From Chelativorans sp. Marseille-P2723 (GTDB taxonomy: Bacteria; Pseudomonadota; Alphaproteobacteria; Rhizobiales; Rhizobiaceae): a stretch of 64,000 nucleotides of DNA. Of this stretch, positions 1-64,000 are shown one piece after another (positions within the stretch are counted from its first letter, which is position 1; the number at the start of each line of letters is the position of its first letter). The stretch lies in assembly GCF_902809845.1 (NCBI RefSeq), contig NZ_CADDWI010000008.1:930001-994000 (forward strand), in the 5' to 3' direction. The position numbers and the translations under genes are program-made. The notes under the pieces were generated by a model. The model was not told the origin of the DNA. It saw only the letters and a program-made list of their open reading frames with translations, and did not search any database.

Positions 1-167
1 ACAGGGCAAAAATAAGCGGATCAAGATTTCACGTGAAAAAGCCATAGGGATTGCTATATTTCAGCGGAGTCGAATAAGCGGTTCCGTTGGCTCCGGCTGC
101 CGGACCGTTTTCTTTTGTGTGCCGGAAGGTCCTTTACCGGGCACATGAAGCAGGAAGGTGGTGTTGT

Positions 168-641
168 ATGAACAAGGTCCCTATGACCCTGGCCGGGTAT
201 GATGCGCTCAAGGAGGAATTGCGCTGGCGCCAGCAGGAGGAGCGTCCGCGCATCATCGAGGCGATAGCCGAGGCGCGCTCCCACGGGGATCTTTCGGAAA
301 ATGCCGAATATCATGCTGCCAAGGAGTCGCAGAGCCTGAACGAGGGGCGCATCAGCGAGCTTGAGGATCTGATCGCGCGCGCCGAGGTGATCGACGTCTC
401 CAAGCTATCGGGCGACACCGTCAAATTCGGTGCCACGGTTGTCCTTCTGGACGAGGATACCGAGGAAGAGAAGACCTATCAGATTGTCGGTGATCAGGAA
501 GCGGATGTGAAATCCGGCCGCGTTTCCATTTCCTCGCCTATAGCCCGGGCATTGATCGGCAAGGGGGTTGGCGATTCGGTCGAGGTCAATGCCCCGGGCG
601 GCTCCCGCGGCTACGAGGTGGTGCGGGTCGAGTACGTGTAG
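168..641 (+). CDS. greA: Transcription elongation factor GreA
   Basis: GreA binds in the secondary channel of RNA polymerase and stimulates cleavage of backtracked transcripts. The 157-residue product has the usual GreA length and layout: an N-terminal coiled coil with the conserved acidic tip (around residues 35-50, including [13 protein letters not shown]) and a C-terminal FKBP-like domain ending in [10 protein letters not shown]. The ATG at 168 was chosen because it gives the family length and sits 7-8 bases after a GGAAGG ribosome site; the longer open frame back to 87 adds residues foreign to GreA. It is followed 15 bases later by an LpcC-type glycosyltransferase. Identification is secure. 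Confidence 0.97.
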
Positions 642-656
642 CCCGCGGGTTCTCCC

Positions 657-1748
657 ATGATGACCCATGGCGGGGCGGGCGTGGCGGCCGAATGCGCGGA
701 TATGCGGCGCGTTGCGGTTGTTGCCCCGAATTTCAAGCGGCGCCTTTCCGGCGTCACAAGCACCATCGTTCAGCTCGTGCCATTACAGGCAAGGGAAGGT
801 GTGCCCATTGTCACACTCGGTCCCGGACTGCCCGCCGGCCTTCCGAAAATGCGGTGGTGGCAGGTTCCCTTGCTCATGCGCAAGCCGGCAGCTCGAACGT
901 TCCGCATTTGGCACGCACGTCGCAACGTCGAGATGGTGGCCGGGCTGGTCCTGCGCGATATCCTGCGCGCTCCCGTGAAGGTCGTTTTTACCTCCGCTGC
1001 CCAGCGCCGTCATAAGCCCTTCACACGCTGGCTCATACGGCGAGTGGATTCGGTGGTCGCCACCAGCGCCCGATCCGGTTCGTTCCTTGAGGTTCCGCAC
1101 CGGGTGGTCATGCACGGCATCGACACGAACCGATTTCATCCAGCCAGCGGTGCTGAGTCGGAATGGCGCGCTTCAGGGCTGCCAGGGCGCTACGGAATAG
1201 GGTGTTTCGGACGGGTACGTCACCAGAAAGGCACCGACCTCTTTATCGATGCCATGGTCGAACTCCTGCCCCGCTATCCGGAGTGGACCGCCGTGGTCCT
1301 GGGCCGCGTGACTGCCGAGAATCGCACCTTTGCCGAGGAGCTCCGCAAGAAGGTGCATAATGCTGGGCTTGAGGGCCGCGTGTTCTTCCTTGGTGAGGTT
1401 GCCGATGTGCGGCCCTGGTTCCAGCGCATCAGTCTCTGTGTGGCGCCATCGCGTAATGAGGGCTTTGGCCTCACGCCGCTGGAGGCCATGGCAAGCGGAA
1501 AAGCGGTAGTGGCGAGCGACGCCGGCGCCTACCCGGAAATGATTGTTCCGGGACAAACTGGAAAGATCGTGCCTTCCGGCGATGCATCTCTTCTTGCCCG
1601 CGCCATAGAGCCTTATATGCTGGAACCCTGGCGAGCGTCGCAGGAAGGTGCCTCCGCACGCGCGCATGTGGTTGCCCATTTCGCCCTGCCGGGCGAGGCG
1701 GCGGCATTGCAGGAAGTTTATGAGTCACTCTGGGGGTGGCAGCCGTGA
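657..1748 (+). CDS. lpcC: LPS-core glycosyltransferase, GT4 family (LpcC/WadC-like)
   Basis: A GT-B fold glycosyltransferase of about 350-363 residues. The N-terminus (VAPNFKRRLSGVTSTIVQLVP) is characteristic of the rhizobial LpcC / Brucella WadC mannosyltransferases that act on the inner LPS core at the cytoplasmic membrane. The C-terminal nucleotide-sugar domain holds GCFGRVRHQKGTDLFIDAM and the E-x7-E motif in EGFGLTPLEAM (about residue 275). The start is uncertain: ATG 657 or ATG 702, the latter giving MRRVAVVAPNF. It begins just after greA and its stop overlaps the next glycosyltransferase, so an LPS operon is likely. The exact acceptor sugar is inferred from the family only. Confidence 0.85.
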   Translation: MMTHGGAGVAAECADMRRVAVVAPNFKRRLSGVTSTIVQLVPLQAREGVPIVTLGPGLPAGLPKMRWWQVPLLMRKPAARTFRIWHARRNVEMVAGLVLRDILRAPVKVVFTSAAQRRHKPFTRWLIRRVDSVVATSARSGSFLEVPHRVVMHGIDTNRFHPASGAESEWRASGLPGRYGIGCFGRVRHQKGTDLFIDAMVELLPRYPEWTAVVLGRVTAENRTFAEELRKKVHNAGLEGRVFFLGEVADVRPWFQRISLCVAPSRNEGFGLTPLEAMASGKAVVASDAGAYPEMIVPGQTGKIVPSGDASLLARAIEPYMLEPWRASQEGASARAHVVAHFALPGEAAALQEVYESLWGWQP

Positions 1749-2488
1749 GAGCGGAAGCATTCATCATACATCTCGCCCGTGCCAGCGGTCGCGCTCCGCA
1801 GGTTGAGCGTTTGAAGGCCGGGCTGCCGCTACCGGCTACCGTCGTCGATGCGGTCGATGCCCAGTCCTTGGGCGAGCATGAGCGCGCCATGGTCTATCGG
1901 CCACAGCTTCACCGCCCTCATTATCCCTTTCCGCTGCGCGATACGGAGATCGCCTGTTTTTTGTCGCATCGCAAGGCCTGGCGGATGATCATCGAGCGCG
2001 ATCTTGATGCCGGCCTTGTGGTGGAGGATGACGTGCAACTTGAGCCCGTTTTCGGTGCCGTCTTTTCGCTGGCCCTTTCCAATATGCTGCGCGCGGATGT
2101 CGTGCGCTTTCCGAAACAGTCCGGGCGGGAAAGAGGGCCGGCGGTCATCGGGGAGGGTGGCATCCGGCTGATTGCTCCGGCCTTTCCCGGTCTTGGCATG
2201 CAGGCACAGCTCGTCAGCCGCGCCGCTGCCGAACGGCTGCTCGCCGTAACCGAACATTTCGACAGGCCCGTCGATACGACTATCCAGATGCACTGGCTCC
2301 ATGGTCTTCGGATGCTGAGCGCTGTGCCTTCCGGCATCCGCGAGGTGGATGACGAGCTTGGCGGAAGCACCATCCAGAAAAAGGGAACAGATCTGGCCGA
2401 GCGGCTCGGCCGGGAGTTCCGGCGAGCGCGTTACCGGCTTTCCGCACGGGCGCTTGGAGCACGCAAGCCGCGGCCCGGAACGTCATGA
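1736..2488 (+). CDS. Glycosyltransferase family 25 (LOS/LPS sugar transferase)
   Basis: About 247-250 residues matching GT25 enzymes, which add hexoses to lipooligosaccharide or LPS cores. Visible features are the N-terminal FIIHLARASGR strand, the FLSHRKAWRMII segment typical of GT25 near residue 75, and the acidic VVEDDVQ metal/sugar-nucleotide motif near residue 95. Start is either ATG 1736 or the GTG at 1745, which overlaps the upstream TGA stop (GTGA) and suggests translational coupling. The stop likewise overlaps the ATG of the next gene at 2485. The tight overlaps make this part of one LPS-decorating operon. Linkage and acceptor are unknown. Confidence 0.85.
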   Translation: MAAVRAEAFIIHLARASGRAPQVERLKAGLPLPATVVDAVDAQSLGEHERAMVYRPQLHRPHYPFPLRDTEIACFLSHRKAWRMIIERDLDAGLVVEDDVQLEPVFGAVFSLALSNMLRADVVRFPKQSGRERGPAVIGEGGIRLIAPAFPGLGMQAQLVSRAAAERLLAVTEHFDRPVDTTIQMHWLHGLRMLSAVPSGIREVDDELGGSTIQKKGTDLAERLGREFRRARYRLSARALGARKPRPGTS

Positions 2489-3096
2489 ACCCACAGACGG
2501 TGGCGATTGTCGGCAATGGCCCCGTAGATCCGGAAGCTGCTTCCGCCATCGACTCCAGCGGCTGCGTGATCCGCTTTAATCGTCCGCCCCACGGGCCGGA
2601 AGCAGGTTCGCGCACCGACATACTTTTTTTCATGAACTCGGGAAAGAGCGCACAGACCCACCTTTCTGATCCGTCCTATCTGGCACATCCGGCGGTTGCG
2701 GGATGCAGGCAGGTGATCCTGCCCTATGATCGCCAGGTTATCGCCCGCTATCATCCGAAGCCCAATTTTCTGTCTCGTCTTAAAGGGCGTCATGAGGATT
2801 GGACGGCTAAGGCAATCGAGGTATTTTGCGGGCAAGGCAAGGAAGTGGCCATTTTGCCTACCTCGTTCTACGAGCTGTGCTGCGACGAGCTGCGGATCGC
2901 GCCCGAAGAAAGGCGGCAAGCCTTTCCAAGCACTGGTTTCCTGGCGATCGTGTACGCCATGAAGGAATTTCCGCGAACGGAATGGCCAATCAGCCTCTAC
3001 GGCTTCGGTTGGTGTGGCTGGAAGCGGCATGATTGGAGAGCGGAAAGAAAATGGGTGGAGGAGAAAGCCAGATCAGGGCAGCTCACGGTCGTCTAG
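2485..3096 (+). CDS. GT29-like (sialyltransferase-fold) glycosyltransferase
   Basis: A 203-residue protein with a bacterial GT29-like pattern: N-terminal VAIVGNGPVD nucleotide-binding turn, the CVIRFNRPP motif at about residues 27-35, a PSTGFLAIVYAM motif near 147 and a C-terminal ISLYGFGWCGWKRHDW segment. Relatives in Rhizobiales are sometimes mislabelled urease operon accessory protein. ATGA overlap with the GT25 stop shows coupling. The reading frame stays open beyond the TAG at 3094-3096 and runs straight into the next, frameshifted GT29-like gene, so the amber stop may separate what were two domains of one polypeptide. No sugar substrate can be assigned. Confidence 0.75.
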   Translation: MNPQTVAIVGNGPVDPEAASAIDSSGCVIRFNRPPHGPEAGSRTDILFFMNSGKSAQTHLSDPSYLAHPAVAGCRQVILPYDRQVIARYHPKPNFLSRLKGRHEDWTAKAIEVFCGQGKEVAILPTSFYELCCDELRIAPEERRQAFPSTGFLAIVYAMKEFPRTEWPISLYGFGWCGWKRHDWRAERKWVEEKARSGQLTVV

Positions 3097-3204
3097 AATC
3101 CGAGGAATCGGGTCAACGATTACCGCAGCCCCGCGCCTGGTCTTGAAGCGGATCCCAACCGAAGCTTCCTTGACGCCATACGGAAGCTCCATGACCGCGG
3201 CGAA

Positions 3205-3799
3205 ATGTTCGTCCGGCTGTGGTGGCGGGCGCTTTGCGGACGCCTCGACAGGCAGGAAGTGCTTCTCCAAGAATTGGCAGGAAAATCCGTTTCGGTCGTA
3301 GGAAGCGCGCGCTCGCTTGTTTTGCAATCATATGGACCAGAGATCGAAAAGAACGACATCGTGATCCGATTTAACCGGGCTCCGATTCCTGCATATTCTT
3401 CCCATGGGAAGCGTACAGACTGGCTTGCCGTCGCGATCCCGGTCGAAACCTCATTGTGGAGGAGCTGGGATGTACCAGAGTACTTTGGATGTCGCAGCGA
3501 AGGCGCAAGATGGCTCTTCAATGGTGAGAAGTTTAAGTCTCTATGTCCACCCAAGGAGGGATATAGCAAGTTTGGCCGCTCGTGCCGGGGTCAAGCGTCC
3601 GTCCTCTGGCTTGGCGGTTGTCGACCTTCTGGTTCAACCTGAGTGTACGACGATAGATCTGTTTGGTTTTGATTTTTATGAGAGCAGTTCCCTTTCCGGT
3701 AACCAAACAATCAAGACAACCCCTCACGACTTTAAAAAAGAAAGAACGTTTGTAACCGAGATCGTAGCTAGAGATTCGAGACTTAGATTATGCGGCTGA
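3205..3799 (+). pseudogene. Second GT29-like glycosyltransferase, frameshifted
   Basis: Two overlapping open frames together give one GT29-like protein of about 197 residues. The first (from ATG 3205) carries KSVSVVGSARSLVLQSYG and the DIVIRFNRAPIP motif. The second, one frame over, carries GVKRPSSGLAVVDLL, IDLFGFDFYE and a tail similar to the preceding gene. The shift (+1) falls at roughly 3545-3590. The final codons overlap the ATG of the next gene at 3790, as in an intact operon. Codon bias and GC are lower than in greA and lpcC. It is either a decayed gene or an assembly indel; an enzyme made only from the first frame would lack the second conserved motif. Confidence 0.7.
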
Positions 3800-4837
3800 A
3801 AGCAGCGTTGATGAACGATACGGGAAGCCGCTGGCACTTCGGCTGCGACCGCGTGATGCGGATTATCGGTGCCAACTTGGAAACGCGTGGCATTGATGTT
3901 TGCGCGCAGTAGGGTTGGCAGCCGATGGTGGGATGACGCTCGATTTCTGAAGTCCGCCGGCAGCGCCGATGTCATAGTAATCAACGGGGAAGGCACCTGC
4001 CACCATGGCAGGGCTCCGGGTGAGCATTTGCTTCGCGTTGTCGATCATCCGGTCGCAAAGGAGAAGCCGGTCGTCCTGATAAACGCTTTATATCAGGAAA
4101 ACCCGGCGGAGTGGTCGCGCTATCTGGAAAAGTTTGCGTTGATATCGGCCCGCGATTCTTGGAGCGCTGCGGAATTATCAGAAGCTAGCGGTCGGCACGT
4201 CTCGTATATTCCAGACCTGTCGATGTCAGAAGGTTTTTTCCCTCAGGCAGACTCTTCGAAACGCGACCTGTTGACGATCGGCGAGTCAGTTTTACCCAGA
4301 ACCGGGCACGATCTGATTACGCTCTCCCATCGGCATCCGGAAGCTATTTTTCTTCCCGTGATAAACACGCTTAAAGAGCCTAAGCCAAAGTATCCCTTCA
4401 TATTGAGAGGGGCTAGAACGGTTTATACAAAGCTTCATAGGGAAATGTTTCGTCTTCGCAGAAAAAATAGTTATTTTTGCCAGGATGAACATGAGTTTTC
4501 TGAATATATATCGCGGTCTTATCTTCATGTTAGCGGGAGATTTCACGCCATCTGTTTTTGTGTGGCCGCGAAAACTCCATTTTGTGCAATAAGTTCCAAT
4601 GCTTGGAAGATTGAAGCGTTGATCAAAGATTTAGGTATTGCAAAGTGGCGTGTCATCAAAACCAGTGAGATCGAAGACATCCTGAGGATGCCCGATCAGG
4701 CTGTTTTCACAGCCGAGGAGAGGGAGAACATTAAAGCAGCTCTGGAAAGGGCGCGTACCGGAACTGCACAAATGTTCGATGCAATTGCAAGGGTCGCCCG
4801 CGCTGGAGCGCGGGCAGAAGTCTCGATAAGAAACTAA
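3790..4837 (+). pseudogene. Polysaccharide pyruvyl transferase family protein, frameshifted near its start
   Basis: The main open part (ATG 3869 onwards) reads SADVIVINGEGTCHHGRAPG, then PVVLINALYQ, LISARDSWSAAEL, YIPDLSMSEGF and YLHVSGRFHAICFCVAAKTPF. This order is typical of the CsaB/WcaK-type polysaccharide pyruvyl transferase family (PF04230), which modifies exopolysaccharide or LPS sugars. The natural N-terminus, MRLKAALMNDTGSRWHFGCD, lies in another frame starting at ATG 3790 and stops at TAG 3910-3912. A 1-base shift around 3898-3906 would rejoin them into about 348 residues. The 3' half is notably AT-richer than neighbouring genes, suggesting transfer. Broken like its upstream neighbour, so this arm of the LPS locus is probably inactive. 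Confidence 0.7.
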
Positions 4838-4844
4838 CTTTGGC

Positions 4845-5000
4845 GATGATTTAAGCATCTGAGCCACAGCATGGTGGTCCCGATCTTGAGGAAGTTGTGG
4901 AGTTGCCGCGATCGTTTCGTAACGCGCGTTTATGCGACGCCGCTGTTTGAGTTGACGAAGAAACGCTCCATACCTTGCGCCGGAAGGTGGCAGCCGGATC
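4845..5000 (-). mobile_element. Degenerate 3' end of an IS5-like transposase
   Basis: Read on the minus strand, three different frames give consecutive pieces of an IS5-family transposase C-terminus: a GMERFF-like piece, then LKQRRRINARYETIA, then NFLKIGTTMLWLRCLN. Intact family members end in a pattern like ERFFxxLKxxRRIATRYdKxAxNFLxxixxAxxxiWL. At least two indels and one stop are needed to explain it, so this is a relic. It sits between the broken LPS genes and the ectoine operon and marks a past insertion or rearrangement boundary. No terminal inverted repeats could be identified. Confidence 0.45.
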
Positions 5001-5239
5001 GTTAGGGCGGCGCATCAACTACCGCATGGCGCATGTTCCGAAAATGCCCCGCGAACGGTGAGGGCGCTTGTCTTCAGCCCCTTTGCGTCCCGGTGCTGGC
5101 AGTACGTGTCCGCGAGCGGATGGCATGTTGCACAGTTGACAGACGCCTAGGTCAGGATCGCTGGCCGCCTCAAGCAGGCGGTCGAATGCCTAACCGCCAC
5201 CTACCGCTTGGATCGTTTGGTAAGTGCTGAGACGGTTGT
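5001..5239. other. Non-coding remnant sequence downstream of the IS relic
   Basis: About 240 bases without a believable gene. The short open frame here shows no recognisable motif. It may be older transposase sequence too degraded to read, but I cannot support that from the bases alone. Confidence 0.3.
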
Positions 5240-5418
5240 CGGCATTATAATATCCTTTGATATCTTAACATCTTTGATCTAGTCATATAGTTAAAATTCT
5301 CCTTTAAAATCAATATATTATTTGGAATTAGCATAGGGCTTTTCGAGAATTTTCACAGCGTCCTGTTGCAATATCCTTCGATGGTCGTAACATCTAGGCG
5401 TGACAGGAAGGGAGAGTT
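5240..5418 (+). promoter_or_regulatory. AT-rich leader/promoter region of ectABCD
   Basis: This stretch is sharply AT-rich (for example runs around 5241-5340) compared with the GC-rich surroundings and lies directly before ectA, so it most likely holds the ect promoter. AT-rich, osmotically induced promoters are usual for ect operons. A repeated TTTGAT-type element occurs around 5257-5278 (tttgatatc and tttgatc). There is no ectR-type MarR regulator gene beside the operon. A GGGAGAG ribosome site precedes ATG 5419. Confidence 0.5.
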
Positions 5419-5967
5419 ATGCCCATCAGGAATATTGAACTTGCCCGAAACCGATCTGATGCAATCCTCTTTCGCGCCCCGCGTGCGCAGGATGGTGCGG
5501 CCGTCTGGCGCCTGGTCAGATCCTGCAAGCCTCTCGACGAAAATTCGCTCTACTGCAATCTGCTTCAGTGCGATCATTTCTGCGACACCTCCATCATCGC
5601 CGAGCGTTCTGCTGATAGTGCCGTCGTTGGCTGGATTTCCGGCTATCTCATACCACGCGAGCCTGACACGCTCTTCGTCTGGCAGGTCGCGGTCGATCCA
5701 ATTGTCCGAGGTCGGGGCCTTGCCGGGAAGATGCTTTCATCGCTCATCGGGCGTGAGGCATGCAGCGGAGTACGCCGTCTCAAGACCACCATTACGCCAG
5801 ATAATGAAGCAAGCTGGGCGTTTTTTGCTTCATTCGCCCGCCGTTACGGCGAGGCGGAACTGAAAAGCGAACCGTACTTCCATAGGGACAGCCATTTTGG
5901 CGGCGAGCATGCCACCGAACACATGGTGACCATCGCGCTTGCGCAAGGGGCGCTGTGCGCGGCCTGA
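5419..5967 (+). CDS. ectA: L-2,4-diaminobutyrate N-gamma-acetyltransferase
   Basis: EctA acetylates L-2,4-diaminobutyrate using acetyl-CoA, the second committed step of ectoine synthesis. The 182-residue product is a GNAT enzyme with the conserved CKPLDENSLYCNLLQCDHF segment (about residues 36-54), VVGWISGYLIP, and the acetyl-CoA-binding VDPIVRGRGLAGKML loop (about residues 92-106), followed by TTITPDNEASWAFF. Length and order match EctA. It is first in ectABCD, 48 bases before ectB. Product accumulates in the cytoplasm as an osmoprotectant precursor. Confidence 0.95.
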   Translation: MPIRNIELARNRSDAILFRAPRAQDGAAVWRLVRSCKPLDENSLYCNLLQCDHFCDTSIIAERSADSAVVGWISGYLIPREPDTLFVWQVAVDPIVRGRGLAGKMLSSLIGREACSGVRRLKTTITPDNEASWAFFASFARRYGEAELKSEPYFHRDSHFGGEHATEHMVTIALAQGALCAA

Positions 5968-6015
5968 CGGTCGGTCGCCTGCCTGTCTAAATCACAATCA
6001 TCCGAAAGGAAGACC

Positions 6016-7305
6016 ATGACGACCGTATCTACGGACGATCAAGCCATATTCGAGCGGCGTGAGTCGGCTGCCCGGAGCTACTGCCGCAGCTTTCCTGCCA
6101 TATTCGAAAAGGCGCAGGGTGCTCATCTGTATGCAAGCGACGGCACGAAATATATCGATTTTCTCACTGGCTGCTCGTCGCTGAATTATGGTCACAACGA
6201 TCCGGATATGAAGGCTGCCCTCTTTGACTATGTCGCCGGCGACGGAGTAGCCCACGGATTGGATATGCACACCAGCGCTAAGGCGCGGTTTCTGGGAGCT
6301 TTCGAACGGATCGTCCTGCGGCCCCGGAATATGGATCACAGGGTCATGTTCATGGGGCCGACCGGCGCAAATGCTGTTGAAGCCGCCCTCAAGCTTGCAC
6401 GCAAGATTACTCGCCGAACCAACGTGATCGCGTTTACCAACGGTTTCCATGGCGTCACTCTCGGCGCCCTGGCGGCAACTGGGAATGGATATCATCGAGG
6501 TGGCGCGGGATTGCCTCTGTCGGGCGTTACGCGAATGCCGTTTGAGAACGCGCTCGGGAAGTCGGTCGATACCGCCGATCTTCTGAACCGGATGCTGGCG
6601 GAGCCCTCCAGCGGGATCGAACCACCGGCAGCCATTATCCTGGAGACTGTGCAAGGGGAGGGCGGCCTCAACGCCGCATCCCAGCAATGGATGCGCCGTA
6701 TTGCAAGAATCGCACGCGAACACGGCGCGCTACTGATCGTCGATGACATTCAGGCAGGGTGCGGCCGCACCGGCACATTCTTCTCTTTCGAGGAGATGGG
6801 TATAGAGCCTGATATCATTACCATGGCGAAATCGCTCTCTGGCTTCGGCTTGCCGTTGGCTGCACTGCTGGTGAAGCCACAATATGACGTCTTTGGCCCC
6901 GCCGAGCACAATGGCACCTTCCGTGGCAACAACCATGCATTCGTCACTGCGACGGTAGCACTTGAGAAGTTCTGGGCAGATCCAGGATTTCAGGAAAGCT
7001 TGCGAGGACGCGCGGCTTATCTGAAATCCCGTCTTGAGGAAATCGCGGAGCATCTTCCGGCTGCGCGCCTCAAGGGCCGGGGCATGATGCTGGGCGTCGA
7101 TGTCGGCTCCGGGAAGCTTGCCGGCGAAATCTGTGCGCGCGCTTTCCGCGAGGGCCTCGTCATAGAGACGTCGGGGGCCCATGACGAGGTGGTGAAAGTG
7201 TTGGCACCGCTCACCATTGATGAAGAAACCTTTGCTCGCGGCCTCGACATTCTCGAGAGCGCTTTCGCCGAAGTAGTCCAATCAATTCAAATCGCAGCGG
7301 AGTGA
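6016..7305 (+). CDS. ectB: Diaminobutyrate--2-oxoglutarate aminotransferase
   Basis: EctB makes L-2,4-diaminobutyrate from L-aspartate beta-semialdehyde with glutamate as amino donor, using PLP. The 429-residue protein is a class-III aminotransferase with [17 protein letters not shown] (PLP phosphate site), [18 protein letters not shown], the cofactor-binding [11 protein letters not shown] (about residue 242) and the Schiff-base lysine in [11 protein letters not shown] (about residue 272). [14 protein letters not shown] is typical of EctB. A GGAAGGA ribosome site precedes ATG 6016. ectC begins 4 bases after its stop, so the two are co-translated. No aspartokinase (ask) gene accompanies the operon. 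Confidence 0.96.
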
Positions 7306-7309
7306 AATC

Positions 7310-7708
7310 ATGATCGTGCGCGACCTGAACGAAGCCAGGAACACCGAGCGGCACGTTTTTTCGAAAGGCTGGGACAGCGTCCGGTTGCTTCTGAAGTCAG
7401 ACGGCATGGGTTTCTCGTTCCATATCACTACCATCCATCCAGGTGCAGAACTGCCAATGCATTACAAGAACCACGTGGAATGCGTTTACTGCATCGATGG
7501 AACCGGCTCGATCGAAGAGTGCACCACAGGAAAGGTGCACCAGATCCGGCCCGGCATCGTCTACGCGCTCGACAAAAACGACAAGCACATCCTGCGCTGC
7601 GATGCGGACAAGCCCATGATCATGGCCTGCGTGTTCAATCCTCCTGTGACCGGAAAGGAAGTTCATCAGGAGGATGGCTCCTACGCACTTGAGGCCGAGG
7701 AGGCGTGA
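7310..7708 (+). CDS. ectC: L-ectoine synthase
   Basis: EctC cyclises N-gamma-acetyl-diaminobutyrate to ectoine. The 132-residue cupin-fold protein begins with the conserved [16 protein letters not shown] and contains [22 protein letters not shown] (cupin motif 1, with metal-ligand candidates) and [14 protein letters not shown] (motif 2). Length fits EctC. It starts 4 bases after ectB and is followed by a short gap and ectD. Confident from family motifs and synteny. Confidence 0.96.
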
Positions 7709-7749
7709 TCTTTCACGCCCCGGAAACCGAAAGAAAAAGGAGAAGAAAG

Positions 7750-8682
7750 ATGTCAGCAATTACCGATACTACCGAGCAACGGCACGACCCGTACCCGAGC
7801 CGTCTGCCCGAGGAGCGCTGGCTGCCACGCCAGGACAAGACCGTGTGGAGCCAGTGGCGGCCCGACGCTCCGCTGACAGCCCAGCAGGCCGACCAGTTCG
7901 ACCGTGACGGCTTCATCGTGCTGAAGGACCTCTTTACAGAAGAGGAAGTAAAGGCACTGATGGCTGAGTCTACCGCATTGCGCAGTGGAGAAAGGACGCT
8001 GCAAGAAGGCAGCGTCATTACGGAGCCCGGTTCGGACGAGGTGCGCACCGTTTTCCGGCTGCCGGAGCAAAGCCCGCTATTCAATCGGCTGTCGCGGGAC
8101 CGCCGCATCGCAGGCATTGCCCGCTTCCTGCTGGGCGATGATGTCTATATCCACCAGTCGCGGCTCAATTATAAGCCGGGGTTTACGGGCAAGGAATTTT
8201 ATTGGCACTCAGATTTCGAAACCTGGCATGCGGAGGACGGCATGCCGCGCATGCGTGCCATATCCGCCTCGTTGCTTCTTACAGACAATGATGCGCTAAA
8301 CGGTCCATTGATGCTCATGCCCGGTTCGCACAAGCACTTCATCGCTTGCGCCGGCGAGACGCCCGAGGACAACCACAGATCCTCGCTGAAAAAACAGGAA
8401 GTGGGTGTTCCCTCTCATGAGGCGCTGACAAAGCTGGCCAGTGAGCATGGTATCGAGGTCGCGACGGGAAAAGCGGGCACGCTGGTGCTGTTCGACTGCA
8501 ACACCATGCATGGTTCCAATGGCAACATCACGCCATTTGCCCGTTCCAATGCCTTCTTCGTCTTCAACGCCATGTCGAACCAGCTTCAGGAGCCATTTGC
8601 TGCCAGAAAGCCGAGACCTGATTTCCTGGCCGTTCGTGGTGAACCCGTTGCCATCGAAATAGCATCCGGGAAACTGACCTGA
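7750..8682 (+). CDS. ectD: Ectoine hydroxylase
   Basis: EctD converts ectoine to 5-hydroxyectoine with Fe(II), O2 and 2-oxoglutarate. The 310-residue product has the EctD signature FYWHSDFETWHAEDGMPRM (about residues 143-161) with the iron-binding H-x-D, and the distal His in NTMHGSNGNITPFARSN (about residue 250). The start at ATG 7750 follows an AAGGAG site; the frame is open upstream but those residues are not family-like. It closes the ectABCD operon. Its presence means the strain can make hydroxyectoine, which also protects against heat and desiccation. Confidence 0.95.
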   Translation: MSAITDTTEQRHDPYPSRLPEERWLPRQDKTVWSQWRPDAPLTAQQADQFDRDGFIVLKDLFTEEEVKALMAESTALRSGERTLQEGSVITEPGSDEVRTVFRLPEQSPLFNRLSRDRRIAGIARFLLGDDVYIHQSRLNYKPGFTGKEFYWHSDFETWHAEDGMPRMRAISASLLLTDNDALNGPLMLMPGSHKHFIACAGETPEDNHRSSLKKQEVGVPSHEALTKLASEHGIEVATGKAGTLVLFDCNTMHGSNGNITPFARSNAFFVFNAMSNQLQEPFAARKPRPDFLAVRGEPVAIEIASGKLT

Positions 8683-8776
8683 ATTCGATAGTACTTCTTC
8701 AAAGAAGGAATGCGCGTCGCGGCTAGCCGCGGCGTGCCCATGCAGGCTCGTCACATGTCGATCCTTCTCCGCGTTG

Positions 8777-9541
8777 TTAATGTAAGCCTGCTGGGTGAGC
8801 CAAAATCCGCTTTTGGAGTTGCGTAATGATGTCGAAGTTCGCCAGTTGCCGGCCCAGATAGTTGCCAAAGCCTTCATGCGCGATGTTCATATGGTGCAGG
8901 AGTGCCTTCATCGCCGTCCGCTCGGATGATAAAAGCCGTGCAGCCATCTCGTCCTCAAGGCCCCGCTGAATCGCCCGTTCCTTAAGGCGCTGCATGAGGG
9001 GAGCCGCAATTTCTCCGGTCAGCGCATAGTCCTCGGCAATAAGGTCCGGGTCGACATTAGCGACGGAAAGGATCATGGCGGCGACAATCCCGGTGCGGTC
9101 CTTGCCGGCGGTGCAGTTGAACAGCACCATGCCTTCTTCTGCCTCAGCAATTGCCTGCGCAACGCTCACAAGCGCAGGACCACAATTCTCGATTGCCTCG
9201 ATGTAGCGCTCCGAAAGGTCGATCGGTCCTCTTGCGCGGAACATGAGCTCCGCAGGTGCGAGGCCGTGGAAAAGCGAGATGTGGTGGTAGCGGACGTTCC
9301 CGTGTCCGGCAAACACGTTTGGTTGCGCCGCAACTTCGCTCTCGTTGCGCAGATCAATGACGGTGCGCAAGCCCAGAGATAACAATCTCTCAACATCTTT
9401 TCCGGTGAGTTCATGCAAGGCATCCGCCCTCATCAGCGAACGCCAACGGGTCTTCGTCCCGCAGACGGTCGGATAGCCGCCAAGGTCGCGAACGTTATAG
9501 GCTGCCTCCAGGCGAATATGTCGTTCTTGCGTGTATGGCAT
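8777..9541 (-). CDS. Tyrosine/serine phosphatase-like protein (Y_phosphatase3 type)
   Basis: A 254-residue protein beginning RLEAAYNVRDLGGYPT, the usual opening of the bacterial dual-specificity/lipid phosphatase family PF13350. It has the Cys-based P-loop NCTAGKDRTG (C-x5-R, about residues 142-151) and VIDLRNESE near residue 62. Such enzymes hydrolyse phosphotyrosine, phosphoinositides or small phosphorylated compounds. It starts at 9541, overlapping the stop of the upstream permease (TGATG), so it belongs to the ABC-importer operon. That points to a small phosphorylated substrate from the imported compound rather than signalling, but this is inference. Confidence 0.8.
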   Translation of the reverse strand: MPYTQERHIRLEAAYNVRDLGGYPTVCGTKTRWRSLMRADALHELTGKDVERLLSLGLRTVIDLRNESEVAAQPNVFAGHGNVRYHHISLFHGLAPAELMFRARGPIDLSERYIEAIENCGPALVSVAQAIAEAEEGMVLFNCTAGKDRTGIVAAMILSVANVDPDLIAEDYALTGEIAAPLMQRLKERAIQRGLEDEMAARLLSSERTAMKALLHHMNIAHEGFGNYLGRQLANFDIITQLQKRILAHPAGLH

Positions 9542-10368
9542 CAGCGAACACCGGATTTGATGAAGGAATCGACGACCTGCCGTTGCAGGACGAGGTAAAT
9601 GAGCAGGATCGGCAACGATGCGAGCGTGGCAGCGGCCATCAGCAAGCCCCAGTCGTTGCCTTCCTGGGTCATGAAGAACTGAAGACCTATCTGAACCACA
9701 GAATTCTCTACACGGCGGATTAGAAGCAGCGGCCAGAAATAATCATTCCAGGCCGAGATGAAGCACAGGATGGACACGGAAGCGAGGGGCGCGCGAATAT
9801 TGGGCGCCACCACGCCCATCAGCGTGCGCAAGCTGCCTGCGCCGTCCATACGCGCCGCCTCGATGACCGCCCGTGGGAAGCCACGCATCGCGTTGTAGAT
9901 GACCAGCATTGTAAAAGCTGCCGCAGCGTTGGGAATGACGAGACCGGCGATACTGTCAAGCAGCCCCATTTTGGTTGCGAGCACGTAGTTTGGGATCATC
10001 ACCACCTGGAAAGGAACCAGCCAGGACAGTGCGATGAGCGTGTGGGCGATGCGCCCGCCAGGGAAGGTCCAGCGGACGAGTGCCCAGGCAGCCAATAGTC
10101 CGGTCACCACCTGCGCTAACGTAGTCGTCGCGGCCATCAGGAAGGTATTTTGCAGGATACCGAGGATCGGCATCGTCGCCAGCACCGCGCGGTAATTGTC
10201 CAGCGTCGGCGCATTTGGCCAAAGGGCGCTGGAGAAGATCTCGTTGCTGGCGCGAAACGAGGTCTGGAACATCCAGTAGACCGGGAACAGCGCAATGAAA
10301 GATAAAAGCAACATCACTGCATGCGCTGCGACATGGGGCGGCCGTGATTTAGTCGTCATAGACGGCAA
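9541..10368 (-). CDS. ABC transporter permease, CUT1 family (UgpE-like)
   Basis: A 275-residue inner-membrane permease with about six hydrophobic segments and the MalFG-type EAA loop IEAARMDGAGSLRTLMGVVAPNIRAP (about residues 170-195) that docks the ATPase. The opening HVAAHAVMLLLSFIALFPVYWMFQTSF fits the UgpE/MalG type. It overlaps the other permease gene by 20 bases. It forms the membrane channel with that partner for uptake of a small sugar or polyol-phosphate type substrate. Confidence 0.88.
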   Translation of the reverse strand: MPSMTTKSRPPHVAAHAVMLLLSFIALFPVYWMFQTSFRASNEIFSSALWPNAPTLDNYRAVLATMPILGILQNTFLMAATTTLAQVVTGLLAAWALVRWTFPGGRIAHTLIALSWLVPFQVVMIPNYVLATKMGLLDSIAGLVIPNAAAAFTMLVIYNAMRGFPRAVIEAARMDGAGSLRTLMGVVAPNIRAPLASVSILCFISAWNDYFWPLLLIRRVENSVVQIGLQFFMTQEGNDWGLLMAAATLASLPILLIYLVLQRQVVDSFIKSGVR

Positions 10369-11275
10369 GCCTCTTCATTGAAGCCAGACACCCGAGGGAA
10401 ACGACGCCCAGGACGGTGAACACCAATATCCCGGCGGCTGTGCTCCAGCCTGCTGACATGGTCATGAATCCGTATTCCCACATCAGATAATAGACGTTGG
10501 TGGTGGAGCCGAGAGGTCCGCCGCCGGTCAGCGCGTTGATGTAAACGAAGCTCCACTGGGCGCCGAAGAGGAAGGTCATCATCGTCAGAAGCAAAATGGT
10601 TGGCGACAGGAGCGGCAGACGGATGTCCCGCAGGACCTGCCAGCGGCTGGCTCCGTCCATGCGTGCAGCTTCGAAATAGGTCGGGTTGATGGCACTATCG
10701 GCAGCAGCGAACAGAAGGGTCGAGAACCCGATCAGTTTCCATCCGGTGATCCAGACCAATGTCCACAACGCTATCTGCGGATCACGCAGAAAGCCGATTG
10801 CATTAAAACCAACGTGCTGAAGCAAGGCGTTGACGAGCCCGTGGTCTTCATTGAGCAACCAGCGCCAGACAATGGCAGCAACGATAGGCGCAACAATCAT
10901 AGGCACGAAAATGATCGCCCGATAGATATTACGCATCGGTCCGCGCAGATCGGACGTCAGAATTGCAATAACAAGCGGGACACCTACCGAAAGGGGCAGC
11001 AGCCCGGTCGTGTAGAGGATGGTGTTTACTACAGCCCGCTTCATGTCGGGAAGAGTCAGAAGGTTTACGTAATTATCGAGGCCGACATAGCGTGGCTGCG
11101 AGCGCGGCAGCATGTTCCATTCGTAGAAGGAAAGTTCGAACGCCTGCAGGAGCGGGACATAGGTCCACATCAGGAGTACCGTAACTGCAGGCGCCAGATA
11201 GAGCCAAGGCTCAAACGCCCTCAGCTTCAGGCGCGGCAGCCGCCGCGGCGGTGCATAGGTATGGGCAACTGCCAT
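10349..11275 (-). CDS. ABC transporter permease, CUT1 family (UgpA-like)
   Basis: A 308-residue permease of the UgpA/MalF-like type: N-terminal PWLYLAPAVTVLLMWTYVPLLQAFELSF, several membrane segments, and the EAA loop FEAARMDGASRWQVLRDIRLPLLSP at about residues 198-222. It lies 61 bases after the binding-protein gene and overlaps the second permease, so the three are co-expressed. The partner of UgpE-like permease at 9541-10368. Confidence 0.88.
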   Translation of the reverse strand: MAVAHTYAPPRRLPRLKLRAFEPWLYLAPAVTVLLMWTYVPLLQAFELSFYEWNMLPRSQPRYVGLDNYVNLLTLPDMKRAVVNTILYTTGLLPLSVGVPLVIAILTSDLRGPMRNIYRAIIFVPMIVAPIVAAIVWRWLLNEDHGLVNALLQHVGFNAIGFLRDPQIALWTLVWITGWKLIGFSTLLFAAADSAINPTYFEAARMDGASRWQVLRDIRLPLLSPTILLLTMMTFLFGAQWSFVYINALTGGGPLGSTTNVYYLMWEYGFMTMSAGWSTAAGILVFTVLGVVSLGCLASMKRLAVYDD

Positions 11276-11336
11276 GTCTGTTATCTCACCTGGAAGAGTT
11301 TGCGCCGAAGCACATGACTTCGGCGCTGATGAGTGA

Positions 11337-12635
11337 TTATCTTGGCATCAGCGGCTGGGCCCGTTCCTGCGCGGCGCGCAGGATTTCATACGCATCGCCG
11401 GTACCGAAGACGGCTTCCGTGACGGCATCCTTCATCATGTTTTCCACCTGACGGTAGTTCGGGCCGCCGAATGCGATGTTGGGCGTCAGTCGTTCAAGCT
11501 GCTCAAGGTTGGCGCGATATTTGGGGTTCGCTTCGATCCAGTTCTTGAGGTAGCGCGGATCGTCCAACGTTCCAAGGCGCAGCGGAAGATAACCAATCTT
11601 GGTGGTGATGATGGTATAAGCCTCGTCCGAGGTAAGGAATTTCATCAGCTCCCAAGCCGCCCGCTGCTTTACCGGGTCCTGGGAGAACATGAAGATTGCC
11701 GAGCCGGAATTTGTCGGTGCAGTCGGCTTGTCGCCAAACGCCGGCATCGCAGCAAGCCCAAGTTCGAAATTGCCAGCGGCGGCGCTCTCCAGACGGTTAA
11801 GCACGGCAGAGGTGTAAAGGAACATGCCGAGATTGCCCGACTGGAACGTATCGACATGCGCGCCGACATCGATCCGCGCATGGGCACCCGAATCGATCAG
11901 ATCGCGCAGCATTGCAACCGCGTCAGCCTGATTCTTCTCGGCGAAGGTCAGCGTATTGCCGTCGCGCACCTTGCCGCCATTCGACATCACGATCGACTGG
12001 TAAACGAAGGTGCCGTCGGCGGGACCGTATGCTCCCGGAAAGAAGCCGTGCTTGCCGGTCTTCTCTGCGATTGCAATGCCTGCCGCCTTCACGTCTTCCC
12101 AGGTGCGGGGCGGCTGATCAGGATCAAGGCCGGCCTGCTCGAACAATGTGCGGTTGATGTACATGATCGGCGTCGAGAAGACATAGGCAAGGCCATAGGT
12201 TTTACCTTCCACCTCGCCAAGAGAAAGGCCGGAAGGGACGAAACCGCCGGCATGGTCGGCAAGTTCTTGTCCAACTACGTCTTCGAGCGGCTGTGCACCA
12301 AGCTGCTCGGCGGCATAGATCAGGTCACGGAAGACAAGCTGGGCAACGTCAACGTCCTGCCCGGCAACCATGTCGGCCTGGACGCGGCTGAGCACTTCAT
12401 TGGAAGGGGCGCCAATTGGCTCGACCTTGATCAGCGGGTTGGCTTTTTCGAACGCCTCGATCAACTCAAGGGTCGCTTCACGGCCAATGCCGGCTGATGC
12501 CAGGTTGTAGTTATAGAAAGAAATCGTTACCGGCTGGGTGATGACATCCGCCATCTGGGCATCGGCAAAGCCGATCCCGGCCGAAAGCGTCAGGCAGGTT
12601 GAGGCTGAAAAGGCAAGGAAATTTCTGCGGTTCAT
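11337..12635 (-). CDS. Extracellular solute-binding protein, family 1 (UgpB-like)
   Basis: A 432-residue periplasmic binding protein. The N-terminus MNRRNFLAFSASTCLTLSAG with the RRNFL pattern looks like a Tat-type export signal ending near GFADA. The mature part is a typical cluster-F/CUT1 binding protein (ITISFYNYNLA near the start, then KAAGIAIAEKTGKHGFFPGAYGP, and a repeated LMKFLTSDEAY helix near the C-terminus). It captures substrate outside and delivers it to the two permeases. Substrate cannot be read from sequence; the operon's phosphodiesterase suggests a phosphodiester such as a glycerophosphodiester. Confidence 0.87.
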   Translation of the reverse strand: MNRRNFLAFSASTCLTLSAGIGFADAQMADVITQPVTISFYNYNLASAGIGREATLELIEAFEKANPLIKVEPIGAPSNEVLSRVQADMVAGQDVDVAQLVFRDLIYAAEQLGAQPLEDVVGQELADHAGGFVPSGLSLGEVEGKTYGLAYVFSTPIMYINRTLFEQAGLDPDQPPRTWEDVKAAGIAIAEKTGKHGFFPGAYGPADGTFVYQSIVMSNGGKVRDGNTLTFAEKNQADAVAMLRDLIDSGAHARIDVGAHVDTFQSGNLGMFLYTSAVLNRLESAAAGNFELGLAAMPAFGDKPTAPTNSGSAIFMFSQDPVKQRAAWELMKFLTSDEAYTIITTKIGYLPLRLGTLDDPRYLKNWIEANPKYRANLEQLERLTPNIAFGGPNYRQVENMMKDAVTEAVFGTGDAYEILRAAQERAQPLMPR

Positions 12636-12664
12636 CGATATCGGTCCTGGTTGTTCTGTGAGAG

Positions 12665-13513
12665 TTATTCGGCAGCGACCGGAGCGGCGGCGGCACGTTG
12701 GAGGAGCATTTCGAGAGGGTAGACGTTGAGTTCTTCGCGGTTGGCTGGCTGGGGCACAAATGCCACCGTCAATCCGCTTTTGCGGATGGTGCCGATCGCA
12801 AAGGAAGAGCCGCGCACCATGCGCAGGACGTCGTTGCGCAGAATATCGGTGGCGGCATGCTGACCGGTTCCGACGACAACGGGAATGCCATACCAGTTAG
12901 ACACGCGGTCATGGTGGATATGGCCGCTAAGGATGCCGACGATATTGCGGCCTTTGAGAAGCTGTGCAAGGCGCATCGAATGACCGTGGTCGATGTGCCG
13001 CCAATGGGCCAGATCCGGGCCGTCTCCGAGCGCTGGCGGATGGTGCGATACGATGAGTTTTGGCAACTCGGTCTTGGTATCAAGAACATTGGCAAGCCAA
13101 TCGAATTGCTCGTCCTCGATGGTGCCGCCGATGTAGTTTGGCGTGCTTGAGTCCAGCGTGATGACATGAATGCCATCAATGACGCGATCATGGTAGAATG
13201 GCGCATCCGGCGCTTCGGAGTGGATGTCCATGCCGGCGTAGAACCCTTCCCGGGTGTCGTGATTGCCGATCGCATAAATGACCGGCAGGTCAGTGCCATT
13301 CATGATCTCACACAGCAGCCTATAGCTGGCGGCATCGCCGCGGTTCGTCAGGTCGCCGCTGGCGACGATGAAGCTTGGCTTGGGCGTGATGGACGCCACC
13401 TGCGCAAGGATCTCACGAAGCGTTTGCGCCGTATCGCTGAAGAGATGATCATCTTGGGCGGGATCACCGATATGAAGATCGGTCAGATGTACGAAAGTGA
13501 CGTCTCGCGACAT
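12665..13513 (-). CDS. Calcineurin-like metallophosphoesterase / cyclic-nucleotide-type phosphodiesterase
   Basis: A 282-residue class-III phosphodiesterase related to CpdA and GpdQ. All metal-site motifs are present in order: VHLTDLHIGD (D-x-H, residues 7-16), VASGDLTNRGD (GD, about 50-60), IGNHDT (GNH, about 81), VSHHPPA (about 160) and SGHIHHD (GHxH, about 196-202). It lacks a signal peptide, so it acts in the cytoplasm. The gene overlaps the 3' end of the ATPase gene by 31 bases and precedes the binding protein by 29. A role in opening an imported phosphodiester is the natural inference; cAMP hydrolysis is an alternative. Confidence 0.85.
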   Translation of the reverse strand: MSRDVTFVHLTDLHIGDPAQDDHLFSDTAQTLREILAQVASITPKPSFIVASGDLTNRGDAASYRLLCEIMNGTDLPVIYAIGNHDTREGFYAGMDIHSEAPDAPFYHDRVIDGIHVITLDSSTPNYIGGTIEDEQFDWLANVLDTKTELPKLIVSHHPPALGDGPDLAHWRHIDHGHSMRLAQLLKGRNIVGILSGHIHHDRVSNWYGIPVVVGTGQHAATDILRNDVLRMVRGSSFAIGTIRKSGLTVAFVPQPANREELNVYPLEMLLQRAAAAPVAAE

Positions 13514-14628
13514 TGTTCGGCTCCGAGGCTTCGGTTGGGGGGAGTGTTTTCAAGGCGCGGCTCAACACGGCGTCCATTCTCGCTGATGAAGGCGTGGACG
13601 GCATCGGTGGGAACGGTAATGCCGAGGGGGCGGGGAGGGATGGCTGTTTCCTGAGGCAGGGCAACAGCAACCCTCGTTCCTGCGACGCTACCGTAAAGAT
13701 GCAGTTCGCTGCCAAGATCCTCGACCATTTCGTAATGGAAGGGCAGCACATTTGTCCCGTCGAAATCCTGCGAAAGCTGTGCCGCAGCCGGGCGGAACGC
13801 AACCTCGATGCGGGTATTCTCCGGAAGGTCAAAGATCTGACCCGGCCATGTCACGATATCTCCGGCAACACAGGCGCGTCCCGACGCGTTAACAACCGCA
13901 GGCAGGAAGTTCATGGGGGGCGAGCCGAGGAAACTTGCCACGAACTGGCTCTGGGGGCGCCGGTAGACTTCGGACGGCGAACCTACCTGCTCGATTTTCC
14001 CGTCCCTCATCACCACGAGCTTGTCGGCCAAGGTCATGGCCTCCACCTGGTCGTGGGTGACGAAGACGCTCGTGGTCTTCAATTCGCGGTGAAGGCTTTT
14101 GATCTCTAGTCGCATCTGGATGCGCAGCTTCGCATCAAGGTTCGAAAGCGGCTCATCGAAAAGGAAGATGCTAGGCTGACGGACCATCGCCCGCCCCATC
14201 GCCACACGCTGGCGCTGGCCCCCGGACAGTTCGTTCGGCTTGCGATCGAGATAGAGTTCGAGACCGAGCGTTTTGGCAATGCGCTCCACACGTTCGTCAC
14301 GTTCTTTGCGGGGGTTGCCGGCAACTTTGAGCGCATAGCCAATATTCTGCGCGACGGTCATATGCGGATAGAGAGCATAGTTCTGGAAGACCATGGCGCA
14401 TCCGCGTCTGGCCGGGTCAACGTCATTGACGACGGCACCGCCGATCAGGATCTCTCCGGAACTGATGTCCTCTAATCCGGCGATCATGCGCAGCAGCGTG
14501 GACTTGCCGCAGCCGGAAGGGCCGAGAATGACGACGAATTCGCCTGGCTCCACCGAAAGGTCGATGCCGCGAACGGCAAGCGTCTTGCCATACAATTTCC
14601 GGACAGAGCGAATGTCTATCGATGCCAT
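13483..14628 (-). CDS. ABC transporter ATP-binding protein (UgpC/MalK type)
   Basis: A 381-residue ATPase with Walker A GPSGCGKSTLLRMIAG (about residues 36-51), Q-loop MVFQNYALYPHMTV, signature LSGGQRQRVAMGRAMVRQP (about 134), Walker B SIFLFDEPLSNLD and the H-loop FVTHDQVEAMTLAD. The C-terminal about 140 residues form the MalK-type OB/TOBE regulatory domain. It is the first gene of the minus-strand importer operon. It energises the two CUT1 permeases. Its C-terminus runs 31 bases into the phosphodiesterase gene, showing close coupling. Confidence 0.93.
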   Translation of the reverse strand: MASIDIRSVRKLYGKTLAVRGIDLSVEPGEFVVILGPSGCGKSTLLRMIAGLEDISSGEILIGGAVVNDVDPARRGCAMVFQNYALYPHMTVAQNIGYALKVAGNPRKERDERVERIAKTLGLELYLDRKPNELSGGQRQRVAMGRAMVRQPSIFLFDEPLSNLDAKLRIQMRLEIKSLHRELKTTSVFVTHDQVEAMTLADKLVVMRDGKIEQVGSPSEVYRRPQSQFVASFLGSPPMNFLPAVVNASGRACVAGDIVTWPGQIFDLPENTRIEVAFRPAAAQLSQDFDGTNVLPFHYEMVEDLGSELHLYGSVAGTRVAVALPQETAIPPRPLGITVPTDAVHAFISENGRRVEPRLENTPPNRSLGAEQCRETSLSYI

Positions 14629-14692
14629 GACTGCGTCCCGTTGTCGGTTCAGCGATGGCGGGGAAATAGCGTGGATGGATAACGGTTAGATG

Positions 14693-14720
14693 ACAGTTCT
14701 CGGTATTGTCCTGAAACTGT
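14693..14720. promoter_or_regulatory. Inverted repeat upstream of the ABC-importer operon
   Basis: ACAGTT at 14693-14698 and its exact complement AACTGT at 14715-14720 are separated by 16 bases. The pair sits 65-92 bases before the ATPase start codon (14628, minus strand), where a repressor or activator site would be expected. Short arms make chance occurrence possible. Confidence 0.3.
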
Positions 14721-14810
14721 GAAGATTGGTGTATAGTCAGGCTGACATTGCGGCTGAACGCCTGCCAAAAAGCGGCGGTTCGCTGTTAAGTATGAACGTT
14801 CTCTACTTTC

Positions 14811-15281
14811 TTAGATTGCCGCCAGGCCTTCATCCTTCACCTGCCGGATGGTCAAGGCGGTGCGCACGGTATCCACATTGGGGGTTGATGTCAGTTCTTC
14901 TATGACAAAGGTTTGGAAGGTGGTGAGATCTGTTGCGACACAGTGAAGGAGGAAATCGGATTCCCCGGAGACCATCCAAGCGCGACGCACAATGGGCCAG
15001 TTTCGCGCACGTTCGGCGAATGCCCTAAGCTCCGCTTCCGATTGATGCTGTAGCCCGACGAGGCAGAAGGCTACCACGTCAAGACCCAGCATGGGCTTGT
15101 TGAGCAAGGCGCGGTAGCCTTTGATGACGCCGCTCTCCTCCAGCCTTTTCACCCGCCGAAGACACGGCGGCGCGGAAATGCCGACACGGCTGGAAAGCTC
15201 GACATTCGTGATTCGGCCATTGTTCTGAAGTTCCCGCAGGATCTTCCAGTCGATGGCGTCGAGATCAGCCCTCAACGGCAT
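14811..15281 (-). CDS. Lrp/AsnC-family transcriptional regulator
   Basis: A 156-residue feast/famine regulator. It has an N-terminal helix-turn-helix (DAIDWKILRELQNNGRITNVELSSRVGISAPPCLRRVKRLEESGVI split over residues 8-52) and a C-terminal RAM ligand-binding domain. ATG 15281 was chosen because it gives the family length; the upstream open frame to 15350 is not Lrp-like. It is divergently transcribed from trxB, an arrangement repeated in rhizobia, and may autoregulate from the 260-base shared region. Ligand is probably an amino acid. Confidence 0.9.
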   Translation of the reverse strand: MPLRADLDAIDWKILRELQNNGRITNVELSSRVGISAPPCLRRVKRLEESGVIKGYRALLNKPMLGLDVVAFCLVGLQHQSEAELRAFAERARNWPIVRRAWMVSGESDFLLHCVATDLTTFQTFVIEELTSTPNVDTVRTALTIRQVKDEGLAAI

Positions 15282-15541
15282 TGCGCTCCCCTTTGCCCGC
15301 TCCGGCACACGATTGTGTCGCACATGCGCCACAAAACCTAAGCTATGCATCCTGCATAGCCAAGTGCGTTACGGAAGGCGAAGCGCAAAAGACAGCCACA
15401 GCTTGCCCTCGTGGCCGCACATTGACCCACAGGAGGCGCTAACTGTTGGAAAGTACGCCTTCGCCTTGCGCTCAGACCTATGGAATACTTACATCAAGCG
15501 CATCCGTAGCCCTCTGTGTTCGTAAAAAAAGGATCTCGAAA

Positions 15542-16516
15542 ATGACCAGCCGCCACGCGCCAGTTCTTATCATTGGATCGGGACCGGCCGGATACACGGC
15601 GGCCATCTACGCGGCGCGAGCGATGCTGAAACCCCTGCTGATAGCGGGCCTTGAACAGGGCGGGCAGTTGATGATCACGACGGAGGTGGAAAATTACCCC
15701 GGTTTCGCCGAGCCGATTCAGGGGCCATGGCTCATGGAGCAGATGCGTTTGCAGGCGGAAAATGTGGGTGCTGAAATCGTCGGCGACCTGATCGTTGAGG
15801 CTGATATCGAGTCGCGACCATTCCGTCTGATCGGCGATTCAGGTGTGGTCTATACCTGCGATGCGCTGATCATAGCCACCGGCGCGAAGGCCAAATGGCT
15901 TGGCCTGCCTTCGGAACGGTCTTTCATGGGATTTGGTGTCTCCGCCTGCGCTACTTGCGATGGCTTCTTCTACCGCGGCAAGGATGTGGTAGTGATCGGC
16001 GGCGGCAATACGGCAGTTGAGGAAGCGCTTTATCTTTCCAACCTTGCCCGCAAGGTGATGGTCATCCATCGGCGCGATGAGTTCCGCGCGGAGCGAATTC
16101 TCCAGGAGCGCATTCTGAAAAAGGATAATGTGGAAGTTCTGTGGGACTCGGTTGTGGACGAGATCCTCGGCGAACCTGCAAAGCCGCCCATGCCGCCTTC
16201 GGTCACTGGTATACGCGTGCAGAACGTCATAACGGGTAAGAAGAGCGAAATTCCGGTAGACGGCGTGTTCGTGGCTATCGGGCATGCCCCGGCAGTTGAA
16301 CTTTTCCAGGGCAAGCTGAAGCAGAAGCCGAACGGGTATCTGTGGACCGCGCCGGATTCCACGCGCACGGATGTTCCGGGGGTATTTGCCGCAGGTGACG
16401 TCACGGATGATGTCTATCGCCAGGCGGTGACTGCAGCGGCGCTAGGCTGCATGGCTGCGCTCGAAGCGGAAAAATTTTTGGAGGAGACGGCGCTGCATCG
16501 CGAGGCAGCCGAATAA
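15542..16516 (+). CDS. trxB: Thioredoxin reductase (NADPH)
   Basis: A 324-residue flavoprotein that reduces thioredoxin with NADPH. Seen in order: FAD-binding IIGSGPAGYTAAIYAARA (residues 9-26), the redox-active CATC in ACATCDGFFYRGKD (about residue 138), NADPH-binding VVIGGGNTAVEEALYL (about 155), the HRRDEFRA loop, and the second FAD motif GVFAAGDVTDDVYRQA near 285. ATG 15542 gives the family length. lsrB begins 38 bases after its stop and is probably co-transcribed. Synteny lrp-trxB-lsrB matches Sinorhizobium and Agrobacterium. Confidence 0.97.
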   Translation: MTSRHAPVLIIGSGPAGYTAAIYAARAMLKPLLIAGLEQGGQLMITTEVENYPGFAEPIQGPWLMEQMRLQAENVGAEIVGDLIVEADIESRPFRLIGDSGVVYTCDALIIATGAKAKWLGLPSERSFMGFGVSACATCDGFFYRGKDVVVIGGGNTAVEEALYLSNLARKVMVIHRRDEFRAERILQERILKKDNVEVLWDSVVDEILGEPAKPPMPPSVTGIRVQNVITGKKSEIPVDGVFVAIGHAPAVELFQGKLKQKPNGYLWTAPDSTRTDVPGVFAAGDVTDDVYRQAVTAAALGCMAALEAEKFLEETALHREAAE

Positions 16517-16554
16517 AGGCGAAGGTTTCGCCAGAACAAGAGGGGATAAGGGCG

Positions 16555-17445
16555 TTGGACTGGGATAAGCTACGTGTATTCCATGCCGCTGCAGCGGCAG
16601 GGTCTTTCACCCATGCGGCCGAGACCCTGCATCTTTCACAATCGGCGATATCCCGGCAGGTAAGCGCGCTGGAGCAGGAACTGGGCGTGCCACTTTTCCA
16701 CCGCCACGCCCGTGGGCTGGTGCTTACCGAACAAGGCGAAATGCTTTATCGCACCACTCATGAAGTGGTGATGAAGCTTGAAAGCGTTAAGGTGCGGCTT
16801 TCCGAGACGAAGGACCGTCCGTCAGGCATTCTTCGCGTCTCCACGACCGTCGGCCTCGGCACCGGGTGGCTTACTGAACGGGTGCCGGAGTTCGGAGATT
16901 TATACCCGGACATTCAGCTTGAACTCATTCTCGATAATGAGGAACTGGATCTGACGATGAGAGAGGCTGACTGTGCGATTCGGATGCGCCAGCCTCAGCA
17001 GCCCGACCTCATACAACGCAAGCTGTTCACCGTGCATTTCCATCTATACGCCTCGCCTCAATATGTGAGCCGGCATGGCAAGCCAACCACGATTGCCGAC
17101 CTTGATCGACACCGGATTGTGACCTTCGGTGAAACCGTGCCTGCGCATCTGAGCGACATGAACTGGCTTGAGATGGCCGGGCGTCCTGAAGGCTCCAGGC
17201 GGCCTGCCGCCTTGCAGATTAACAATATTCTGGCGATCAAGCTTGCCGTGCAGCGGGGCGCGGGAATCGCCATGCTTCCAGATTATTTTGTGGGCGACGA
17301 TAGCGACCTTGTGCAACTCTTGCCCGAGACCGCTGTGCCCTCGTTCGACACGTATTTCTGCTACCCGGACACGATGAAGAACCAGGCAAAGTTGCAGGTG
17401 TTCCGCGATTTCCTGATTTCAAAGTCGCGGAACTGGTCGTACTGA
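16555..17445 (+). CDS. lsrB: LysR-type regulator LsrB/VtlR
   Basis: A 296-residue LysR regulator: an N-terminal winged helix (LRVFHAAAAAGSFTHAAETL, then SQSAISRQVSALEQELGVPL) and a C-terminal effector domain. The sequence FHRHARGLVLTEQGEMLYRT and its place right after trxB match rhizobial LsrB (Sinorhizobium) and VtlR (Agrobacterium, Brucella), which control symbiosis or virulence, oxidative stress and AbcR small RNAs. The start is a TTG at 16555, with LDWDKLR matching the family N-terminus. The gene is followed at 17569 by an AbcR-type sRNA, its known regulatory target in relatives. Confidence 0.92.
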   Translation: MDWDKLRVFHAAAAAGSFTHAAETLHLSQSAISRQVSALEQELGVPLFHRHARGLVLTEQGEMLYRTTHEVVMKLESVKVRLSETKDRPSGILRVSTTVGLGTGWLTERVPEFGDLYPDIQLELILDNEELDLTMREADCAIRMRQPQQPDLIQRKLFTVHFHLYASPQYVSRHGKPTTIADLDRHRIVTFGETVPAHLSDMNWLEMAGRPEGSRRPAALQINNILAIKLAVQRGAGIAMLPDYFVGDDSDLVQLLPETAVPSFDTYFCYPDTMKNQAKLQVFRDFLISKSRNWSY

Positions 17446-17490
17446 ACCTGCCATGTGCTCGTTCAATAAAGGGATAAAGCTGAAATGTTA

Positions 17491-17516
17491 TCAGCCATGC
17501 TAAATTGCATGGCTGA
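17491..17516. promoter_or_regulatory. Perfect 10-bp palindrome, candidate LsrB/VtlR operator for abcR
   Basis: TCAGCCATGC (17491-17500), spacer TAAATT, then its exact complement GCATGGCTGA (17507-17516). Its centre lies about 65 bases before the predicted abcR start, the classical position for a LysR-type recognition site. No T-run follows, so it is not a standard terminator for lsrB, although a hairpin role there is the alternative. Confidence 0.6.
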
Positions 17517-17532
17517 AATGCATTGGTGTGAG

Positions 17533-17561
17533 CTTGCCATTTAGGCGGCGAATGCCCATAT
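17533..17561 (+). promoter_or_regulatory. Sigma-70 promoter of the AbcR-type sRNA
   Basis: CTTGCC (17533-17538) and CCATAT (17556-17561) are separated by 17 bases, close to the alphaproteobacterial CTTGAC-N17-CTATAT pattern. The expected start point, 17568-17569, coincides with the base of the first sRNA hairpin. Confidence 0.65.
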
Positions 17562-17568
17562 GCAGGTT

Positions 17569-17682
17569 ACTCCCGGGGGCGTTCTCCTCCCATTAGTCCC
17601 CGGTGAGTGTTCCCCTCTGGAGGTTTCGCCTTAATTGGCACTCCAATGATTAGCCGGATCTTCGTGATCCGGCTCTTTTTTT
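17569..17682 (+). ncRNA. abcR: AbcR-type (alpha-r15) trans-acting small RNA
   Basis: About 114 nucleotides, the size of rhizobial AbcR RNAs, which with Hfq repress mRNAs of ABC-transporter binding proteins. The first hairpin pairs 17569-17578 with 17598-17608 (one bulged T) and exposes CTCCTCCC (17584-17591), an anti-Shine-Dalgarno loop as in AbcR. A second unpaired pyrimidine stretch, TTCCCCTCT, follows at about 17610, then a strong intrinsic terminator. It lies directly downstream of lsrB/vtlR, as in Agrobacterium. Only one copy is seen here, whereas several relatives have two in tandem. Recognised from structure and context; no covariance search was possible. Confidence 0.83.
17652..17682 (+). 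terminator. Intrinsic terminator of abcR
   Basis: Nine-base perfect stem AGCCGGATC / GATCCGGCT (17652-17660 and 17666-17674) with a TTCGT loop, followed by C and seven T (17676-17682). Confidence 0.92.
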
Positions 17683-17730
17683 GTGCTTTTGCACTGAGTG
17701 GCTGCGGAACGTTCCCGCCAACCCGGTACT

Positions 17731-19737
17731 TTACGCCGCCTTGCCTTTGCCATTCAGCGCGTCTTCCGCCAACCTCCCGGTTAGCTCAGACATGTGGGAG
17801 AAGGTTGAACGATAGCGCGCAGCGCCTGCCGTCGCCGAACGCAACTCGATGATGAGATTGCCCATTTCGGCGGTAGGCACCATCGCTTCCACCACATCCC
17901 ACCCGGGCCAGTCGACCCTTGTGTCAAAGCCAAGGATCTGTCCGCGCCTCTGCGAAAGGATGGCGGTTACACGCGCCGTTGCCTCGCTTGGCGTATCGAC
18001 CTCCACCTTCAGCACCGGCTCCAACAGTATGGGGCCTGCGGCGGCAAGTCCCTCCTTCATCGCAAGTCGCGCTGCAAGCTGGAAGGCCATGTCGGAGGAA
18101 TCGACCGTGTGATAGGAGCCGTCCGAAAGGTTGACTGCCAGGTCGACCACGGGGAAACCGAGCGGTCCCGACTTGAGCGCCTCTCGAACTCCTGCCTCCA
18201 CGGAAGGGATGTACTGGCGCGGCACCACGCCGCCGGTAATGGTTTCGGTGAACTCAAAGCCAGCGCCTCGGGGCAGGGGCCTGATCACCAGCACCACATC
18301 GCCGAACTGGCCATGTCCGCCCGATTGCTTCTTGTGGCGGCCGCGCTGGATGACGCTGCTTCTTATAGTCTCGCGATAGGGAATCGATGGTGCACGCGTT
18401 TCAACTGCGATCTGGTATCTTTCTTCAAGATGCTCGCGCGCTGTGCGCAGATGCATCTCGCCCTGACCGCTAAGAACAGTCTCGCTCGTTTCGGGGTTCT
18501 GCTCAAGAGTGAGCGACGGGTCTTCCTGCATGAGCTTTTGAAGGGCGGCCGACAGTTTCACTTCGTCCTTCCGGTCTCGCGGACTGATAGCCATGGCAAA
18601 AACCGGTTGCGGGATCGCCAGAGGCGCGAGCGGTCCTTGGGCGGACTTACCCGAGTAAAGCGTGTCGCCGGTATTTGCCACATCCAGTTTTCCCAGCGCT
18701 ACCGTCTCACCTTCGGCAGCGGATGGGATTTTCGTCTGCTCCCGGCCAAGGAGCCTGTAAATGCCCGATACGCGCCCGGCGCCGGGAAGCTCAGTCCCGT
18801 CGGGGATGCTGCCGGCAAGAACCCTTGCCACCGAAAGCTTGCCGCCATGGCCCGTATGAATGGTTTTCATCACTTGCAGTACCGCGCCGTCGGTTGCGCC
18901 AAGACCAAGGCGCTGTCGCGTGCGGGTAACATCATGTGCATCGTGACGGATGCTCTTCAGCAGGCGCAGCACGCCATGTCCCTTTTCCGCCGAGCCGATC
19001 AGAACCGGTGTGACAGCGCCTTCGCGTAAGTCTGCGGCAAGATCATCGAATACGGCGTCGCGCGGCGGTTCGATCTCCTCAAGAAGCTGTTCCATGAGCT
19101 GGTCGTCATGGTCGGCCAGGGTTTCCAGCATCGAAAAACGAGCTTCAAGTTCGCGCGCCTTTTCATCGTCTGGGATGGGAGCAATTTCACTGGGAGCGTG
19201 CTCCTGGTAAACGTAGGCGCGCTCCAGCGCCAGATCGATCGATCCCACGACAATGCCATTCCTCCGCAACGGGATCTGACGAAGGAGCAAAGTGCTGGTG
19301 CTTGCCGGCTGCAACGCCTTGAGCATCTCGCGAACGCTGGTGGCGCTCTTGTCGATCTTGTTCAGGAACAGGATGCGCGGCATGCGCAACTCTTCCAGCC
19401 GGTGCATCAAAAGCTGCAGCATCGGCAGCTTGTTGTCATCGGCGTCCACCACCACGATAGCTATGTCAGCAGCCGCAAGCACAGGTTCTGCTTCCAGCGC
19501 GAACTCGACGGAGCCTGGGCAATCGATGAAGGTCATGCTTTCGCCCATGAAGCTGACGGAGGCGAAACACGCTTCTACGCTCATGCCGTTCGACCGGGAC
19601 TCGATCGGGTGATTTGCCGCCTGTGCGCCGGTGCGAGTTAATATCGCATCCAGGAGTGTGGTCTTTCCGCTTGCGAGTGGGCCGATAATGGCGATGCATT
19701 TCGGCCCCGTCAGTCTTTCTCCGGCTCGATCTCCCAT
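17731..19737 (-). CDS. EF-G-like translational GTPase (divergent paralogue)
   Basis: A 668-residue protein with the five-domain layout of EF-G. The GTPase domain has P-loop IGPLASGKTTLLD (about 18-30), NKIDKS (G4) and IGSAEKGHGV (G5 region); later parts include QGEMHLRTAREHLEERY, GRHKKQSGGHGQFGDV and PVVDLAVNLSDGSYH of domains III-V. In motif G3 it reads DCPGS (residues 72-76) instead of DTPGH, so the catalytic His is Ser. That sets it apart from the housekeeping FusA; it belongs to the shorter EF-G-like group whose role is poorly known. It converges on abcR and stands apart from ribosomal operons. Confidence 0.85.
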   Translation of the reverse strand: MGDRAGERLTGPKCIAIIGPLASGKTTLLDAILTRTGAQAANHPIESRSNGMSVEACFASVSFMGESMTFIDCPGSVEFALEAEPVLAAADIAIVVVDADDNKLPMLQLLMHRLEELRMPRILFLNKIDKSATSVREMLKALQPASTSTLLLRQIPLRRNGIVVGSIDLALERAYVYQEHAPSEIAPIPDDEKARELEARFSMLETLADHDDQLMEQLLEEIEPPRDAVFDDLAADLREGAVTPVLIGSAEKGHGVLRLLKSIRHDAHDVTRTRQRLGLGATDGAVLQVMKTIHTGHGGKLSVARVLAGSIPDGTELPGAGRVSGIYRLLGREQTKIPSAAEGETVALGKLDVANTGDTLYSGKSAQGPLAPLAIPQPVFAMAISPRDRKDEVKLSAALQKLMQEDPSLTLEQNPETSETVLSGQGEMHLRTAREHLEERYQIAVETRAPSIPYRETIRSSVIQRGRHKKQSGGHGQFGDVVLVIRPLPRGAGFEFTETITGGVVPRQYIPSVEAGVREALKSGPLGFPVVDLAVNLSDGSYHTVDSSDMAFQLAARLAMKEGLAAAGPILLEPVLKVEVDTPSEATARVTAILSQRRGQILGFDTRVDWPGWDVVEAMVPTAEMGNLIIELRSATAGAARYRSTFSHMSELTGRLAEDALNGKGKAA

Positions 19738-20054
19738 GGTGCCGACCTCCTTTCACATGCCCCGTTGGGCGGCGGCCGGCCTAGATCTCTCCCCTTGTCA
19801 GGAGCCGATGATACAAAGCATCGACGAGCGTGCAGCGCCAGCGGCTGCCAAAGGCAGCCGGGGCCTTCGCCCTGCGCCCATACTCGGAAATGGATGATGC
19901 TCGTACAACGCCGGACCTGCTCCTATGCCGGGAAAACCTGCGGCGGCCATCACGCGTGCGAGTAACGTGTCCGGTACTCGCATTGAGCTATCGTCCCACG
20001 AGAGGGCGATAAGAGCAAGGCGGAAGAAGGACTGGTCGCGGAAAAGCCTACGTT
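19738..20054. other. Intergenic region, nothing recognised
   Basis: About 317 bases between the EF-G-like gene and aatA, both on the minus strand. It should contain the EF-G-like promoter; GGAGGT (as GAGG on the minus strand) precedes the start. Short open frames here have no recognisable motif. I see no RNA gene. Confidence 0.4.
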
Positions 20055-21586
<1,532 letters not shown>

Positions 21587-22501
21587 ATGGAACGCATCCT
21601 TCATCGGCGCGAGGACTGCCGGGTGATGTCGGATCAGCCGCTTTGGAAGCGAATAGATGACGCCCTTATGGTCGATGAAATAGGGATCGAAGCGGCCCGC
21701 TGCGGTCCCTACCTTCTGAAAACGGTCTACCAGCCGATCTTCCGCAACAGATCGGGGCAACTCGTTCCTTGGGGCGTGCGCGGAGACATCGTTCCCTACC
21801 GCAACGGCCGTCCCGCCTCGTGCAAGACGTTCGCCGCAGACATGCTACCCCGTCAGGCCGCTTTTGTGGAAGGAGTTTCCCGCATGCTGCAATTGCGCAA
21901 TTACCGCAATATCGGCATAGCCGGACTGGCGCTGCTTGCCAGCTTCGACCCGGCCGCGGCTAGCCGCGCCACGACGACTTCGCGTCAGGCAAGCAATCTT
22001 GCAGACCTCCTTGAGGAGATCGAACTGCCGCGTGAACTGCTGATATGCGAGATTGCGGAGAATGTGAAAATCGAATCTGTGCGGCCCCTTGCCGTTGCGC
22101 TCAGGCGACGGGGCATTCGCGTCGCCATAGGTCAGTTCGGTGTTGGCACGAGATTCCTTGAAAGGGCGCGCCTAGCCGACTCGGACCTCATCAGGCTCGA
22201 CAGCGGCTGGTTCCGCCGCATCGTCGAGGTCCCAGGGGCATCAGGGCTTCTTGCTTCGCTCCTGGCCGCGATCCATGCCGAGGGAAGAGAGGTTCTGGTA
22301 GACGGGCTGGAGACGGTGGATCAATTGCGGGTTGCGCTGGATGCTGGAGTCGATCTGTTGCAAGGCGATCTCCTGCGCCCGGCAAAACTTGCCGGGGCAA
22401 TCTTTGATACCTCTCCACTCAACAGGAAGGCGCTGCTCGCCCCGCGCTCGAAGATCCTGCGATTCACTGGGAGCCGTGGTCGAAAGGACGGCCGCCGCTG
22501 A
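21587..22501 (+). CDS. Degenerate EAL-domain protein (probably no phosphodiesterase activity)
   Basis: About 291-304 residues with the overall EAL-domain path: VYQPIFRNRSGQLV, LLICEIAENV, RVAIGQFGVGTRFL, SDLIRLDSGW, VLVDGLETVDQL and LLQGDLLRPA. Nearly every catalytic site of c-di-GMP phosphodiesterases has changed: the EAL triad is PWG, the DDFG loop is GQFG, and the loop-6 Lys is Arg. It therefore most likely acts as a c-di-GMP sensor or a protein-interaction module. Start is ATG 21587 or ATG 21626 (MSDQPLWKRIDD). No signal peptide or GGDEF domain is visible. Stand-alone gene. Confidence 0.75.
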   Translation: MERILHRREDCRVMSDQPLWKRIDDALMVDEIGIEAARCGPYLLKTVYQPIFRNRSGQLVPWGVRGDIVPYRNGRPASCKTFAADMLPRQAAFVEGVSRMLQLRNYRNIGIAGLALLASFDPAAASRATTTSRQASNLADLLEEIELPRELLICEIAENVKIESVRPLAVALRRRGIRVAIGQFGVGTRFLERARLADSDLIRLDSGWFRRIVEVPGASGLLASLLAAIHAEGREVLVDGLETVDQLRVALDAGVDLLQGDLLRPAKLAGAIFDTSPLNRKALLAPRSKILRFTGSRGRKDGRR

Positions 22502-22641
22502 CTGGCTTTTGCTTTGGCCGATCTTCCTGCCCGCGTGTCACCGTCTACGGCATAACAAGTCCCGGCGCCTGTCTGGCTCTATGACAGGAAGCACCACAGC
22601 ACCTGCATCCAGCCAGTAAAAGACAAAGCGGCGGAGCGGCC

Positions 22642-22875
22642 TTAAGCGACAGCCCTGTAGCCGCTCTGCGCGGGTTGCTCCGTGGCCTTCGAACTTTCTC
22701 TCATGGATTCGAGGACGGAATTAAGTTCGTCCATATCTACATAAAAAGCATGGGCAAGGCGGATGGGTATCAGCTCCTCCGGCACTCCCCGGGCCAGCAG
22801 CCTTTCTACAGCCAGCATGAGCTTCCTCCTGTCTGTCAGGCGCAGCTTGATATTATCTTCCCACGTATAACGCAT
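22642..22875 (-). CDS. Small conserved-looking protein of unknown function
   Basis: A 77-residue hydrophilic protein, MRYTWEDNIKLRLTDRRKLM at the N-terminus, then a helical middle (AVERLLARGVPEELIPIRLA) and HAFYVDMDELNSVLESM. The even charge pattern and codon usage look like a real gene, and I recall similar short proteins in Rhizobiales without an assigned role. No membrane segment or known motif. A GAGGACAAT stretch lies just upstream on the minus strand. Confidence 0.6.
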   Translation of the reverse strand: MRYTWEDNIKLRLTDRRKLMLAVERLLARGVPEELIPIRLAHAFYVDMDELNSVLESMRESSKATEQPAQSGYRAVA

Positions 22876-23440
22876 ATTGTCCTCGCCGGCGAATGAAGCG
22901 GGTTAGGCCGCACGCAGCCCGCCGAAACGCACATGAGATTGAACGCACAACTGGAAAAAAAACGAGCGATGACAAAGCGGCAAGTTACGAATCGTCCAAT
23001 TGCGCATCATGCGCAAGAAGCGCACCCGGACAACCAGTCAACAGTTGTGGATAAGGTTGCGCAAATTCTATAACAGGTTGTAATAGGCTTGAGCGAGCAC
23101 GCGCCGGATTCACCACGGTGAGGTCGCCTCCCAGCATATCTTGTTGTTAGCGCCGGGCGGCGCCGATACTCCCTCTCTACCGGGTATGCCGCGCCGGTTA
23201 AGCCTGGTCGTCGAATGCATTCTTCCACGGATCGGCACTCGCCATGGGCAGCAGGAAGCGGGTGGTGCAACCCCATTGATACCATCCAATGCCGCAGAAG
23301 CTGGATGGCGTGTCGAAGATGCGGCAATAGGACATGAAAAAGTCCCATAGGGTTTCTTTATTTTCACGCTAGAAGCATCCTTTGATGTAAATCATGGAAA
23401 TGTCTTGGCCTCCCCGGCAAAGCATTCTTGGGGGATTTTC
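22876..23440. other. Long intergenic region, no gene supported
   Basis: About 565 bases. It contains short inverted motifs such as TTGCGCATCATGCGCAA (23001-23017, palindromic arms TTGCGCA/TGCGCAA) and several short open frames without recognisable motifs. The 3' part must hold the promoter of the lytic transglycosylase gene; GGGGG lies just upstream of ATG 23441. Confidence 0.4.
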
Positions 23441-24130
23441 ATGCCGGATTTTGCGAATGTTCCTGCAGCCGGAACACGCCGCCTTGGCGCATGCAGCTTC
23501 GGGCTCTGTGCGCTCATAGCCCTTTTGCCGCTGACGGGCTGCACGAGCACGGGAGGGGTGGCGGAGGTGCTTTCTGACTCCACCATCGGCGAAGACAGGC
23601 AGACGGTGGCAGCCTCCGCCACCGGTGATGCTATTGTCGGACTGGCCGAGGAGCAGCACGCCGAAATTACCAATGTGAAGGCGGGAGTGCATGAAGCTTT
23701 CGCCGCAAGCCAGGCAAGGCCCGCCGCGCTCACCGCCTTCGAGCAGGAAGGAAAGTTGCGGCCTGTCACCGCCCGCAGCCCGGAACTTGACGCCCTCATT
23801 GCCAAATATGCGGCCCATTACAAACTGCCGGAAAGGCTCGTCCGGCGGGTGGTGAAGCGGGAAAGCAATTTCGATCCATCAGCGCGCAACCGGATCTATT
23901 GGGGCCTCATGCAGATTCGCCACGATACGGCACAGACCATGGGCTATCGCGGTCCGGCGCACGGGCTGCTCGATGCGGAAACCAACCTCAAATACGCCGT
24001 CAGATATCTCCGCGGGGCCTATATCACCGCCGACGGCGACGAGGACCGGGCGGTGCGCTTTTATGCCAGCGGCTATTACTACGATGCCAAGCGGAAAGGC
24101 CTTTTGAGGGAGACGGGCCTGAGGAACTAG
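23441..24130 (+). CDS. Lytic transglycosylase-like lipoprotein (SLT domain)
   Basis: A 229-residue lipoprotein: N-terminal basic stretch, hydrophobic core LCALIALLPLTGC with the lipobox LTGC (Cys about residue 33), a linker, then a C-terminal soluble lytic transglycosylase domain. The catalytic Glu lies in VVKRESNFDPSARN (about residue 143), followed by YWGLMQIRHDTAQTMGYRG and ETNLKYAVRYLRGAY. It cleaves peptidoglycan between MurNAc and GlcNAc from the outer-membrane side. ATG 23441 was chosen because it places the signal peptide at the N-terminus. A frequent cell-wall-remodelling gene in Rhizobiales. Confidence 0.85.
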   Translation: MPDFANVPAAGTRRLGACSFGLCALIALLPLTGCTSTGGVAEVLSDSTIGEDRQTVAASATGDAIVGLAEEQHAEITNVKAGVHEAFAASQARPAALTAFEQEGKLRPVTARSPELDALIAKYAAHYKLPERLVRRVVKRESNFDPSARNRIYWGLMQIRHDTAQTMGYRGPAHGLLDAETNLKYAVRYLRGAYITADGDEDRAVRFYASGYYYDAKRKGLLRETGLRN

Positions 24131-24269
24131 CCTCCCGGCGAGCACGCGCTGTTCCCCTGCCGCCTTGCTCATTGCAGCCTATGGCGCGGGCGTCGAGGGG
24201 CGGCTTTTCGGCAGATGGGGAGCGGCGCGGACCAGCGGACAGCCGTCATGCATCTCTTGCCCCGCTCCG

Positions 24270-24694
24270 TCATCGCGGGCCGGAATCCGGCGGGGCGCTC
24301 TCCGCCAGGAGCGGGCTCGCGAGAACCATGCCGGCCATTTTGCGCCGGCGCTGCGCCTCGAAGGCCCAGCCAACCGCAAGCCCCAGATACGCCGTTTCCA
24401 GCTTTTCGGCTTCGGCCCCGCTCCACAGGGCCGCGCAGGCTCCCGCATTCCGCCGCGCAAGCCCGCTCCGGCACTTGCCGGCCCGCCGGCCGGCCCGCCG
24501 GCAGGCGGCTGCGGGCAACGCGCCGGCAGGCCGGCTTCCTCCGCCAGGAAACGGTAGATGAAGTTCATCTCTGCCTGCGGCCATGAAGGCGGCTCGAGGA
24601 CGACGGCGATGCTGCGCAGGAGTTCCGGCAGGGCTTCGCGCGCCCCATTGAGGATGCCGGTCAGTTCGCATATCAGCTGTTCGTTCTCGTCCAT
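24270..24694 (-). pseudogene. Small helical protein of unknown function, frameshifted
   Basis: The 5' part (from ATG 24694) reads like a real protein: MDENEQLICELTGILNGARE, PELLRSIAVVLEPPSWPQAE, MNFIYRFLAEEAGLPARCP. The frame then turns into low-complexity Pro/Gly/Arg text. A neighbouring minus-strand frame (ending at 24270) instead gives protein-like EAEKLETAYLGLAVGWAFEA and QRRRKMAGMVLASPLLAESA. One indel in the very GC-rich tract around 24475-24515 would join them into about 140 residues. I do not recognise a family. GC-rich repeats make this a likely spot for a sequencing or replication slip. Confidence 0.5.
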
Positions 24695-25431
24695 TTATTG
24701 GGTGAACCTCTTCTGGTGCATGTTCGCGACGTGCTTCATCGCCGCCACGCCCGCACATCGCGTCTGGCTGTTGGAAGACCGGGAAGCGGGGCGCGTCATC
24801 CGTGCCTCTCTGTTTGGTTTGGTGGCGCGCACAACGCGCCCCGCCGGCCGCTGTCCCGACGTCGACCGGTCAAGGAAGGCTCCTCGTGCCCTTTCGGGCG
24901 CCCAGGCGGTCACGCAGAAACGCCTGAGCCGAACCCCCGCGGCTTCTCCGCACCCGGCGCTTCACACCCGTCTTTCCCTCGCCATTTGCGGCTTGGGGCC
25001 GATGGGGTCGGCGCAAGGCTCCGGCCTTTCGCGGGCCCTCACATGTCCCCGGGTACCGTTCCCCGGGGAGGGAGGCTGCCGCCGCTCTCCCTGATCCCCG
25101 GTCCGGACCCGGTTCCCGCAAGAGCGATGGGCGAAGCTTAGAGCAGGCAGAGAGGACGGGGATAAATAAGCGAACAGCGCATGGCGAATAGTGAGTAGGG
25201 GATTGTTTGTGCTGCTGAATATTTCCGGAAGGGTTCGAACTTGTCCCCGCTGCTTCTTCCATCGTGCCGTTGGCACGATGAACTCGCTTTGGGCGAACTG
25301 GCCGCTCACGCCGTAGCCAAGGGAGAGATAGCGCTGGGACCGCTTTGGCGACTAACAACTTTATGGTGAATATCAGCAAAGCCCACTTGCGGATCGCCAT
25401 TACCTTATGTTAGGCGGCAAATATGGTGTAC
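24695..25431. other. Non-coding or decayed stretch at the edge of the reverse-transcriptase island
   Basis: About 740 bases with no convincing gene. The first half is very GC-rich; from about 25140 it changes to mixed composition. Open frames overlap on both strands without family motifs. It contains a short perfect hairpin ATCGTGCCGTTGGCACGAT at 25260-25278. Confidence 0.4.
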
Positions 25432-25547
25432 GCTTCATGCCGAAGCCGCCTTCAGTACGGTTATGGGTCGCCAGCCAATCGATTTGCCGGAAAGACGGCA
25501 AAACGGGCGGGGAGACGATCCGGCAGGCGTCGTGATGACGCAATGTC
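25432..25547 (+). repeat. 116-bp direct repeat, copy 1 (hairpin-rich)
   Basis: Identical to copy 2 (25724-25839) except for G25455 versus C25747. Each copy can fold into three hairpins: GCTTC-ATGCC-GAAGC (25432-25446), TTTGCCG-GAAAGA-CGGCAAA (25483-25502) and GCGTC-GTGAT-GACGC (25527-25541). The hairpins suggest a structured RNA or a palindromic repeat element. It lies 325 bases before the reverse transcriptase ORF. Confidence 0.85.
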
Positions 25548-25723
25548 GCCATAGCTGCTCGAAGGAGGTGTCCATGCTCGAGGATTGTAAAATGGCACAA
25601 CGGGCGAGTGACACTATTGTCCGGCGGACTAGGCGATGGGGGCGCGTCGCCGCAATTTGTTCTCCTTTCCTTGAGTGAGGTGCGAAACCATGTTGGCGGT
25701 GCCGTAGTTGATGTGCGTCTTGA

Positions 25724-25839
25724 GCTTCATGCCGAAGCCGCCTTCACTACGGTTATGGGTCGCCAGCCAATCGATTTGCCGGAAAGACGGCAAAACGGGC
25801 GGGGAGACGATCCGGCAGGCGTCGTGATGACGCAATGTC
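25724..25839 (+). repeat. 116-bp direct repeat, copy 2
   Basis: Second copy, offset by exactly 292 bases from copy 1 and ending 32 bases before the reverse transcriptase frame opens. The 176 bases between the copies are not repeated elsewhere in the window. Near-identity (115/116) implies recent duplication or selection on the RNA. Confidence 0.85.
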
Positions 25840-25871
25840 ACGCTCTTGTCTAAGGCATAGGTTTTCTCACC

Positions 25872-26828
25872 TTGTGCTCCTATGCCGAAGGTAAGAATGA
25901 TCACCCAAGACCGACCAAAATACTTTCGAGAACGAGTTTATCTTGGGCTTGGCAGAATTCGCGCGACAGTACAAAGAATTCCGGGGCACGAGGAATTGAT
26001 GGGGTTTCGGCCAAAGCATTTGCGGCGAACTTAGACCACAATTTGCGGCTCCTTAGTCGCAGGATAGCTGATGGCGAATTCGGCTTTTCCAGACTTCGTC
26101 CGTTTCCGATTCCTAAAGAGGGCACTAACAAAGAGCGTCTGATTTGCATCCCAACGGTACAAGATCGCCTTGTCCAAAGATGCATGATGAGGCACCTTGA
26201 GCAAAGGCGCCTTTTTCCGATTTTAAACAACTCGTCCTTCGGCTTTGTTCAAGATAAGGGATTGCGCAAGGCCGTAAAGCGGACTCTTGAACTAAGGCAT
26301 TGTTATCCTTTTGTTTTTGAGACCGATATCGTAGGCTTCTTCGATACAATTCATCGCGATAAGCTCGTAGAGAAAGTCGAACGGGCGCTCAAACGGCATA
26401 GCCTGATCCCACTACTCAGGAGTGCAATTTGCACAGAAGTGAAGCCTGATGCCAATTGCGATGCCAAGAAGTTGGTTAGCTTAGGCATTCGCCAGGGCTG
26501 GGGGATACGGCAGGGAATGCCGCTGTCTCCGCTGCTATCTAACCTTGCCCTGAGCGAGTTTGATCTCGCTGTTGAACGAGCCGGGATCCCGATGGTTCGC
26601 TATGCAGATGACATCGTTCTATTCGCGTCGACCAAGAGCGAAGCTCTCGAACGAGGCGAATTCATAGCTGAGCAACTTAGAAGTATTGGCCATTCTATTC
26701 CCTCAATTGAGCAGAATGGGAAAACAAAGATAGCGTCTAAACTGCAGTCTTTTAGCTTTTTAGGTAGGGAGGTCTATTTTTCAAAGAGGGAGGGGAGATA
26801 TATACAAAGAATATCTGAAAAAAAATAG
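25872..26828 (+). CDS. Reverse transcriptase of an unknown-group (DRT-like) type, main ORF
   Basis: 318 codons with a full set of reverse-transcriptase motifs: ARGIDGVSAKAF (motif 0 region), RLICIPTVQDRLVQRCMM (motif 1), VFETDIVGFFDTIHRD (motif 3, catalytic Asp), GIRQGMPLSPLLSNLALSEFD (motif 4), VRYADDIVLFAS (motif 5, YADD) and KTKIASKLQSFSFLG (motifs 6-7). There is no maturase or endonuclease domain, so it is not a group II intron RT. QGMPLSP rules out the SQ-type of diversity-generating elements. The style resembles UG2/DRT2 defence RTs, by memory only. The only in-frame start is TTG 25872; ATG 25897 with a good AAGG site is one frame off. Confidence 0.8.
   Translation: MCSYAEGKNDHPRPTKILSRTSLSWAWQNSRDSTKNSGARGIDGVSAKAFAANLDHNLRLLSRRIADGEFGFSRLRPFPIPKEGTNKERLICIPTVQDRLVQRCMMRHLEQRRLFPILNNSSFGFVQDKGLRKAVKRTLELRHCYPFVFETDIVGFFDTIHRDKLVEKVERALKRHSLIPLLRSAICTEVKPDANCDAKKLVSLGIRQGWGIRQGMPLSPLLSNLALSEFDLAVERAGIPMVRYADDIVLFASTKSEALERGEFIAEQLRSIGHSIPSIEQNGKTKIASKLQSFSFLGREVYFSKREGRYIQRISEKK
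26818..26825 (+). other. A8 slippery tract joining the two RT reading frames
   Basis: Eight consecutive A at 26818-26825, with the RT frame ending at TAG 26826-26828 immediately afterwards. A -1 slip re-reads one A and continues into the next open frame (IESILYKMESMC...), giving about 421 residues in all. Programmed -1 frameshifting, polymerase slippage, a mutation or a sequencing error would all look like this. Confidence 0.6.
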
Positions 26829-26845
26829 AATCTATTTTATATAAG

Positions 26846-27136
26846 ATGGAATCCATGTGTAATTTCCATCATATGCTTAATAATGGCCATGGAATATCTG
26901 ATATGAGTAGGGTTATTTCTCAGATGATTGGATCTTACATAAAGTGCTACAGCGATACCTGGAATGCGTTACACTTCGAGTACGAGTTGCGTCGAAAAGG
27001 GAAAGAGATACTAAAAAATGCGTACACGACGATTTTTGGCGCGAAGAGTGTATCCATTGCTGCAGAGAAATATGGTGGATTTCTGGGTATTGACAAAATT
27101 GAGCCAATCTTCGACGAGATAGTCGAAATATACTAG
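26846..27136 (+). CDS. C-terminal (thumb-like) portion of the reverse transcriptase in the -1 frame
   Basis: 96 codons from ATG 26846; the open frame begins right after a stop at 26816-26818 and so overlaps the A8 tract. The product is helical and basic: SRVISQMIGSYIKCYSDTWN, then LHFEYELRRKGKEILKNAYT, then TIFGAKSVSIAAEKYGGFLG. Such a helical tail follows the palm in full-length bacterial RTs and forms the thumb. The most economical reading is one RT protein spanning both ORFs. A separate small protein is less likely because the palm ORF ends too early to be a complete RT. Composition is AT-rich like the main ORF. Confidence 0.6.
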   Translation: MESMCNFHHMLNNGHGISDMSRVISQMIGSYIKCYSDTWNALHFEYELRRKGKEILKNAYTTIFGAKSVSIAAEKYGGFLGIDKIEPIFDEIVEIY

Positions 27137-27270
27137 AAGCGCGGGCGTTCATTCGGGCGGACAAGGGACGCTCTTCTTGTTTTTCCGAATTTTGCGGTCG
27201 TCAGATGATTCCATCTTGCTGCAAATGCTACAACGTCCGCTGATAGTGGCTTGGCTCGAAACAGCTGCCT

Positions 27271-30765
<3,495 letters not shown>

Positions 30766-31035
30766 GAAAAATCCGTCCGTGGCTCCGGCGGTCGCACGCC
30801 GCCTGCCGGTGGCGGCGGAAGCTTCGCGCGGGATGGTATAACTTTGAGGCTAGGCGGGCCTTATAGGCAAGGATAGCCGGCGACGGAACCCCGAAAATGC
30901 GGGCAAGCCACAGATATGAAGCATGCAGGCTCGGACCTTTTGGCGCAGGCGCGTTCGCAATGGTCTCGCCCGCCGGCCAACCGACTGGAGGCACGGGGCC
31001 GGCGGGCGGGTTTCGAGCGGCAGCGCGCCCGATTT

Positions 31036-31854
31036 TCAATCCACCATAAAGTCGAACCGGTAGGTGGCGGACACGCCGACGGTGAACTGGTTGGCTGAGC
31101 CGCGGCGCTTGACAAGTGGGGAATTTGCCGCCGGTCCCACCAGACGTTCATATTCGCTGAAGACGCTGGTCGTGATCTTTTCAGTGGTCATCCAAGTAAT
31201 AGCGGCACCTGCTCCCACGGACTTGATGCCACCGCCCGGCTCGTATCGCGGCAGGCCAGAACGTGCGGATTCGGTGGCGCTTATGCCATAATAGGCGTCG
31301 AAGTAGTCAGCGTTCGCGAACGACAGGCGCGGGCCGCCCGAAATGCGTATGGTGGAGGAAAGGTCGTCGAAAACATCGAGCGCGACATCCGCCACAAGGC
31401 CATCATGCGAGCGGATGCCTCGGCGCACCTCTCCGCGAAGGCGGATGTTCTGGGAGGGATAAACCTCCGCGAATCCGCCAAGCTCTACGCCAAATCTTAT
31501 GGGATCGAGGCCCCTGAGAGCCTTGTCAGTGTCACCGTCGCGGCGGAAGACAAGCTTGCCCGCGGGGCCGGCGCGGAAGACACCCGTATCCACGAAGCCG
31601 AAGGACGGGCTGTCGTTGCGGGAAGAAAAAAGCGGTTCCGGTCCGTTGCGGCTTAGCGAAACCATGGGCGAGATCCTGAAGATCCAATCCTTCGAACCAT
31701 CGAATCGTGGAGCCACGAGGCCGGCTGCACCTACTGTCAGCGACCAGTGGCCCGACAGGAAATTATCGCTGTATCCTTCCTGGGCGACCGCGACTGAAGC
31801 GGTGCTGATACCCGCAAGGAGGAGAGCGCCCGCTGAAAGGGCGGAGAAGTGCAT
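31036..31854 (-). CDS. MipA/OmpV-family outer-membrane protein
   Basis: About 272 residues. The signal peptide is MHFSALSAGALLLAGISTAS followed by VAVAQEG. The mature part has the MipA/OmpV pattern: DNFLSGHWSLTVGAAGLVAP, PRFDGSKDWIFRISPMVSL, later PIRFGVELGGFAEVYPSQ and a last beta strand ending QFTVGVSATYRFDFMVD. The family forms small barrels and includes a scaffold for murein-synthesising complexes. ATG 31854 puts the signal peptide first; the longer open frame to 31986 adds non-signal residues. Single gene. Confidence 0.82.
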   Translation of the reverse strand: MHFSALSAGALLLAGISTASVAVAQEGYSDNFLSGHWSLTVGAAGLVAPRFDGSKDWIFRISPMVSLSRNGPEPLFSSRNDSPSFGFVDTGVFRAGPAGKLVFRRDGDTDKALRGLDPIRFGVELGGFAEVYPSQNIRLRGEVRRGIRSHDGLVADVALDVFDDLSSTIRISGGPRLSFANADYFDAYYGISATESARSGLPRYEPGGGIKSVGAGAAITWMTTEKITTSVFSEYERLVGPAANSPLVKRRGSANQFTVGVSATYRFDFMVD

Positions 31855-32059
31855 GGACAAGGAAGACTCCGATACGAACGCCTTGCGGCCCGAATATGCG
31901 GAAGGTCGATAAAAATTGATTAAATTCCGGCTATTGCGCGGCAGTTTCGCAGTGGTTCGACTATTATCAACAGCTCTGCGGCACATGACTTTGCAACCGG
32001 CTTCCTCTAACTTGCGTTAGCAAGAACGTATGCCGCCGGGCATGCGCGAGGGAGAAGCC

Positions 32060-32944
32060 ATGCGCTGGAGAGGCCGCCGTCAAAGCAGCAATGTAGAGGA
32101 TCGCCGCCGCATGCGGGCCAGCTTTCCGGGCGGAATGAGGCGGATACCTGTGCGCATTCCAATGCGGCGCGGCGGCGGCATGTCGATTTCGACCATCATC
32201 ATACTTGCCGTCCTGTTCATAGGCTTGCGGGCCATCGGCATCGATCCGCTGGAAATGCTTGCTCAAGGTCCGATAACCGAGCAGAGCGCACAGCAGGCCC
32301 CCGCCAATGACGAGACCTCGCAATTCGTGCGAGTGGTGCTCGCAGAGACAGAGGACGTATGGCGGCAACTCTTCAGGGCTGAGGGCGCGGAATATTCGGA
32401 ACCGACGCTCGTCCTCTTTTACAGCCAGGTGGAGTCCGCCTGCGGTTTTGCTTCGGCCGCCAGCGGGCCTTTTTATTGCCCGGGCGACAATCGGGTATAT
32501 CTCGATCTGGATTTTTTTAACGAGCTTGCGCGCCGATTCCAGGCGGCAGGCGACTTCGCGCAAGCCTATGTGATTGCGCATGAGGTGGGACATCATGTGC
32601 AGAACCTCATTGGGGTGCTGCCCCGTTTCAATCGCATGCGGGCAGGCATGAGCCAGGCTGAGGTGAATGCCGTATCTGTGCGGGTGGAGTTGCAGGCCGA
32701 TTGCTTTGCCGGGGTATGGGCGCACCATACTGATCAGCGAGGCTTGCTGGAGGAGGGCGACATCGACGAGGCGCTGAATGCGGCGTTCCAGATCGGAGAC
32801 GACACGCTGCAAAAGCGCACCCAAGGTTATGTCGTTCCCGAAAGCTTCAATCACGGCACTTCGCAGCAAAGACAAAGATGGTTCCTGCGTGGCTATCAAA
32901 CCGGTCAGGTATCCGGTTGCGACACTTTTGAAGGTGATGTCTGA
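32060..32944 (+). CDS. YpfJ-type putative neutral zinc metallopeptidase
   Basis: A 294-residue member of the PF04228 family. The N-terminus MRWRGRRQSSNVEDRRRM is a conserved family opening. A single membrane segment (STIIILAVLFIGLRAIGI, about 45-62) anchors it. The zinc site VIAHEVGHHVQNLIGVLPRF lies near residue 172, followed by VRVELQADCFAGVWAHH with the third acidic ligand and family-typical FNHGTSQQRQRWFLRGYQTG. Substrate is unknown for the family. Followed 24 bases later by a DUF2937 gene. Confidence 0.9.
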   Translation: MRWRGRRQSSNVEDRRRMRASFPGGMRRIPVRIPMRRGGGMSISTIIILAVLFIGLRAIGIDPLEMLAQGPITEQSAQQAPANDETSQFVRVVLAETEDVWRQLFRAEGAEYSEPTLVLFYSQVESACGFASAASGPFYCPGDNRVYLDLDFFNELARRFQAAGDFAQAYVIAHEVGHHVQNLIGVLPRFNRMRAGMSQAEVNAVSVRVELQADCFAGVWAHHTDQRGLLEEGDIDEALNAAFQIGDDTLQKRTQGYVVPESFNHGTSQQRQRWFLRGYQTGQVSGCDTFEGDV

Positions 32945-32967
32945 ACGATGCAGGCGGAAGCGTATAG

Positions 32968-33480
32968 ATGAGGGCCGGAACAATAGCCGCACTCGTCGTT
33001 TCCCTCATCGGCGGAGCCGTGGCATCCCAGGCGCCGGAGTTCGCACAGCAATACCGCCAGCGCCTTCACGGTGCCCACTGGGAACTTACCCAGATAGTGA
33101 CGGATTTTGATGCAGGCGCTGTGCGCCATGGCCTTGATCGGGAGGAGGCGCTGGGGCTTTATGACAAAGTTCCACCGCCTTTCCTCCAGGACCGCTCCCG
33201 TTCGATGCGCAGGATCATTGAGCGTGCCGAGCATCTTGACCGCCAGGTGCAGCGGCTTGCAGATCTGCCACCTGTCCTCCGGCCGCTCCTCGTGATGGTC
33301 GATCCCGATAAGGACGTTTTTCAGGGGACGCTGCACGATTTCGAGACTGCAGTACCGCTGACAGCTCACGGCCTTGTTTGGACGGCGGCGGGGCTTCTTG
33401 CAGGCTTCGGTCTGATCAGATTGGCTGTTTTCCCGCTGCGGCAGCGCCGCCGTCGGCCGGAAAGGTTCGCAAGCCGTTAA
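32968..33480 (+). CDS. DUF2937 family membrane protein
   Basis: A 170-residue protein with a hydrophobic N-terminus (TIAALVVSLIGGAVASQ), a central helical region starting PEFAQQYRQRLHGAHWELTQ, and a C-terminal membrane segment GLVWTAAGLLAGFGLIRLAV followed by a basic tail. This matches DUF2937, an uncharacterised proteobacterial inner-membrane family. It follows the metallopeptidase closely and may share its transcript. No function can be given. Confidence 0.8.
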   Translation: MRAGTIAALVVSLIGGAVASQAPEFAQQYRQRLHGAHWELTQIVTDFDAGAVRHGLDREEALGLYDKVPPPFLQDRSRSMRRIIERAEHLDRQVQRLADLPPVLRPLLVMVDPDKDVFQGTLHDFETAVPLTAHGLVWTAAGLLAGFGLIRLAVFPLRQRRRRPERFASR

Positions 33481-33732
33481 TGGGTTGCCTAAATTGGCGA
33501 CAGCAACCTTAAAAGGAGTTTAAAAGCGGCTGTGCTAAAAAGCATCCCGACAATGAAGATGCGGGGGCGCTACACTTCTTCGAATTTCCGAGCATCCGTA
33601 TTTTATGCAGGGCAAAAAAGCTCTGATTCGCAAGACCGCCTGGCATACTGCCGCGGCTTGAGAATGGAATGCGCCGTGCTCGTTAAAGGAGTTACCAGAC
33701 TGTGCCTTCATCTTGACGCACGGTAACAACTG
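33481..33732. other. Intergenic region ending in an orphan terminator
   Basis: About 250 bases without a gene. A plus-strand terminator follows at 33733, so either the DUF2937 transcript has a long 3' end or a small RNA starts within this region. Confidence 0.35.
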
Positions 33733-33763
33733 GGGCGGCTCTGACAAGGAGCTGCCCTTTTTT
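33733..33763 (+). terminator. Intrinsic terminator, plus strand
   Basis: Stem GGGCGGCTC (33733-33741) with GAGCTGCCC (33749-33757), 7-base loop, one G-T pair, then six T. It lies between DUF2937 and the converging carA. Confidence 0.8.
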
Positions 33764-33773
33764 CTTTCCAGTA

Positions 33774-34973
33774 TCAGCGTTCGGCGAGCGCCGGCTCGCC
33801 CTTCCTCTCGCGGATGAAATTGATGAACCGGCGGAAGAGATAATGTGAATCCTGCGGCCCGGGCGAGGCTTCAGGGTGGTGCTGGACCGAGAAGACGGGT
33901 CGCCCAACAAGGCTGATTCCGCAATTGGAACCGTCGAAGAGCGAGACATGAGTTTCCTCGACGCCTTCCGGCAGGCTGTCGCGGTCGACTGAGAAACTGT
34001 GGTTCATTGATACGATCTCCACCTTTCCGGTGGTGAAGTCTTTGACCGGATGGTTCGCGCCGTGGTGACCCTGATGCATCTTGACGGTTTTGGCGCCGAG
34101 CGCCAGCGCCAGAAGCTGGTGTCCGAGACAGATGCCAAAAAGCGGCATGCCAGTCTCCAGAAGTTTGCGTATCATGGGTGCGGCGTATTCGCCGGTTGCC
34201 GCCGGATCGCCAGGGCCGTTGGACAGGAACACACCGTCAGGCTTCATGGCAAGGATGTCGTCAGCGGTCCAAGTCGCCGGCACGACGGTTACTTTGGCGC
34301 CAAGGCTTGAAAGAAGGCGCAGGATGTTGCGCTTCACGCCGTAGTCAACGGCGACCACGTGGATGGGGGGCTTGGTGGCGGTTCCGTAGCCCTCGTTCCA
34401 GATCCACGGCGTTTCTGTCCATGTGGAGGATTGACCCGAGGTCACCTCCTTCGCCAGGTCGAGCCCCAGAAGACCGCTCCATTCGCGGGCCTGACGTTTC
34501 AGGTCCTCAATATCGAAGCGGCCGTCGGGAGCATGAGCAATCGCGGCATTGAGCGCACCCTTGCCCCTCAAGAGGGCCGTGAGCGCGCGGGTGTCTATGC
34601 CAGACAGCGCGATGATGCCGCGCCGGCTCAGCCAGGCGTTCAGATGCTCGGTAGAACGGTAATTGGAAGGCTCGGTAATGTCGGCGCGGAAGATTGCGCC
34701 AACGGCGCCTGCGCGGGCGGCGGGGTGGAGGTCCTCGAAATCTTCCCCGTTGACACCGGTATTGCCGATATGCGGAAAGGTGAAGGTGACGATCTGTCCG
34801 GCAAAGGATGGGTCCGACAGAATTTCCTGATAGCCGGTGAGCGCCGTGTTGAAGCACACCTCGCCGACGGCTGTACCGGCTGCGCCGAAGCCGCGGCCCT
34901 CGATCACCGTGCCGTCGGCAAGAACGAGAAGCGCCGTCGGCCTGGCTTCATTCCAGGGCGCGGTAGTTGCCAT
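33774..34973 (-). CDS. carA: Carbamoyl-phosphate synthase, small (glutamine amidotransferase) subunit
   Basis: A 399-residue subunit that hydrolyses glutamine and passes ammonia to CarB. N-terminal domain: [20 protein letters not shown] and [21 protein letters not shown]-terminal class-I amidotransferase: nucleophile Cys in [20 protein letters not shown] (about residue 275), [13 protein letters not shown], and the His-Glu pair in [17 protein letters not shown] (about 363). ATG 34973 sits 6 bases after GGAG and matches the family start; the frame is open for 300 bases upstream but not conserved. Minus strand, ending opposite the plus-strand terminator. Confidence 0.97.
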
Positions 34974-35254
34974 AAGAAACTCCATCTTAACGCATCGAGG
35001 CCTTGAAAGATAACGCACGCCGCGCCATATCGCCGCGCAATATGCGGAGTAAAACAGATCCGCATTTTCGCTGCCAGGCACACACCATGTCCGTGCAAGG
35101 CGCGGACAATAAAGGACACCCAATAAGCGGTCAATTCTTCTTCCAGAATTTTGGTGGGTATGTTCGCTTCTCGATTTCGAGGGCATAGGCAAAAGAATCA
35201 GTCTCGCCCGTGCGAGAGGCGTCCTTTTAGTGCCGTTACGGGAGTAATAAGACC

Positions 35255-35704
35255 ATGCGCGAGAAAATCGCTCGGGCATTGAGTGAAGCTTTGAAAATCC
35301 AGGATAGACGCCGAATCTCGACGCTACGCCTCATCCAAATGGCCATCAAGGATCGCGATGCCGCAAATCGCATGGCGGGAAAAGATCCGTTGAGCGATGA
35401 GGAGATCGCGAAAGTCTTAACGCGCATGGTCAAGCAGCGCGAGGATTCGGCGCGCGCCTTCGAGGAAGCCAGCCGGCTGGAGCTTGCGGAGCAGGAGCGC
35501 CGGGAAATCGAGATCATCCTGGAATGTCTGCCAAGGCAGCTCGGCGAGGAGGACATGAAGAAGATCTGCGCTCAGGTGGTAAATGAAGTGGGGGCTGGCG
35601 GATTGCGTGATATGCGCCGTTGCATGAATGCTCTCAAGGAAAAGTTTCCCCTCCAGGTCGACCTGGGCAAAGCCAGTAGCATCATGAGGGAAATGCTGCG
35701 ATAA
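35255..35704 (+). CDS. GatB/YqeY domain protein
   Basis: A 149-residue YqeY-like protein. It opens [20 protein letters not shown] and continues with [17 protein letters not shown], the helical bundle that in GatB contacts tRNA. Later segments [20 protein letters not shown] and [20 protein letters not shown] are typical. The family may help tRNA-dependent amidotransfer or tRNA binding, but its role is not settled. It is commonly found before dnaG-rpoD in alphaproteobacteria, as here. Confidence 0.88.
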
Positions 35705-35762
35705 CGGGAGCGCGCTCGAGGATCGAGCGCGAAACCGATCATGAATGGCAGGAGTACAGGCA

Positions 35763-35987
35763 ATGAAGTCCGGCCCTGTAGCCTTCATCCTCTGGCTGTG
35801 CTGTTTCCTCGGCTTCTGCGGATTGCACCGCTTCTATCTTGGAAGGCCCTGGACTGGGCTTTTATGGCTCTTGACCTTGGGGCTTCTCGGTGTCGGCCAA
35901 CTCATCGATCTGTTCCTTCTTCCTTCCATGATCCGCCAGGCCAATCTTGAGTTGCGTGTTGACAGGATCGAGGGCAATCCGTCCTGA
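35763..35987 (+). CDS. TM2-domain membrane protein
   Basis: A 74-residue protein with two hydrophobic segments (VAFILWLCCFLGFCGLHRFY and LGRPWTGLLWLLTLGLLGVG) joined by the GLHRFYLGR turn characteristic of TM2 domains. It ends DLFLLPSMIRQANLELRV. ATG 35763 has an AGGAG site eight bases upstream. Unknown function; small inner-membrane protein between yqeY and dnaG. Confidence 0.8.
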   Translation: MKSGPVAFILWLCCFLGFCGLHRFYLGRPWTGLLWLLTLGLLGVGQLIDLFLLPSMIRQANLELRVDRIEGNPS

Positions 35988-36098
35988 TCGCTTTCCCGGT
36001 ATTGCCTGCAAACGACGTGTCCTGCCTGTGAATCTCTGGCGCCGGAGGGGACAGGGCGCGCCGTCGTGTGTAATCCTGTGTTCCGAAAGAGCTTGGCC

Positions 36099-38015
36099 AT
36101 GCGCTTTTCCAACGATTTCCTCGATGAAATTCGCGATCGGCTTCCCATCAGCCGGCTGGTCGGCACGCGTGTAACGTTCGACAAGCGCAAGACCAACGCG
36201 GCCAGGGGCGATTACTGGGCCTGCTGCCCCTTCCACGGTGAGAAGACGCCGAGCTTCCATTGCGAGGATCGCAAGGGACGTTATCACTGCTTCGGCTGCG
36301 GCGTCTCGGGGGACCATTTCCGTTTCCTGACCGAGCTTGAGGGCCTGAGTTTTCCCGAAGCAGTGGAGCGGCTGGCCGATATGGCGGGGGTCCCTATGCC
36401 CGCGCACGATCCAGAATCGGAGCGCAAGGAGAAGGAGCGGGCCAGCCTCACGGATGTGATGGAGATGGCCAGGCATTTCTTCCAGGATTGCTTGCAGGGG
36501 CCGCAAGGCGCTGAGGCGCGGGCCTATTTGCGCGGGCGGGGCATCACCTCCGCAACACAACAGCTCTTCCGGCTGGGCTTTGCCCCCGATAGCCGCAACG
36601 CACTGAAGGAGCATCTGGCCACACGCGGGGTGACGAAGGAGCAGATGGAAGCTTGCGGCCTCGTCCGACACGGGCCGGACATTCCGGTATCCTACGATTG
36701 GTTCCGTGGCCGCATCATGTTTCCGATCGAGGATGCGCGCGGACGTGTGATCGCCTTCGGCGGGCGGGCGCTCGCGCCGGATGCCTTGGCGAAATACATG
36801 AACTCGCCCGACACGGAGCTCTTCCACAAGGGCAGCGTTCTCTACAATCAAGCGGCAGCGAGGAAGGCCGCCCGTGAGCGGACCGTGATCGCTGTCGAAG
36901 GCTATATGGATGTGATCGCGCTTGCCCAAGCCGGGATCGAGAATGTGGTCGCCCCGCTTGGTACCGCGCTGACGGAACGCCAGCTTGAGCTCCTCTGGCG
37001 CATGGCGGACGAACCCGTTCTCTGTTTCGACGGGGACGAAGCAGGTCTGCGCGCAGCGTGGCGGGCGGCCGATCTGGCGCTGCCCCTGGTACAGCCGGGC
37101 CGCTCCCTCGGCTTCGCCCTGTTGCCCGAAGGCAAGGACCCGGACGACCTGCTGCGCGAGGCAGGCAGGGATGCCTTTGATGCAGTGGTGGCAGCAGCCC
37201 GGCCGCTTGCGGACATTCTTTGGATGCGCGAGACCGCCGGCCGAACTTTCGACACCCCCGAGCGGCGGGCCGAACTGGAGCAGTCATTAAAATCCCTTGC
37301 AAGCCGCATCCGCGATGAAAGCGTACGCCGGCATTATGCGCAGGACATGCGCGAGCGTGTGCAGAATTTCTTCGGCACGCCACGTGAGGGAGCGTGGAGC
37401 GGCCGTCGCGGAGGCTTCGGGAGCAGGCCGCCGGGACGGCCCGGCATCGCGGCAGGAAGATTGGCTGTTTCCGAGAGTCTTGCCCGTTCCGCTCTGGTGA
37501 AGTCTGCGGGCGGCATCATGCCGCTGCGCGAAGCAGCCATCATGGTGGCGCTGGCAAACCATCCTGTTCTGATTGATGAGTTTTTTGATTCCGTTGAGAA
37601 GATGCCGCTCGAAAGCGCCGATCTCAGGAAGCTCCGAACGGCATTGTTTGATGCCATTGCCCATAATCCCGGCCATGATCGAGATGCGCTGAGGGAAGTA
37701 ATCGAAGCATCCGAAGCGGGCGAGGCGCTTGAGCGTGCCGAGGCGCTGGTGCGACGTGCGCGCCAATGGCCGGCGCTGGCCGAGGCCGCTCTTGAGGATG
37801 CGCGCGAAGCCTTCCAGCAGGCCTTGCACTTGCAGTTGAGCGCCGGCTTTCTACATAAGGAACTCAAGGCGGCCGAGCAGGCGCTTGCAAACGAGCCAAC
37901 GGAAGAGAACTACCGTCATCTCGTAGAGATTCAGGCGCAGCTTCGCAACGTTCAGGCGACCGAAGCGCTGATTGAGGGCTTTGGGCTATTATCCGGGCGC
38001 GCCGAGCGTTCCTAG
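36099..38015 (+). CDS. dnaG: DNA primase
   Basis: A 638-residue primase that lays RNA primers at replication forks. The zinc-binding domain CPFHGEKTPSFHCE followed by YHCFGCGVSGDH is at about residues 40-75. The RNA-polymerase core includes FRGRIMFPIEDARGRVIAFG and YLRGRGITS. TOPRIM motifs are VIAVEGYMDVIALAQAG (catalytic Glu, about 265) and VLCFDGDEAGLRAAWRA (about 307). The C-terminal helicase-binding domain is helical and less conserved. ATG 36099 (MRFSNDFLDEIRDRLPIS) matches the family start. Upstream of rpoD, the classical macromolecular-synthesis arrangement. Confidence 0.97.
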   Translation: MRFSNDFLDEIRDRLPISRLVGTRVTFDKRKTNAARGDYWACCPFHGEKTPSFHCEDRKGRYHCFGCGVSGDHFRFLTELEGLSFPEAVERLADMAGVPMPAHDPESERKEKERASLTDVMEMARHFFQDCLQGPQGAEARAYLRGRGITSATQQLFRLGFAPDSRNALKEHLATRGVTKEQMEACGLVRHGPDIPVSYDWFRGRIMFPIEDARGRVIAFGGRALAPDALAKYMNSPDTELFHKGSVLYNQAAARKAARERTVIAVEGYMDVIALAQAGIENVVAPLGTALTERQLELLWRMADEPVLCFDGDEAGLRAAWRAADLALPLVQPGRSLGFALLPEGKDPDDLLREAGRDAFDAVVAAARPLADILWMRETAGRTFDTPERRAELEQSLKSLASRIRDESVRRHYAQDMRERVQNFFGTPREGAWSGRRGGFGSRPPGRPGIAAGRLAVSESLARSALVKSAGGIMPLREAAIMVALANHPVLIDEFFDSVEKMPLESADLRKLRTALFDAIAHNPGHDRDALREVIEASEAGEALERAEALVRRARQWPALAEAALEDAREAFQQALHLQLSAGFLHKELKAAEQALANEPTEENYRHLVEIQAQLRNVQATEALIEGFGLLSGRAERS

Positions 38016-38303
38016 CGGTCCGGGTTGTACGAGGGAGGCACTGATTCGCGTTTCTGTCGAGAATCATGGCAGATTTGCTTGACGTTGACGCTGAATAAGG
38101 GAATCAGGATCGATTCGAAAAGCGGTTCAGTGGATCCGCAGCAGCATAGGAAACTCCCCGACATGGAACTGGCCGGAAGGTCGCTGGAGATGTCAGGGTT
38201 AATCGGGCTTTAACGCGGCAGCGCTTAGAGCCAGCGGAGCGAAGGCAGCAGGTGCCGCTTGAGGCGACACTAGCCAGCGGCATGTGCGTGGAGAATGGAA
38301 GGC

Positions 38304-40301
<1,998 letters not shown>

Positions 40302-40334
40302 TAGTCGAAAAGCTATTAATCATAAATAGTTGAA

Positions 40335-40364
40335 GACCGGGCGCGATGCCCGGTCTCGCTTTTT
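40335..40364 (+). terminator. Intrinsic terminator of rpoD
   Basis: Eight-base stem GACCGGGC / GCCCGGTC (40335-40342 and 40348-40355), 5-base loop, then TCGC and five T. Confidence 0.9.
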
Positions 40365-40442
40365 CTGCCTCCATTTCAGCCCATTTTTGGCTTTTACAGT
40401 TGGTTCTGTGGGGGCATTGTACAGCACCAAGGACGTACCCTC

Positions 40443-41192
40443 ATGAAACGTCGTCACTTCATCAGGGGGCTTATCGCTGCGGGTGCCTGCCCGATTTGCA
40501 CGAAAACCGGCCTTGCCGGAGCACATTGGACCTATGGAGGCGAGGCAGGCCCTGAGCACTGGGGGGAGCTTGACCCGGATAACCTCGCCTGTTCCGCCGG
40601 CATGCAACAATCTCCGGTTGATATCTCCGGCGATATAGAGGCAGACCTCCCGGACATCGCACTTGGCTGGAAGCCGGGTAGGGGCGTGATGGTCAATAAC
40701 GGCCACACTATCCAGATCAACATGGTTGATGGAGGCACGCTCTCGCGCGGAGAGGAAAGCTACGAACTGCTGCAGTTCCACTTCCATGCGCCGAGCGAGC
40801 ACAGCGTGAGGGGCCAGTCCTTCCCGATGGAGGTGCATTTCGTACACAAGAATCCAAGAACGGGGTCCCTAGAAGCGCTCGGCATTTTCCTTGTGCCCGG
40901 CCGCAACAACGAAACTTTCCGCCAGCTTGCGGAGGCCTTTCCCAAGGAACAGCATGGTGAAGCTTCCTTCAACAAAATTGACCCTAGCGGCCTTTTGCCC
41001 GCAACGCTGGAATACTGGCTTTATGCGGGATCATTGACGACTCCTCCCTGCAGCGAGGATGTTGTCTGGATGGTCGCGCGGGAGCCGGTTGAGGTGAATG
41101 GCGCCGATATCGATAAATTCACCGCCATCTACTCCATGAATGCCAGGCCAATCCGGCGGCCAAACCGGCGCTTCATTCTGACGTCGGACTGA
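40443..41192 (+). CDS. Alpha-class carbonic anhydrase, exported
   Basis: A 249-residue enzyme interconverting CO2 and bicarbonate in the periplasm. The N-terminus MKRRHFIRGLIAAGACPICT resembles a Tat signal (RRHFIR). Core motifs: WTYGGEAGPEHWGELDPDN, QQSPVDIS, the zinc ligands in LLQFHFHAPSEH (about residues 110-121) and MEVHFVHKN (third His), and the late YWLYAGSLTTPPCSEDVVWM. All three zinc His are present. A palindromic hairpin follows its stop. Single gene after the rpoD terminator. Confidence 0.94.
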   Translation: MKRRHFIRGLIAAGACPICTKTGLAGAHWTYGGEAGPEHWGELDPDNLACSAGMQQSPVDISGDIEADLPDIALGWKPGRGVMVNNGHTIQINMVDGGTLSRGEESYELLQFHFHAPSEHSVRGQSFPMEVHFVHKNPRTGSLEALGIFLVPGRNNETFRQLAEAFPKEQHGEASFNKIDPSGLLPATLEYWLYAGSLTTPPCSEDVVWMVAREPVEVNGADIDKFTAIYSMNARPIRRPNRRFILTSD

Positions 41193-41263
41193 GCCGGTGG
41201 AACGTTGTGCAATTCCGGGAAAAGTGCGTACCGGTGTTCTTTCCGGAGTTGCGAAATAAAAGA

Positions 41264-41310
41264 CCTAGATCATTTCAGACTCTCCATGAAATCCTGAAAT
41301 GATCTAGGTT
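41264..41310. repeat. 16-bp perfect inverted repeat (hairpin) after the carbonic anhydrase gene
   Basis: Arms ACCTAGATCATTTCAG (41264-41279) and CTGAAATGATCTAGGT (41295-41310) around a 15-base loop, followed by TTT. It could terminate transcription or be a dispersed intergenic palindrome; similar GATCATTTC-containing palindromes are known to me from rhizobial spacers, which is recall and not checked. Confidence 0.85.
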
Positions 41311-41380
41311 TCCCGGCAGTAGCTTCCGCCGGTTGGTCTTTGCGCTCTATATTGCTCCGGAAGCTGCATAAGGGAAAGGA

Positions 41381-41803
41381 ATGTCACGCCAGACCACCCT
41401 CACCATCCGTACCTCTGGCCCGGGTCTATATGAGTTCACCGGCGAGGCGGTGGATTTTGTCGGTCGGCAGGATGAGCGGGAGGGGTTGCTGACCGTCTTC
41501 GTGCGGCACACCTCGTGCTCTCTCCTCATCCAGGAAAATGCCGACCCGGATGTGAAACGGGATCTGGACGAATTTTTTCGCAGGCTCGTGCCGCCGTCAG
41601 ATGATCCGTCCATGCACTGGATAACACATCGGATCGAGGGGCCGGACGACATGCCGGCCCACATCAAAGCATCGCTCATGCAAACCTCCATCTGCATTCC
41701 CGTTGCAGGCGGTCGGATGGTGCTTGGCACATGGCAAGGCATCTATCTCTACGAGCATCGGACAGGAGAGCATCAGCGCCATGTGGTCCTGCATTTTTCC
41801 TGA
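41381..41803 (+). CDS. YjbQ family protein (UPF0047)
   Basis: A 140-residue YjbQ-type protein. Typical segments are FVRHTSCSLLIQENADPDVK (about 45-64), DDPSMHWITHRIEGPDDMPA and VLGTWQGIYLYEHR near the C-terminus. E. coli YjbQ has weak thiamine-phosphate synthase activity in vitro, but the natural role of the family is open. Single gene, 70 bases after the hairpin, 80 before the HlyU-like gene. Confidence 0.88.
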   Translation: MSRQTTLTIRTSGPGLYEFTGEAVDFVGRQDEREGLLTVFVRHTSCSLLIQENADPDVKRDLDEFFRRLVPPSDDPSMHWITHRIEGPDDMPAHIKASLMQTSICIPVAGGRMVLGTWQGIYLYEHRTGEHQRHVVLHFS

Positions 41804-41883
41804 GCCTTGTACAGTGCCGGCTGTTGTTTCTGTTCGAATCTGCGCTTTCGCGCTACATAAATGGAAAGGAAAAGGAGAGCGCC

Positions 41884-42180
41884 ATGTCATTTCTGAAACG
41901 GCTTTTTGGCGGCGGCGGGAGCAGGCAATCGTCCAAAGAGGAAGTGGTTGGCGGCTCGCAGGAGCATAAGGGCTTTACGATCCGCGCAACGCCATTCGCT
42001 GAAGATGGGCAGTACCAGACCTGCGGCGTCATCTCCAAAGAGGTGGATGGTACGGTGAAAGAGCACCGATTCGTTCGTGCCGACCGGTTTCCCAGCGCGG
42101 ATCTGGCTGCCGAACATGCATTGCGCAAGGGCAAGCAAATCATCGACGAGCAGGGCGACTGGATCTTCAGCCAGCAATAA
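41884..42180 (+). CDS. HlyU-like small protein
   Basis: A 98-residue protein starting MSFLKRLFGGGGS and containing EHKGFTIRATPFAEDGQYQT and EHRFVRADRFPSADLAAEHA, the pattern of the PF10115 HlyU family found across alphaproteobacteria. Despite the family name these short proteins are not the ArsR-type Vibrio HlyU, and no role is established. ATG 41884 follows GGAGAG. Probably expressed alone. Confidence 0.82.
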   Translation: MSFLKRLFGGGGSRQSSKEEVVGGSQEHKGFTIRATPFAEDGQYQTCGVISKEVDGTVKEHRFVRADRFPSADLAAEHALRKGKQIIDEQGDWIFSQQ

Positions 42181-42318
42181 TCCCTGTTTCGGCTGGCCTC
42201 AATCCTGGCAGGCCGAAACGCTACTGGTCCGCCGAAAGCGTTGCAGCACACATTTGATCGCGTGCTGAAGCAACACCAAAGGGGCTGCTGCACCTATTCC
42301 AATGAACGACATCCCGCT

Positions 42319-42777
42319 CTAGGTGCCGAAAGTGGTGCCGGGCTCGGAAGCGACAATTTCAACGAGCTCGACATCGAAGATCAGATCCTGCCCGGCTAGC
42401 GGATGATTGCCGTCTACGGTGATTTCGACGTCATTGGCATCGACGACGGTGAGCGGGATTTCCTGACCCTCGCGCGTTGTCGCTGTCAGACGCGTCCCCG
42501 GTGATACATCGAGGTCCTCCGGCAGAGCGCTGCGGGGCACCTTCTGGATCTGGCGCTCGTCACGCTGCCCATAGGCATCGTCGGCCGGGATGGTGACAGT
42601 CGACTTCTCGCCAACGGCCATGCCTTCTACGTGCCGTTCCAATCCCGGGATGATCTGCCCGCCACCGACCTGAAATTCCAAAGGCTCACGGCCATTCGAA
42701 GAATCAAACTCGGTTCCATCCTTCAACCGTCCGCTATAGTGTACGCGAACGACATCGCCGCTTTTGGCCTGTCTCAT
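42319..42777 (-). CDS. FKBP-type peptidyl-prolyl isomerase (SlyD-like)
   Basis: A 152-residue cytoplasmic isomerase with the FKBP fold interrupted by an insert-in-flap, as in SlyD: VRVHYSGRLKDGTEFDSS, EFQVGGGQIIPGLERHVEGM, then the IF domain (KVPRSALPEDLDVSPGTRL) and GNHPLAGQDLIFDVELVEI at the end. It lacks the His-rich nickel-binding tail of E. coli SlyD. It catalyses prolyl isomerisation and may act as a holdase for nascent chains. Confidence 0.92.
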   Translation of the reverse strand: MRQAKSGDVVRVHYSGRLKDGTEFDSSNGREPLEFQVGGGQIIPGLERHVEGMAVGEKSTVTIPADDAYGQRDERQIQKVPRSALPEDLDVSPGTRLTATTREGQEIPLTVVDANDVEITVDGNHPLAGQDLIFDVELVEIVASEPGTTFGT

Positions 42778-43258
42778 CTGTCTCTCTCCCTTAAATCCTG
42801 CCGAAGATTGACATAGACGGGCGACGGATGTGTTCCCGCTCTATGCATGAGAGTTGCGATCCGCGCTTGGCAGAACGCAATGTTTCCTACTGTTGTGGCG
42901 CGGAAGAACAGCATCCTCACCCGCAACCGCGCCGCAACGCGCGACATGAGAGCTGTTCATGCCGCTTTCAGCTAAGGTTAGGGCGAGGGTGCTGGATGTA
43001 AACCCTTGACGGATTCTTTTGCGGACCTGCTAATTGCCATAATGGGGCCAGTCGAAACCGACGGTCTCGCGCACCGTTCTATAGCGGTCTCACCAGAATA
43101 TTTTCCAGCGGCATCGTTATTTCGCGCCGCCGAGGCGGGAGGCTCTTCCATTTCTCCTATTCCTATTTCAGCCATTATCCGTCTCTCTGGTAAGAGCCAA
43201 GGATGGGAGAGAAACCGGACATCCTGACATTCTTGTCGGCATCGTCAGGTGAATTTCT
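42778..43258. other. Intergenic region with one promoter-like signal
   Basis: About 480 bases. Promoter-like TTGACG (43004-43009) with GCTAAT 17 bases downstream points rightwards, but nothing recognisable follows; short frames read from here lack motifs. Otherwise empty as far as I can see. Confidence 0.35.
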
Positions 43259-44515
43259 TCACCGCGCCCTGCCGGTGCTGCCGGCAAGACGATCGAGCTG
43301 CTGGCGGATGTGCGACGCTTCGGCGGGCGTGCGCGCAAGCGCTATGGCGCGGTCAAAGGAGTCGCGGGCCTCGGCATCGCGGCCAAGCTCTTTCAGAAGC
43401 GCCCCCCTTAGCCCATGGAAGTAGAAGTAGCTGGAAAGACGTTCCCCCAGAGGCTCAATGAGCGCGAGAGCGGGCTGCGCCCCGTCGGTTTTGAAGACGG
43501 CAACTGCCCGGTTCAGCGTGACAACCGGGGAAGGCTGCATGCGTTCCAGTGCCTTGTAAAGAAGCTCAATCTCGCTCCAATCCGTATCTTCTGCCTTCGC
43601 CGCACGGGCGTGCACGGCAGCGATCGCGGCCTGAACCTGATAAGGGCCGGGGACGCGGTGGCGCATCGCCTTTTCGGCAAGAGCGATGCCTTCCGCGATC
43701 TTGTCATTGCTCCAGAGCGCGCGGTTTTGGTCCTCCAGAAGCACGATATTGCCATCGGCATCGAGCCGTGCGGGGGTGCGCGCGTGCTGAAGAAGCATGA
43801 GCGCAAGGAGCCCCATGATTTCCGGCTCGGCAGGGAAGAGCCGCAGGAGCAGACGGGCCAGCCTTATCGCCTCCTCGCATAGCGGCTCGCGGACAGGCGC
43901 TTCGCCGCCGCTTGCCGAATAGCCCTCGTTGAAGATGAGATAGATCATCGCCCCCACCGCACCGAGCCTCTCGGCGCGCTCCGCAGCGCCGGGAGCGCCG
44001 AAGGGCACGTTTGCGGCAGTGATGCGGCGCTTGGCTCGCGTGATGCGCTGCTCCATTGCCTTCTCATTGACCAGAAACGCGCTGGCGATCTCGCGGACGG
44101 TGAGGCCGGAAACGATTCTGAGTGCCAGCGCAACCTGCTGCGTGGCAGGCAGATCCGGGTGGCAGCAGATGAACATGAGCCGCAAAATATCATCGCGATA
44201 CTGAGAATCATCGAGCCGCTCGACCATGTCAGCCTCCGCGTCATCCAACTCGGAAATGACATTGTCCGGCGGCAGTCCCGTCGTTCGGCTGCCTCGGCGT
44301 ACCTGATCAATCGCGGCGTTGCGGCCCACAAAGATGAGCCAGGCGGCCGGATCGCGCGGCGGGCCGTTAACCGGCCACGTTTTCAAGGCCCGCAGGCATG
44401 CTTCCTGGAAGGCTTCCTCGGCCCGGTCGAGATCGCGGAAATAGCGTAGAAGTGCACCCATTGCCTGAGGGCGAGATCCTGTCAGCGCGGTCTCTATCCA
44501 GGCCAGATCGCTCAT
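43259..44515 (-). CDS. ECF42-type RNA polymerase sigma factor with C-terminal TPR-like domain
   Basis: A 418-residue sigma factor. Sigma region 2 holds FRDLDRAEEAFQEACLRAL and DPAAWLIFVGRNAAIDQVRR; region 4 holds ALRIVSGLTVREIASAFLVN and EKAMEQRITRAKRRI. The long helical C-terminus (IYLIFNEGYSASGGEAPVRE, then VVTLNRAVAVFKTDGAQPAL) is the DUF6596/TPR-like part that marks group ECF42. ECF42 factors have no anti-sigma factor; they pair with DGPF/YCII proteins, and such a gene lies directly upstream with ATGA overlap. In Streptomyces the C-terminal domain is needed for activity. Confidence 0.92.
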   Translation of the reverse strand: MSDLAWIETALTGSRPQAMGALLRYFRDLDRAEEAFQEACLRALKTWPVNGPPRDPAAWLIFVGRNAAIDQVRRGSRTTGLPPDNVISELDDAEADMVERLDDSQYRDDILRLMFICCHPDLPATQQVALALRIVSGLTVREIASAFLVNEKAMEQRITRAKRRITAANVPFGAPGAAERAERLGAVGAMIYLIFNEGYSASGGEAPVREPLCEEAIRLARLLLRLFPAEPEIMGLLALMLLQHARTPARLDADGNIVLLEDQNRALWSNDKIAEGIALAEKAMRHRVPGPYQVQAAIAAVHARAAKAEDTDWSEIELLYKALERMQPSPVVTLNRAVAVFKTDGAQPALALIEPLGERLSSYFYFHGLRGALLKELGRDAEARDSFDRAIALARTPAEASHIRQQLDRLAGSTGRAR

Positions 44516-44907
44516 GATTTCACATCTGCCGTTTCGGGCAATGCGCCTTTTTCGAAGACGCGCAAGGCGCGGATTTCGAAAGTTCCGGCCTCGCCGTCTT
44601 TCAGCCGCTTGGCAAAGGCGATCACTTCCTCAAGATTATCGCCATCAACGATATAAAGGCCAAGCAGTTGCTCCTTGGTCTCTGCAAAAGGGCCATCAAG
44701 CACGAGCTGCTCGTTGCCGGAGGCGCGTATGGTTGTTGCGCCGGTGGTGGGAACAAGCCTGATTGCCGGGCCCATCTTGCCCTTGTCCACCCATTCCCGA
44801 GCGACCCGCTTGCGCTTGGCAAGCACCGCCTCGTCCTCGGCCTTGGACCAGGACATGACAGCGTCTTCGTCATTGTAGCAGAGTATCGCGTAAAGCATCC
44901 GGTACAT
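44512..44907 (-). CDS. YCII-related DGPF-domain protein, partner of the ECF42 sigma factor
   Basis: About 127-131 residues: [20 protein letters not shown] near the start and the family hallmark [20 protein letters not shown] at about residues 69-88. Start is ATG 44907 or ATG 44895 (MLYAILCY), the latter nearer the family norm. Overlaps the sigma factor by four bases. DGPF proteins are conserved ECF42 partners and also the likely target regulon, though their biochemical role is unknown. Confidence 0.9.
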
Positions 44908-45054
44908 CCCTCTCGGTGGAAGACGATCCAGAATGCCTTATGCCGACAGGGCGGGTCGAGGTTTTTTCACGCAGTGGAAGCAGGTGACAAGCAGCCTGAT
45001 TTGCCTGCTTTCTCTTGCGCTACAGCAAAATCCGGCTATCTAGTCGGCTCCGAT

Positions 45055-46104
45055 ATGAAAACGCTCACCATCCGCCAGCCTGACGACTGGCACCTGCACC
45101 TGCGCGACGCTGCGATCTTGAAAGCAGTGGCGCCCTTTTCCGCCGCGCACTTTAAGCGTGCCATCATCATGCCCAACCTGGTTCCGCCGGTGGTTACCGC
45201 CGCTGACGCCATGGCCTACCGGGAGCAGATCGTGGCCGCTTTGCCGCCCGATAGTGATTTTCAACCGCTGATGACGCTCTATCTTACGGAAGGAAGCCGG
45301 GCGGATGACATTGAAGCGGGATTTCGCGACGGCCTGGTGACCGCGGTGAAGCTTTACCCTGCCGGAGCAACCACCAACTCTCAAAGCGGGGTGCGCAACA
45401 TCGAAGCGGTGATGCCCGTTCTGGAACGCATGGCGGAAATAGGAATGCCGCTTTGCATGCATGGCGAGGTAACCGATCCCGCTATTGATATATTCGATCG
45501 CGAAGCTGTCTTCATCGAGCGAGTACTTCAGCCGCTGCGGCGCCGGCTTCCTGAACTGAGGATCGTCATGGAGCATGTGACGACGAAGGACGGCGTCGAT
45601 TTCGTGCAAGCGGCGGGAGAAAATACGGCCGGGACGATCACCACGCATCACCTCATCATCAATCGGAACGCCATCCTGGCGGGTGGGATCCGCCCCCATT
45701 ACTATTGCCTTCCCGTGGCCAAGCGAGAAACGCACAGGCTGGCCTTGCGGAAGGCGGCAACGGCCGGCGAGGGGCGTTTCTTCCTTGGCACGGACTCCGC
45801 GCCCCATGTGGATCCGCTGAAGGAATGCGCCTGCGGCTGTGCCGGCGTTTTCAACGCGCCCAACACGCTCGCCTGCCTTGCGCATGTCTTCGAGGAAGAG
45901 GGTGCGCTCGACCGGCTGGAGGCGTTCACCTCGCTCAATGGTCCATCCTTTTACAAGCTGCCGGTCAATGAAAGGCACGTTACGCTCAGGTGGAATGACG
46001 AACCGGTTGAGGTGCCCAGCAAGATCAACGCGGGCGGCGAGACCATCACTGTCTTCGATCCAATGTTTCCCATCCACTGGAGCGTCGAGAGCGGGGCTTC
46101 CTGA
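45055..46104 (+). CDS. pyrC: Dihydroorotase (class II)
   Basis: A 349-residue zinc enzyme cyclising carbamoyl aspartate to dihydroorotate, step three of pyrimidine synthesis. Metal ligands are visible: H-L-H in [13 protein letters not shown] (residues 10-22), the carbamylated Lys in [13 protein letters not shown] (about 103), [10 protein letters not shown] (about 139), [10 protein letters not shown] (about 178) and the Asp in GTDSAPH (about 250). ATG 45055 gives the family length and [13 protein letters not shown] start. pyrE follows 89 bases later, so the two likely form a unit. Confidence 0.97.
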
Positions 46105-46193
46105 GATTTGCCGCAGTGACGTTCCCGCGGTGCCCTGAGCAAGCAAGACAGAACCGAATATCCTGGCAGAAACATCAAGAACGGAGCTCGTCC

Positions 46194-46892
46194 ATGTTCG
46201 CCAACACCTTTCCGGATAAAGAGCTGATCGCCGACACAGTGGCCAGGATGCTCATCGAGATCGAAGCCGTTCATATCCGCGCAGGCGAACCCTACACTTT
46301 CACCTCCGGCCTCAAGAGCCCCGTCTATATCGATTGCAGAAAGCTGATCTCTTACCCGCGCATCCGCTCGGCCATAATCGATTTCGGCGCTTCCGTCGTG
46401 CTGCGCGACGCAGGCTTTGAGCAGTTTGACATCGTGGCAGGGGGGGAGACAGCCGGCATTCCGTTTGCTGCCTGGCTGGCGGACCGGCTGGCTCTGCCGA
46501 TGCTTTATGTACGCAAGAAGCCGAAGGGCTTTGGCCGCAATGCGCAGATCGAGGGCGATCTGGCGGAGGGCGCACGGGTGCTGCTGGTGGAGGATCTTAC
46601 GACCGATGGCGGCAGCAAGATCAAGTTCGCGGAAGCGATCCGGAACGCGGGTGCGAATGTGACCGACACCTTTGCCGTTTTCTATTACGACATTTTTCCG
46701 GAAGCGCCGGACCGTTTAAAAGCAGCCGGCATGCGGCTCCACTATCTTACCACCTGGTGGGATGTTCTAAGAGTCTGCCGGCGCGACAATCATTTCGGCA
46801 CGGAGGCGCTGGATGCGGCTGAAAGCTTCCTCAACGCGCCTCTGCAATGGTCTGCAAAGCATGGCGGCATTGCCGAGTTGAAGCGAGAATAG
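46194..46892 (+). CDS. pyrE: Orotate phosphoribosyltransferase
   Basis: A 232-residue enzyme joining orotate to PRPP to give OMP, step five of pyrimidine synthesis. Motifs: [20 protein letters not shown] (about 35-54), [36 protein letters not shown] and the PRPP loop [20 protein letters not shown] (about 127-146). Slightly longer than E. coli PyrE with a C-terminal extension usual in rhizobia. ATG 46194 follows GGAGC. Adjacent pyrC strengthens the call. Confidence 0.96.
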
Positions 46893-46946
46893 TTGACGTA
46901 CACGTAAAAGCGGGCAAGGCTGATCCTCAAAACCGGAGGATCGGAA

Positions 46947-47813
46947 ATGTCGCTAGCGGGAAAGACCCTTTTCATCTCAGGTGGCAGCCGGGGCATCGGA
47001 TTGGCCATTGCCCTTCGTGCCGCGCGTGACGGCGCCAACGTCACGATCGCGGCCAAGACGGACAAGCCTCACCCGAAGCTGCCTGGCACGATCCACACCG
47101 CGAAAGATGAGATAGAGGCTGCAGGCGGAAAGGCGTTGGCAGTCATCTGCGATATTCGCGATGAAAAGCAGGTGAAAGAGGCAGTCGCCGCGACGGTCGA
47201 GCGCTTTGGCGGCATCGACATCTGCGTCAACAATGCAAGCGCGATCCAGCTTACGGGGACGCTGGAAACGGAAATGAGGCGCTTTGACCTGATGCATCAA
47301 GTCAATACGCGCGGCACTTTCCTCGTTTCCAAGACCTGCATCACCCATTTGAAGGAATCGGAAAATCCCCACATTCTGAATCTCTCCCCGCCACTTGACA
47401 TGCAGGCCAAGTGGTTCAAGAACCACGTCGCTTACACCATGGCCAAATTCGGCATGTCCATGTGCACATTGGGCATGAGTGCGGAGTTCGCTGCCGATGG
47501 TATTGCCGTTAATTCACTTTGGCCCCTGACCGCCATAGACACGGCTGCGGTACGCAACCTTCTCGGTGGCGAGGCCATGGCACGCATCAGCCGCTCCCCG
47601 AAAATCGTGGCGGACGCAGCCCATGCGATCCTCTGCCGCCCGGCAACCGAGTGCACGGGAAATTTCTTCATCGATGAAGTTGTATTGCGGGAGGAGGGCA
47701 TCACGGATTTCTCCGGCTACGCGCCAGGTGTGGATGTGCTTGCAAGCGATTTCTTTGTCCCAGACGCTGTTCTGGAGAAAGTCAATACAAGACTACGGAG
47801 GTTGGAAGTATAA
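46947..47813 (+). CDS. Short-chain dehydrogenase/reductase (HSDL2-like)
   Basis: A 288-residue SDR with the NAD(P) motif TLFISGGSRGIGLAIALRAA (residues 7-26), ICVNNASAIQLTG near 92, and the catalytic Tyr-x3-Lys in VAYTMAKFGMSMC (about 162). The region AAKTDKPHPKLPGTIHTAKD and the C-terminal EEGITDFSGYAPG match the HSDL2-like subgroup, whose eukaryotic member is peroxisomal with an unsettled substrate. The catalytic Ser position reads LNLSPPLD, as in that subgroup. Preceded by a GGAGGAT-like site. Single gene. Confidence 0.88.
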   Translation: MSLAGKTLFISGGSRGIGLAIALRAARDGANVTIAAKTDKPHPKLPGTIHTAKDEIEAAGGKALAVICDIRDEKQVKEAVAATVERFGGIDICVNNASAIQLTGTLETEMRRFDLMHQVNTRGTFLVSKTCITHLKESENPHILNLSPPLDMQAKWFKNHVAYTMAKFGMSMCTLGMSAEFAADGIAVNSLWPLTAIDTAAVRNLLGGEAMARISRSPKIVADAAHAILCRPATECTGNFFIDEVVLREEGITDFSGYAPGVDVLASDFFVPDAVLEKVNTRLRRLEV

Positions 47814-47886
47814 AGGAGGCGCCTGCTTTCAGGGAACTTTTAATGGGTATGTTCGTTTTCTTACGTCGATCGAATGGAGGATGAAC

Positions 47887-48111
47887 ATGCGCGCAGTCAA
47901 CATCATCACTCTTCTTCTGATCATTATTGGCGGGCTGAACTGGCTGCTGGTAGGACTTTTCCAGGTGGATCTGGTTGCTGCGATTTTCGGCGGTCAGGAA
48001 GCTATTCTCTCCCGGATCGTCTACATACTGGTAGGTCTGTCAGCCCTGTGGCAACTAATGCCATTGTTCCGGACCTTCAATGAAGACGAAGTAATTGCCC
48101 AACGCCACTAA
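47887..48111 (+). CDS. DUF378 family small membrane protein
   Basis: A 74-residue protein with two membrane segments (VNIITLLLIIIGGLNWLLVG and LSRIVYILVGLSALWQLMPL) and the DUF378 hallmark GGLNWLLVGLF. ATG 47887 has GGAGG six bases upstream; ATG 47881 would abut it. Function unknown. Converges with the autotransporter gene across a GTTCGGGCCC repeat. Confidence 0.85.
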   Translation: MRAVNIITLLLIIIGGLNWLLVGLFQVDLVAAIFGGQEAILSRIVYILVGLSALWQLMPLFRTFNEDEVIAQRH

Positions 48112-48138
48112 GCACCGAAGTGGTTCGTTTCCGTAGAC

Positions 48139-48162
48139 GTTCGGGCCCGTTCGGGCCCGAAC
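48139..48162. repeat. Tandem GTTCGGGCCC palindromic repeat between convergent genes
   Basis: GTTCGGGCCC occurs twice head to tail (48139-48148, 48149-48158) and ends GAAC, so GTTCGGGCCCGAAC forms a perfect palindrome. It may act as a bidirectional terminator hairpin; no long T-run follows. Confidence 0.5.
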
Positions 48163-48178
48163 CGGCTTTACGCAATCA

Positions 48179-51100
48179 CTACCACGTGGCGCGGAACCCG
48201 ATGCTGCCGCCGACGCGATAGCTGTCGGTGAAGTGTGCAAAGCTGCTCTTGGCGGTAGCCTCGCCATAGACCGAGTAATGGTTGTCCGCCCAGTTGTAAG
48301 TGCCGCCCATTCCGAGGCCACCCCACAATGTCTGCTCCTCAGTAACGAAGTCTACATCGGCAACCACGACATGGGAGCGGTTGCGGAAATCGTAATAGAT
48401 ATTTGCAATGCCGTAGAGCTGGGCGCGGGCGAGCTTACCATCCGCGTCCTGCCAATCATTCGTGCGTTCCGCCGCGATGCCGATCCGGCCCGTCAATCTC
48501 TCTGAATCGGCGAGGCTTACCAGTGTGTCGAAGGGGCCGGAGAAATCATCATAATCCACCGAGGAGAAGGAAAGCTGGGCTTGCGGTGTAACCGACCAAA
48601 GAGCCGCCAGATCAAAGCGCATCCCGCTCTCAACGCTCAGCGCGTAGCCAATGGCCTTATTGTTCTCCACTAGCTTTGTGCCGAGCGCTTCTGAGCCCAG
48701 GTCGCTTTCATAGCGGCTCACCTGTGCCTGGCCGTCTACATAAAACCCGGACGGCCCATACCATGTCAGGCTTGCGCCACCGCCATAGCCGATTGTGTCG
48801 ATGGAGCCTTTGCCGTGGATGGCTTCGACGTCGGCTTTGCCAGTTCCGTAATGAACGCTGGCACCGCCGAGCAGCACCCCATAATCCCCTTCTTGTAGCA
48901 GCACGTCGGCGCCGGCTTGTGCCTTCCATATACCTTGGGAGAATTCGAACCCCGCGGTGCTCTCTTTCGGAATAAAGTGGCTGGCGCTGCCTTTCAGTCT
49001 GAGCCAGAGGCCGCTGCTTTCGACCACGGCGCTTTCATAGATCTCATCCGGTATTGCAGGCGGCCAGCTCTTCAGATCCATCACCGGCATTGCTTCGGGA
49101 GAGAACCTGTTGAACCAGGTCCTGTTGCCGAGCCGCTGCTGCAATGTCCCCAATCCGTTCAGGTCCTGCAGCGTGTTGGCATAGGCTTCATATATCGGAA
49201 CGCCCGGTTGGTAATAATCGGAGCGCAAATACCAGTCGCCGTCATTGGGAGTGTCGATGCCGCCCTGGTAGAGCATGTACGCATAGGCGCCATTGATGAT
49301 CGCCTGCTGCCCACTCAGATCATAATCTCCGATGAGCCTGAATTCGCCTTCCGAGAGACCGCCGACATCGATGATTTTGATCTCATCCGCGGGCTCACCC
49401 TGACCGCCGACATGATTGACCTTCACAAATGACTTTCCCGAAGTGGAACCGGCCACATTGAGCCTGTCCGTCACTGCGGCGTCGCTCAGATCTGTGTTAA
49501 GGGTGAGCAAGCCATCCAGACCAATATAGTCGCTTTCGATTGTGACGGTGTTGCCGAGGGCACCGCCATTGAGCATGATCGTGCCGCTATTGGTCAGGTT
49601 GCCGTCAATGGTGAAGTTTCCCGCCGGCCCTCCTTCAAACAGGGGGAGAGCGTCGGCGGCTGCGATTATCCCGGCATTTTCTACCGGACCTATGGCCGTG
49701 CCGTAGCCGCCAAGAATACCGCCGGCTTTGACGTCAGTTTTGCCGCCGCTCAACAATCGTGCGCTCGGATGATTGGCATCGCCAACCGCCAGCACGCCGC
49801 CCTCACGTACGATCGTTCCATGTACCACGGTTGAAAGCCTGTTTATCACCAGGTTCCCACCGAATACGTCGATCGTGTTGGAACTGGACGTGCCGTTGAT
49901 GAGCGCGGTGCCGGAGTGGATCGAGATATTGTCGATGCCGGTGATGGCGTAGCCGGCGCCATAGGTGAAGATATCGTCTTCTTCTACCATGAAGTCGATG
50001 TTGGCAAGCCCCTGTCCGACGATGTTGCCGTCGATGCCCCCGCTATAAATGTTCAGTTGGTCGGCATAGGCGGAGAGCAGGATGTCGCCGGAAATCTTGC
50101 CGCTCCGTTGCTCTAGCGTGGAAGCTGCGCCCATACCTGTCAGGTCTATCGCGGCATCCGCGCCCGTGATGTCCCCTGAATTTTCGACAATCACTGCGTG
50201 GTCTATTCCGATCGCGATCGCCTTATCCGCGGTGATCGTGCCGCTATTCGTCACGAAGCCGGTTGCATTCTGTCCGGTAAAGTAGCCAAGGAACTGGTCG
50301 ACATCGCGCACGAGGATGCCATGCTCATTGGCCGCGATGCTGCCTTCGTTGACGATGCCGTCATGAAAATTGTGAATGTTTTCGATATGGACGCCGACTT
50401 TCTCCGCAGTGATCGTGCCACTGTTGATGATGCCGCCATCAAAATGGGGAACGCCGCCTTCCACCAATATGCCGGTAGAACCGCTGATTATGCCGGAATT
50501 CCGGATGCCATCACTGAAGGTCGCCCGGTGATTGATGTGGATGCCCATGCCATCGGGATCGGCTTCGATGCGGCCGCGATTGTCGACACCGTCAGTGAAG
50601 CTGGTATGACCTATGACGATACCGTCATGACCTTTGATCGTGGCATCTGCCTCGTTGACAATCCCGCCGGTGAAATCGCGAACGTCCCAGATATTGATTC
50701 CGGCTGTGCTGGTGCCCAGGCCTTCAATCAGACCATGATTGCGGATGCCGCCCTCGAAAATCGTCGTATCGCGGGTAGGGTCGGTAATGTCGATGCCATG
50801 CGTGGCGCCGATTATCGAACTGTTGGTATCGTTGAAAATGCCGTCGGTGAAAATCGGAAGATTGGCGATCCGGATGCCTGCGCCGCTGGTTCCGATGATG
50901 AGATGGCCGTTTGAAATTCCGCCGGAAAAGCTGCTTCCCGCATTGCCGCTTATCCAGATGCCATGGGTGCCTGATATGGTGGCTGGCAGCGATATCCTCT
51001 CGTTCAGGATCCCTCCGGTGAGGTCCCGAAATTCTCAAGGCGTATTCCGTTTCCTGCAACGCCCTCGATCACACGATAGTTCTGGATGCCACCGCTGAGA

Positions 51101-51603
51101 TTAGTGCCGTTTTCCAGCCAGACACCATGCACGGCGGCGATAATCATGCCGTCATTGGTGCTGGGCACCCTGGTGCCGTTGACGATGCCCGCCACATCAG
51201 ACCTGGAGATGCGGATGCCATTCTGCTCCGCTTCCACCGTACCGTGGTTTGTGACCTTGCCGCCTATGGAACTGCCCATGATGTCGATCCCATCATCCCC
51301 CGTGGCAGTAGGGGAGGAGGTGGCTGTGTTCACGCGGCCAGTAAAGTCATTGATCAGGCTGCCGGTGATGTTGGAATTGATGACCTGCACGCAGTCGACG
51401 GTCGCCGTATTGATGAAGTCGCCGTTAATCGTCTCACCAATCAATGTCGTATCGACCGAGAGTGCGCCATCTGGGCAGGCTGCTGCGGCTCCTGACCCGA
51501 GAACGTTTACCGCTGCGCCACCAATCATCGCAGTAGTTGCCAACAACCAATGCCTTCGCACGGACCGCATACGCAGCCGGGCGCCAAGAAAGACCCAATT
51601 CAT
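48179..51603 (-). pseudogene. Autotransporter with repeat passenger (first paralogue), split by a 1-bp indel
   Basis: Two minus-strand frames form one autotransporter. The 5' frame (ATG 51603) has a signal-like N-terminus (LLATTAMIGGAAVNVLGSGA) and the first GGI-N-G-I passenger repeats, ending at TGA 51004-51006. The passenger continues without stops in the adjacent frame, through the ATG at 50548, to the barrel ending GGSIGFRATW. Adding one G to the GGG at 51025-51027 (minus strand) restores about 1141 residues. The passenger is built of GG-I-NSG-I-type beta-helix turns, then a C-terminal barrel (LWLRLKGSASHF onward). Likely a surface adhesin when intact. Confidence 0.8.
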
Positions 51604-51954
51604 GTGACCTCCGAGCGATAAACTACCTGCAGCTAAAATCGTTTACGAGTATGCGTATGGGAACTTTAGATTTGCATGGACGATACGAGCTTCGGCATCA
51701 ATCCTGATGCAGGAAAATGGGTTTGCCATAAAATCAATAACGATCGCTACATCCGAAGTCCAGACGTCGTCTAACCTTGTTCCGTCTCTCGTATTCTATC
51801 TCCACAGGAACTTATATACCGGTGTGAAATGTCTCTCTGTATACGTATAATGGATGATTGTACCAGGCCGGAGGAGCACTTGCCTGGAAGTGCCGGAAAG
51901 GCTTATCGAAGCTGCCCGCCGACACTGGCCGGCGGGCATAGGAAGGGTCTGCCG
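51604..51954. other. Intergenic region between two autotransporters, with a hairpin
   Basis: About 350 bases, AT-rich near the first autotransporter start, where its promoter must lie. GCCCGCCG (51914-51921) and CGGCGGGC (51930-51937) form a hairpin just after the second autotransporter stop, a probable terminator without a clear T-run. No gene recognised. Confidence 0.5.
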
Positions 51955-54900
51955 CTACCAGAGGATGCGCAAGCCGACCATTCCGCCGAGAGTGTAGCTC
52001 GCGCTGAAATTGTTCAGGCTGCTCTTCGTTTCGAACTCACCGTAAAGAGTATAGCGGCCGTCTGCCCAATTGTAAGCACCACCGAACCCCAGCCCACCCC
52101 AAAAGGAATCGTTGTCGCTGACGAAATTGACTCCTGAGACATCGGTGCGCGTTCCGTCGCTGAAATCGTAATAGAGATTCGCGATTCCATAAAAATGCGA
52201 GCGGCTTATCCGGCCCGCGACATCCCGCCACTCATGCTGATGCTCTGCGCCAACTCCGAAGCGGCTTACAAGATTGCCGCGGCGCTCCAGGGACACGGCG
52301 GAGCCGAAAACGTCCTCAAAGTCCCTATAGTAGACTTCCGAGTAGGAGAGCTGCGCCTGCGGCGTAACGGACCAGCCGCCCTCACGTTGAAAGCGTTTTC
52401 CTGCCTCGATACCTAATGCGTAGCCGAAGCCCCTATTGTCGTCGACCAGTTGGCCGACATCCGCCCGCTTCGACCATAGGTCGCTTTCGTACCATGTGAG
52501 CTGGGTCTGTCCGTCTACATAAAGGCCGCTGTAATCATACCATGTGAGCGTTCCCCCGAGGCCGTATCCTACAGTTTCGATCGTCCCGCTGTCGCTGCCT
52601 GCGAGCACATCAGCGGCGATCGTTCCAATATGGGCGCCAAACCCGCCTATGAGGCTGCTGCCGGGCTCCTCACGCAGAGGCGCATCGGCACCGACCTGCA
52701 TCTTCCAGACCGATTCCTTGTAATGTGTGCCACTCGTGGTGCGGCTCGGCTTGAAGCCGCCACGGAAGCCTTCGATCCTCGACCAGAGGCCATATTCGTC
52801 GACGAGCATTTCTGCCGGAGGCTCCGCGGGCGGCCAGGTCTTGAGATCACGAATAACGGGAACGGGAGTGGAGATCCAGGTGCGGTTTCCTATGCGTTGC
52901 CGCAGCGAGCCCGGACTGTTCAAGCCTTGCAGGATATTCCCGTACGCCTCATAGGTTGGCACGCCCGGCTGGATGATCGGTTCTTTTTCTCCGTCCTCGT
53001 TACTGTCGATGAATTGGGAACGCAGATACCAGTCGCCATCCTCGGGAGTGCTGGTCCCGCCCTGATAGAGCATGTAGGCATAGGCGCCGGCGACGACAGC
53101 CTGCTCTCCCTCATGCACATAGTCACCGATCAGGGTGAAGGTGCCGTCGGAAGCTCCTTCCACGTCAATGAGCTTGATGCCTTCCACCGTCTGGGCTCCA
53201 GTGCCTCCCCTGTTCGATACCCTGACTGAAGTGGCTCCGGAAGTTGCGCCCTGCACGATCAGCATGTCTGTCGCCGAGCTATCGTCGCCCAGGACCGTGT
53301 TGAGGTTCAGTACGCCGTCCGCGCCGGCATAGTCGCCGGCAACGAGGAGCATGTTGCCAACGGTGGCGCCGCCAACGTTGAGCGTGCCGGAATTGGTGAG
53401 TGCGCCGTCTATCGTGAAAATGCCACCCGGTTCTCCGGCAAAACGCGCAAGCGCGTCCGCAACCGCGACCGTGCCCCGGTTGTCGACATTCCCTTCGACT
53501 GTGCCATAGCCACCAAGAAAGCCGCCTTCATCAATCTGGACCGTACCGCCGCTGACAAGCTTTGCTGCGGGGGTTGTACTGTCTCCCACTACAAGCGTTC
53601 CATCCGAGAAGATCGTCGATTCGGCCGAGGTGGAAGCAAGGTTGTCTATGACGAGCGTACCGCCATGAACGCTGATGGTCTTTGAATCGGAGGTGCCCTG
53701 AAGTTCAACGGTTCCGGAAGTTACGCCTAGGTCGCCGATGCCGGTAATGACGTAGTCGGATGCATAGCTGAAAGTGCCGGAACCAAGATCGAAGGAGATG
53801 TCGACCGTATCGATCTGGCCGGTAATGTTCCCCTCGATGACCCCGCCGGTGACGGCAAGCCCCGTGCCGCTGCCCGTCGATAGCAAGAGGTCGCCGGAAA
53901 GAAGACCGTCCTGCTGCTCGATGAGAACGAGATTGTTTGCGGCGGAAAGATCAATCGCAATGCCGCCGATGCTGGTGACAGAGCCGTTATTGGTAATGGC
54001 GCTCAGGGCTGAGTCCTCGACGACGATGCCTGCCACGTCGCCAATGATCATGCCGTTATTGGAGATGCCGTTGGCAATGGTCGAGCCGCCGCTGACATGA
54101 ATTCCCTCCTCAAAGGCAATCAACGTCCCGTCATTGACAATCGCGCCCGCCAGGTTGGAGCCATTGACGGAGATAGCTTGCATGGCATCGGTGATTGCAC
54201 CGTTATTGACGATGTCACCGGTGAAGGCGGCTACATTCTCGATGTGGACGGCATCGGGCCCGTCTGCGACGAAAATGGACGCTTCGTTGAGGATGCTGCC
54301 CTCGAACGTGTCGATGTTGCTGAGATAGATCGCCGTCTGGATGGCCGAGAGGGAATCTTGATTGATGATGCCACCTTCGAACCTCCCCACATCTAAGACG
54401 GTAATTCCATAATTTCCGGCAAGGCTACCCGTATTGCTGATGTCACCGGTAAAGGCGTCGGTTTGGCTGACCGAAATGCCCGTCTGCATGGCCGTGATGA
54501 CGCCATGATTTTCAATGCCGCCATCGAAGATCGGGATAGTGCCGGAAGTTGAAAGGACGCGGATGCCCCATCTGCTTTCCAGGACTCCGCCGGCGTCGTT
54601 CACGACGCCGCCCGTAACTTCGCTAGCGCCGTCGATTCGGATTGAATGCTCCTCGGCATTGATCTGGCCGGTATTGAGGATGCCGCCATGAATGATGGCG
54701 CCGCTCCCGACGAATATCCCGTCATCCAGCCCGCCGCCTTGCAGATTGCCGCTGTTGAGGATGCCGCCTTCGACGGTTCCCAATATCTCGATCGCGGCCT
54801 GGCTGGCCTCAATATCACCGCCATTGCTCACAGCACCCAGAACGGTGGAGGTTGCGTCCACCTGAATTCCGCGGGAGAGCGCGTTGATCGTGCCGGGGTT

Positions 54901-55221
54901 ATCCACTTTCCCGTCCACCTGAGAGCCGTTCCGGACCGAAACTCCTACTTCCAATCCGCTTGGGCCGCCCGGAGTATTGATGATACTAAAATTCACCACG
55001 TCGCCGCCGACAGTGGTGGAATCGATTTCAATGCAGTTGATAGGCGCGCCATTATTCACTGGTCCTGTTGTGGTGCCCGTGTGGCTGATGACGCATTGCG
55101 CCAAGGCGGGCGCTGTATCCATTACGCTGAGCAAGGTCCCGCCGACCAGCGATGTCGTCGCCAGGAAAAGACGGGTGCGCCAGCCTTGCACAACTGCAAT
55201 TCTGTTGCTGCTGAAATTCAT
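51955..55221 (-). CDS. Autotransporter with repeat passenger (second paralogue)
   Basis: About 1088 residues. Signal segment RLFLATTSLVGGTLLSVMDT then APALAQC. The passenger consists of some twenty beta-helix-type turns with the pattern GGI-N-G-I (for example GGILNSGNLQGGGLDDGIFV, GGVVNDAGGVLESRWGIRV). A linker follows with VLNLNTVLGDDSSATDMLIV, and the C-terminal barrel runs from LWSRIEGFRGGF to GGMVGLRILW. Both this and its neighbour end in Trp. Start is ATG 55221 (MNFSSNRIAV) or 55230. It is intact while its paralogue is broken. Divergent from the TPR-sulfotransferase gene. Confidence 0.85.
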   Translation of the reverse strand: MNFSSNRIAVVQGWRTRLFLATTSLVGGTLLSVMDTAPALAQCVISHTGTTTGPVNNGAPINCIEIDSTTVGGDVVNFSIINTPGGPSGLEVGVSVRNGSQVDGKVDNPGTINALSRGIQVDATSTVLGAVSNGGDIEASQAAIEILGTVEGGILNSGNLQGGGLDDGIFVGSGAIIHGGILNTGQINAEEHSIRIDGASEVTGGVVNDAGGVLESRWGIRVLSTSGTIPIFDGGIENHGVITAMQTGISVSQTDAFTGDISNTGSLAGNYGITVLDVGRFEGGIINQDSLSAIQTAIYLSNIDTFEGSILNEASIFVADGPDAVHIENVAAFTGDIVNNGAITDAMQAISVNGSNLAGAIVNDGTLIAFEEGIHVSGGSTIANGISNNGMIIGDVAGIVVEDSALSAITNNGSVTSIGGIAIDLSAANNLVLIEQQDGLLSGDLLLSTGSGTGLAVTGGVIEGNITGQIDTVDISFDLGSGTFSYASDYVITGIGDLGVTSGTVELQGTSDSKTISVHGGTLVIDNLASTSAESTIFSDGTLVVGDSTTPAAKLVSGGTVQIDEGGFLGGYGTVEGNVDNRGTVAVADALARFAGEPGGIFTIDGALTNSGTLNVGGATVGNMLLVAGDYAGADGVLNLNTVLGDDSSATDMLIVQGATSGATSVRVSNRGGTGAQTVEGIKLIDVEGASDGTFTLIGDYVHEGEQAVVAGAYAYMLYQGGTSTPEDGDWYLRSQFIDSNEDGEKEPIIQPGVPTYEAYGNILQGLNSPGSLRQRIGNRTWISTPVPVIRDLKTWPPAEPPAEMLVDEYGLWSRIEGFRGGFKPSRTTSGTHYKESVWKMQVGADAPLREEPGSSLIGGFGAHIGTIAADVLAGSDSGTIETVGYGLGGTLTWYDYSGLYVDGQTQLTWYESDLWSKRADVGQLVDDNRGFGYALGIEAGKRFQREGGWSVTPQAQLSYSEVYYRDFEDVFGSAVSLERRGNLVSRFGVGAEHQHEWRDVAGRISRSHFYGIANLYYDFSDGTRTDVSGVNFVSDNDSFWGGLGFGGAYNWADGRYTLYGEFETKSSLNNFSASYTLGGMVGLRILW

Positions 55222-55527
55222 TTCCGCCATCCGAAAAGTGTTTATGGAAATAATTGGCTTTCCTTGCGGGCAGCTATCGCACCCGCAATCCCGAAACGAG
55301 ATCCCGCGGACGCTGCTGCGCGACGCGAGATAATCAGAGCCTGAAATATGGCTCAATAAACAAGAAAACTGCGAGATATATGTGCCGGCAACACCGTGAT
55401 GTTTAGCCGTATTCGTTAAGATTTCGTTTACGTTTACCATAGACGGTTGGAGTTGGTTAAGTTTTAGAGGGATAGATTCTCTGGTTCACGCGTCCCAAAA
55501 AATCACACAACAGGATTGGAGAGGGCC
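55222..55527. other. Divergent promoter region of autotransporter 2 and the TPR-sulfotransferase
   Basis: About 306 bases with an AT-rich core around 55400-55500, holding promoters for both directions. The autotransporter frame is open back to 55440 but lacks signal-peptide character there. GGAGAGG at 55518-55524 serves the GTG start at 55528. Confidence 0.5.
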
Positions 55528-58200
55528 GTGGGACGTTGGGCGAATATCACCATCGCCGGACCATCAGGGGCGCGCTCTTTGCGCGAGGCGCTCGTACTTG
55601 CCGAGCAGCATCGGCTATCCGGACGGCTAATGCAGGCAGAGGCTCAGTGCCGCGAGATTCTTGCAATGCGGCCAAACGAGCCGGAGGCGCTTCACCTGCT
55701 TGCTCTGGTGGAATATCAGTCCGGCAGGTTCGCCGAGGCAATCGGGCATATGAAGCGGGCCGCCACGCTTGCTCCTGAGAAAGCGCTCTACCACGCGCAT
55801 CTTGCTGAAATATGCCGGCGCGCCGGGCGTCTACGGGAAGCGGTCACCGCGGGCCGTCGCGCGGTCAAGCTAAGGCCGAACGATGCCGAGACTCTTGCCA
55901 GTTTGGGCGATACGTTGTTCCGGTCGAAGAATTACGAGGAGGCTAAGGTCTGCCATAGCCGCGTTGTCGCTCTCAAGCCGGATTGGGCAGCAGCATGGCA
56001 CAAGCTTGCTGAGGTGCTTGACGCATTGGGGGAGGATGAGGAAGCCGCGAAGAGCCGGGAACGCGCCGGAGCACTTGCAGTGGCCAGCGGTGAAGGTCCC
56101 CCACAATCAAGACCGGCGTCCCTCAAACTCACGCCTGAAGGAGCACTCTTGCTTGCGAGGCAGCATTGCCGGGCCGGAAGGCTTCGCGCCGCGGAAGCCT
56201 TGTGCAGGCGCGTGCTGGAAATGGTGCCAAATTTCGCCGATGCAGAGCATATGCTAGGCATCGTGGCTTTCCAGGAAGGCAGGTTCCCGGCAGCTATTTC
56301 CCATCTGAAGCGGGCGACAGAACTCGATAGCGCCGTCGCGCGCTATCATTGCGACCTTGCCGAAGCCTATCGTCGCAGCGGGCGCGCGGATCTTGCAGAA
56401 GCTTCCGCGTGCCGCGCCCTTTCACTGGAGCCGGAAAACGCGGCCGCTCTCAATAATCTGGGGGTTGCGCTCTACGAGCTTGAACGTTTCGAGGAGGCGC
56501 TCGGATGCTACGCCCAGGCAATTGCCATAAACGACGCTTTTGCAGAGGCTTACAACAACCGCGGCAATGTGCTGAGAATGCTGAAGCGGCGCGAGGAGGC
56601 GGAGGAGAGCTATCGCCGTGCGCTGGCGGTTAACCCGCATTTCCGCGAGGCCAAGAACAATCTTTGTACGACGCTTTGTGAGCTGGGCAAGCTGGAGGAG
56701 GCTGAAAGCGTTTGCCGGCAAGCGCTTATCGAAGATCGCCGTGATCCTACGAGCCTTGGCAATCTTGCGCTGGTTCTACGGGATCTGGGTCGGCTCGACG
56801 AGGCGGCCAACCTGTTGGAGCGAGCACTTTCAATAGCACCCGGCACCGCCCGCCTTAATGTTCAGCAGGGCAGCCTGTTCCTTGAACGTGGACAGGTCGG
56901 GCAAGCCGCCGAAGCGGCTGAGCGGGCGCTGGCTCTAGCGCCGGAAAGCCATGAGGCGCTGAACCTCATGGGAAGGGTTGCCATGGAGCGCGGCCGTCCG
57001 CAAAGCGCGCTTGCGTGTTTCCGGCGCGCGATTGAGTTTAAACCGGATGCGGCTGAGAGCTGGAACAATGCCGGCAATGCGCTAAGGGTGCTCGGCAGGA
57101 TCGAGGAGGCGCGCGATGCCTTTAACAAAGCTGTGGAATTCGAGCCGCTACATGCGGGCACCTATGTGAATCTGGCTGATTGCATGACGTTTGCACCGGA
57201 CGATCCATTGATCGAGGTAATGGAAACTCTGTCTGCCGACGATAAACGTTCTCCGGACGATCGAATTTACCTCAACTTTGCACTCGCCAAGGCACTTCGT
57301 GACACCGGCGATCATCGCCGCGCTTTTGACCGCGTGCTCGCAGGCAATCGGGCAAAGCGGGCACTGGTCAGCTACGACGAAGAGGCGACGCTTGGCCTTT
57401 TCGACCGGATCGAGAAGGTATTCACGACGAAGCGCATCGCTTCCCTTGGCAGCGCAGGAAACCCATCGAAATTGCCGATCTTCATCTTCGGAATGCCACG
57501 CTCCGGCACAACGCTTGTTGAGCAGATCCTGGCAAGCCACAAAGATGTGACGGGTGCCGGCGAACTCGACATCCTTCCGACCTTGGCTCGGGCGGTATGC
57601 GGAAGTGATGGAAAGGCGCTGGCCTATCCGGAATTTGTCCCCCTGCTTTCCGGCGACGGGCTGCAAGAGCTGGGCACGCGTTATCTGGCAAGCCTTGGCA
57701 CGCACGCTGGCGGTGCGGCGCGGGTGACGGACAAGATGCCGGCGAATTTTCTATTTGCCGGGCTTATCCATCTGATGCTGCCCGAGGCAGTGATGATCCA
57801 CGTTGTGCGCGATCCGGTGGACACGTGCCTTTCCTGCTTCTTCAAGCTGTTTTCCGGCTCGCTCAACTACACCTACGACCTCGGTGAACTCGGCCGTTAT
57901 TATCGGCGCTACGAGAAGCTGATGGCTCATTGGGAAAAGGTTCTGCCTCCTAGCCGTATCGTCGAGGTGCGTTATGAAAAACTGGTGGCGGACCTGGAAG
58001 GTGAGGCGCGACGAATCCTTGAAGCCTGCGAGCTTGAATGGGACCCGCGCTGCCTCACTTTCCATGAGACCATGCGTCCAGTCTACACCGCCAGCGCTAC
58101 ACAGGTGCGCGAACCTCTTTTCAAGAGTTCCGTCGGCCGGGCGCGCGGCTATCGCAGCCGCATAAGGCCCCTCCTGAAGGCCCTTGGAGAAGGACGCTGA
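55528..58200 (+). CDS. TPR-repeat sulfotransferase
   Basis: About 890 residues in two parts. Residues 1-620 are tandem TPR repeats (such as AEAQCREILAMRPNEPEALH and NLLERALSIAPGTARLNVQQ), with a break near residues 190-210 separating two blocks. The C-terminal 270 residues are a PAPS-type sulfotransferase: 5'-phosphate loop LPIFIFGMPRSGTTLVEQIL (about 653), VTDKMPANFLFAGLIH, and the 3'-phosphate site IHVVRDPVDTCLSCFFKLF (about 757). It probably sulfates a glycan or protein; similar genes are common in Rhizobiales. GTG 55528 was chosen for its GGAGAGG site; TTG 55516 is possible. Confidence 0.85.
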   Translation: MGRWANITIAGPSGARSLREALVLAEQHRLSGRLMQAEAQCREILAMRPNEPEALHLLALVEYQSGRFAEAIGHMKRAATLAPEKALYHAHLAEICRRAGRLREAVTAGRRAVKLRPNDAETLASLGDTLFRSKNYEEAKVCHSRVVALKPDWAAAWHKLAEVLDALGEDEEAAKSRERAGALAVASGEGPPQSRPASLKLTPEGALLLARQHCRAGRLRAAEALCRRVLEMVPNFADAEHMLGIVAFQEGRFPAAISHLKRATELDSAVARYHCDLAEAYRRSGRADLAEASACRALSLEPENAAALNNLGVALYELERFEEALGCYAQAIAINDAFAEAYNNRGNVLRMLKRREEAEESYRRALAVNPHFREAKNNLCTTLCELGKLEEAESVCRQALIEDRRDPTSLGNLALVLRDLGRLDEAANLLERALSIAPGTARLNVQQGSLFLERGQVGQAAEAAERALALAPESHEALNLMGRVAMERGRPQSALACFRRAIEFKPDAAESWNNAGNALRVLGRIEEARDAFNKAVEFEPLHAGTYVNLADCMTFAPDDPLIEVMETLSADDKRSPDDRIYLNFALAKALRDTGDHRRAFDRVLAGNRAKRALVSYDEEATLGLFDRIEKVFTTKRIASLGSAGNPSKLPIFIFGMPRSGTTLVEQILASHKDVTGAGELDILPTLARAVCGSDGKALAYPEFVPLLSGDGLQELGTRYLASLGTHAGGAARVTDKMPANFLFAGLIHLMLPEAVMIHVVRDPVDTCLSCFFKLFSGSLNYTYDLGELGRYYRRYEKLMAHWEKVLPPSRIVEVRYEKLVADLEGEARRILEACELEWDPRCLTFHETMRPVYTASATQVREPLFKSSVGRARGYRSRIRPLLKALGEGR

Positions 58201-58241
58201 GGAAGCTGGCCGGTCCTGCGAAGCATTGGTTGCGAGATCGC

Positions 58242-59214
58242 TCAGTAGATGGCGACCACCGGGTCCTGCCCGTGTATCACAAAGCCACGATACATGCCTT
58301 CGCAGTTGAAGGGCAGGGCAATGTTCCCTTGCCGGTCGACTGCGATGAGGCCGCCCGACCCGTCGTTGGATGCAAGATCGTTCATCACTAGATGCCGTGC
58401 GGCCTGTTCGAGACTCTCACCGGAATAGAGCATCCGCGCTGGGATCTCATGCCCAGCGGAGAAACGGATAAAGACCTCGCCATGCCCGGTGCAGGAGACG
58501 GCACAAGTGGCATTATCGGCGAAGGTGCCTGCGCCGATGACCGGGGTGTCGCCGATCCGCCCAGGGGCCTTGGCTGTCATCCCGCCGGTGGAGGTGGCGG
58601 CGGCCAGGTTCCCGTGCTGGTCGAGCGCCACCGCGCCCACTGTCCCGTGGCGGCGTCCCGTGCTGGTCGAGCGCCACCGCGCCCACTGTCCCGTGGCGGC
58701 GCGCCGGATCGTCATCGCTTTCGCCCCGAGCGCGCATTGCAAGCGTTTGCTGAAGCGACTGCCAACGGGATTCGGTGTAGAAGTAATCGGGGTCCGCGAA
58801 CTCTACGCCCGCCTCCCGCGCAACCGCAACCGCCCCTTCGCCAATCATGAAGACATGGTCCGTACGCTCCATCACCGCGCGTGCAGCGCGAATGGGGTTG
58901 CGTGGGCCGAATATGCCGCCTACCGCCCCAGCGCGACGCGTTGCCCCGTCCATGATGGCAGCGTCCATTTCCTGCTTGCCGGCGCTCGTGAAGACCGATC
59001 CGCGACCGGCGTTGAAGAGGGGGTCGTCCTCCAGAGCGCAAACCGCCACGGTAACTGCATCGAGCGCGGTGCCACCATTGGCAAGCACCGTATGGCCGGC
59101 TTCCAGTGCTGCCGCGAGGCCGCGTTCATACTGCGCCTGAAGATCAGGTGTCATCCGTGATTTCAGGACCGTGCCGGCACCTCCGTGGATGCCAAGGGCA
59201 AACTTCTGCTTCAT
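58242..59214 (-). pseudogene. Isoaspartyl peptidase / L-asparaginase (Ntn hydrolase), disrupted by a 46-bp tandem duplication
   Basis: The 5' frame (ATG 59214) reads KFALGIHGGAGTV, EAGHTVLANGGTALDAVTVA, NAGRGSVFTSAGKQEMDAAI and reaches the autocleavage site RRHGTVGAVALDQHG. It then meets a second copy of the same DNA in a shifted frame. The other frame (to 58242) carries GTVGAVALDQHG again and continues NLAAATSTGGMTAKAPGRIG and the rest of the beta subunit. Removing one 46-bp unit gives 308 residues, the normal IaaA-type length. The Thr of GTVG is the nucleophile freed by self-cleavage. As sequenced, no complete enzyme can be made. Confidence 0.85.
58611..58702. repeat. 46-bp tandem duplication inside the asparaginase gene
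   Basis: Copies at 58611-58656 and 58657-58702 differ only in the last base (T versus C). The unit length is not a multiple of three, so it shifts the frame. It encodes the catalytic GTVG region. Confidence 0.95.
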
Positions 59215-59487
59215 GCCGCTATCTCTTTCAAATGCTTCTTATCGATAATGTGCCAGGCTGGAGTCCGCAAAAGCCAGGCTTGTTACGTTATCGGCAAATA
59301 GATTTCTCGAATGAGATTGGCAGGCACTTCATGGATGCAATCCCGGAAAGAGCGCTTTCCGGGATAGTTGGGCACGGCTCATTCCATCGCACGGGCGCGG
59401 CCTGGAGAATCAGGCGGCTCCAAGGAGGAATTGCGGCTGGCTGAGCGTTTCCCCCCTGCACAGCCTCACCATCGCATCGTGAATGCG

Positions 59488-61095
59488 CTATGCCCTTTGG
59501 GCGATGAAATTGTCGTAATCGCCTTCTATCAGCGCATCATAGGGAACCATGTGGCTTTCCATCCGGCTCCTGATCTCTGACTCGCCCAAAGGTGCTCCGG
59601 CGGCCCTGGCAAGCAGATACTCTCTTGGCGTTTTCGCCGCGATCTTGCGGTTCGTGCGCCAGGTGATCAGCGCGCAGTTGAGGGCGCGGCTGGCATAGGG
59701 GCTGTCCCGCTCGACGCCAAGCACGCTTACCGGAAATAGATGGTGGTATTCGCGGCGGGCAATGTTATCCGCATTCGCTTTTGCTCCATCCGCGAAATCA
59801 TATCCGCCTCCATGGAGAGAAACTGCCAGGATGGCACGTGACAAGCGATCCCGTCGCCCTGGCCAGCAAGCGCGCGCAAGCTCCTCAGGGGAGGGTAGCG
59901 GGTTTGCCGTCTCGTCAAAGAGCTCCGGCATCTCAGTCGCTTCCGGATTGGCGATCATCGCAGATAGCTTCATGTAATCGGCATAGGCTCGCGTCGCAGC
60001 CGTCTTGGCATAGCGTTCAGTGAAACTGGCGCGCCAGAGGGTCTTGCGGATCAATGTGCGCGCTCGACCTTCGACATCGTGCCCGTCCTCCGGCACACGC
60101 GCCCATAGCGCAGAGACGAGATAGAACGCCACCTCGGTCGGCAGCAACTTTTCGGAGAAAATCGCCTCGTCCCGAAGAAAGCCTATGCCGCGCTCGATCC
60201 CCGAACGTACGGAGGGCCAGACACGGGCCAGTTCCCTGCCGAAGTCCTTGTCGAGATACGTTCTCTTCAGCGGCGGTTTTCCCAGAAGCAGGGCTGCGAC
60301 GGTAAGCGCCAGATCTTCCATATTGCCAAATTCGCGCGCAGCCGGCACATCGTGGCGAAGATCCTCGATCATGCTATGCAGGGAGTTCCCAACCGCTCCT
60401 TCCAGTTGCGCCACGACGATGTCGAAGTCCTTGAGCGGAGAGGCGGATGTGTTCATCCGTATGAACACGTCGAGCGCTGTCTCCGGAGAGGTTTCTACTG
60501 GCAGCGACAGAAACGGAATGGGATAGGAGGCCACCCTTGCGCGCAGCTTCGTCAGGCGCATCATGATTCGGTGGTCGACCCCTGCTTGCGCGCACCATTC
60601 ATTCATGCGCTGCTCGCCGCTAGAACCGGGGCAGAGAACGTGGACGGGAATCAGACCGGCGGCAAGTCCCTGGGCAGGGTCGTTTAGCCAGACCGGATAA
60701 CGGACGCCTTTTCGATACCACCGCTTCTTGGTCCGGATTTGGGGTTCGTCGTCATTATCATCATTTACCAGATAGACGGATAAATCGTCATAGTTGTCGT
60801 TCAGGGAGCGCCAGATCGCCGTCATGCGCTGCTGGCCGTCCAGCAGATGCATCTGCGGCCGGCCGTTGAGGGGTGGCGCCCCGGCAATGGGGCGCGAATG
60901 GAACAGTTCCTCGTTCCCGACTTCCAGTGTCAGAAGTGCCCCGATGGGCAAGGAGGGCAGGCGCAGGATATTTTCCAGCACACCCTCGATCTGGTCGGCT
61001 TTCCAGGCTTCGTGCCGTTGAAATCGAGGCAAGGCGAGCTGCCCCTGATTGATCATTGACAGCCAACCTTCGATAGTTTTTGTGCGTGCTTCCAC
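59488..61095 (-). CDS. Standalone DUF262 protein with HNH-like C-terminus
   Basis: About 535 residues. The N-terminal DUF262 (ParB/GmrS-like) domain has TIEGWLSMINQGQLALPRFQ, DQIEGVLENILRLPSLPIG and the DGQQR motif in MHLLDGQQRMTAIWRSLND (about residue 85). TALDVFIRMNTSASPLKDFD is another family hallmark. The C-terminus REYHHLFPVSVLGVERDSPY...NCALITWRTNRKIAAK resembles the HNH/DUF1524 nuclease part of GmrD. GmrSD-type proteins restrict modified phage DNA, so defence is plausible. The start is probably GTG 61095 after GGGGG. It sits alone near a tRNA and AT-rich DNA. Confidence 0.75.
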   Translation of the reverse strand: MEARTKTIEGWLSMINQGQLALPRFQRHEAWKADQIEGVLENILRLPSLPIGALLTLEVGNEELFHSRPIAGAPPLNGRPQMHLLDGQQRMTAIWRSLNDNYDDLSVYLVNDDNDDEPQIRTKKRWYRKGVRYPVWLNDPAQGLAAGLIPVHVLCPGSSGEQRMNEWCAQAGVDHRIMMRLTKLRARVASYPIPFLSLPVETSPETALDVFIRMNTSASPLKDFDIVVAQLEGAVGNSLHSMIEDLRHDVPAAREFGNMEDLALTVAALLLGKPPLKRTYLDKDFGRELARVWPSVRSGIERGIGFLRDEAIFSEKLLPTEVAFYLVSALWARVPEDGHDVEGRARTLIRKTLWRASFTERYAKTAATRAYADYMKLSAMIANPEATEMPELFDETANPLPSPEELARACWPGRRDRLSRAILAVSLHGGGYDFADGAKANADNIARREYHHLFPVSVLGVERDSPYASRALNCALITWRTNRKIAAKTPREYLLARAAGAPLGESEIRSRMESHMVPYDALIEGDYDNFIAQRA

Positions 61096-61464
61096 CGGTA
61101 ACCCCCATATTAAAAACCCCCGGCACAGATCTTCGATACGGCACGAAACTACCAATAGGGTTAACAACCGCCGTTTTTATAGCCGGCTCATGAACAAGCG
61201 CATTGGTTGAAGGGGATTCGGGCATTTGGAAGCGCAGACGCCGTTACAAAGTGGCTAGTACCTTTCGAAAAGATTGATCGCCTGCTCGCACTCCGATAGA
61301 AGATGGCAGGCCTGTCATTCCTGCTTTTCTCAGGCCCACTTCTTGCGGGAATTGGTACCGGACGGGACATGGCAATGGCTGGGTTGGTCAGCGGAACGCC
61401 TCTGGCGGCAGTTTTGCTCATCGCGCCGCATCGAATGGCGAATGTGTAATACGCGCCAGGGAAT
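61096..61464. other. Intergenic region upstream of the DUF262 gene
   Basis: Holds the DUF262 promoter. Minus-strand short frames lack recognisable motifs. Nothing else seen. Confidence 0.35.
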
Positions 61465-61617
61465 TTATTGGTCAGCTACTCGTTCTGCGGCAAGTCTCAA
61501 TGCACGAAGTCGCGCAGTTTTCTTTTCACGCGCTCGGCGTTCCTCAGCAATGATCTGGGTTGCAACTCTATGAGCACGCTCGTCTTTGGATTCTCGTCTT
61601 CTTGGCTCCTCTGTCAT
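61465..61617 (-). CDS. Small charged protein, 50 residues
   Basis: ATG 61617 to TAA 61465-61467 gives a 50-residue highly charged, helical peptide: MTEEPRRRESKDERAHRVAT, then QIIAEERRAREKKTARLRAL, then RLAAERVADQ. GGAG lies about eight bases upstream. The heptad-like Arg/Glu/Ala/Leu pattern and a TARLRALRLA segment recall small proteins widespread in Rhizobiales (recall only). Codon third positions are less GC-biased than in core genes. Function unknown. Confidence 0.5.
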   Translation of the reverse strand: MTEEPRRRESKDERAHRVATQIIAEERRAREKKTARLRALRLAAERVADQ

Positions 61618-61976
61618 TGGGCATCTCCATTGTTGTTTCTTTATATATATGTAGTAAAATTATTATTCTTTTCAAGAATTGCAGTAAATCTAAAGTATAA
61701 TAATAGACAAGAATAGATGCATAGAGAGGAGCCGCCGACGAGGCCCATCATGATTTTGTCCTTTGAATGCGCTATTGCTGAGAAGGGACGACGAGGACAA
61801 ACTGCAAACCCGATGATCGGCGGAAAATTAACGGTCTGGATCGATCAAGGTCACGCAATCCCTCCGGTACCGGTGCCTGCGCACGAGTTCAGGTGCGGAT
61901 GATTCGAGGCGGAGAGGTATCGTCTGGCAAACCGGTGTGGCGAACCACCATGTAACGCAATGAACTTATTGCATTC
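61618..61976. other. AT-rich spacer next to the tRNA
   Basis: About 360 bases; 61631-61710 is strikingly AT-rich (promoter-like for the small ORF, or foreign DNA). A short open frame at 61717-61902 has no recognisable motif. No integrase or repeated tRNA end was found. Confidence 0.4.
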
Positions 61977-62053
61977 TGGTGGGCCCGGAGGGACTCGAAC
62001 CCCCAACCAAGCGGTTATGAGCCGCCGGCTCTAACCAATTGAGCTACGGGCCC
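61977..62053 (-). tRNA. tRNA with CAU anticodon, probably tRNA-Ile2
   Basis: 77 nucleotides including an encoded CCA end (TGGT at 61977-61980 on the plus strand). Acceptor GGGCCCG pairs with CGGGCCC; D arm AGCTC...GAGC; T arm GGGGGTTCGAGTCCCTC. Anticodon CAU is at 62017-62019 in loop CTCATAA. The GGCGGCTCATAACCGCTTGGT arm resembles E. coli ileX more than elongator Met, so lysidine-modified tRNA-Ile2 is the better call; it may be listed as tRNA-Met. Confidence 0.9.
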
Positions 62054-62161
62054 GGTGCGGTTCAATTAGTGGGTTTTCGCATCCGGCACAAGACAGTGAC
62101 GCCGCAATCCGTTCATAATACACGTTACTGCCGAACCTTCTTCGAAAAACAGGAGATTGCG

Positions 62162-62887
62162 ATGACGCGTTCCTTTCTTCCGCTGGCTTTGGCCGCTTTC
62201 GTTCTAGCTATAGTTCCCGCCGGAGCGCAGGAGATTGCCCAGCGGCCCAAGATCTCGGTCACGGGCGAGGGGGAAGCAACGCTGACGCCGGACATGGCGG
62301 TGATCCACCTCTCCGTCATGCGGGAAGCGGCAACAGCCCGCGAGGCAATGGATTCCAATAACGAAGCTATGCGGCGTGTCATCGGCGCGCTGCAGGAAAG
62401 CGGCGTGGAAGATCGTGACCTGCAGACGAGCGGCCTGGCTGTGGAGCCCCGCTACGTCTATCCCAATGAAAGAAATGGGGAGGCGCAACCCCGCATCGTC
62501 GGCTACCAGGTGACGAACGGGCTGATCGTGCGTGTGCGCGATCTTTCGAAGGTAGGCGCGATCATCGACGAATCGGTGACGCTTGGCGTCAACCAGGGCG
62601 GCAACATTTCCTTTACCAATGACGACCCGGGCGAGGCGCTGAGCGAGGCGCGCAAGCGCGCCGTCGAGGACGCGCTATCGCGCGCGCGCACGCTCGCACA
62701 GGCTGCCGGCGTCAAGCTCGGCGATGTTCTGGAAATCACCGAGCAGACGCACGGCGCGCCTCCTCCCATGCCACTCGGTGCCAGGGTCATGCGGATGGAA
62801 GCGGCTGCAGACGCTTCCGTGCCGGTGCAGGCAGGAGAAAATACTTATCAGGTACAGGTTAACGTCACCTTCGAACTCGATCAGTAG
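62162..62887 (+). CDS. SIMPL-domain (DUF541) periplasmic protein
   Basis: A 241-residue exported protein. Signal peptide MTRSFLPLALAAFVLAIVPA with cleavage near GAQE. The mature part has the SIMPL pattern: PKISVTGEGEATLTPDMAVI, DLQTSGLAVEPRYVY, GYQVTNGLIVRVRDLSKVGA, ARKRAVEDALSRARTLAQAA and the final YQVQVNVTFELDQ. The family (YggE, BP26 of Brucella) forms periplasmic oligomeric rings and lowers oxidative stress, with an unclear mechanism. ATG 62162 places the signal peptide first. A hairpin terminator follows. Confidence 0.9.
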   Translation: MTRSFLPLALAAFVLAIVPAGAQEIAQRPKISVTGEGEATLTPDMAVIHLSVMREAATAREAMDSNNEAMRRVIGALQESGVEDRDLQTSGLAVEPRYVYPNERNGEAQPRIVGYQVTNGLIVRVRDLSKVGAIIDESVTLGVNQGGNISFTNDDPGEALSEARKRAVEDALSRARTLAQAAGVKLGDVLEITEQTHGAPPPMPLGARVMRMEAAADASVPVQAGENTYQVQVNVTFELDQ

Positions 62888-62901
62888 GAAGCAGCACTTA
62901 A

Positions 62902-62926
62902 AAGGCGCCGCTGTGTGCGGCGCCTT
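62902..62926. terminator. Hairpin terminator between convergent genes
   Basis: Perfect 10-base stem AAGGCGCCGC / GCGGCGCCTT around TGTGT. A-tract upstream and T-pair downstream suit bidirectional use between the SIMPL gene and the minus-strand secreted protein. Confidence 0.75.
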
Positions 62927-62986
62927 GGTGATCTTGCTCCCCGAGGTCGGACGTTTCGAACGTTCAGTTGTGCTTCCCCAGGAAGC

Positions 62987-63346
62987 CTAGATGAAGCGCA
63001 GCACCGGGCAATGGGGAGCGCGTGAGAAGACGACCTGCGCCCTGTGCCTGTGCTTCTGGCCGGAAACACGGATCGTATGGCGGTCGGCGCGCGTCACGCG
63101 CACTTTGCGCAGGCCGAGGCGGCGAGCTTTCTCGACGGCGCGGTCCGGGGTGCAGGCGCGTACCCGATGCGCTCCGCGATGTGGCGGATGCCAGCCCGGA
63201 CGATGGCCCACAAAGAAGCCGCCCTGCGCGCCGTTTCCGCCAATGCTGAAATAGATGCGATCTGCCTGGGCTGTGGCAGGCGCGCCTGCCAGGGTGCCGA
63301 GCCCCAGAATTGCCGAAATGGCTGCAACCCTGATCTTGCGAAACAT
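62987..63346 (-). CDS. Small secreted basic protein of unknown function
   Basis: 119 residues. Signal peptide MFRKIRVAAISAILGLGTLA with AGAPATAQA cleavage region. The mature part starts DRIYFSIGGNGAQGGFFVGH and is rich in His and Arg (HRPGWHPPHRGAHRVRACTP), ending with a repeated-looking LRKVRVTRADRHTIRVSGQK and two Cys. ATG 63346 was chosen for the signal peptide; the frame is open to 63436. Similar short secreted proteins occur in Rhizobiales, with no known role. Confidence 0.7.
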   Translation of the reverse strand: MFRKIRVAAISAILGLGTLAGAPATAQADRIYFSIGGNGAQGGFFVGHRPGWHPPHRGAHRVRACTPDRAVEKARRLGLRKVRVTRADRHTIRVSGQKHRHRAQVVFSRAPHCPVLRFI

Positions 63347-63461
63347 ATGTGTACTCCCGTCTGTCAAGATGCCTACCGCCGAAGCGAATGACGCGATCCT
63401 GCCAGAGCGCATCTGAACCGGGCACGAACTGGCCATTCATGGTGTGTTAATGTGGGGATCA

Positions 63462-63875
63462 CTAGCCCTGAAGGGCGGTCCGCAAAGCGCCAGGATCAAA
63501 ACAGATTGTGAGGCGGGAGAGGCCGGCATCGTCGTCAATGTCCATGAAGACGCCGACGGAAAGCGCAAAACCCTGACCTTCTGCACCCGGGAGGCCTTCC
63601 ATGGTCGCTAGATAGTTGCCCCTTAAGGTGAACTCGGTGGCTGCCCGCACGCCGCCGGGTGCGGTCATGATGGCGATATCGGCGGCTTGAGCACGAAAGT
63701 GTCGGGAGAGCCTGCCAAGATGCCAGTGGAAGATCTCGCGCCCGATGATTCGACCAATCCCGGGCAGGTCGAACGCAACGTTTTCGGAAAGCCGGGCTGC
63801 CAGTGCCTCCAACTCACCCGCATTGAAGGCGGTAAAGGCGCTTTCGATCAGCGCCCTTGTTTCTGCTTCACTCAC
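63462..63875 (-). CDS. SnoaL-like / NTF2-superfamily protein
   Basis: A 137-residue protein with the opening helices and cone-shaped fold pattern of SnoaL/ketosteroid-isomerase-like proteins: [40 protein letters not shown] and [13 protein letters not shown], then beta strands to the C-terminus. Start is GTG 63875, overlapping the TGA of the upstream gene (GTGA), so the two are translationally coupled. The actual substrate or partner is unknown. Confidence 0.7.
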
Positions 63876-64000
63876 GGTTCGCTCTCCAGAAGGTGCGCCA
63901 GATAGTCCTCCGGCTCGCTCAGCTCGTCCTCATGCGCTGACGTGCGCCCACGCACGGAGATGCCCGCCTTATGCACGGTTTCCGGGTCGCCGGAGACCAG
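63872..64000 (-). CDS. C-terminal fragment of a gene running off the window
   Basis: The last 42 codons of a minus-strand gene, reading [20 protein letters not shown] then [20 protein letters not shown] and EP. The stop overlaps the SnoaL-like start, so the two form an operon. Too little is present to name a family. Confidence 0.6.

Follow-up and report, generated by a model that had tools for sequence, protein, structure and literature searches.

Paired direct repeats and an endless reading frame mark a clade of reverse transcriptases with a putative gene-writing role

We describe a clade of reverse transcriptases (RTs) that is marked by a repeat pair, A1-B-A2, in which two direct repeats (A1 and A2) flank a spacer (B) upstream of the RT, and across whose members A1-B is maintained as a reading frame without end. 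Judging from the sequences compared here, it is probable that the RT copies RNA spanning A1-B-A2, re-anneals at the second repeat and produces concatemers that would encode an endless membrane protein. The observations that bear on this reading are the RT family, the repeat architecture, the frame and its freedom from stops, the hydrophobic segment, the start sites, a covarying hairpin and the defence genes found nearby. The fuller proposal, namely that an LTR-like bacterial RT of its own family may jump repeatedly between repeats of about 100 nt and thereby write a non-chromosomal, multi-pass membrane-protein gene directed against phage, is offered tentatively, with slightly more doubt than confidence.

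The locus lies in a 64,000-nucleotide stretch of Chelativorans sp. Marseille-P2723 DNA, the whole of which is called the window below. Its features, all on the plus strand, are as follows.

25432 to 25547, plus strand: A1, upstream copy of a 116-nt direct repeat, located by direct-repeat search.
25548 to 25723, plus strand: B, the spacer between the copies.
25562 to 25576, plus strand: ribosome-binding site (AAGGAGG) and start codon (ATG, 25574-25576), both in B; the ATG frame stops at 25678.
25608 to 25853, plus strand: B frame continuing into A2 (LLSGG...FVLLSLSEV...HAEAAF...).
25724 to 25839, plus strand: A2, downstream copy of the 116-nt repeat, with one mismatch relative to A1.
25854 to 25886, plus strand: hairpin GGCATAGG/CCTATGCC behind A2, with compensatory changes in relatives; it contains the ATG at 25882.
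25872 to 26828, plus strand: RT fingers and palm (YADD), Pfam RVT_1; homology with relatives from about 25905.
26828 to 27136, plus strand: RT C-terminal part in another frame, ending in ...GFLGI...

The window contains a single repeat family of two 116-nt copies, 99.1% identical and spaced 292 nt apart, whose single mismatch, at position 24, is a G>C difference between A1 and A2. The first-pass annotation, made from the sequence alone, had proposed two near-identical 116-bp copies carrying hairpins, upstream of an RT with palm motifs and within an AT-richer island, and each of these points was borne out: both copies hold the stems TTTGCCG/CGGCAAA and GCGTC/GACGC, and the GC content is 0.40-0.55 in the windows spanning 25500-27249, compared with 0.55-0.70 elsewhere in 18000-36000, edge windows excepted. 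Its picture of a duplicated RNA region held as far as a structured, duplicated unit upstream is concerned, but the copies bracket a spacer and A1-B is held as an endless frame. Within its own genome the unit is not a generic repeat element, region 25400-25900 having no second place there; nor was there any Rfam match in 24700-27400 up to E 1, and the pair is one A1-B-A2, not a CRISPR array. Two window neighbours are SLT and EAL. To the left of the RT island, the intergenic segment 24728-25131 has many dispersed matches in other genomes of the genus, among the matches listed, and appears from these to be a multi-copy element.

The palm motifs RQGMPLSP and RYADD are readable in the window RT, and residues 80-299 of ORF 25872-26828 match Pfam RVT_1 at 92.9 bits, above the cut-off of 29.6. 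What the first-pass annotation had missed is that this copy departs from frame at three points within 1.7 kb: (i) the ATG at 25882, counterpart of the L122 RT start, is out of the RT frame, (ii) the A1+B unit measures 292 nt and is thus not divisible by three, unlike 32 of the 36 family loci (it is 291 nt in the Bradyrhizobium relatives L124 and L126), and (iii) the RT frame stops at 26826-26828, directly after an A8 run (26818-26825). Most relatives carry the fingers/palm and the C-terminal part in a single frame, about 400 residues long, which commonly has FLG near its end, and in most, unlike in the window, the B-into-A2 frame and the ATG frame are a single frame. The RT frame of L126 (Bradyrhizobium mercantei) stops early (354 aa) like that of the window, though its 291-nt unit is open. 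Given the 292-nt unit and the two breaks in the RT frame, the window copy is probably a decayed member, and toxic systems may decay. We find it fairly likely that it is a non-functional remnant in which nothing works any more, as would fit the three frame departures amid 37 other ORFs of at least 180 residues, together with the lack of a close RT in the 15 other genus genomes searched; set against this are the 99% identity of the repeats, the intact hairpin and the possibility of A8 slippage or a local assembly error. With those 37 long ORFs present, a general assembly error is unlikely, while a local one is possible. The decay of the window copy does not weigh against the family-level reading.

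The best PADLOC model for the window RT is the generic RT one, at 184 bits, so that no UG/DRT class is assigned, and the UG/DRT placement proposed in the first-pass annotation was not upheld by score. Against UG17 the window RT scored 133 bits (L125, 138; L149, 156; L025, 123), compared with 484 for the genuine UG17 RT L007, and against Drt2 it reached 39.9 bits (NCBIfam NF041746, cut-off 390); the Drt9 model gave 68 bits versus 184 for the generic RT, PADLOC carrying no Drt9 cut-off and no genuine Drt9 serving as reference. Its call of a defence-type RT that is no intron maturase stood by score: the group II model TIGR04416 gave 166 bits (cut-off 300) and no Rfam intron RNA was found at 24700-27400. 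By NCBIfam score the window RT is not a retron RT (St85 model, 74 bits versus 235), no tree row being identified as one, and a Cas1_IIIb model matched solely across the RT part (14-274 of 617), with no sign of a Cas1 fusion. The phylogeny that had been called for placed the window RT in a separate, well-supported clade of 42 of the 68 rows (support 100/99), apart from the UG17 rows, the RT-Cas1 rows and the group-II-like rows, the latter named through the generic RT model and their place in the tree, not through an intron test. As far as they go, these results and the single genomic place of the repeat favour the first-pass annotation.

As to distribution, the 15 other genomes of the genus yielded weak RT matches only, the best of which (E 1.1e-18) is itself a UG17 RT; the carB side, from about 27271 on, matched in all 15. 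In a draw of 398 genomes of the phylum at E 1e-55, the window's own genome was the sole member. A first scan of viral contigs returned 56 loci with 24-26% identity, and a scan with the L136 and L149 RTs found no relative in such contigs. Two contig labels call for caution: that of L156, given as Candidatus Heimdallarchaeota, carries an RT nearly identical to Acinetobacter higginsii L157 and belongs to a probably contaminated bin, and that of L123, given as Frankia sp. RB7, shares sequence with G399, a genome placed in the genus of the Bradyrhizobium loci, and is probably mislabelled.

Upstream of the RT, the A1-B-A2 pair was present in 33 of 39 testable clade rows, L122, L003 and L140 being untestable, with fewer than 170 nt of sequence ahead of the RT (42 - 3 = 39). 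Two loci stand outside the clade count: L158, at 175 bits, is truncated, lacks the repeat and has transposase-like sequence upstream, and L160, at 113 bits and lying at a contig end, lacks it as well. Among the six testable rows lacking the pair, L024, L145, L148 and L150 had no repeat, while L161 and L165 showed a single copy, their close relative L164 carrying two. In these two Acinetobacter loci, the variable site of the one A copy is of A1 type in L161 and of A2 type in L165 (bases as in L164), which is what recombination between the two copies would give. Beyond the counted rows, the pair was also seen in L152, in L163 and on the plasmid L023, the last two being absent from the tree and L163 a cut-off contig. 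The controls were 55 RT loci, some of them non-independent, and seven had an upstream direct repeat; five of these had a period of 66-71 nt and were CRISPR-array-like, and two (L094 and L106) were of the A1-B-A2 kind, while three control RTs had too little upstream sequence. L094 and L106, which stand beside UG17 in the tree, have pairs of 128 and about 136 nt without an endless frame, so that such repeats may also serve something else.

Across the family, the unit ranges from 273 to 423 nt and the repeats from about 63 to 150 nt, with 37-84 nt between the end of A2 and the start of RT homology (n = 32). Within each of 36 loci, the copies are 94-100% identical; between six loci of the Beta group, A is 60-83% identical (17-40% different). 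Since copies are alike within a locus and divergent between lineages, the two appear to evolve together. The notion of A as a conserved sequence family was rejected, copies from distant lineages not aligning.

The A1-A2 start-to-start distance is a multiple of three in 32 of the 36 loci (binomial, 6.7e-12; with each distinct length taken once, 16 of 20 and 2.5e-5; the loci being related, these and the following p values overstate), and all 32 of these units have a sense frame that is stop-free all round the circle. Before this count we dropped L085 (identical to L123), L120 (identical to L133), L135 (RT score and repeat positions as in L134) and L173 (RT 69 bits, repeats 73-79% alike); in L142 the contig ends within the first copy. 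In 26 representatives of the 32 open units, used for the frame shuffles and for hydrophobicity (L126, L127, L138, L143, L156 and L023 omitted), the two other frames contain 303 stops versus 0 in the open frame. Dinucleotide shuffles of the same length gave a stop-free frame at p 0.001-0.42 per locus, single GC-rich loci being weak on their own (up to 0.42), with a combined Fisher value of 2.7e-15. Of the four exceptions, three have relatives in frame: the window (292) has L124 and L126 (291), L123 (302) has L125, L127, L128 and L189 (303), and L144 (395) has L143 (396); in the fourth, L087 (382), A1 and the ATG are out of frame with each other. A later search gave nine hits in the Bradyrhizobium genus with three new loci, L189 (303, open), L192 (273, open) and L191, which measures 281 by A1, owing to an extra 8 nt there, and 273, open, by A2. 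When counted by A2 (B+A2), 28 of 36 units are open, versus 32 by A1; an in-frame stop occurs in A2, with A1 open, in L131, L132 and L163, and an indel in A2 in L134.

The position of starts in this frame bears on whether A1-B-A2 might be an ordinary chromosomal gene with an internal duplication, starting inside or before A1 and merely adjoining an unrelated RT. Such a gene would also require a unit divisible by three; an in-frame start of some kind lies upstream of A1 in 10 of 32 loci, and in four of 32 (L130, L162, L022 and L023) A has a GTG or TTG accompanied by a ribosome-binding-like site. The open frame upstream of A1 has, however, a median length of 11 codons, with no start codon in 22 of 32 loci and no ATG in 29; 22 of 32 have an in-frame ATG with ribosome-binding site in B, and none has one in A. 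Moreover, 94-100% nucleotide identity is unexpected for an old protein duplication, and the pair follows the RT clade. We thus regard the ordinary-gene explanation as very unlikely. Because the frame is mostly closed upstream of A1 and its starts lie mainly in B, a chromosomal message gives mainly a product running from B through A2. On that message A1 would be an untranslated leader whose frame into B is free to drift, and it has mostly not drifted. The frame stops a median of 18 nt past A2.

A one-unit product, from the ATG in B through A2, is within the coding capacity of the chromosome itself, a point against the concatemer reading. In a stronger competitor, two scaffold ncRNA copies would flank a small membrane-protein gene that is expressed from the chromosome and runs from its ATG in B into A2; the RT would make short repeats or another product from the ncRNA, and no unit concatemer. 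There is a model for this in DRT10, which consists of ncRNA, a SLATT protein and an RT, according to the text available for PMC12632851. The A regions do fold into hairpins, the pair is missing in some members of the family, and L094 and L106 have A1-B-A2 without the endless frame, all of which would suit such an arrangement. It does not predict the stop-free, in-frame passage from A1 into B, found nonetheless in 32 of 36 loci, nor a best ribosome-binding-site start lying behind the hydrophobic segment, as in L132, L134, L137 and L139, where the segment, if that start is used, is reached only from the previous unit; and both score and tree place the RT outside UG17. Other in-frame ATGs, without such a site, precede the segment in L132, L134 and L139. 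Overall, we consider a DRT10-like system unlikely, though a serious contender, and prefer the concatemer reading.

The strongest hydrophobic stretch falls in B in all 26 representatives, reaching at least 1.6 in 22 (Kyte-Doolittle, 19 residues). Residue-order shuffles gave p > 0.09 in L124, L130, L137 and L162 and a Fisher value of 8e-19 overall; in L130 the stretch is weak (0.99), and in L162 it falls short of significance. The predicted membrane protein would have one helix in each unit. Purifying selection on it, by codon position, was nearly absent, substitutions being spread almost evenly, and its amino-acid sequence is weakly constrained.

The hairpin behind A2 has counterparts in L122 (GACATAGG/CCTATGTC) and in Bradyrhizobium (CAAGCTTAGG/CCTAAGCTTG and CAGGCTTAGG/CCTAAGCCTG), and a hairpin occupies the same place in the Beta group. 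An Rfam search of eight relatives at gathering thresholds returned three matches, none inside an A region; near RT loci, Rfam recognized a C4 antisense RNA (L136, 3963-4050) and a SAM-alpha riboswitch (L147, 265-343). A sigma-70 promoter scan upstream of A1 produced weak, scattered matches. In several loci, A1 and A2 differ by a block of two to three neighbouring bases at one site, A2 often being A-rich there. This block may mark where copying starts or jumps, no single site fitting every locus. A stop or indel in A2 where A1 is open is a hint as to which copy enters the product, and those in L131, L132, L134 and L163 would fit copying that begins inside A2 and takes the 3' portion of A from A1; L191 does not follow this pattern. 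The same differences speak against a DGR-like system, in which the RT would use one copy as template and rewrite the other, located where a small gene has its 3' end: the copies are nearly identical, and their differences are not confined to adenines (G>C in the window, mixed changes elsewhere). DGR RTs carry an SQ motif at the QGMPLSP position, and the window RT has QGMPLSP; against the DGR RT chain 8ub7 its sequence scores low as well (49 bits). We hold a DGR-like origin to be most improbable.

Under the preferred reading, the locus would be a standalone defence RT system, whose transcript, A1-B-A2 plus the 3' hairpin, would serve as template and scaffold. The RT would begin inside A2 and copy toward the 5' end, across B into A1; the cDNA, by then complementary to A1, would re-anneal on the near-identical A2 and copying would continue, yielding concatemers of the unit. 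A second strand would be made and then transcribed, and translation from the start codon in B along the stop-free frame would yield a repeat protein without end, each unit adding one membrane helix; this protein would arrest or kill the infected cell. The RNA boundaries, priming, template jump, second strand, toxicity and phage trigger are the parts of this scheme that we infer. In DRT2 a promoter forms only at the repeat junction; here both junctions, B-A and A-B, are already present in the chromosome.

No neighbour gene is common to most loci, the largest cluster covering 6 of 42 loci (603 neighbouring ORFs, in a search that was not SLATT-specific). Genes of defence type were nevertheless seen beside single loci: bSEFIR adjoins L134 and DSR2 adjoins L155, SIR2 lies near L145, PDC-S06 near L146 and a type IIG/ISP restriction enzyme near L156, with resolvases or an integrase near L137, L156 and L147. 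Two scans of ten chosen neighbours each, five of them common to both, were made, and their outcome is not a rate; PADLOC at 1e-15 matched six of ten chosen neighbours and not the other four, one match (L124) being a UvrA-type protein that is probably housekeeping. On Acinetobacter plasmids, an AbiEi-like gene lies directly behind the RT (L022, 6210-6926; L023, 6210-6938). Judging by the genes near several relatives, the family probably has a putative role in defence, stopping virus-infected cells.

Within the papers searched, at the level of listings and abstract openings, we found no RT system combining long flanking direct repeats with an endless frame, and none is listed in the sections available from a 2026 overview of DRT1-9 (PMC13213688); the system apparently has no name so far. 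If the proposal is true, gene writing of the neo type would be common to two or more RT families that differ in template design, so that gene assembly by reverse transcription would not be peculiar to DRT2, and the second family would be one whose fold is nearer to that of group II and G2L4 RTs. The design rule is readable from DNA: two long direct repeats, a spacer, and a unit divisible by three and free of stops. It would predict a membrane repeat protein, provide a search rule for hidden genes invisible to annotation, and open the mechanism to immediate testing in several cultured bacteria.

Among known systems, retroviral R-region strand transfer uses direct repeats at both RNA ends that let the nascent cDNA jump. 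The present loci would resemble it in having direct repeats at both RNA ends and would differ in that the transfer is iterated on one template and implies no integration. They are unlike G2L4, group II intron and CRISPR (RT-Cas1) RTs, forming a separate clade, with a group II score of 166 below 300 and no Rfam match. With DRT10/UG17, as far as the available text of PMC12632851 describes it, they share a related RT, a putative upstream ncRNA and the proposed A-B-A' template logic, in which cDNA re-anneals on a repeated template segment. Eco3DRT10 differs, according to the same text, in its 4-nt repeated segment, its 9-nt repeat product and its requirement for a SLATT protein, and the UG17 score sets the families apart (133 here versus 484). 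For DRT2, the accessible parts of PMC11100668 and PMC12039810 describe concatemeric cDNA whose units are divisible by three and contain a start codon, as well as a toxic endless protein, Neo, most of whose conserved residues are attributed to conservation at the nucleotide level (PMC12039810). Like DRT2 as so described, the present loci have a putative adjacent RNA template, a stop-free multiple-of-three unit with start codon and ribosome-binding site within it, no effector gene visible beside the RT, and weak amino-acid constraint, as reported for Neo (PMC12039810). Unlike DRT2, they have an RT of another family (39.9 bits, cut-off 390), a unit of 273-423 nt instead of 111-129 nt, repeats of about 63-150 nt instead of a 3-nt ACA pair, as far as the DRT2 texts give these dimensions, and one hydrophobic, helix-like segment per unit. 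The DRT2 comparison drawn in the first-pass annotation was therefore apt in its logic, while the RT itself falls outside Drt2 by score. Taken together, these likenesses suggest that the loci may be read as the logic of DRT2 and that of DRT10 combined, with long repeats.
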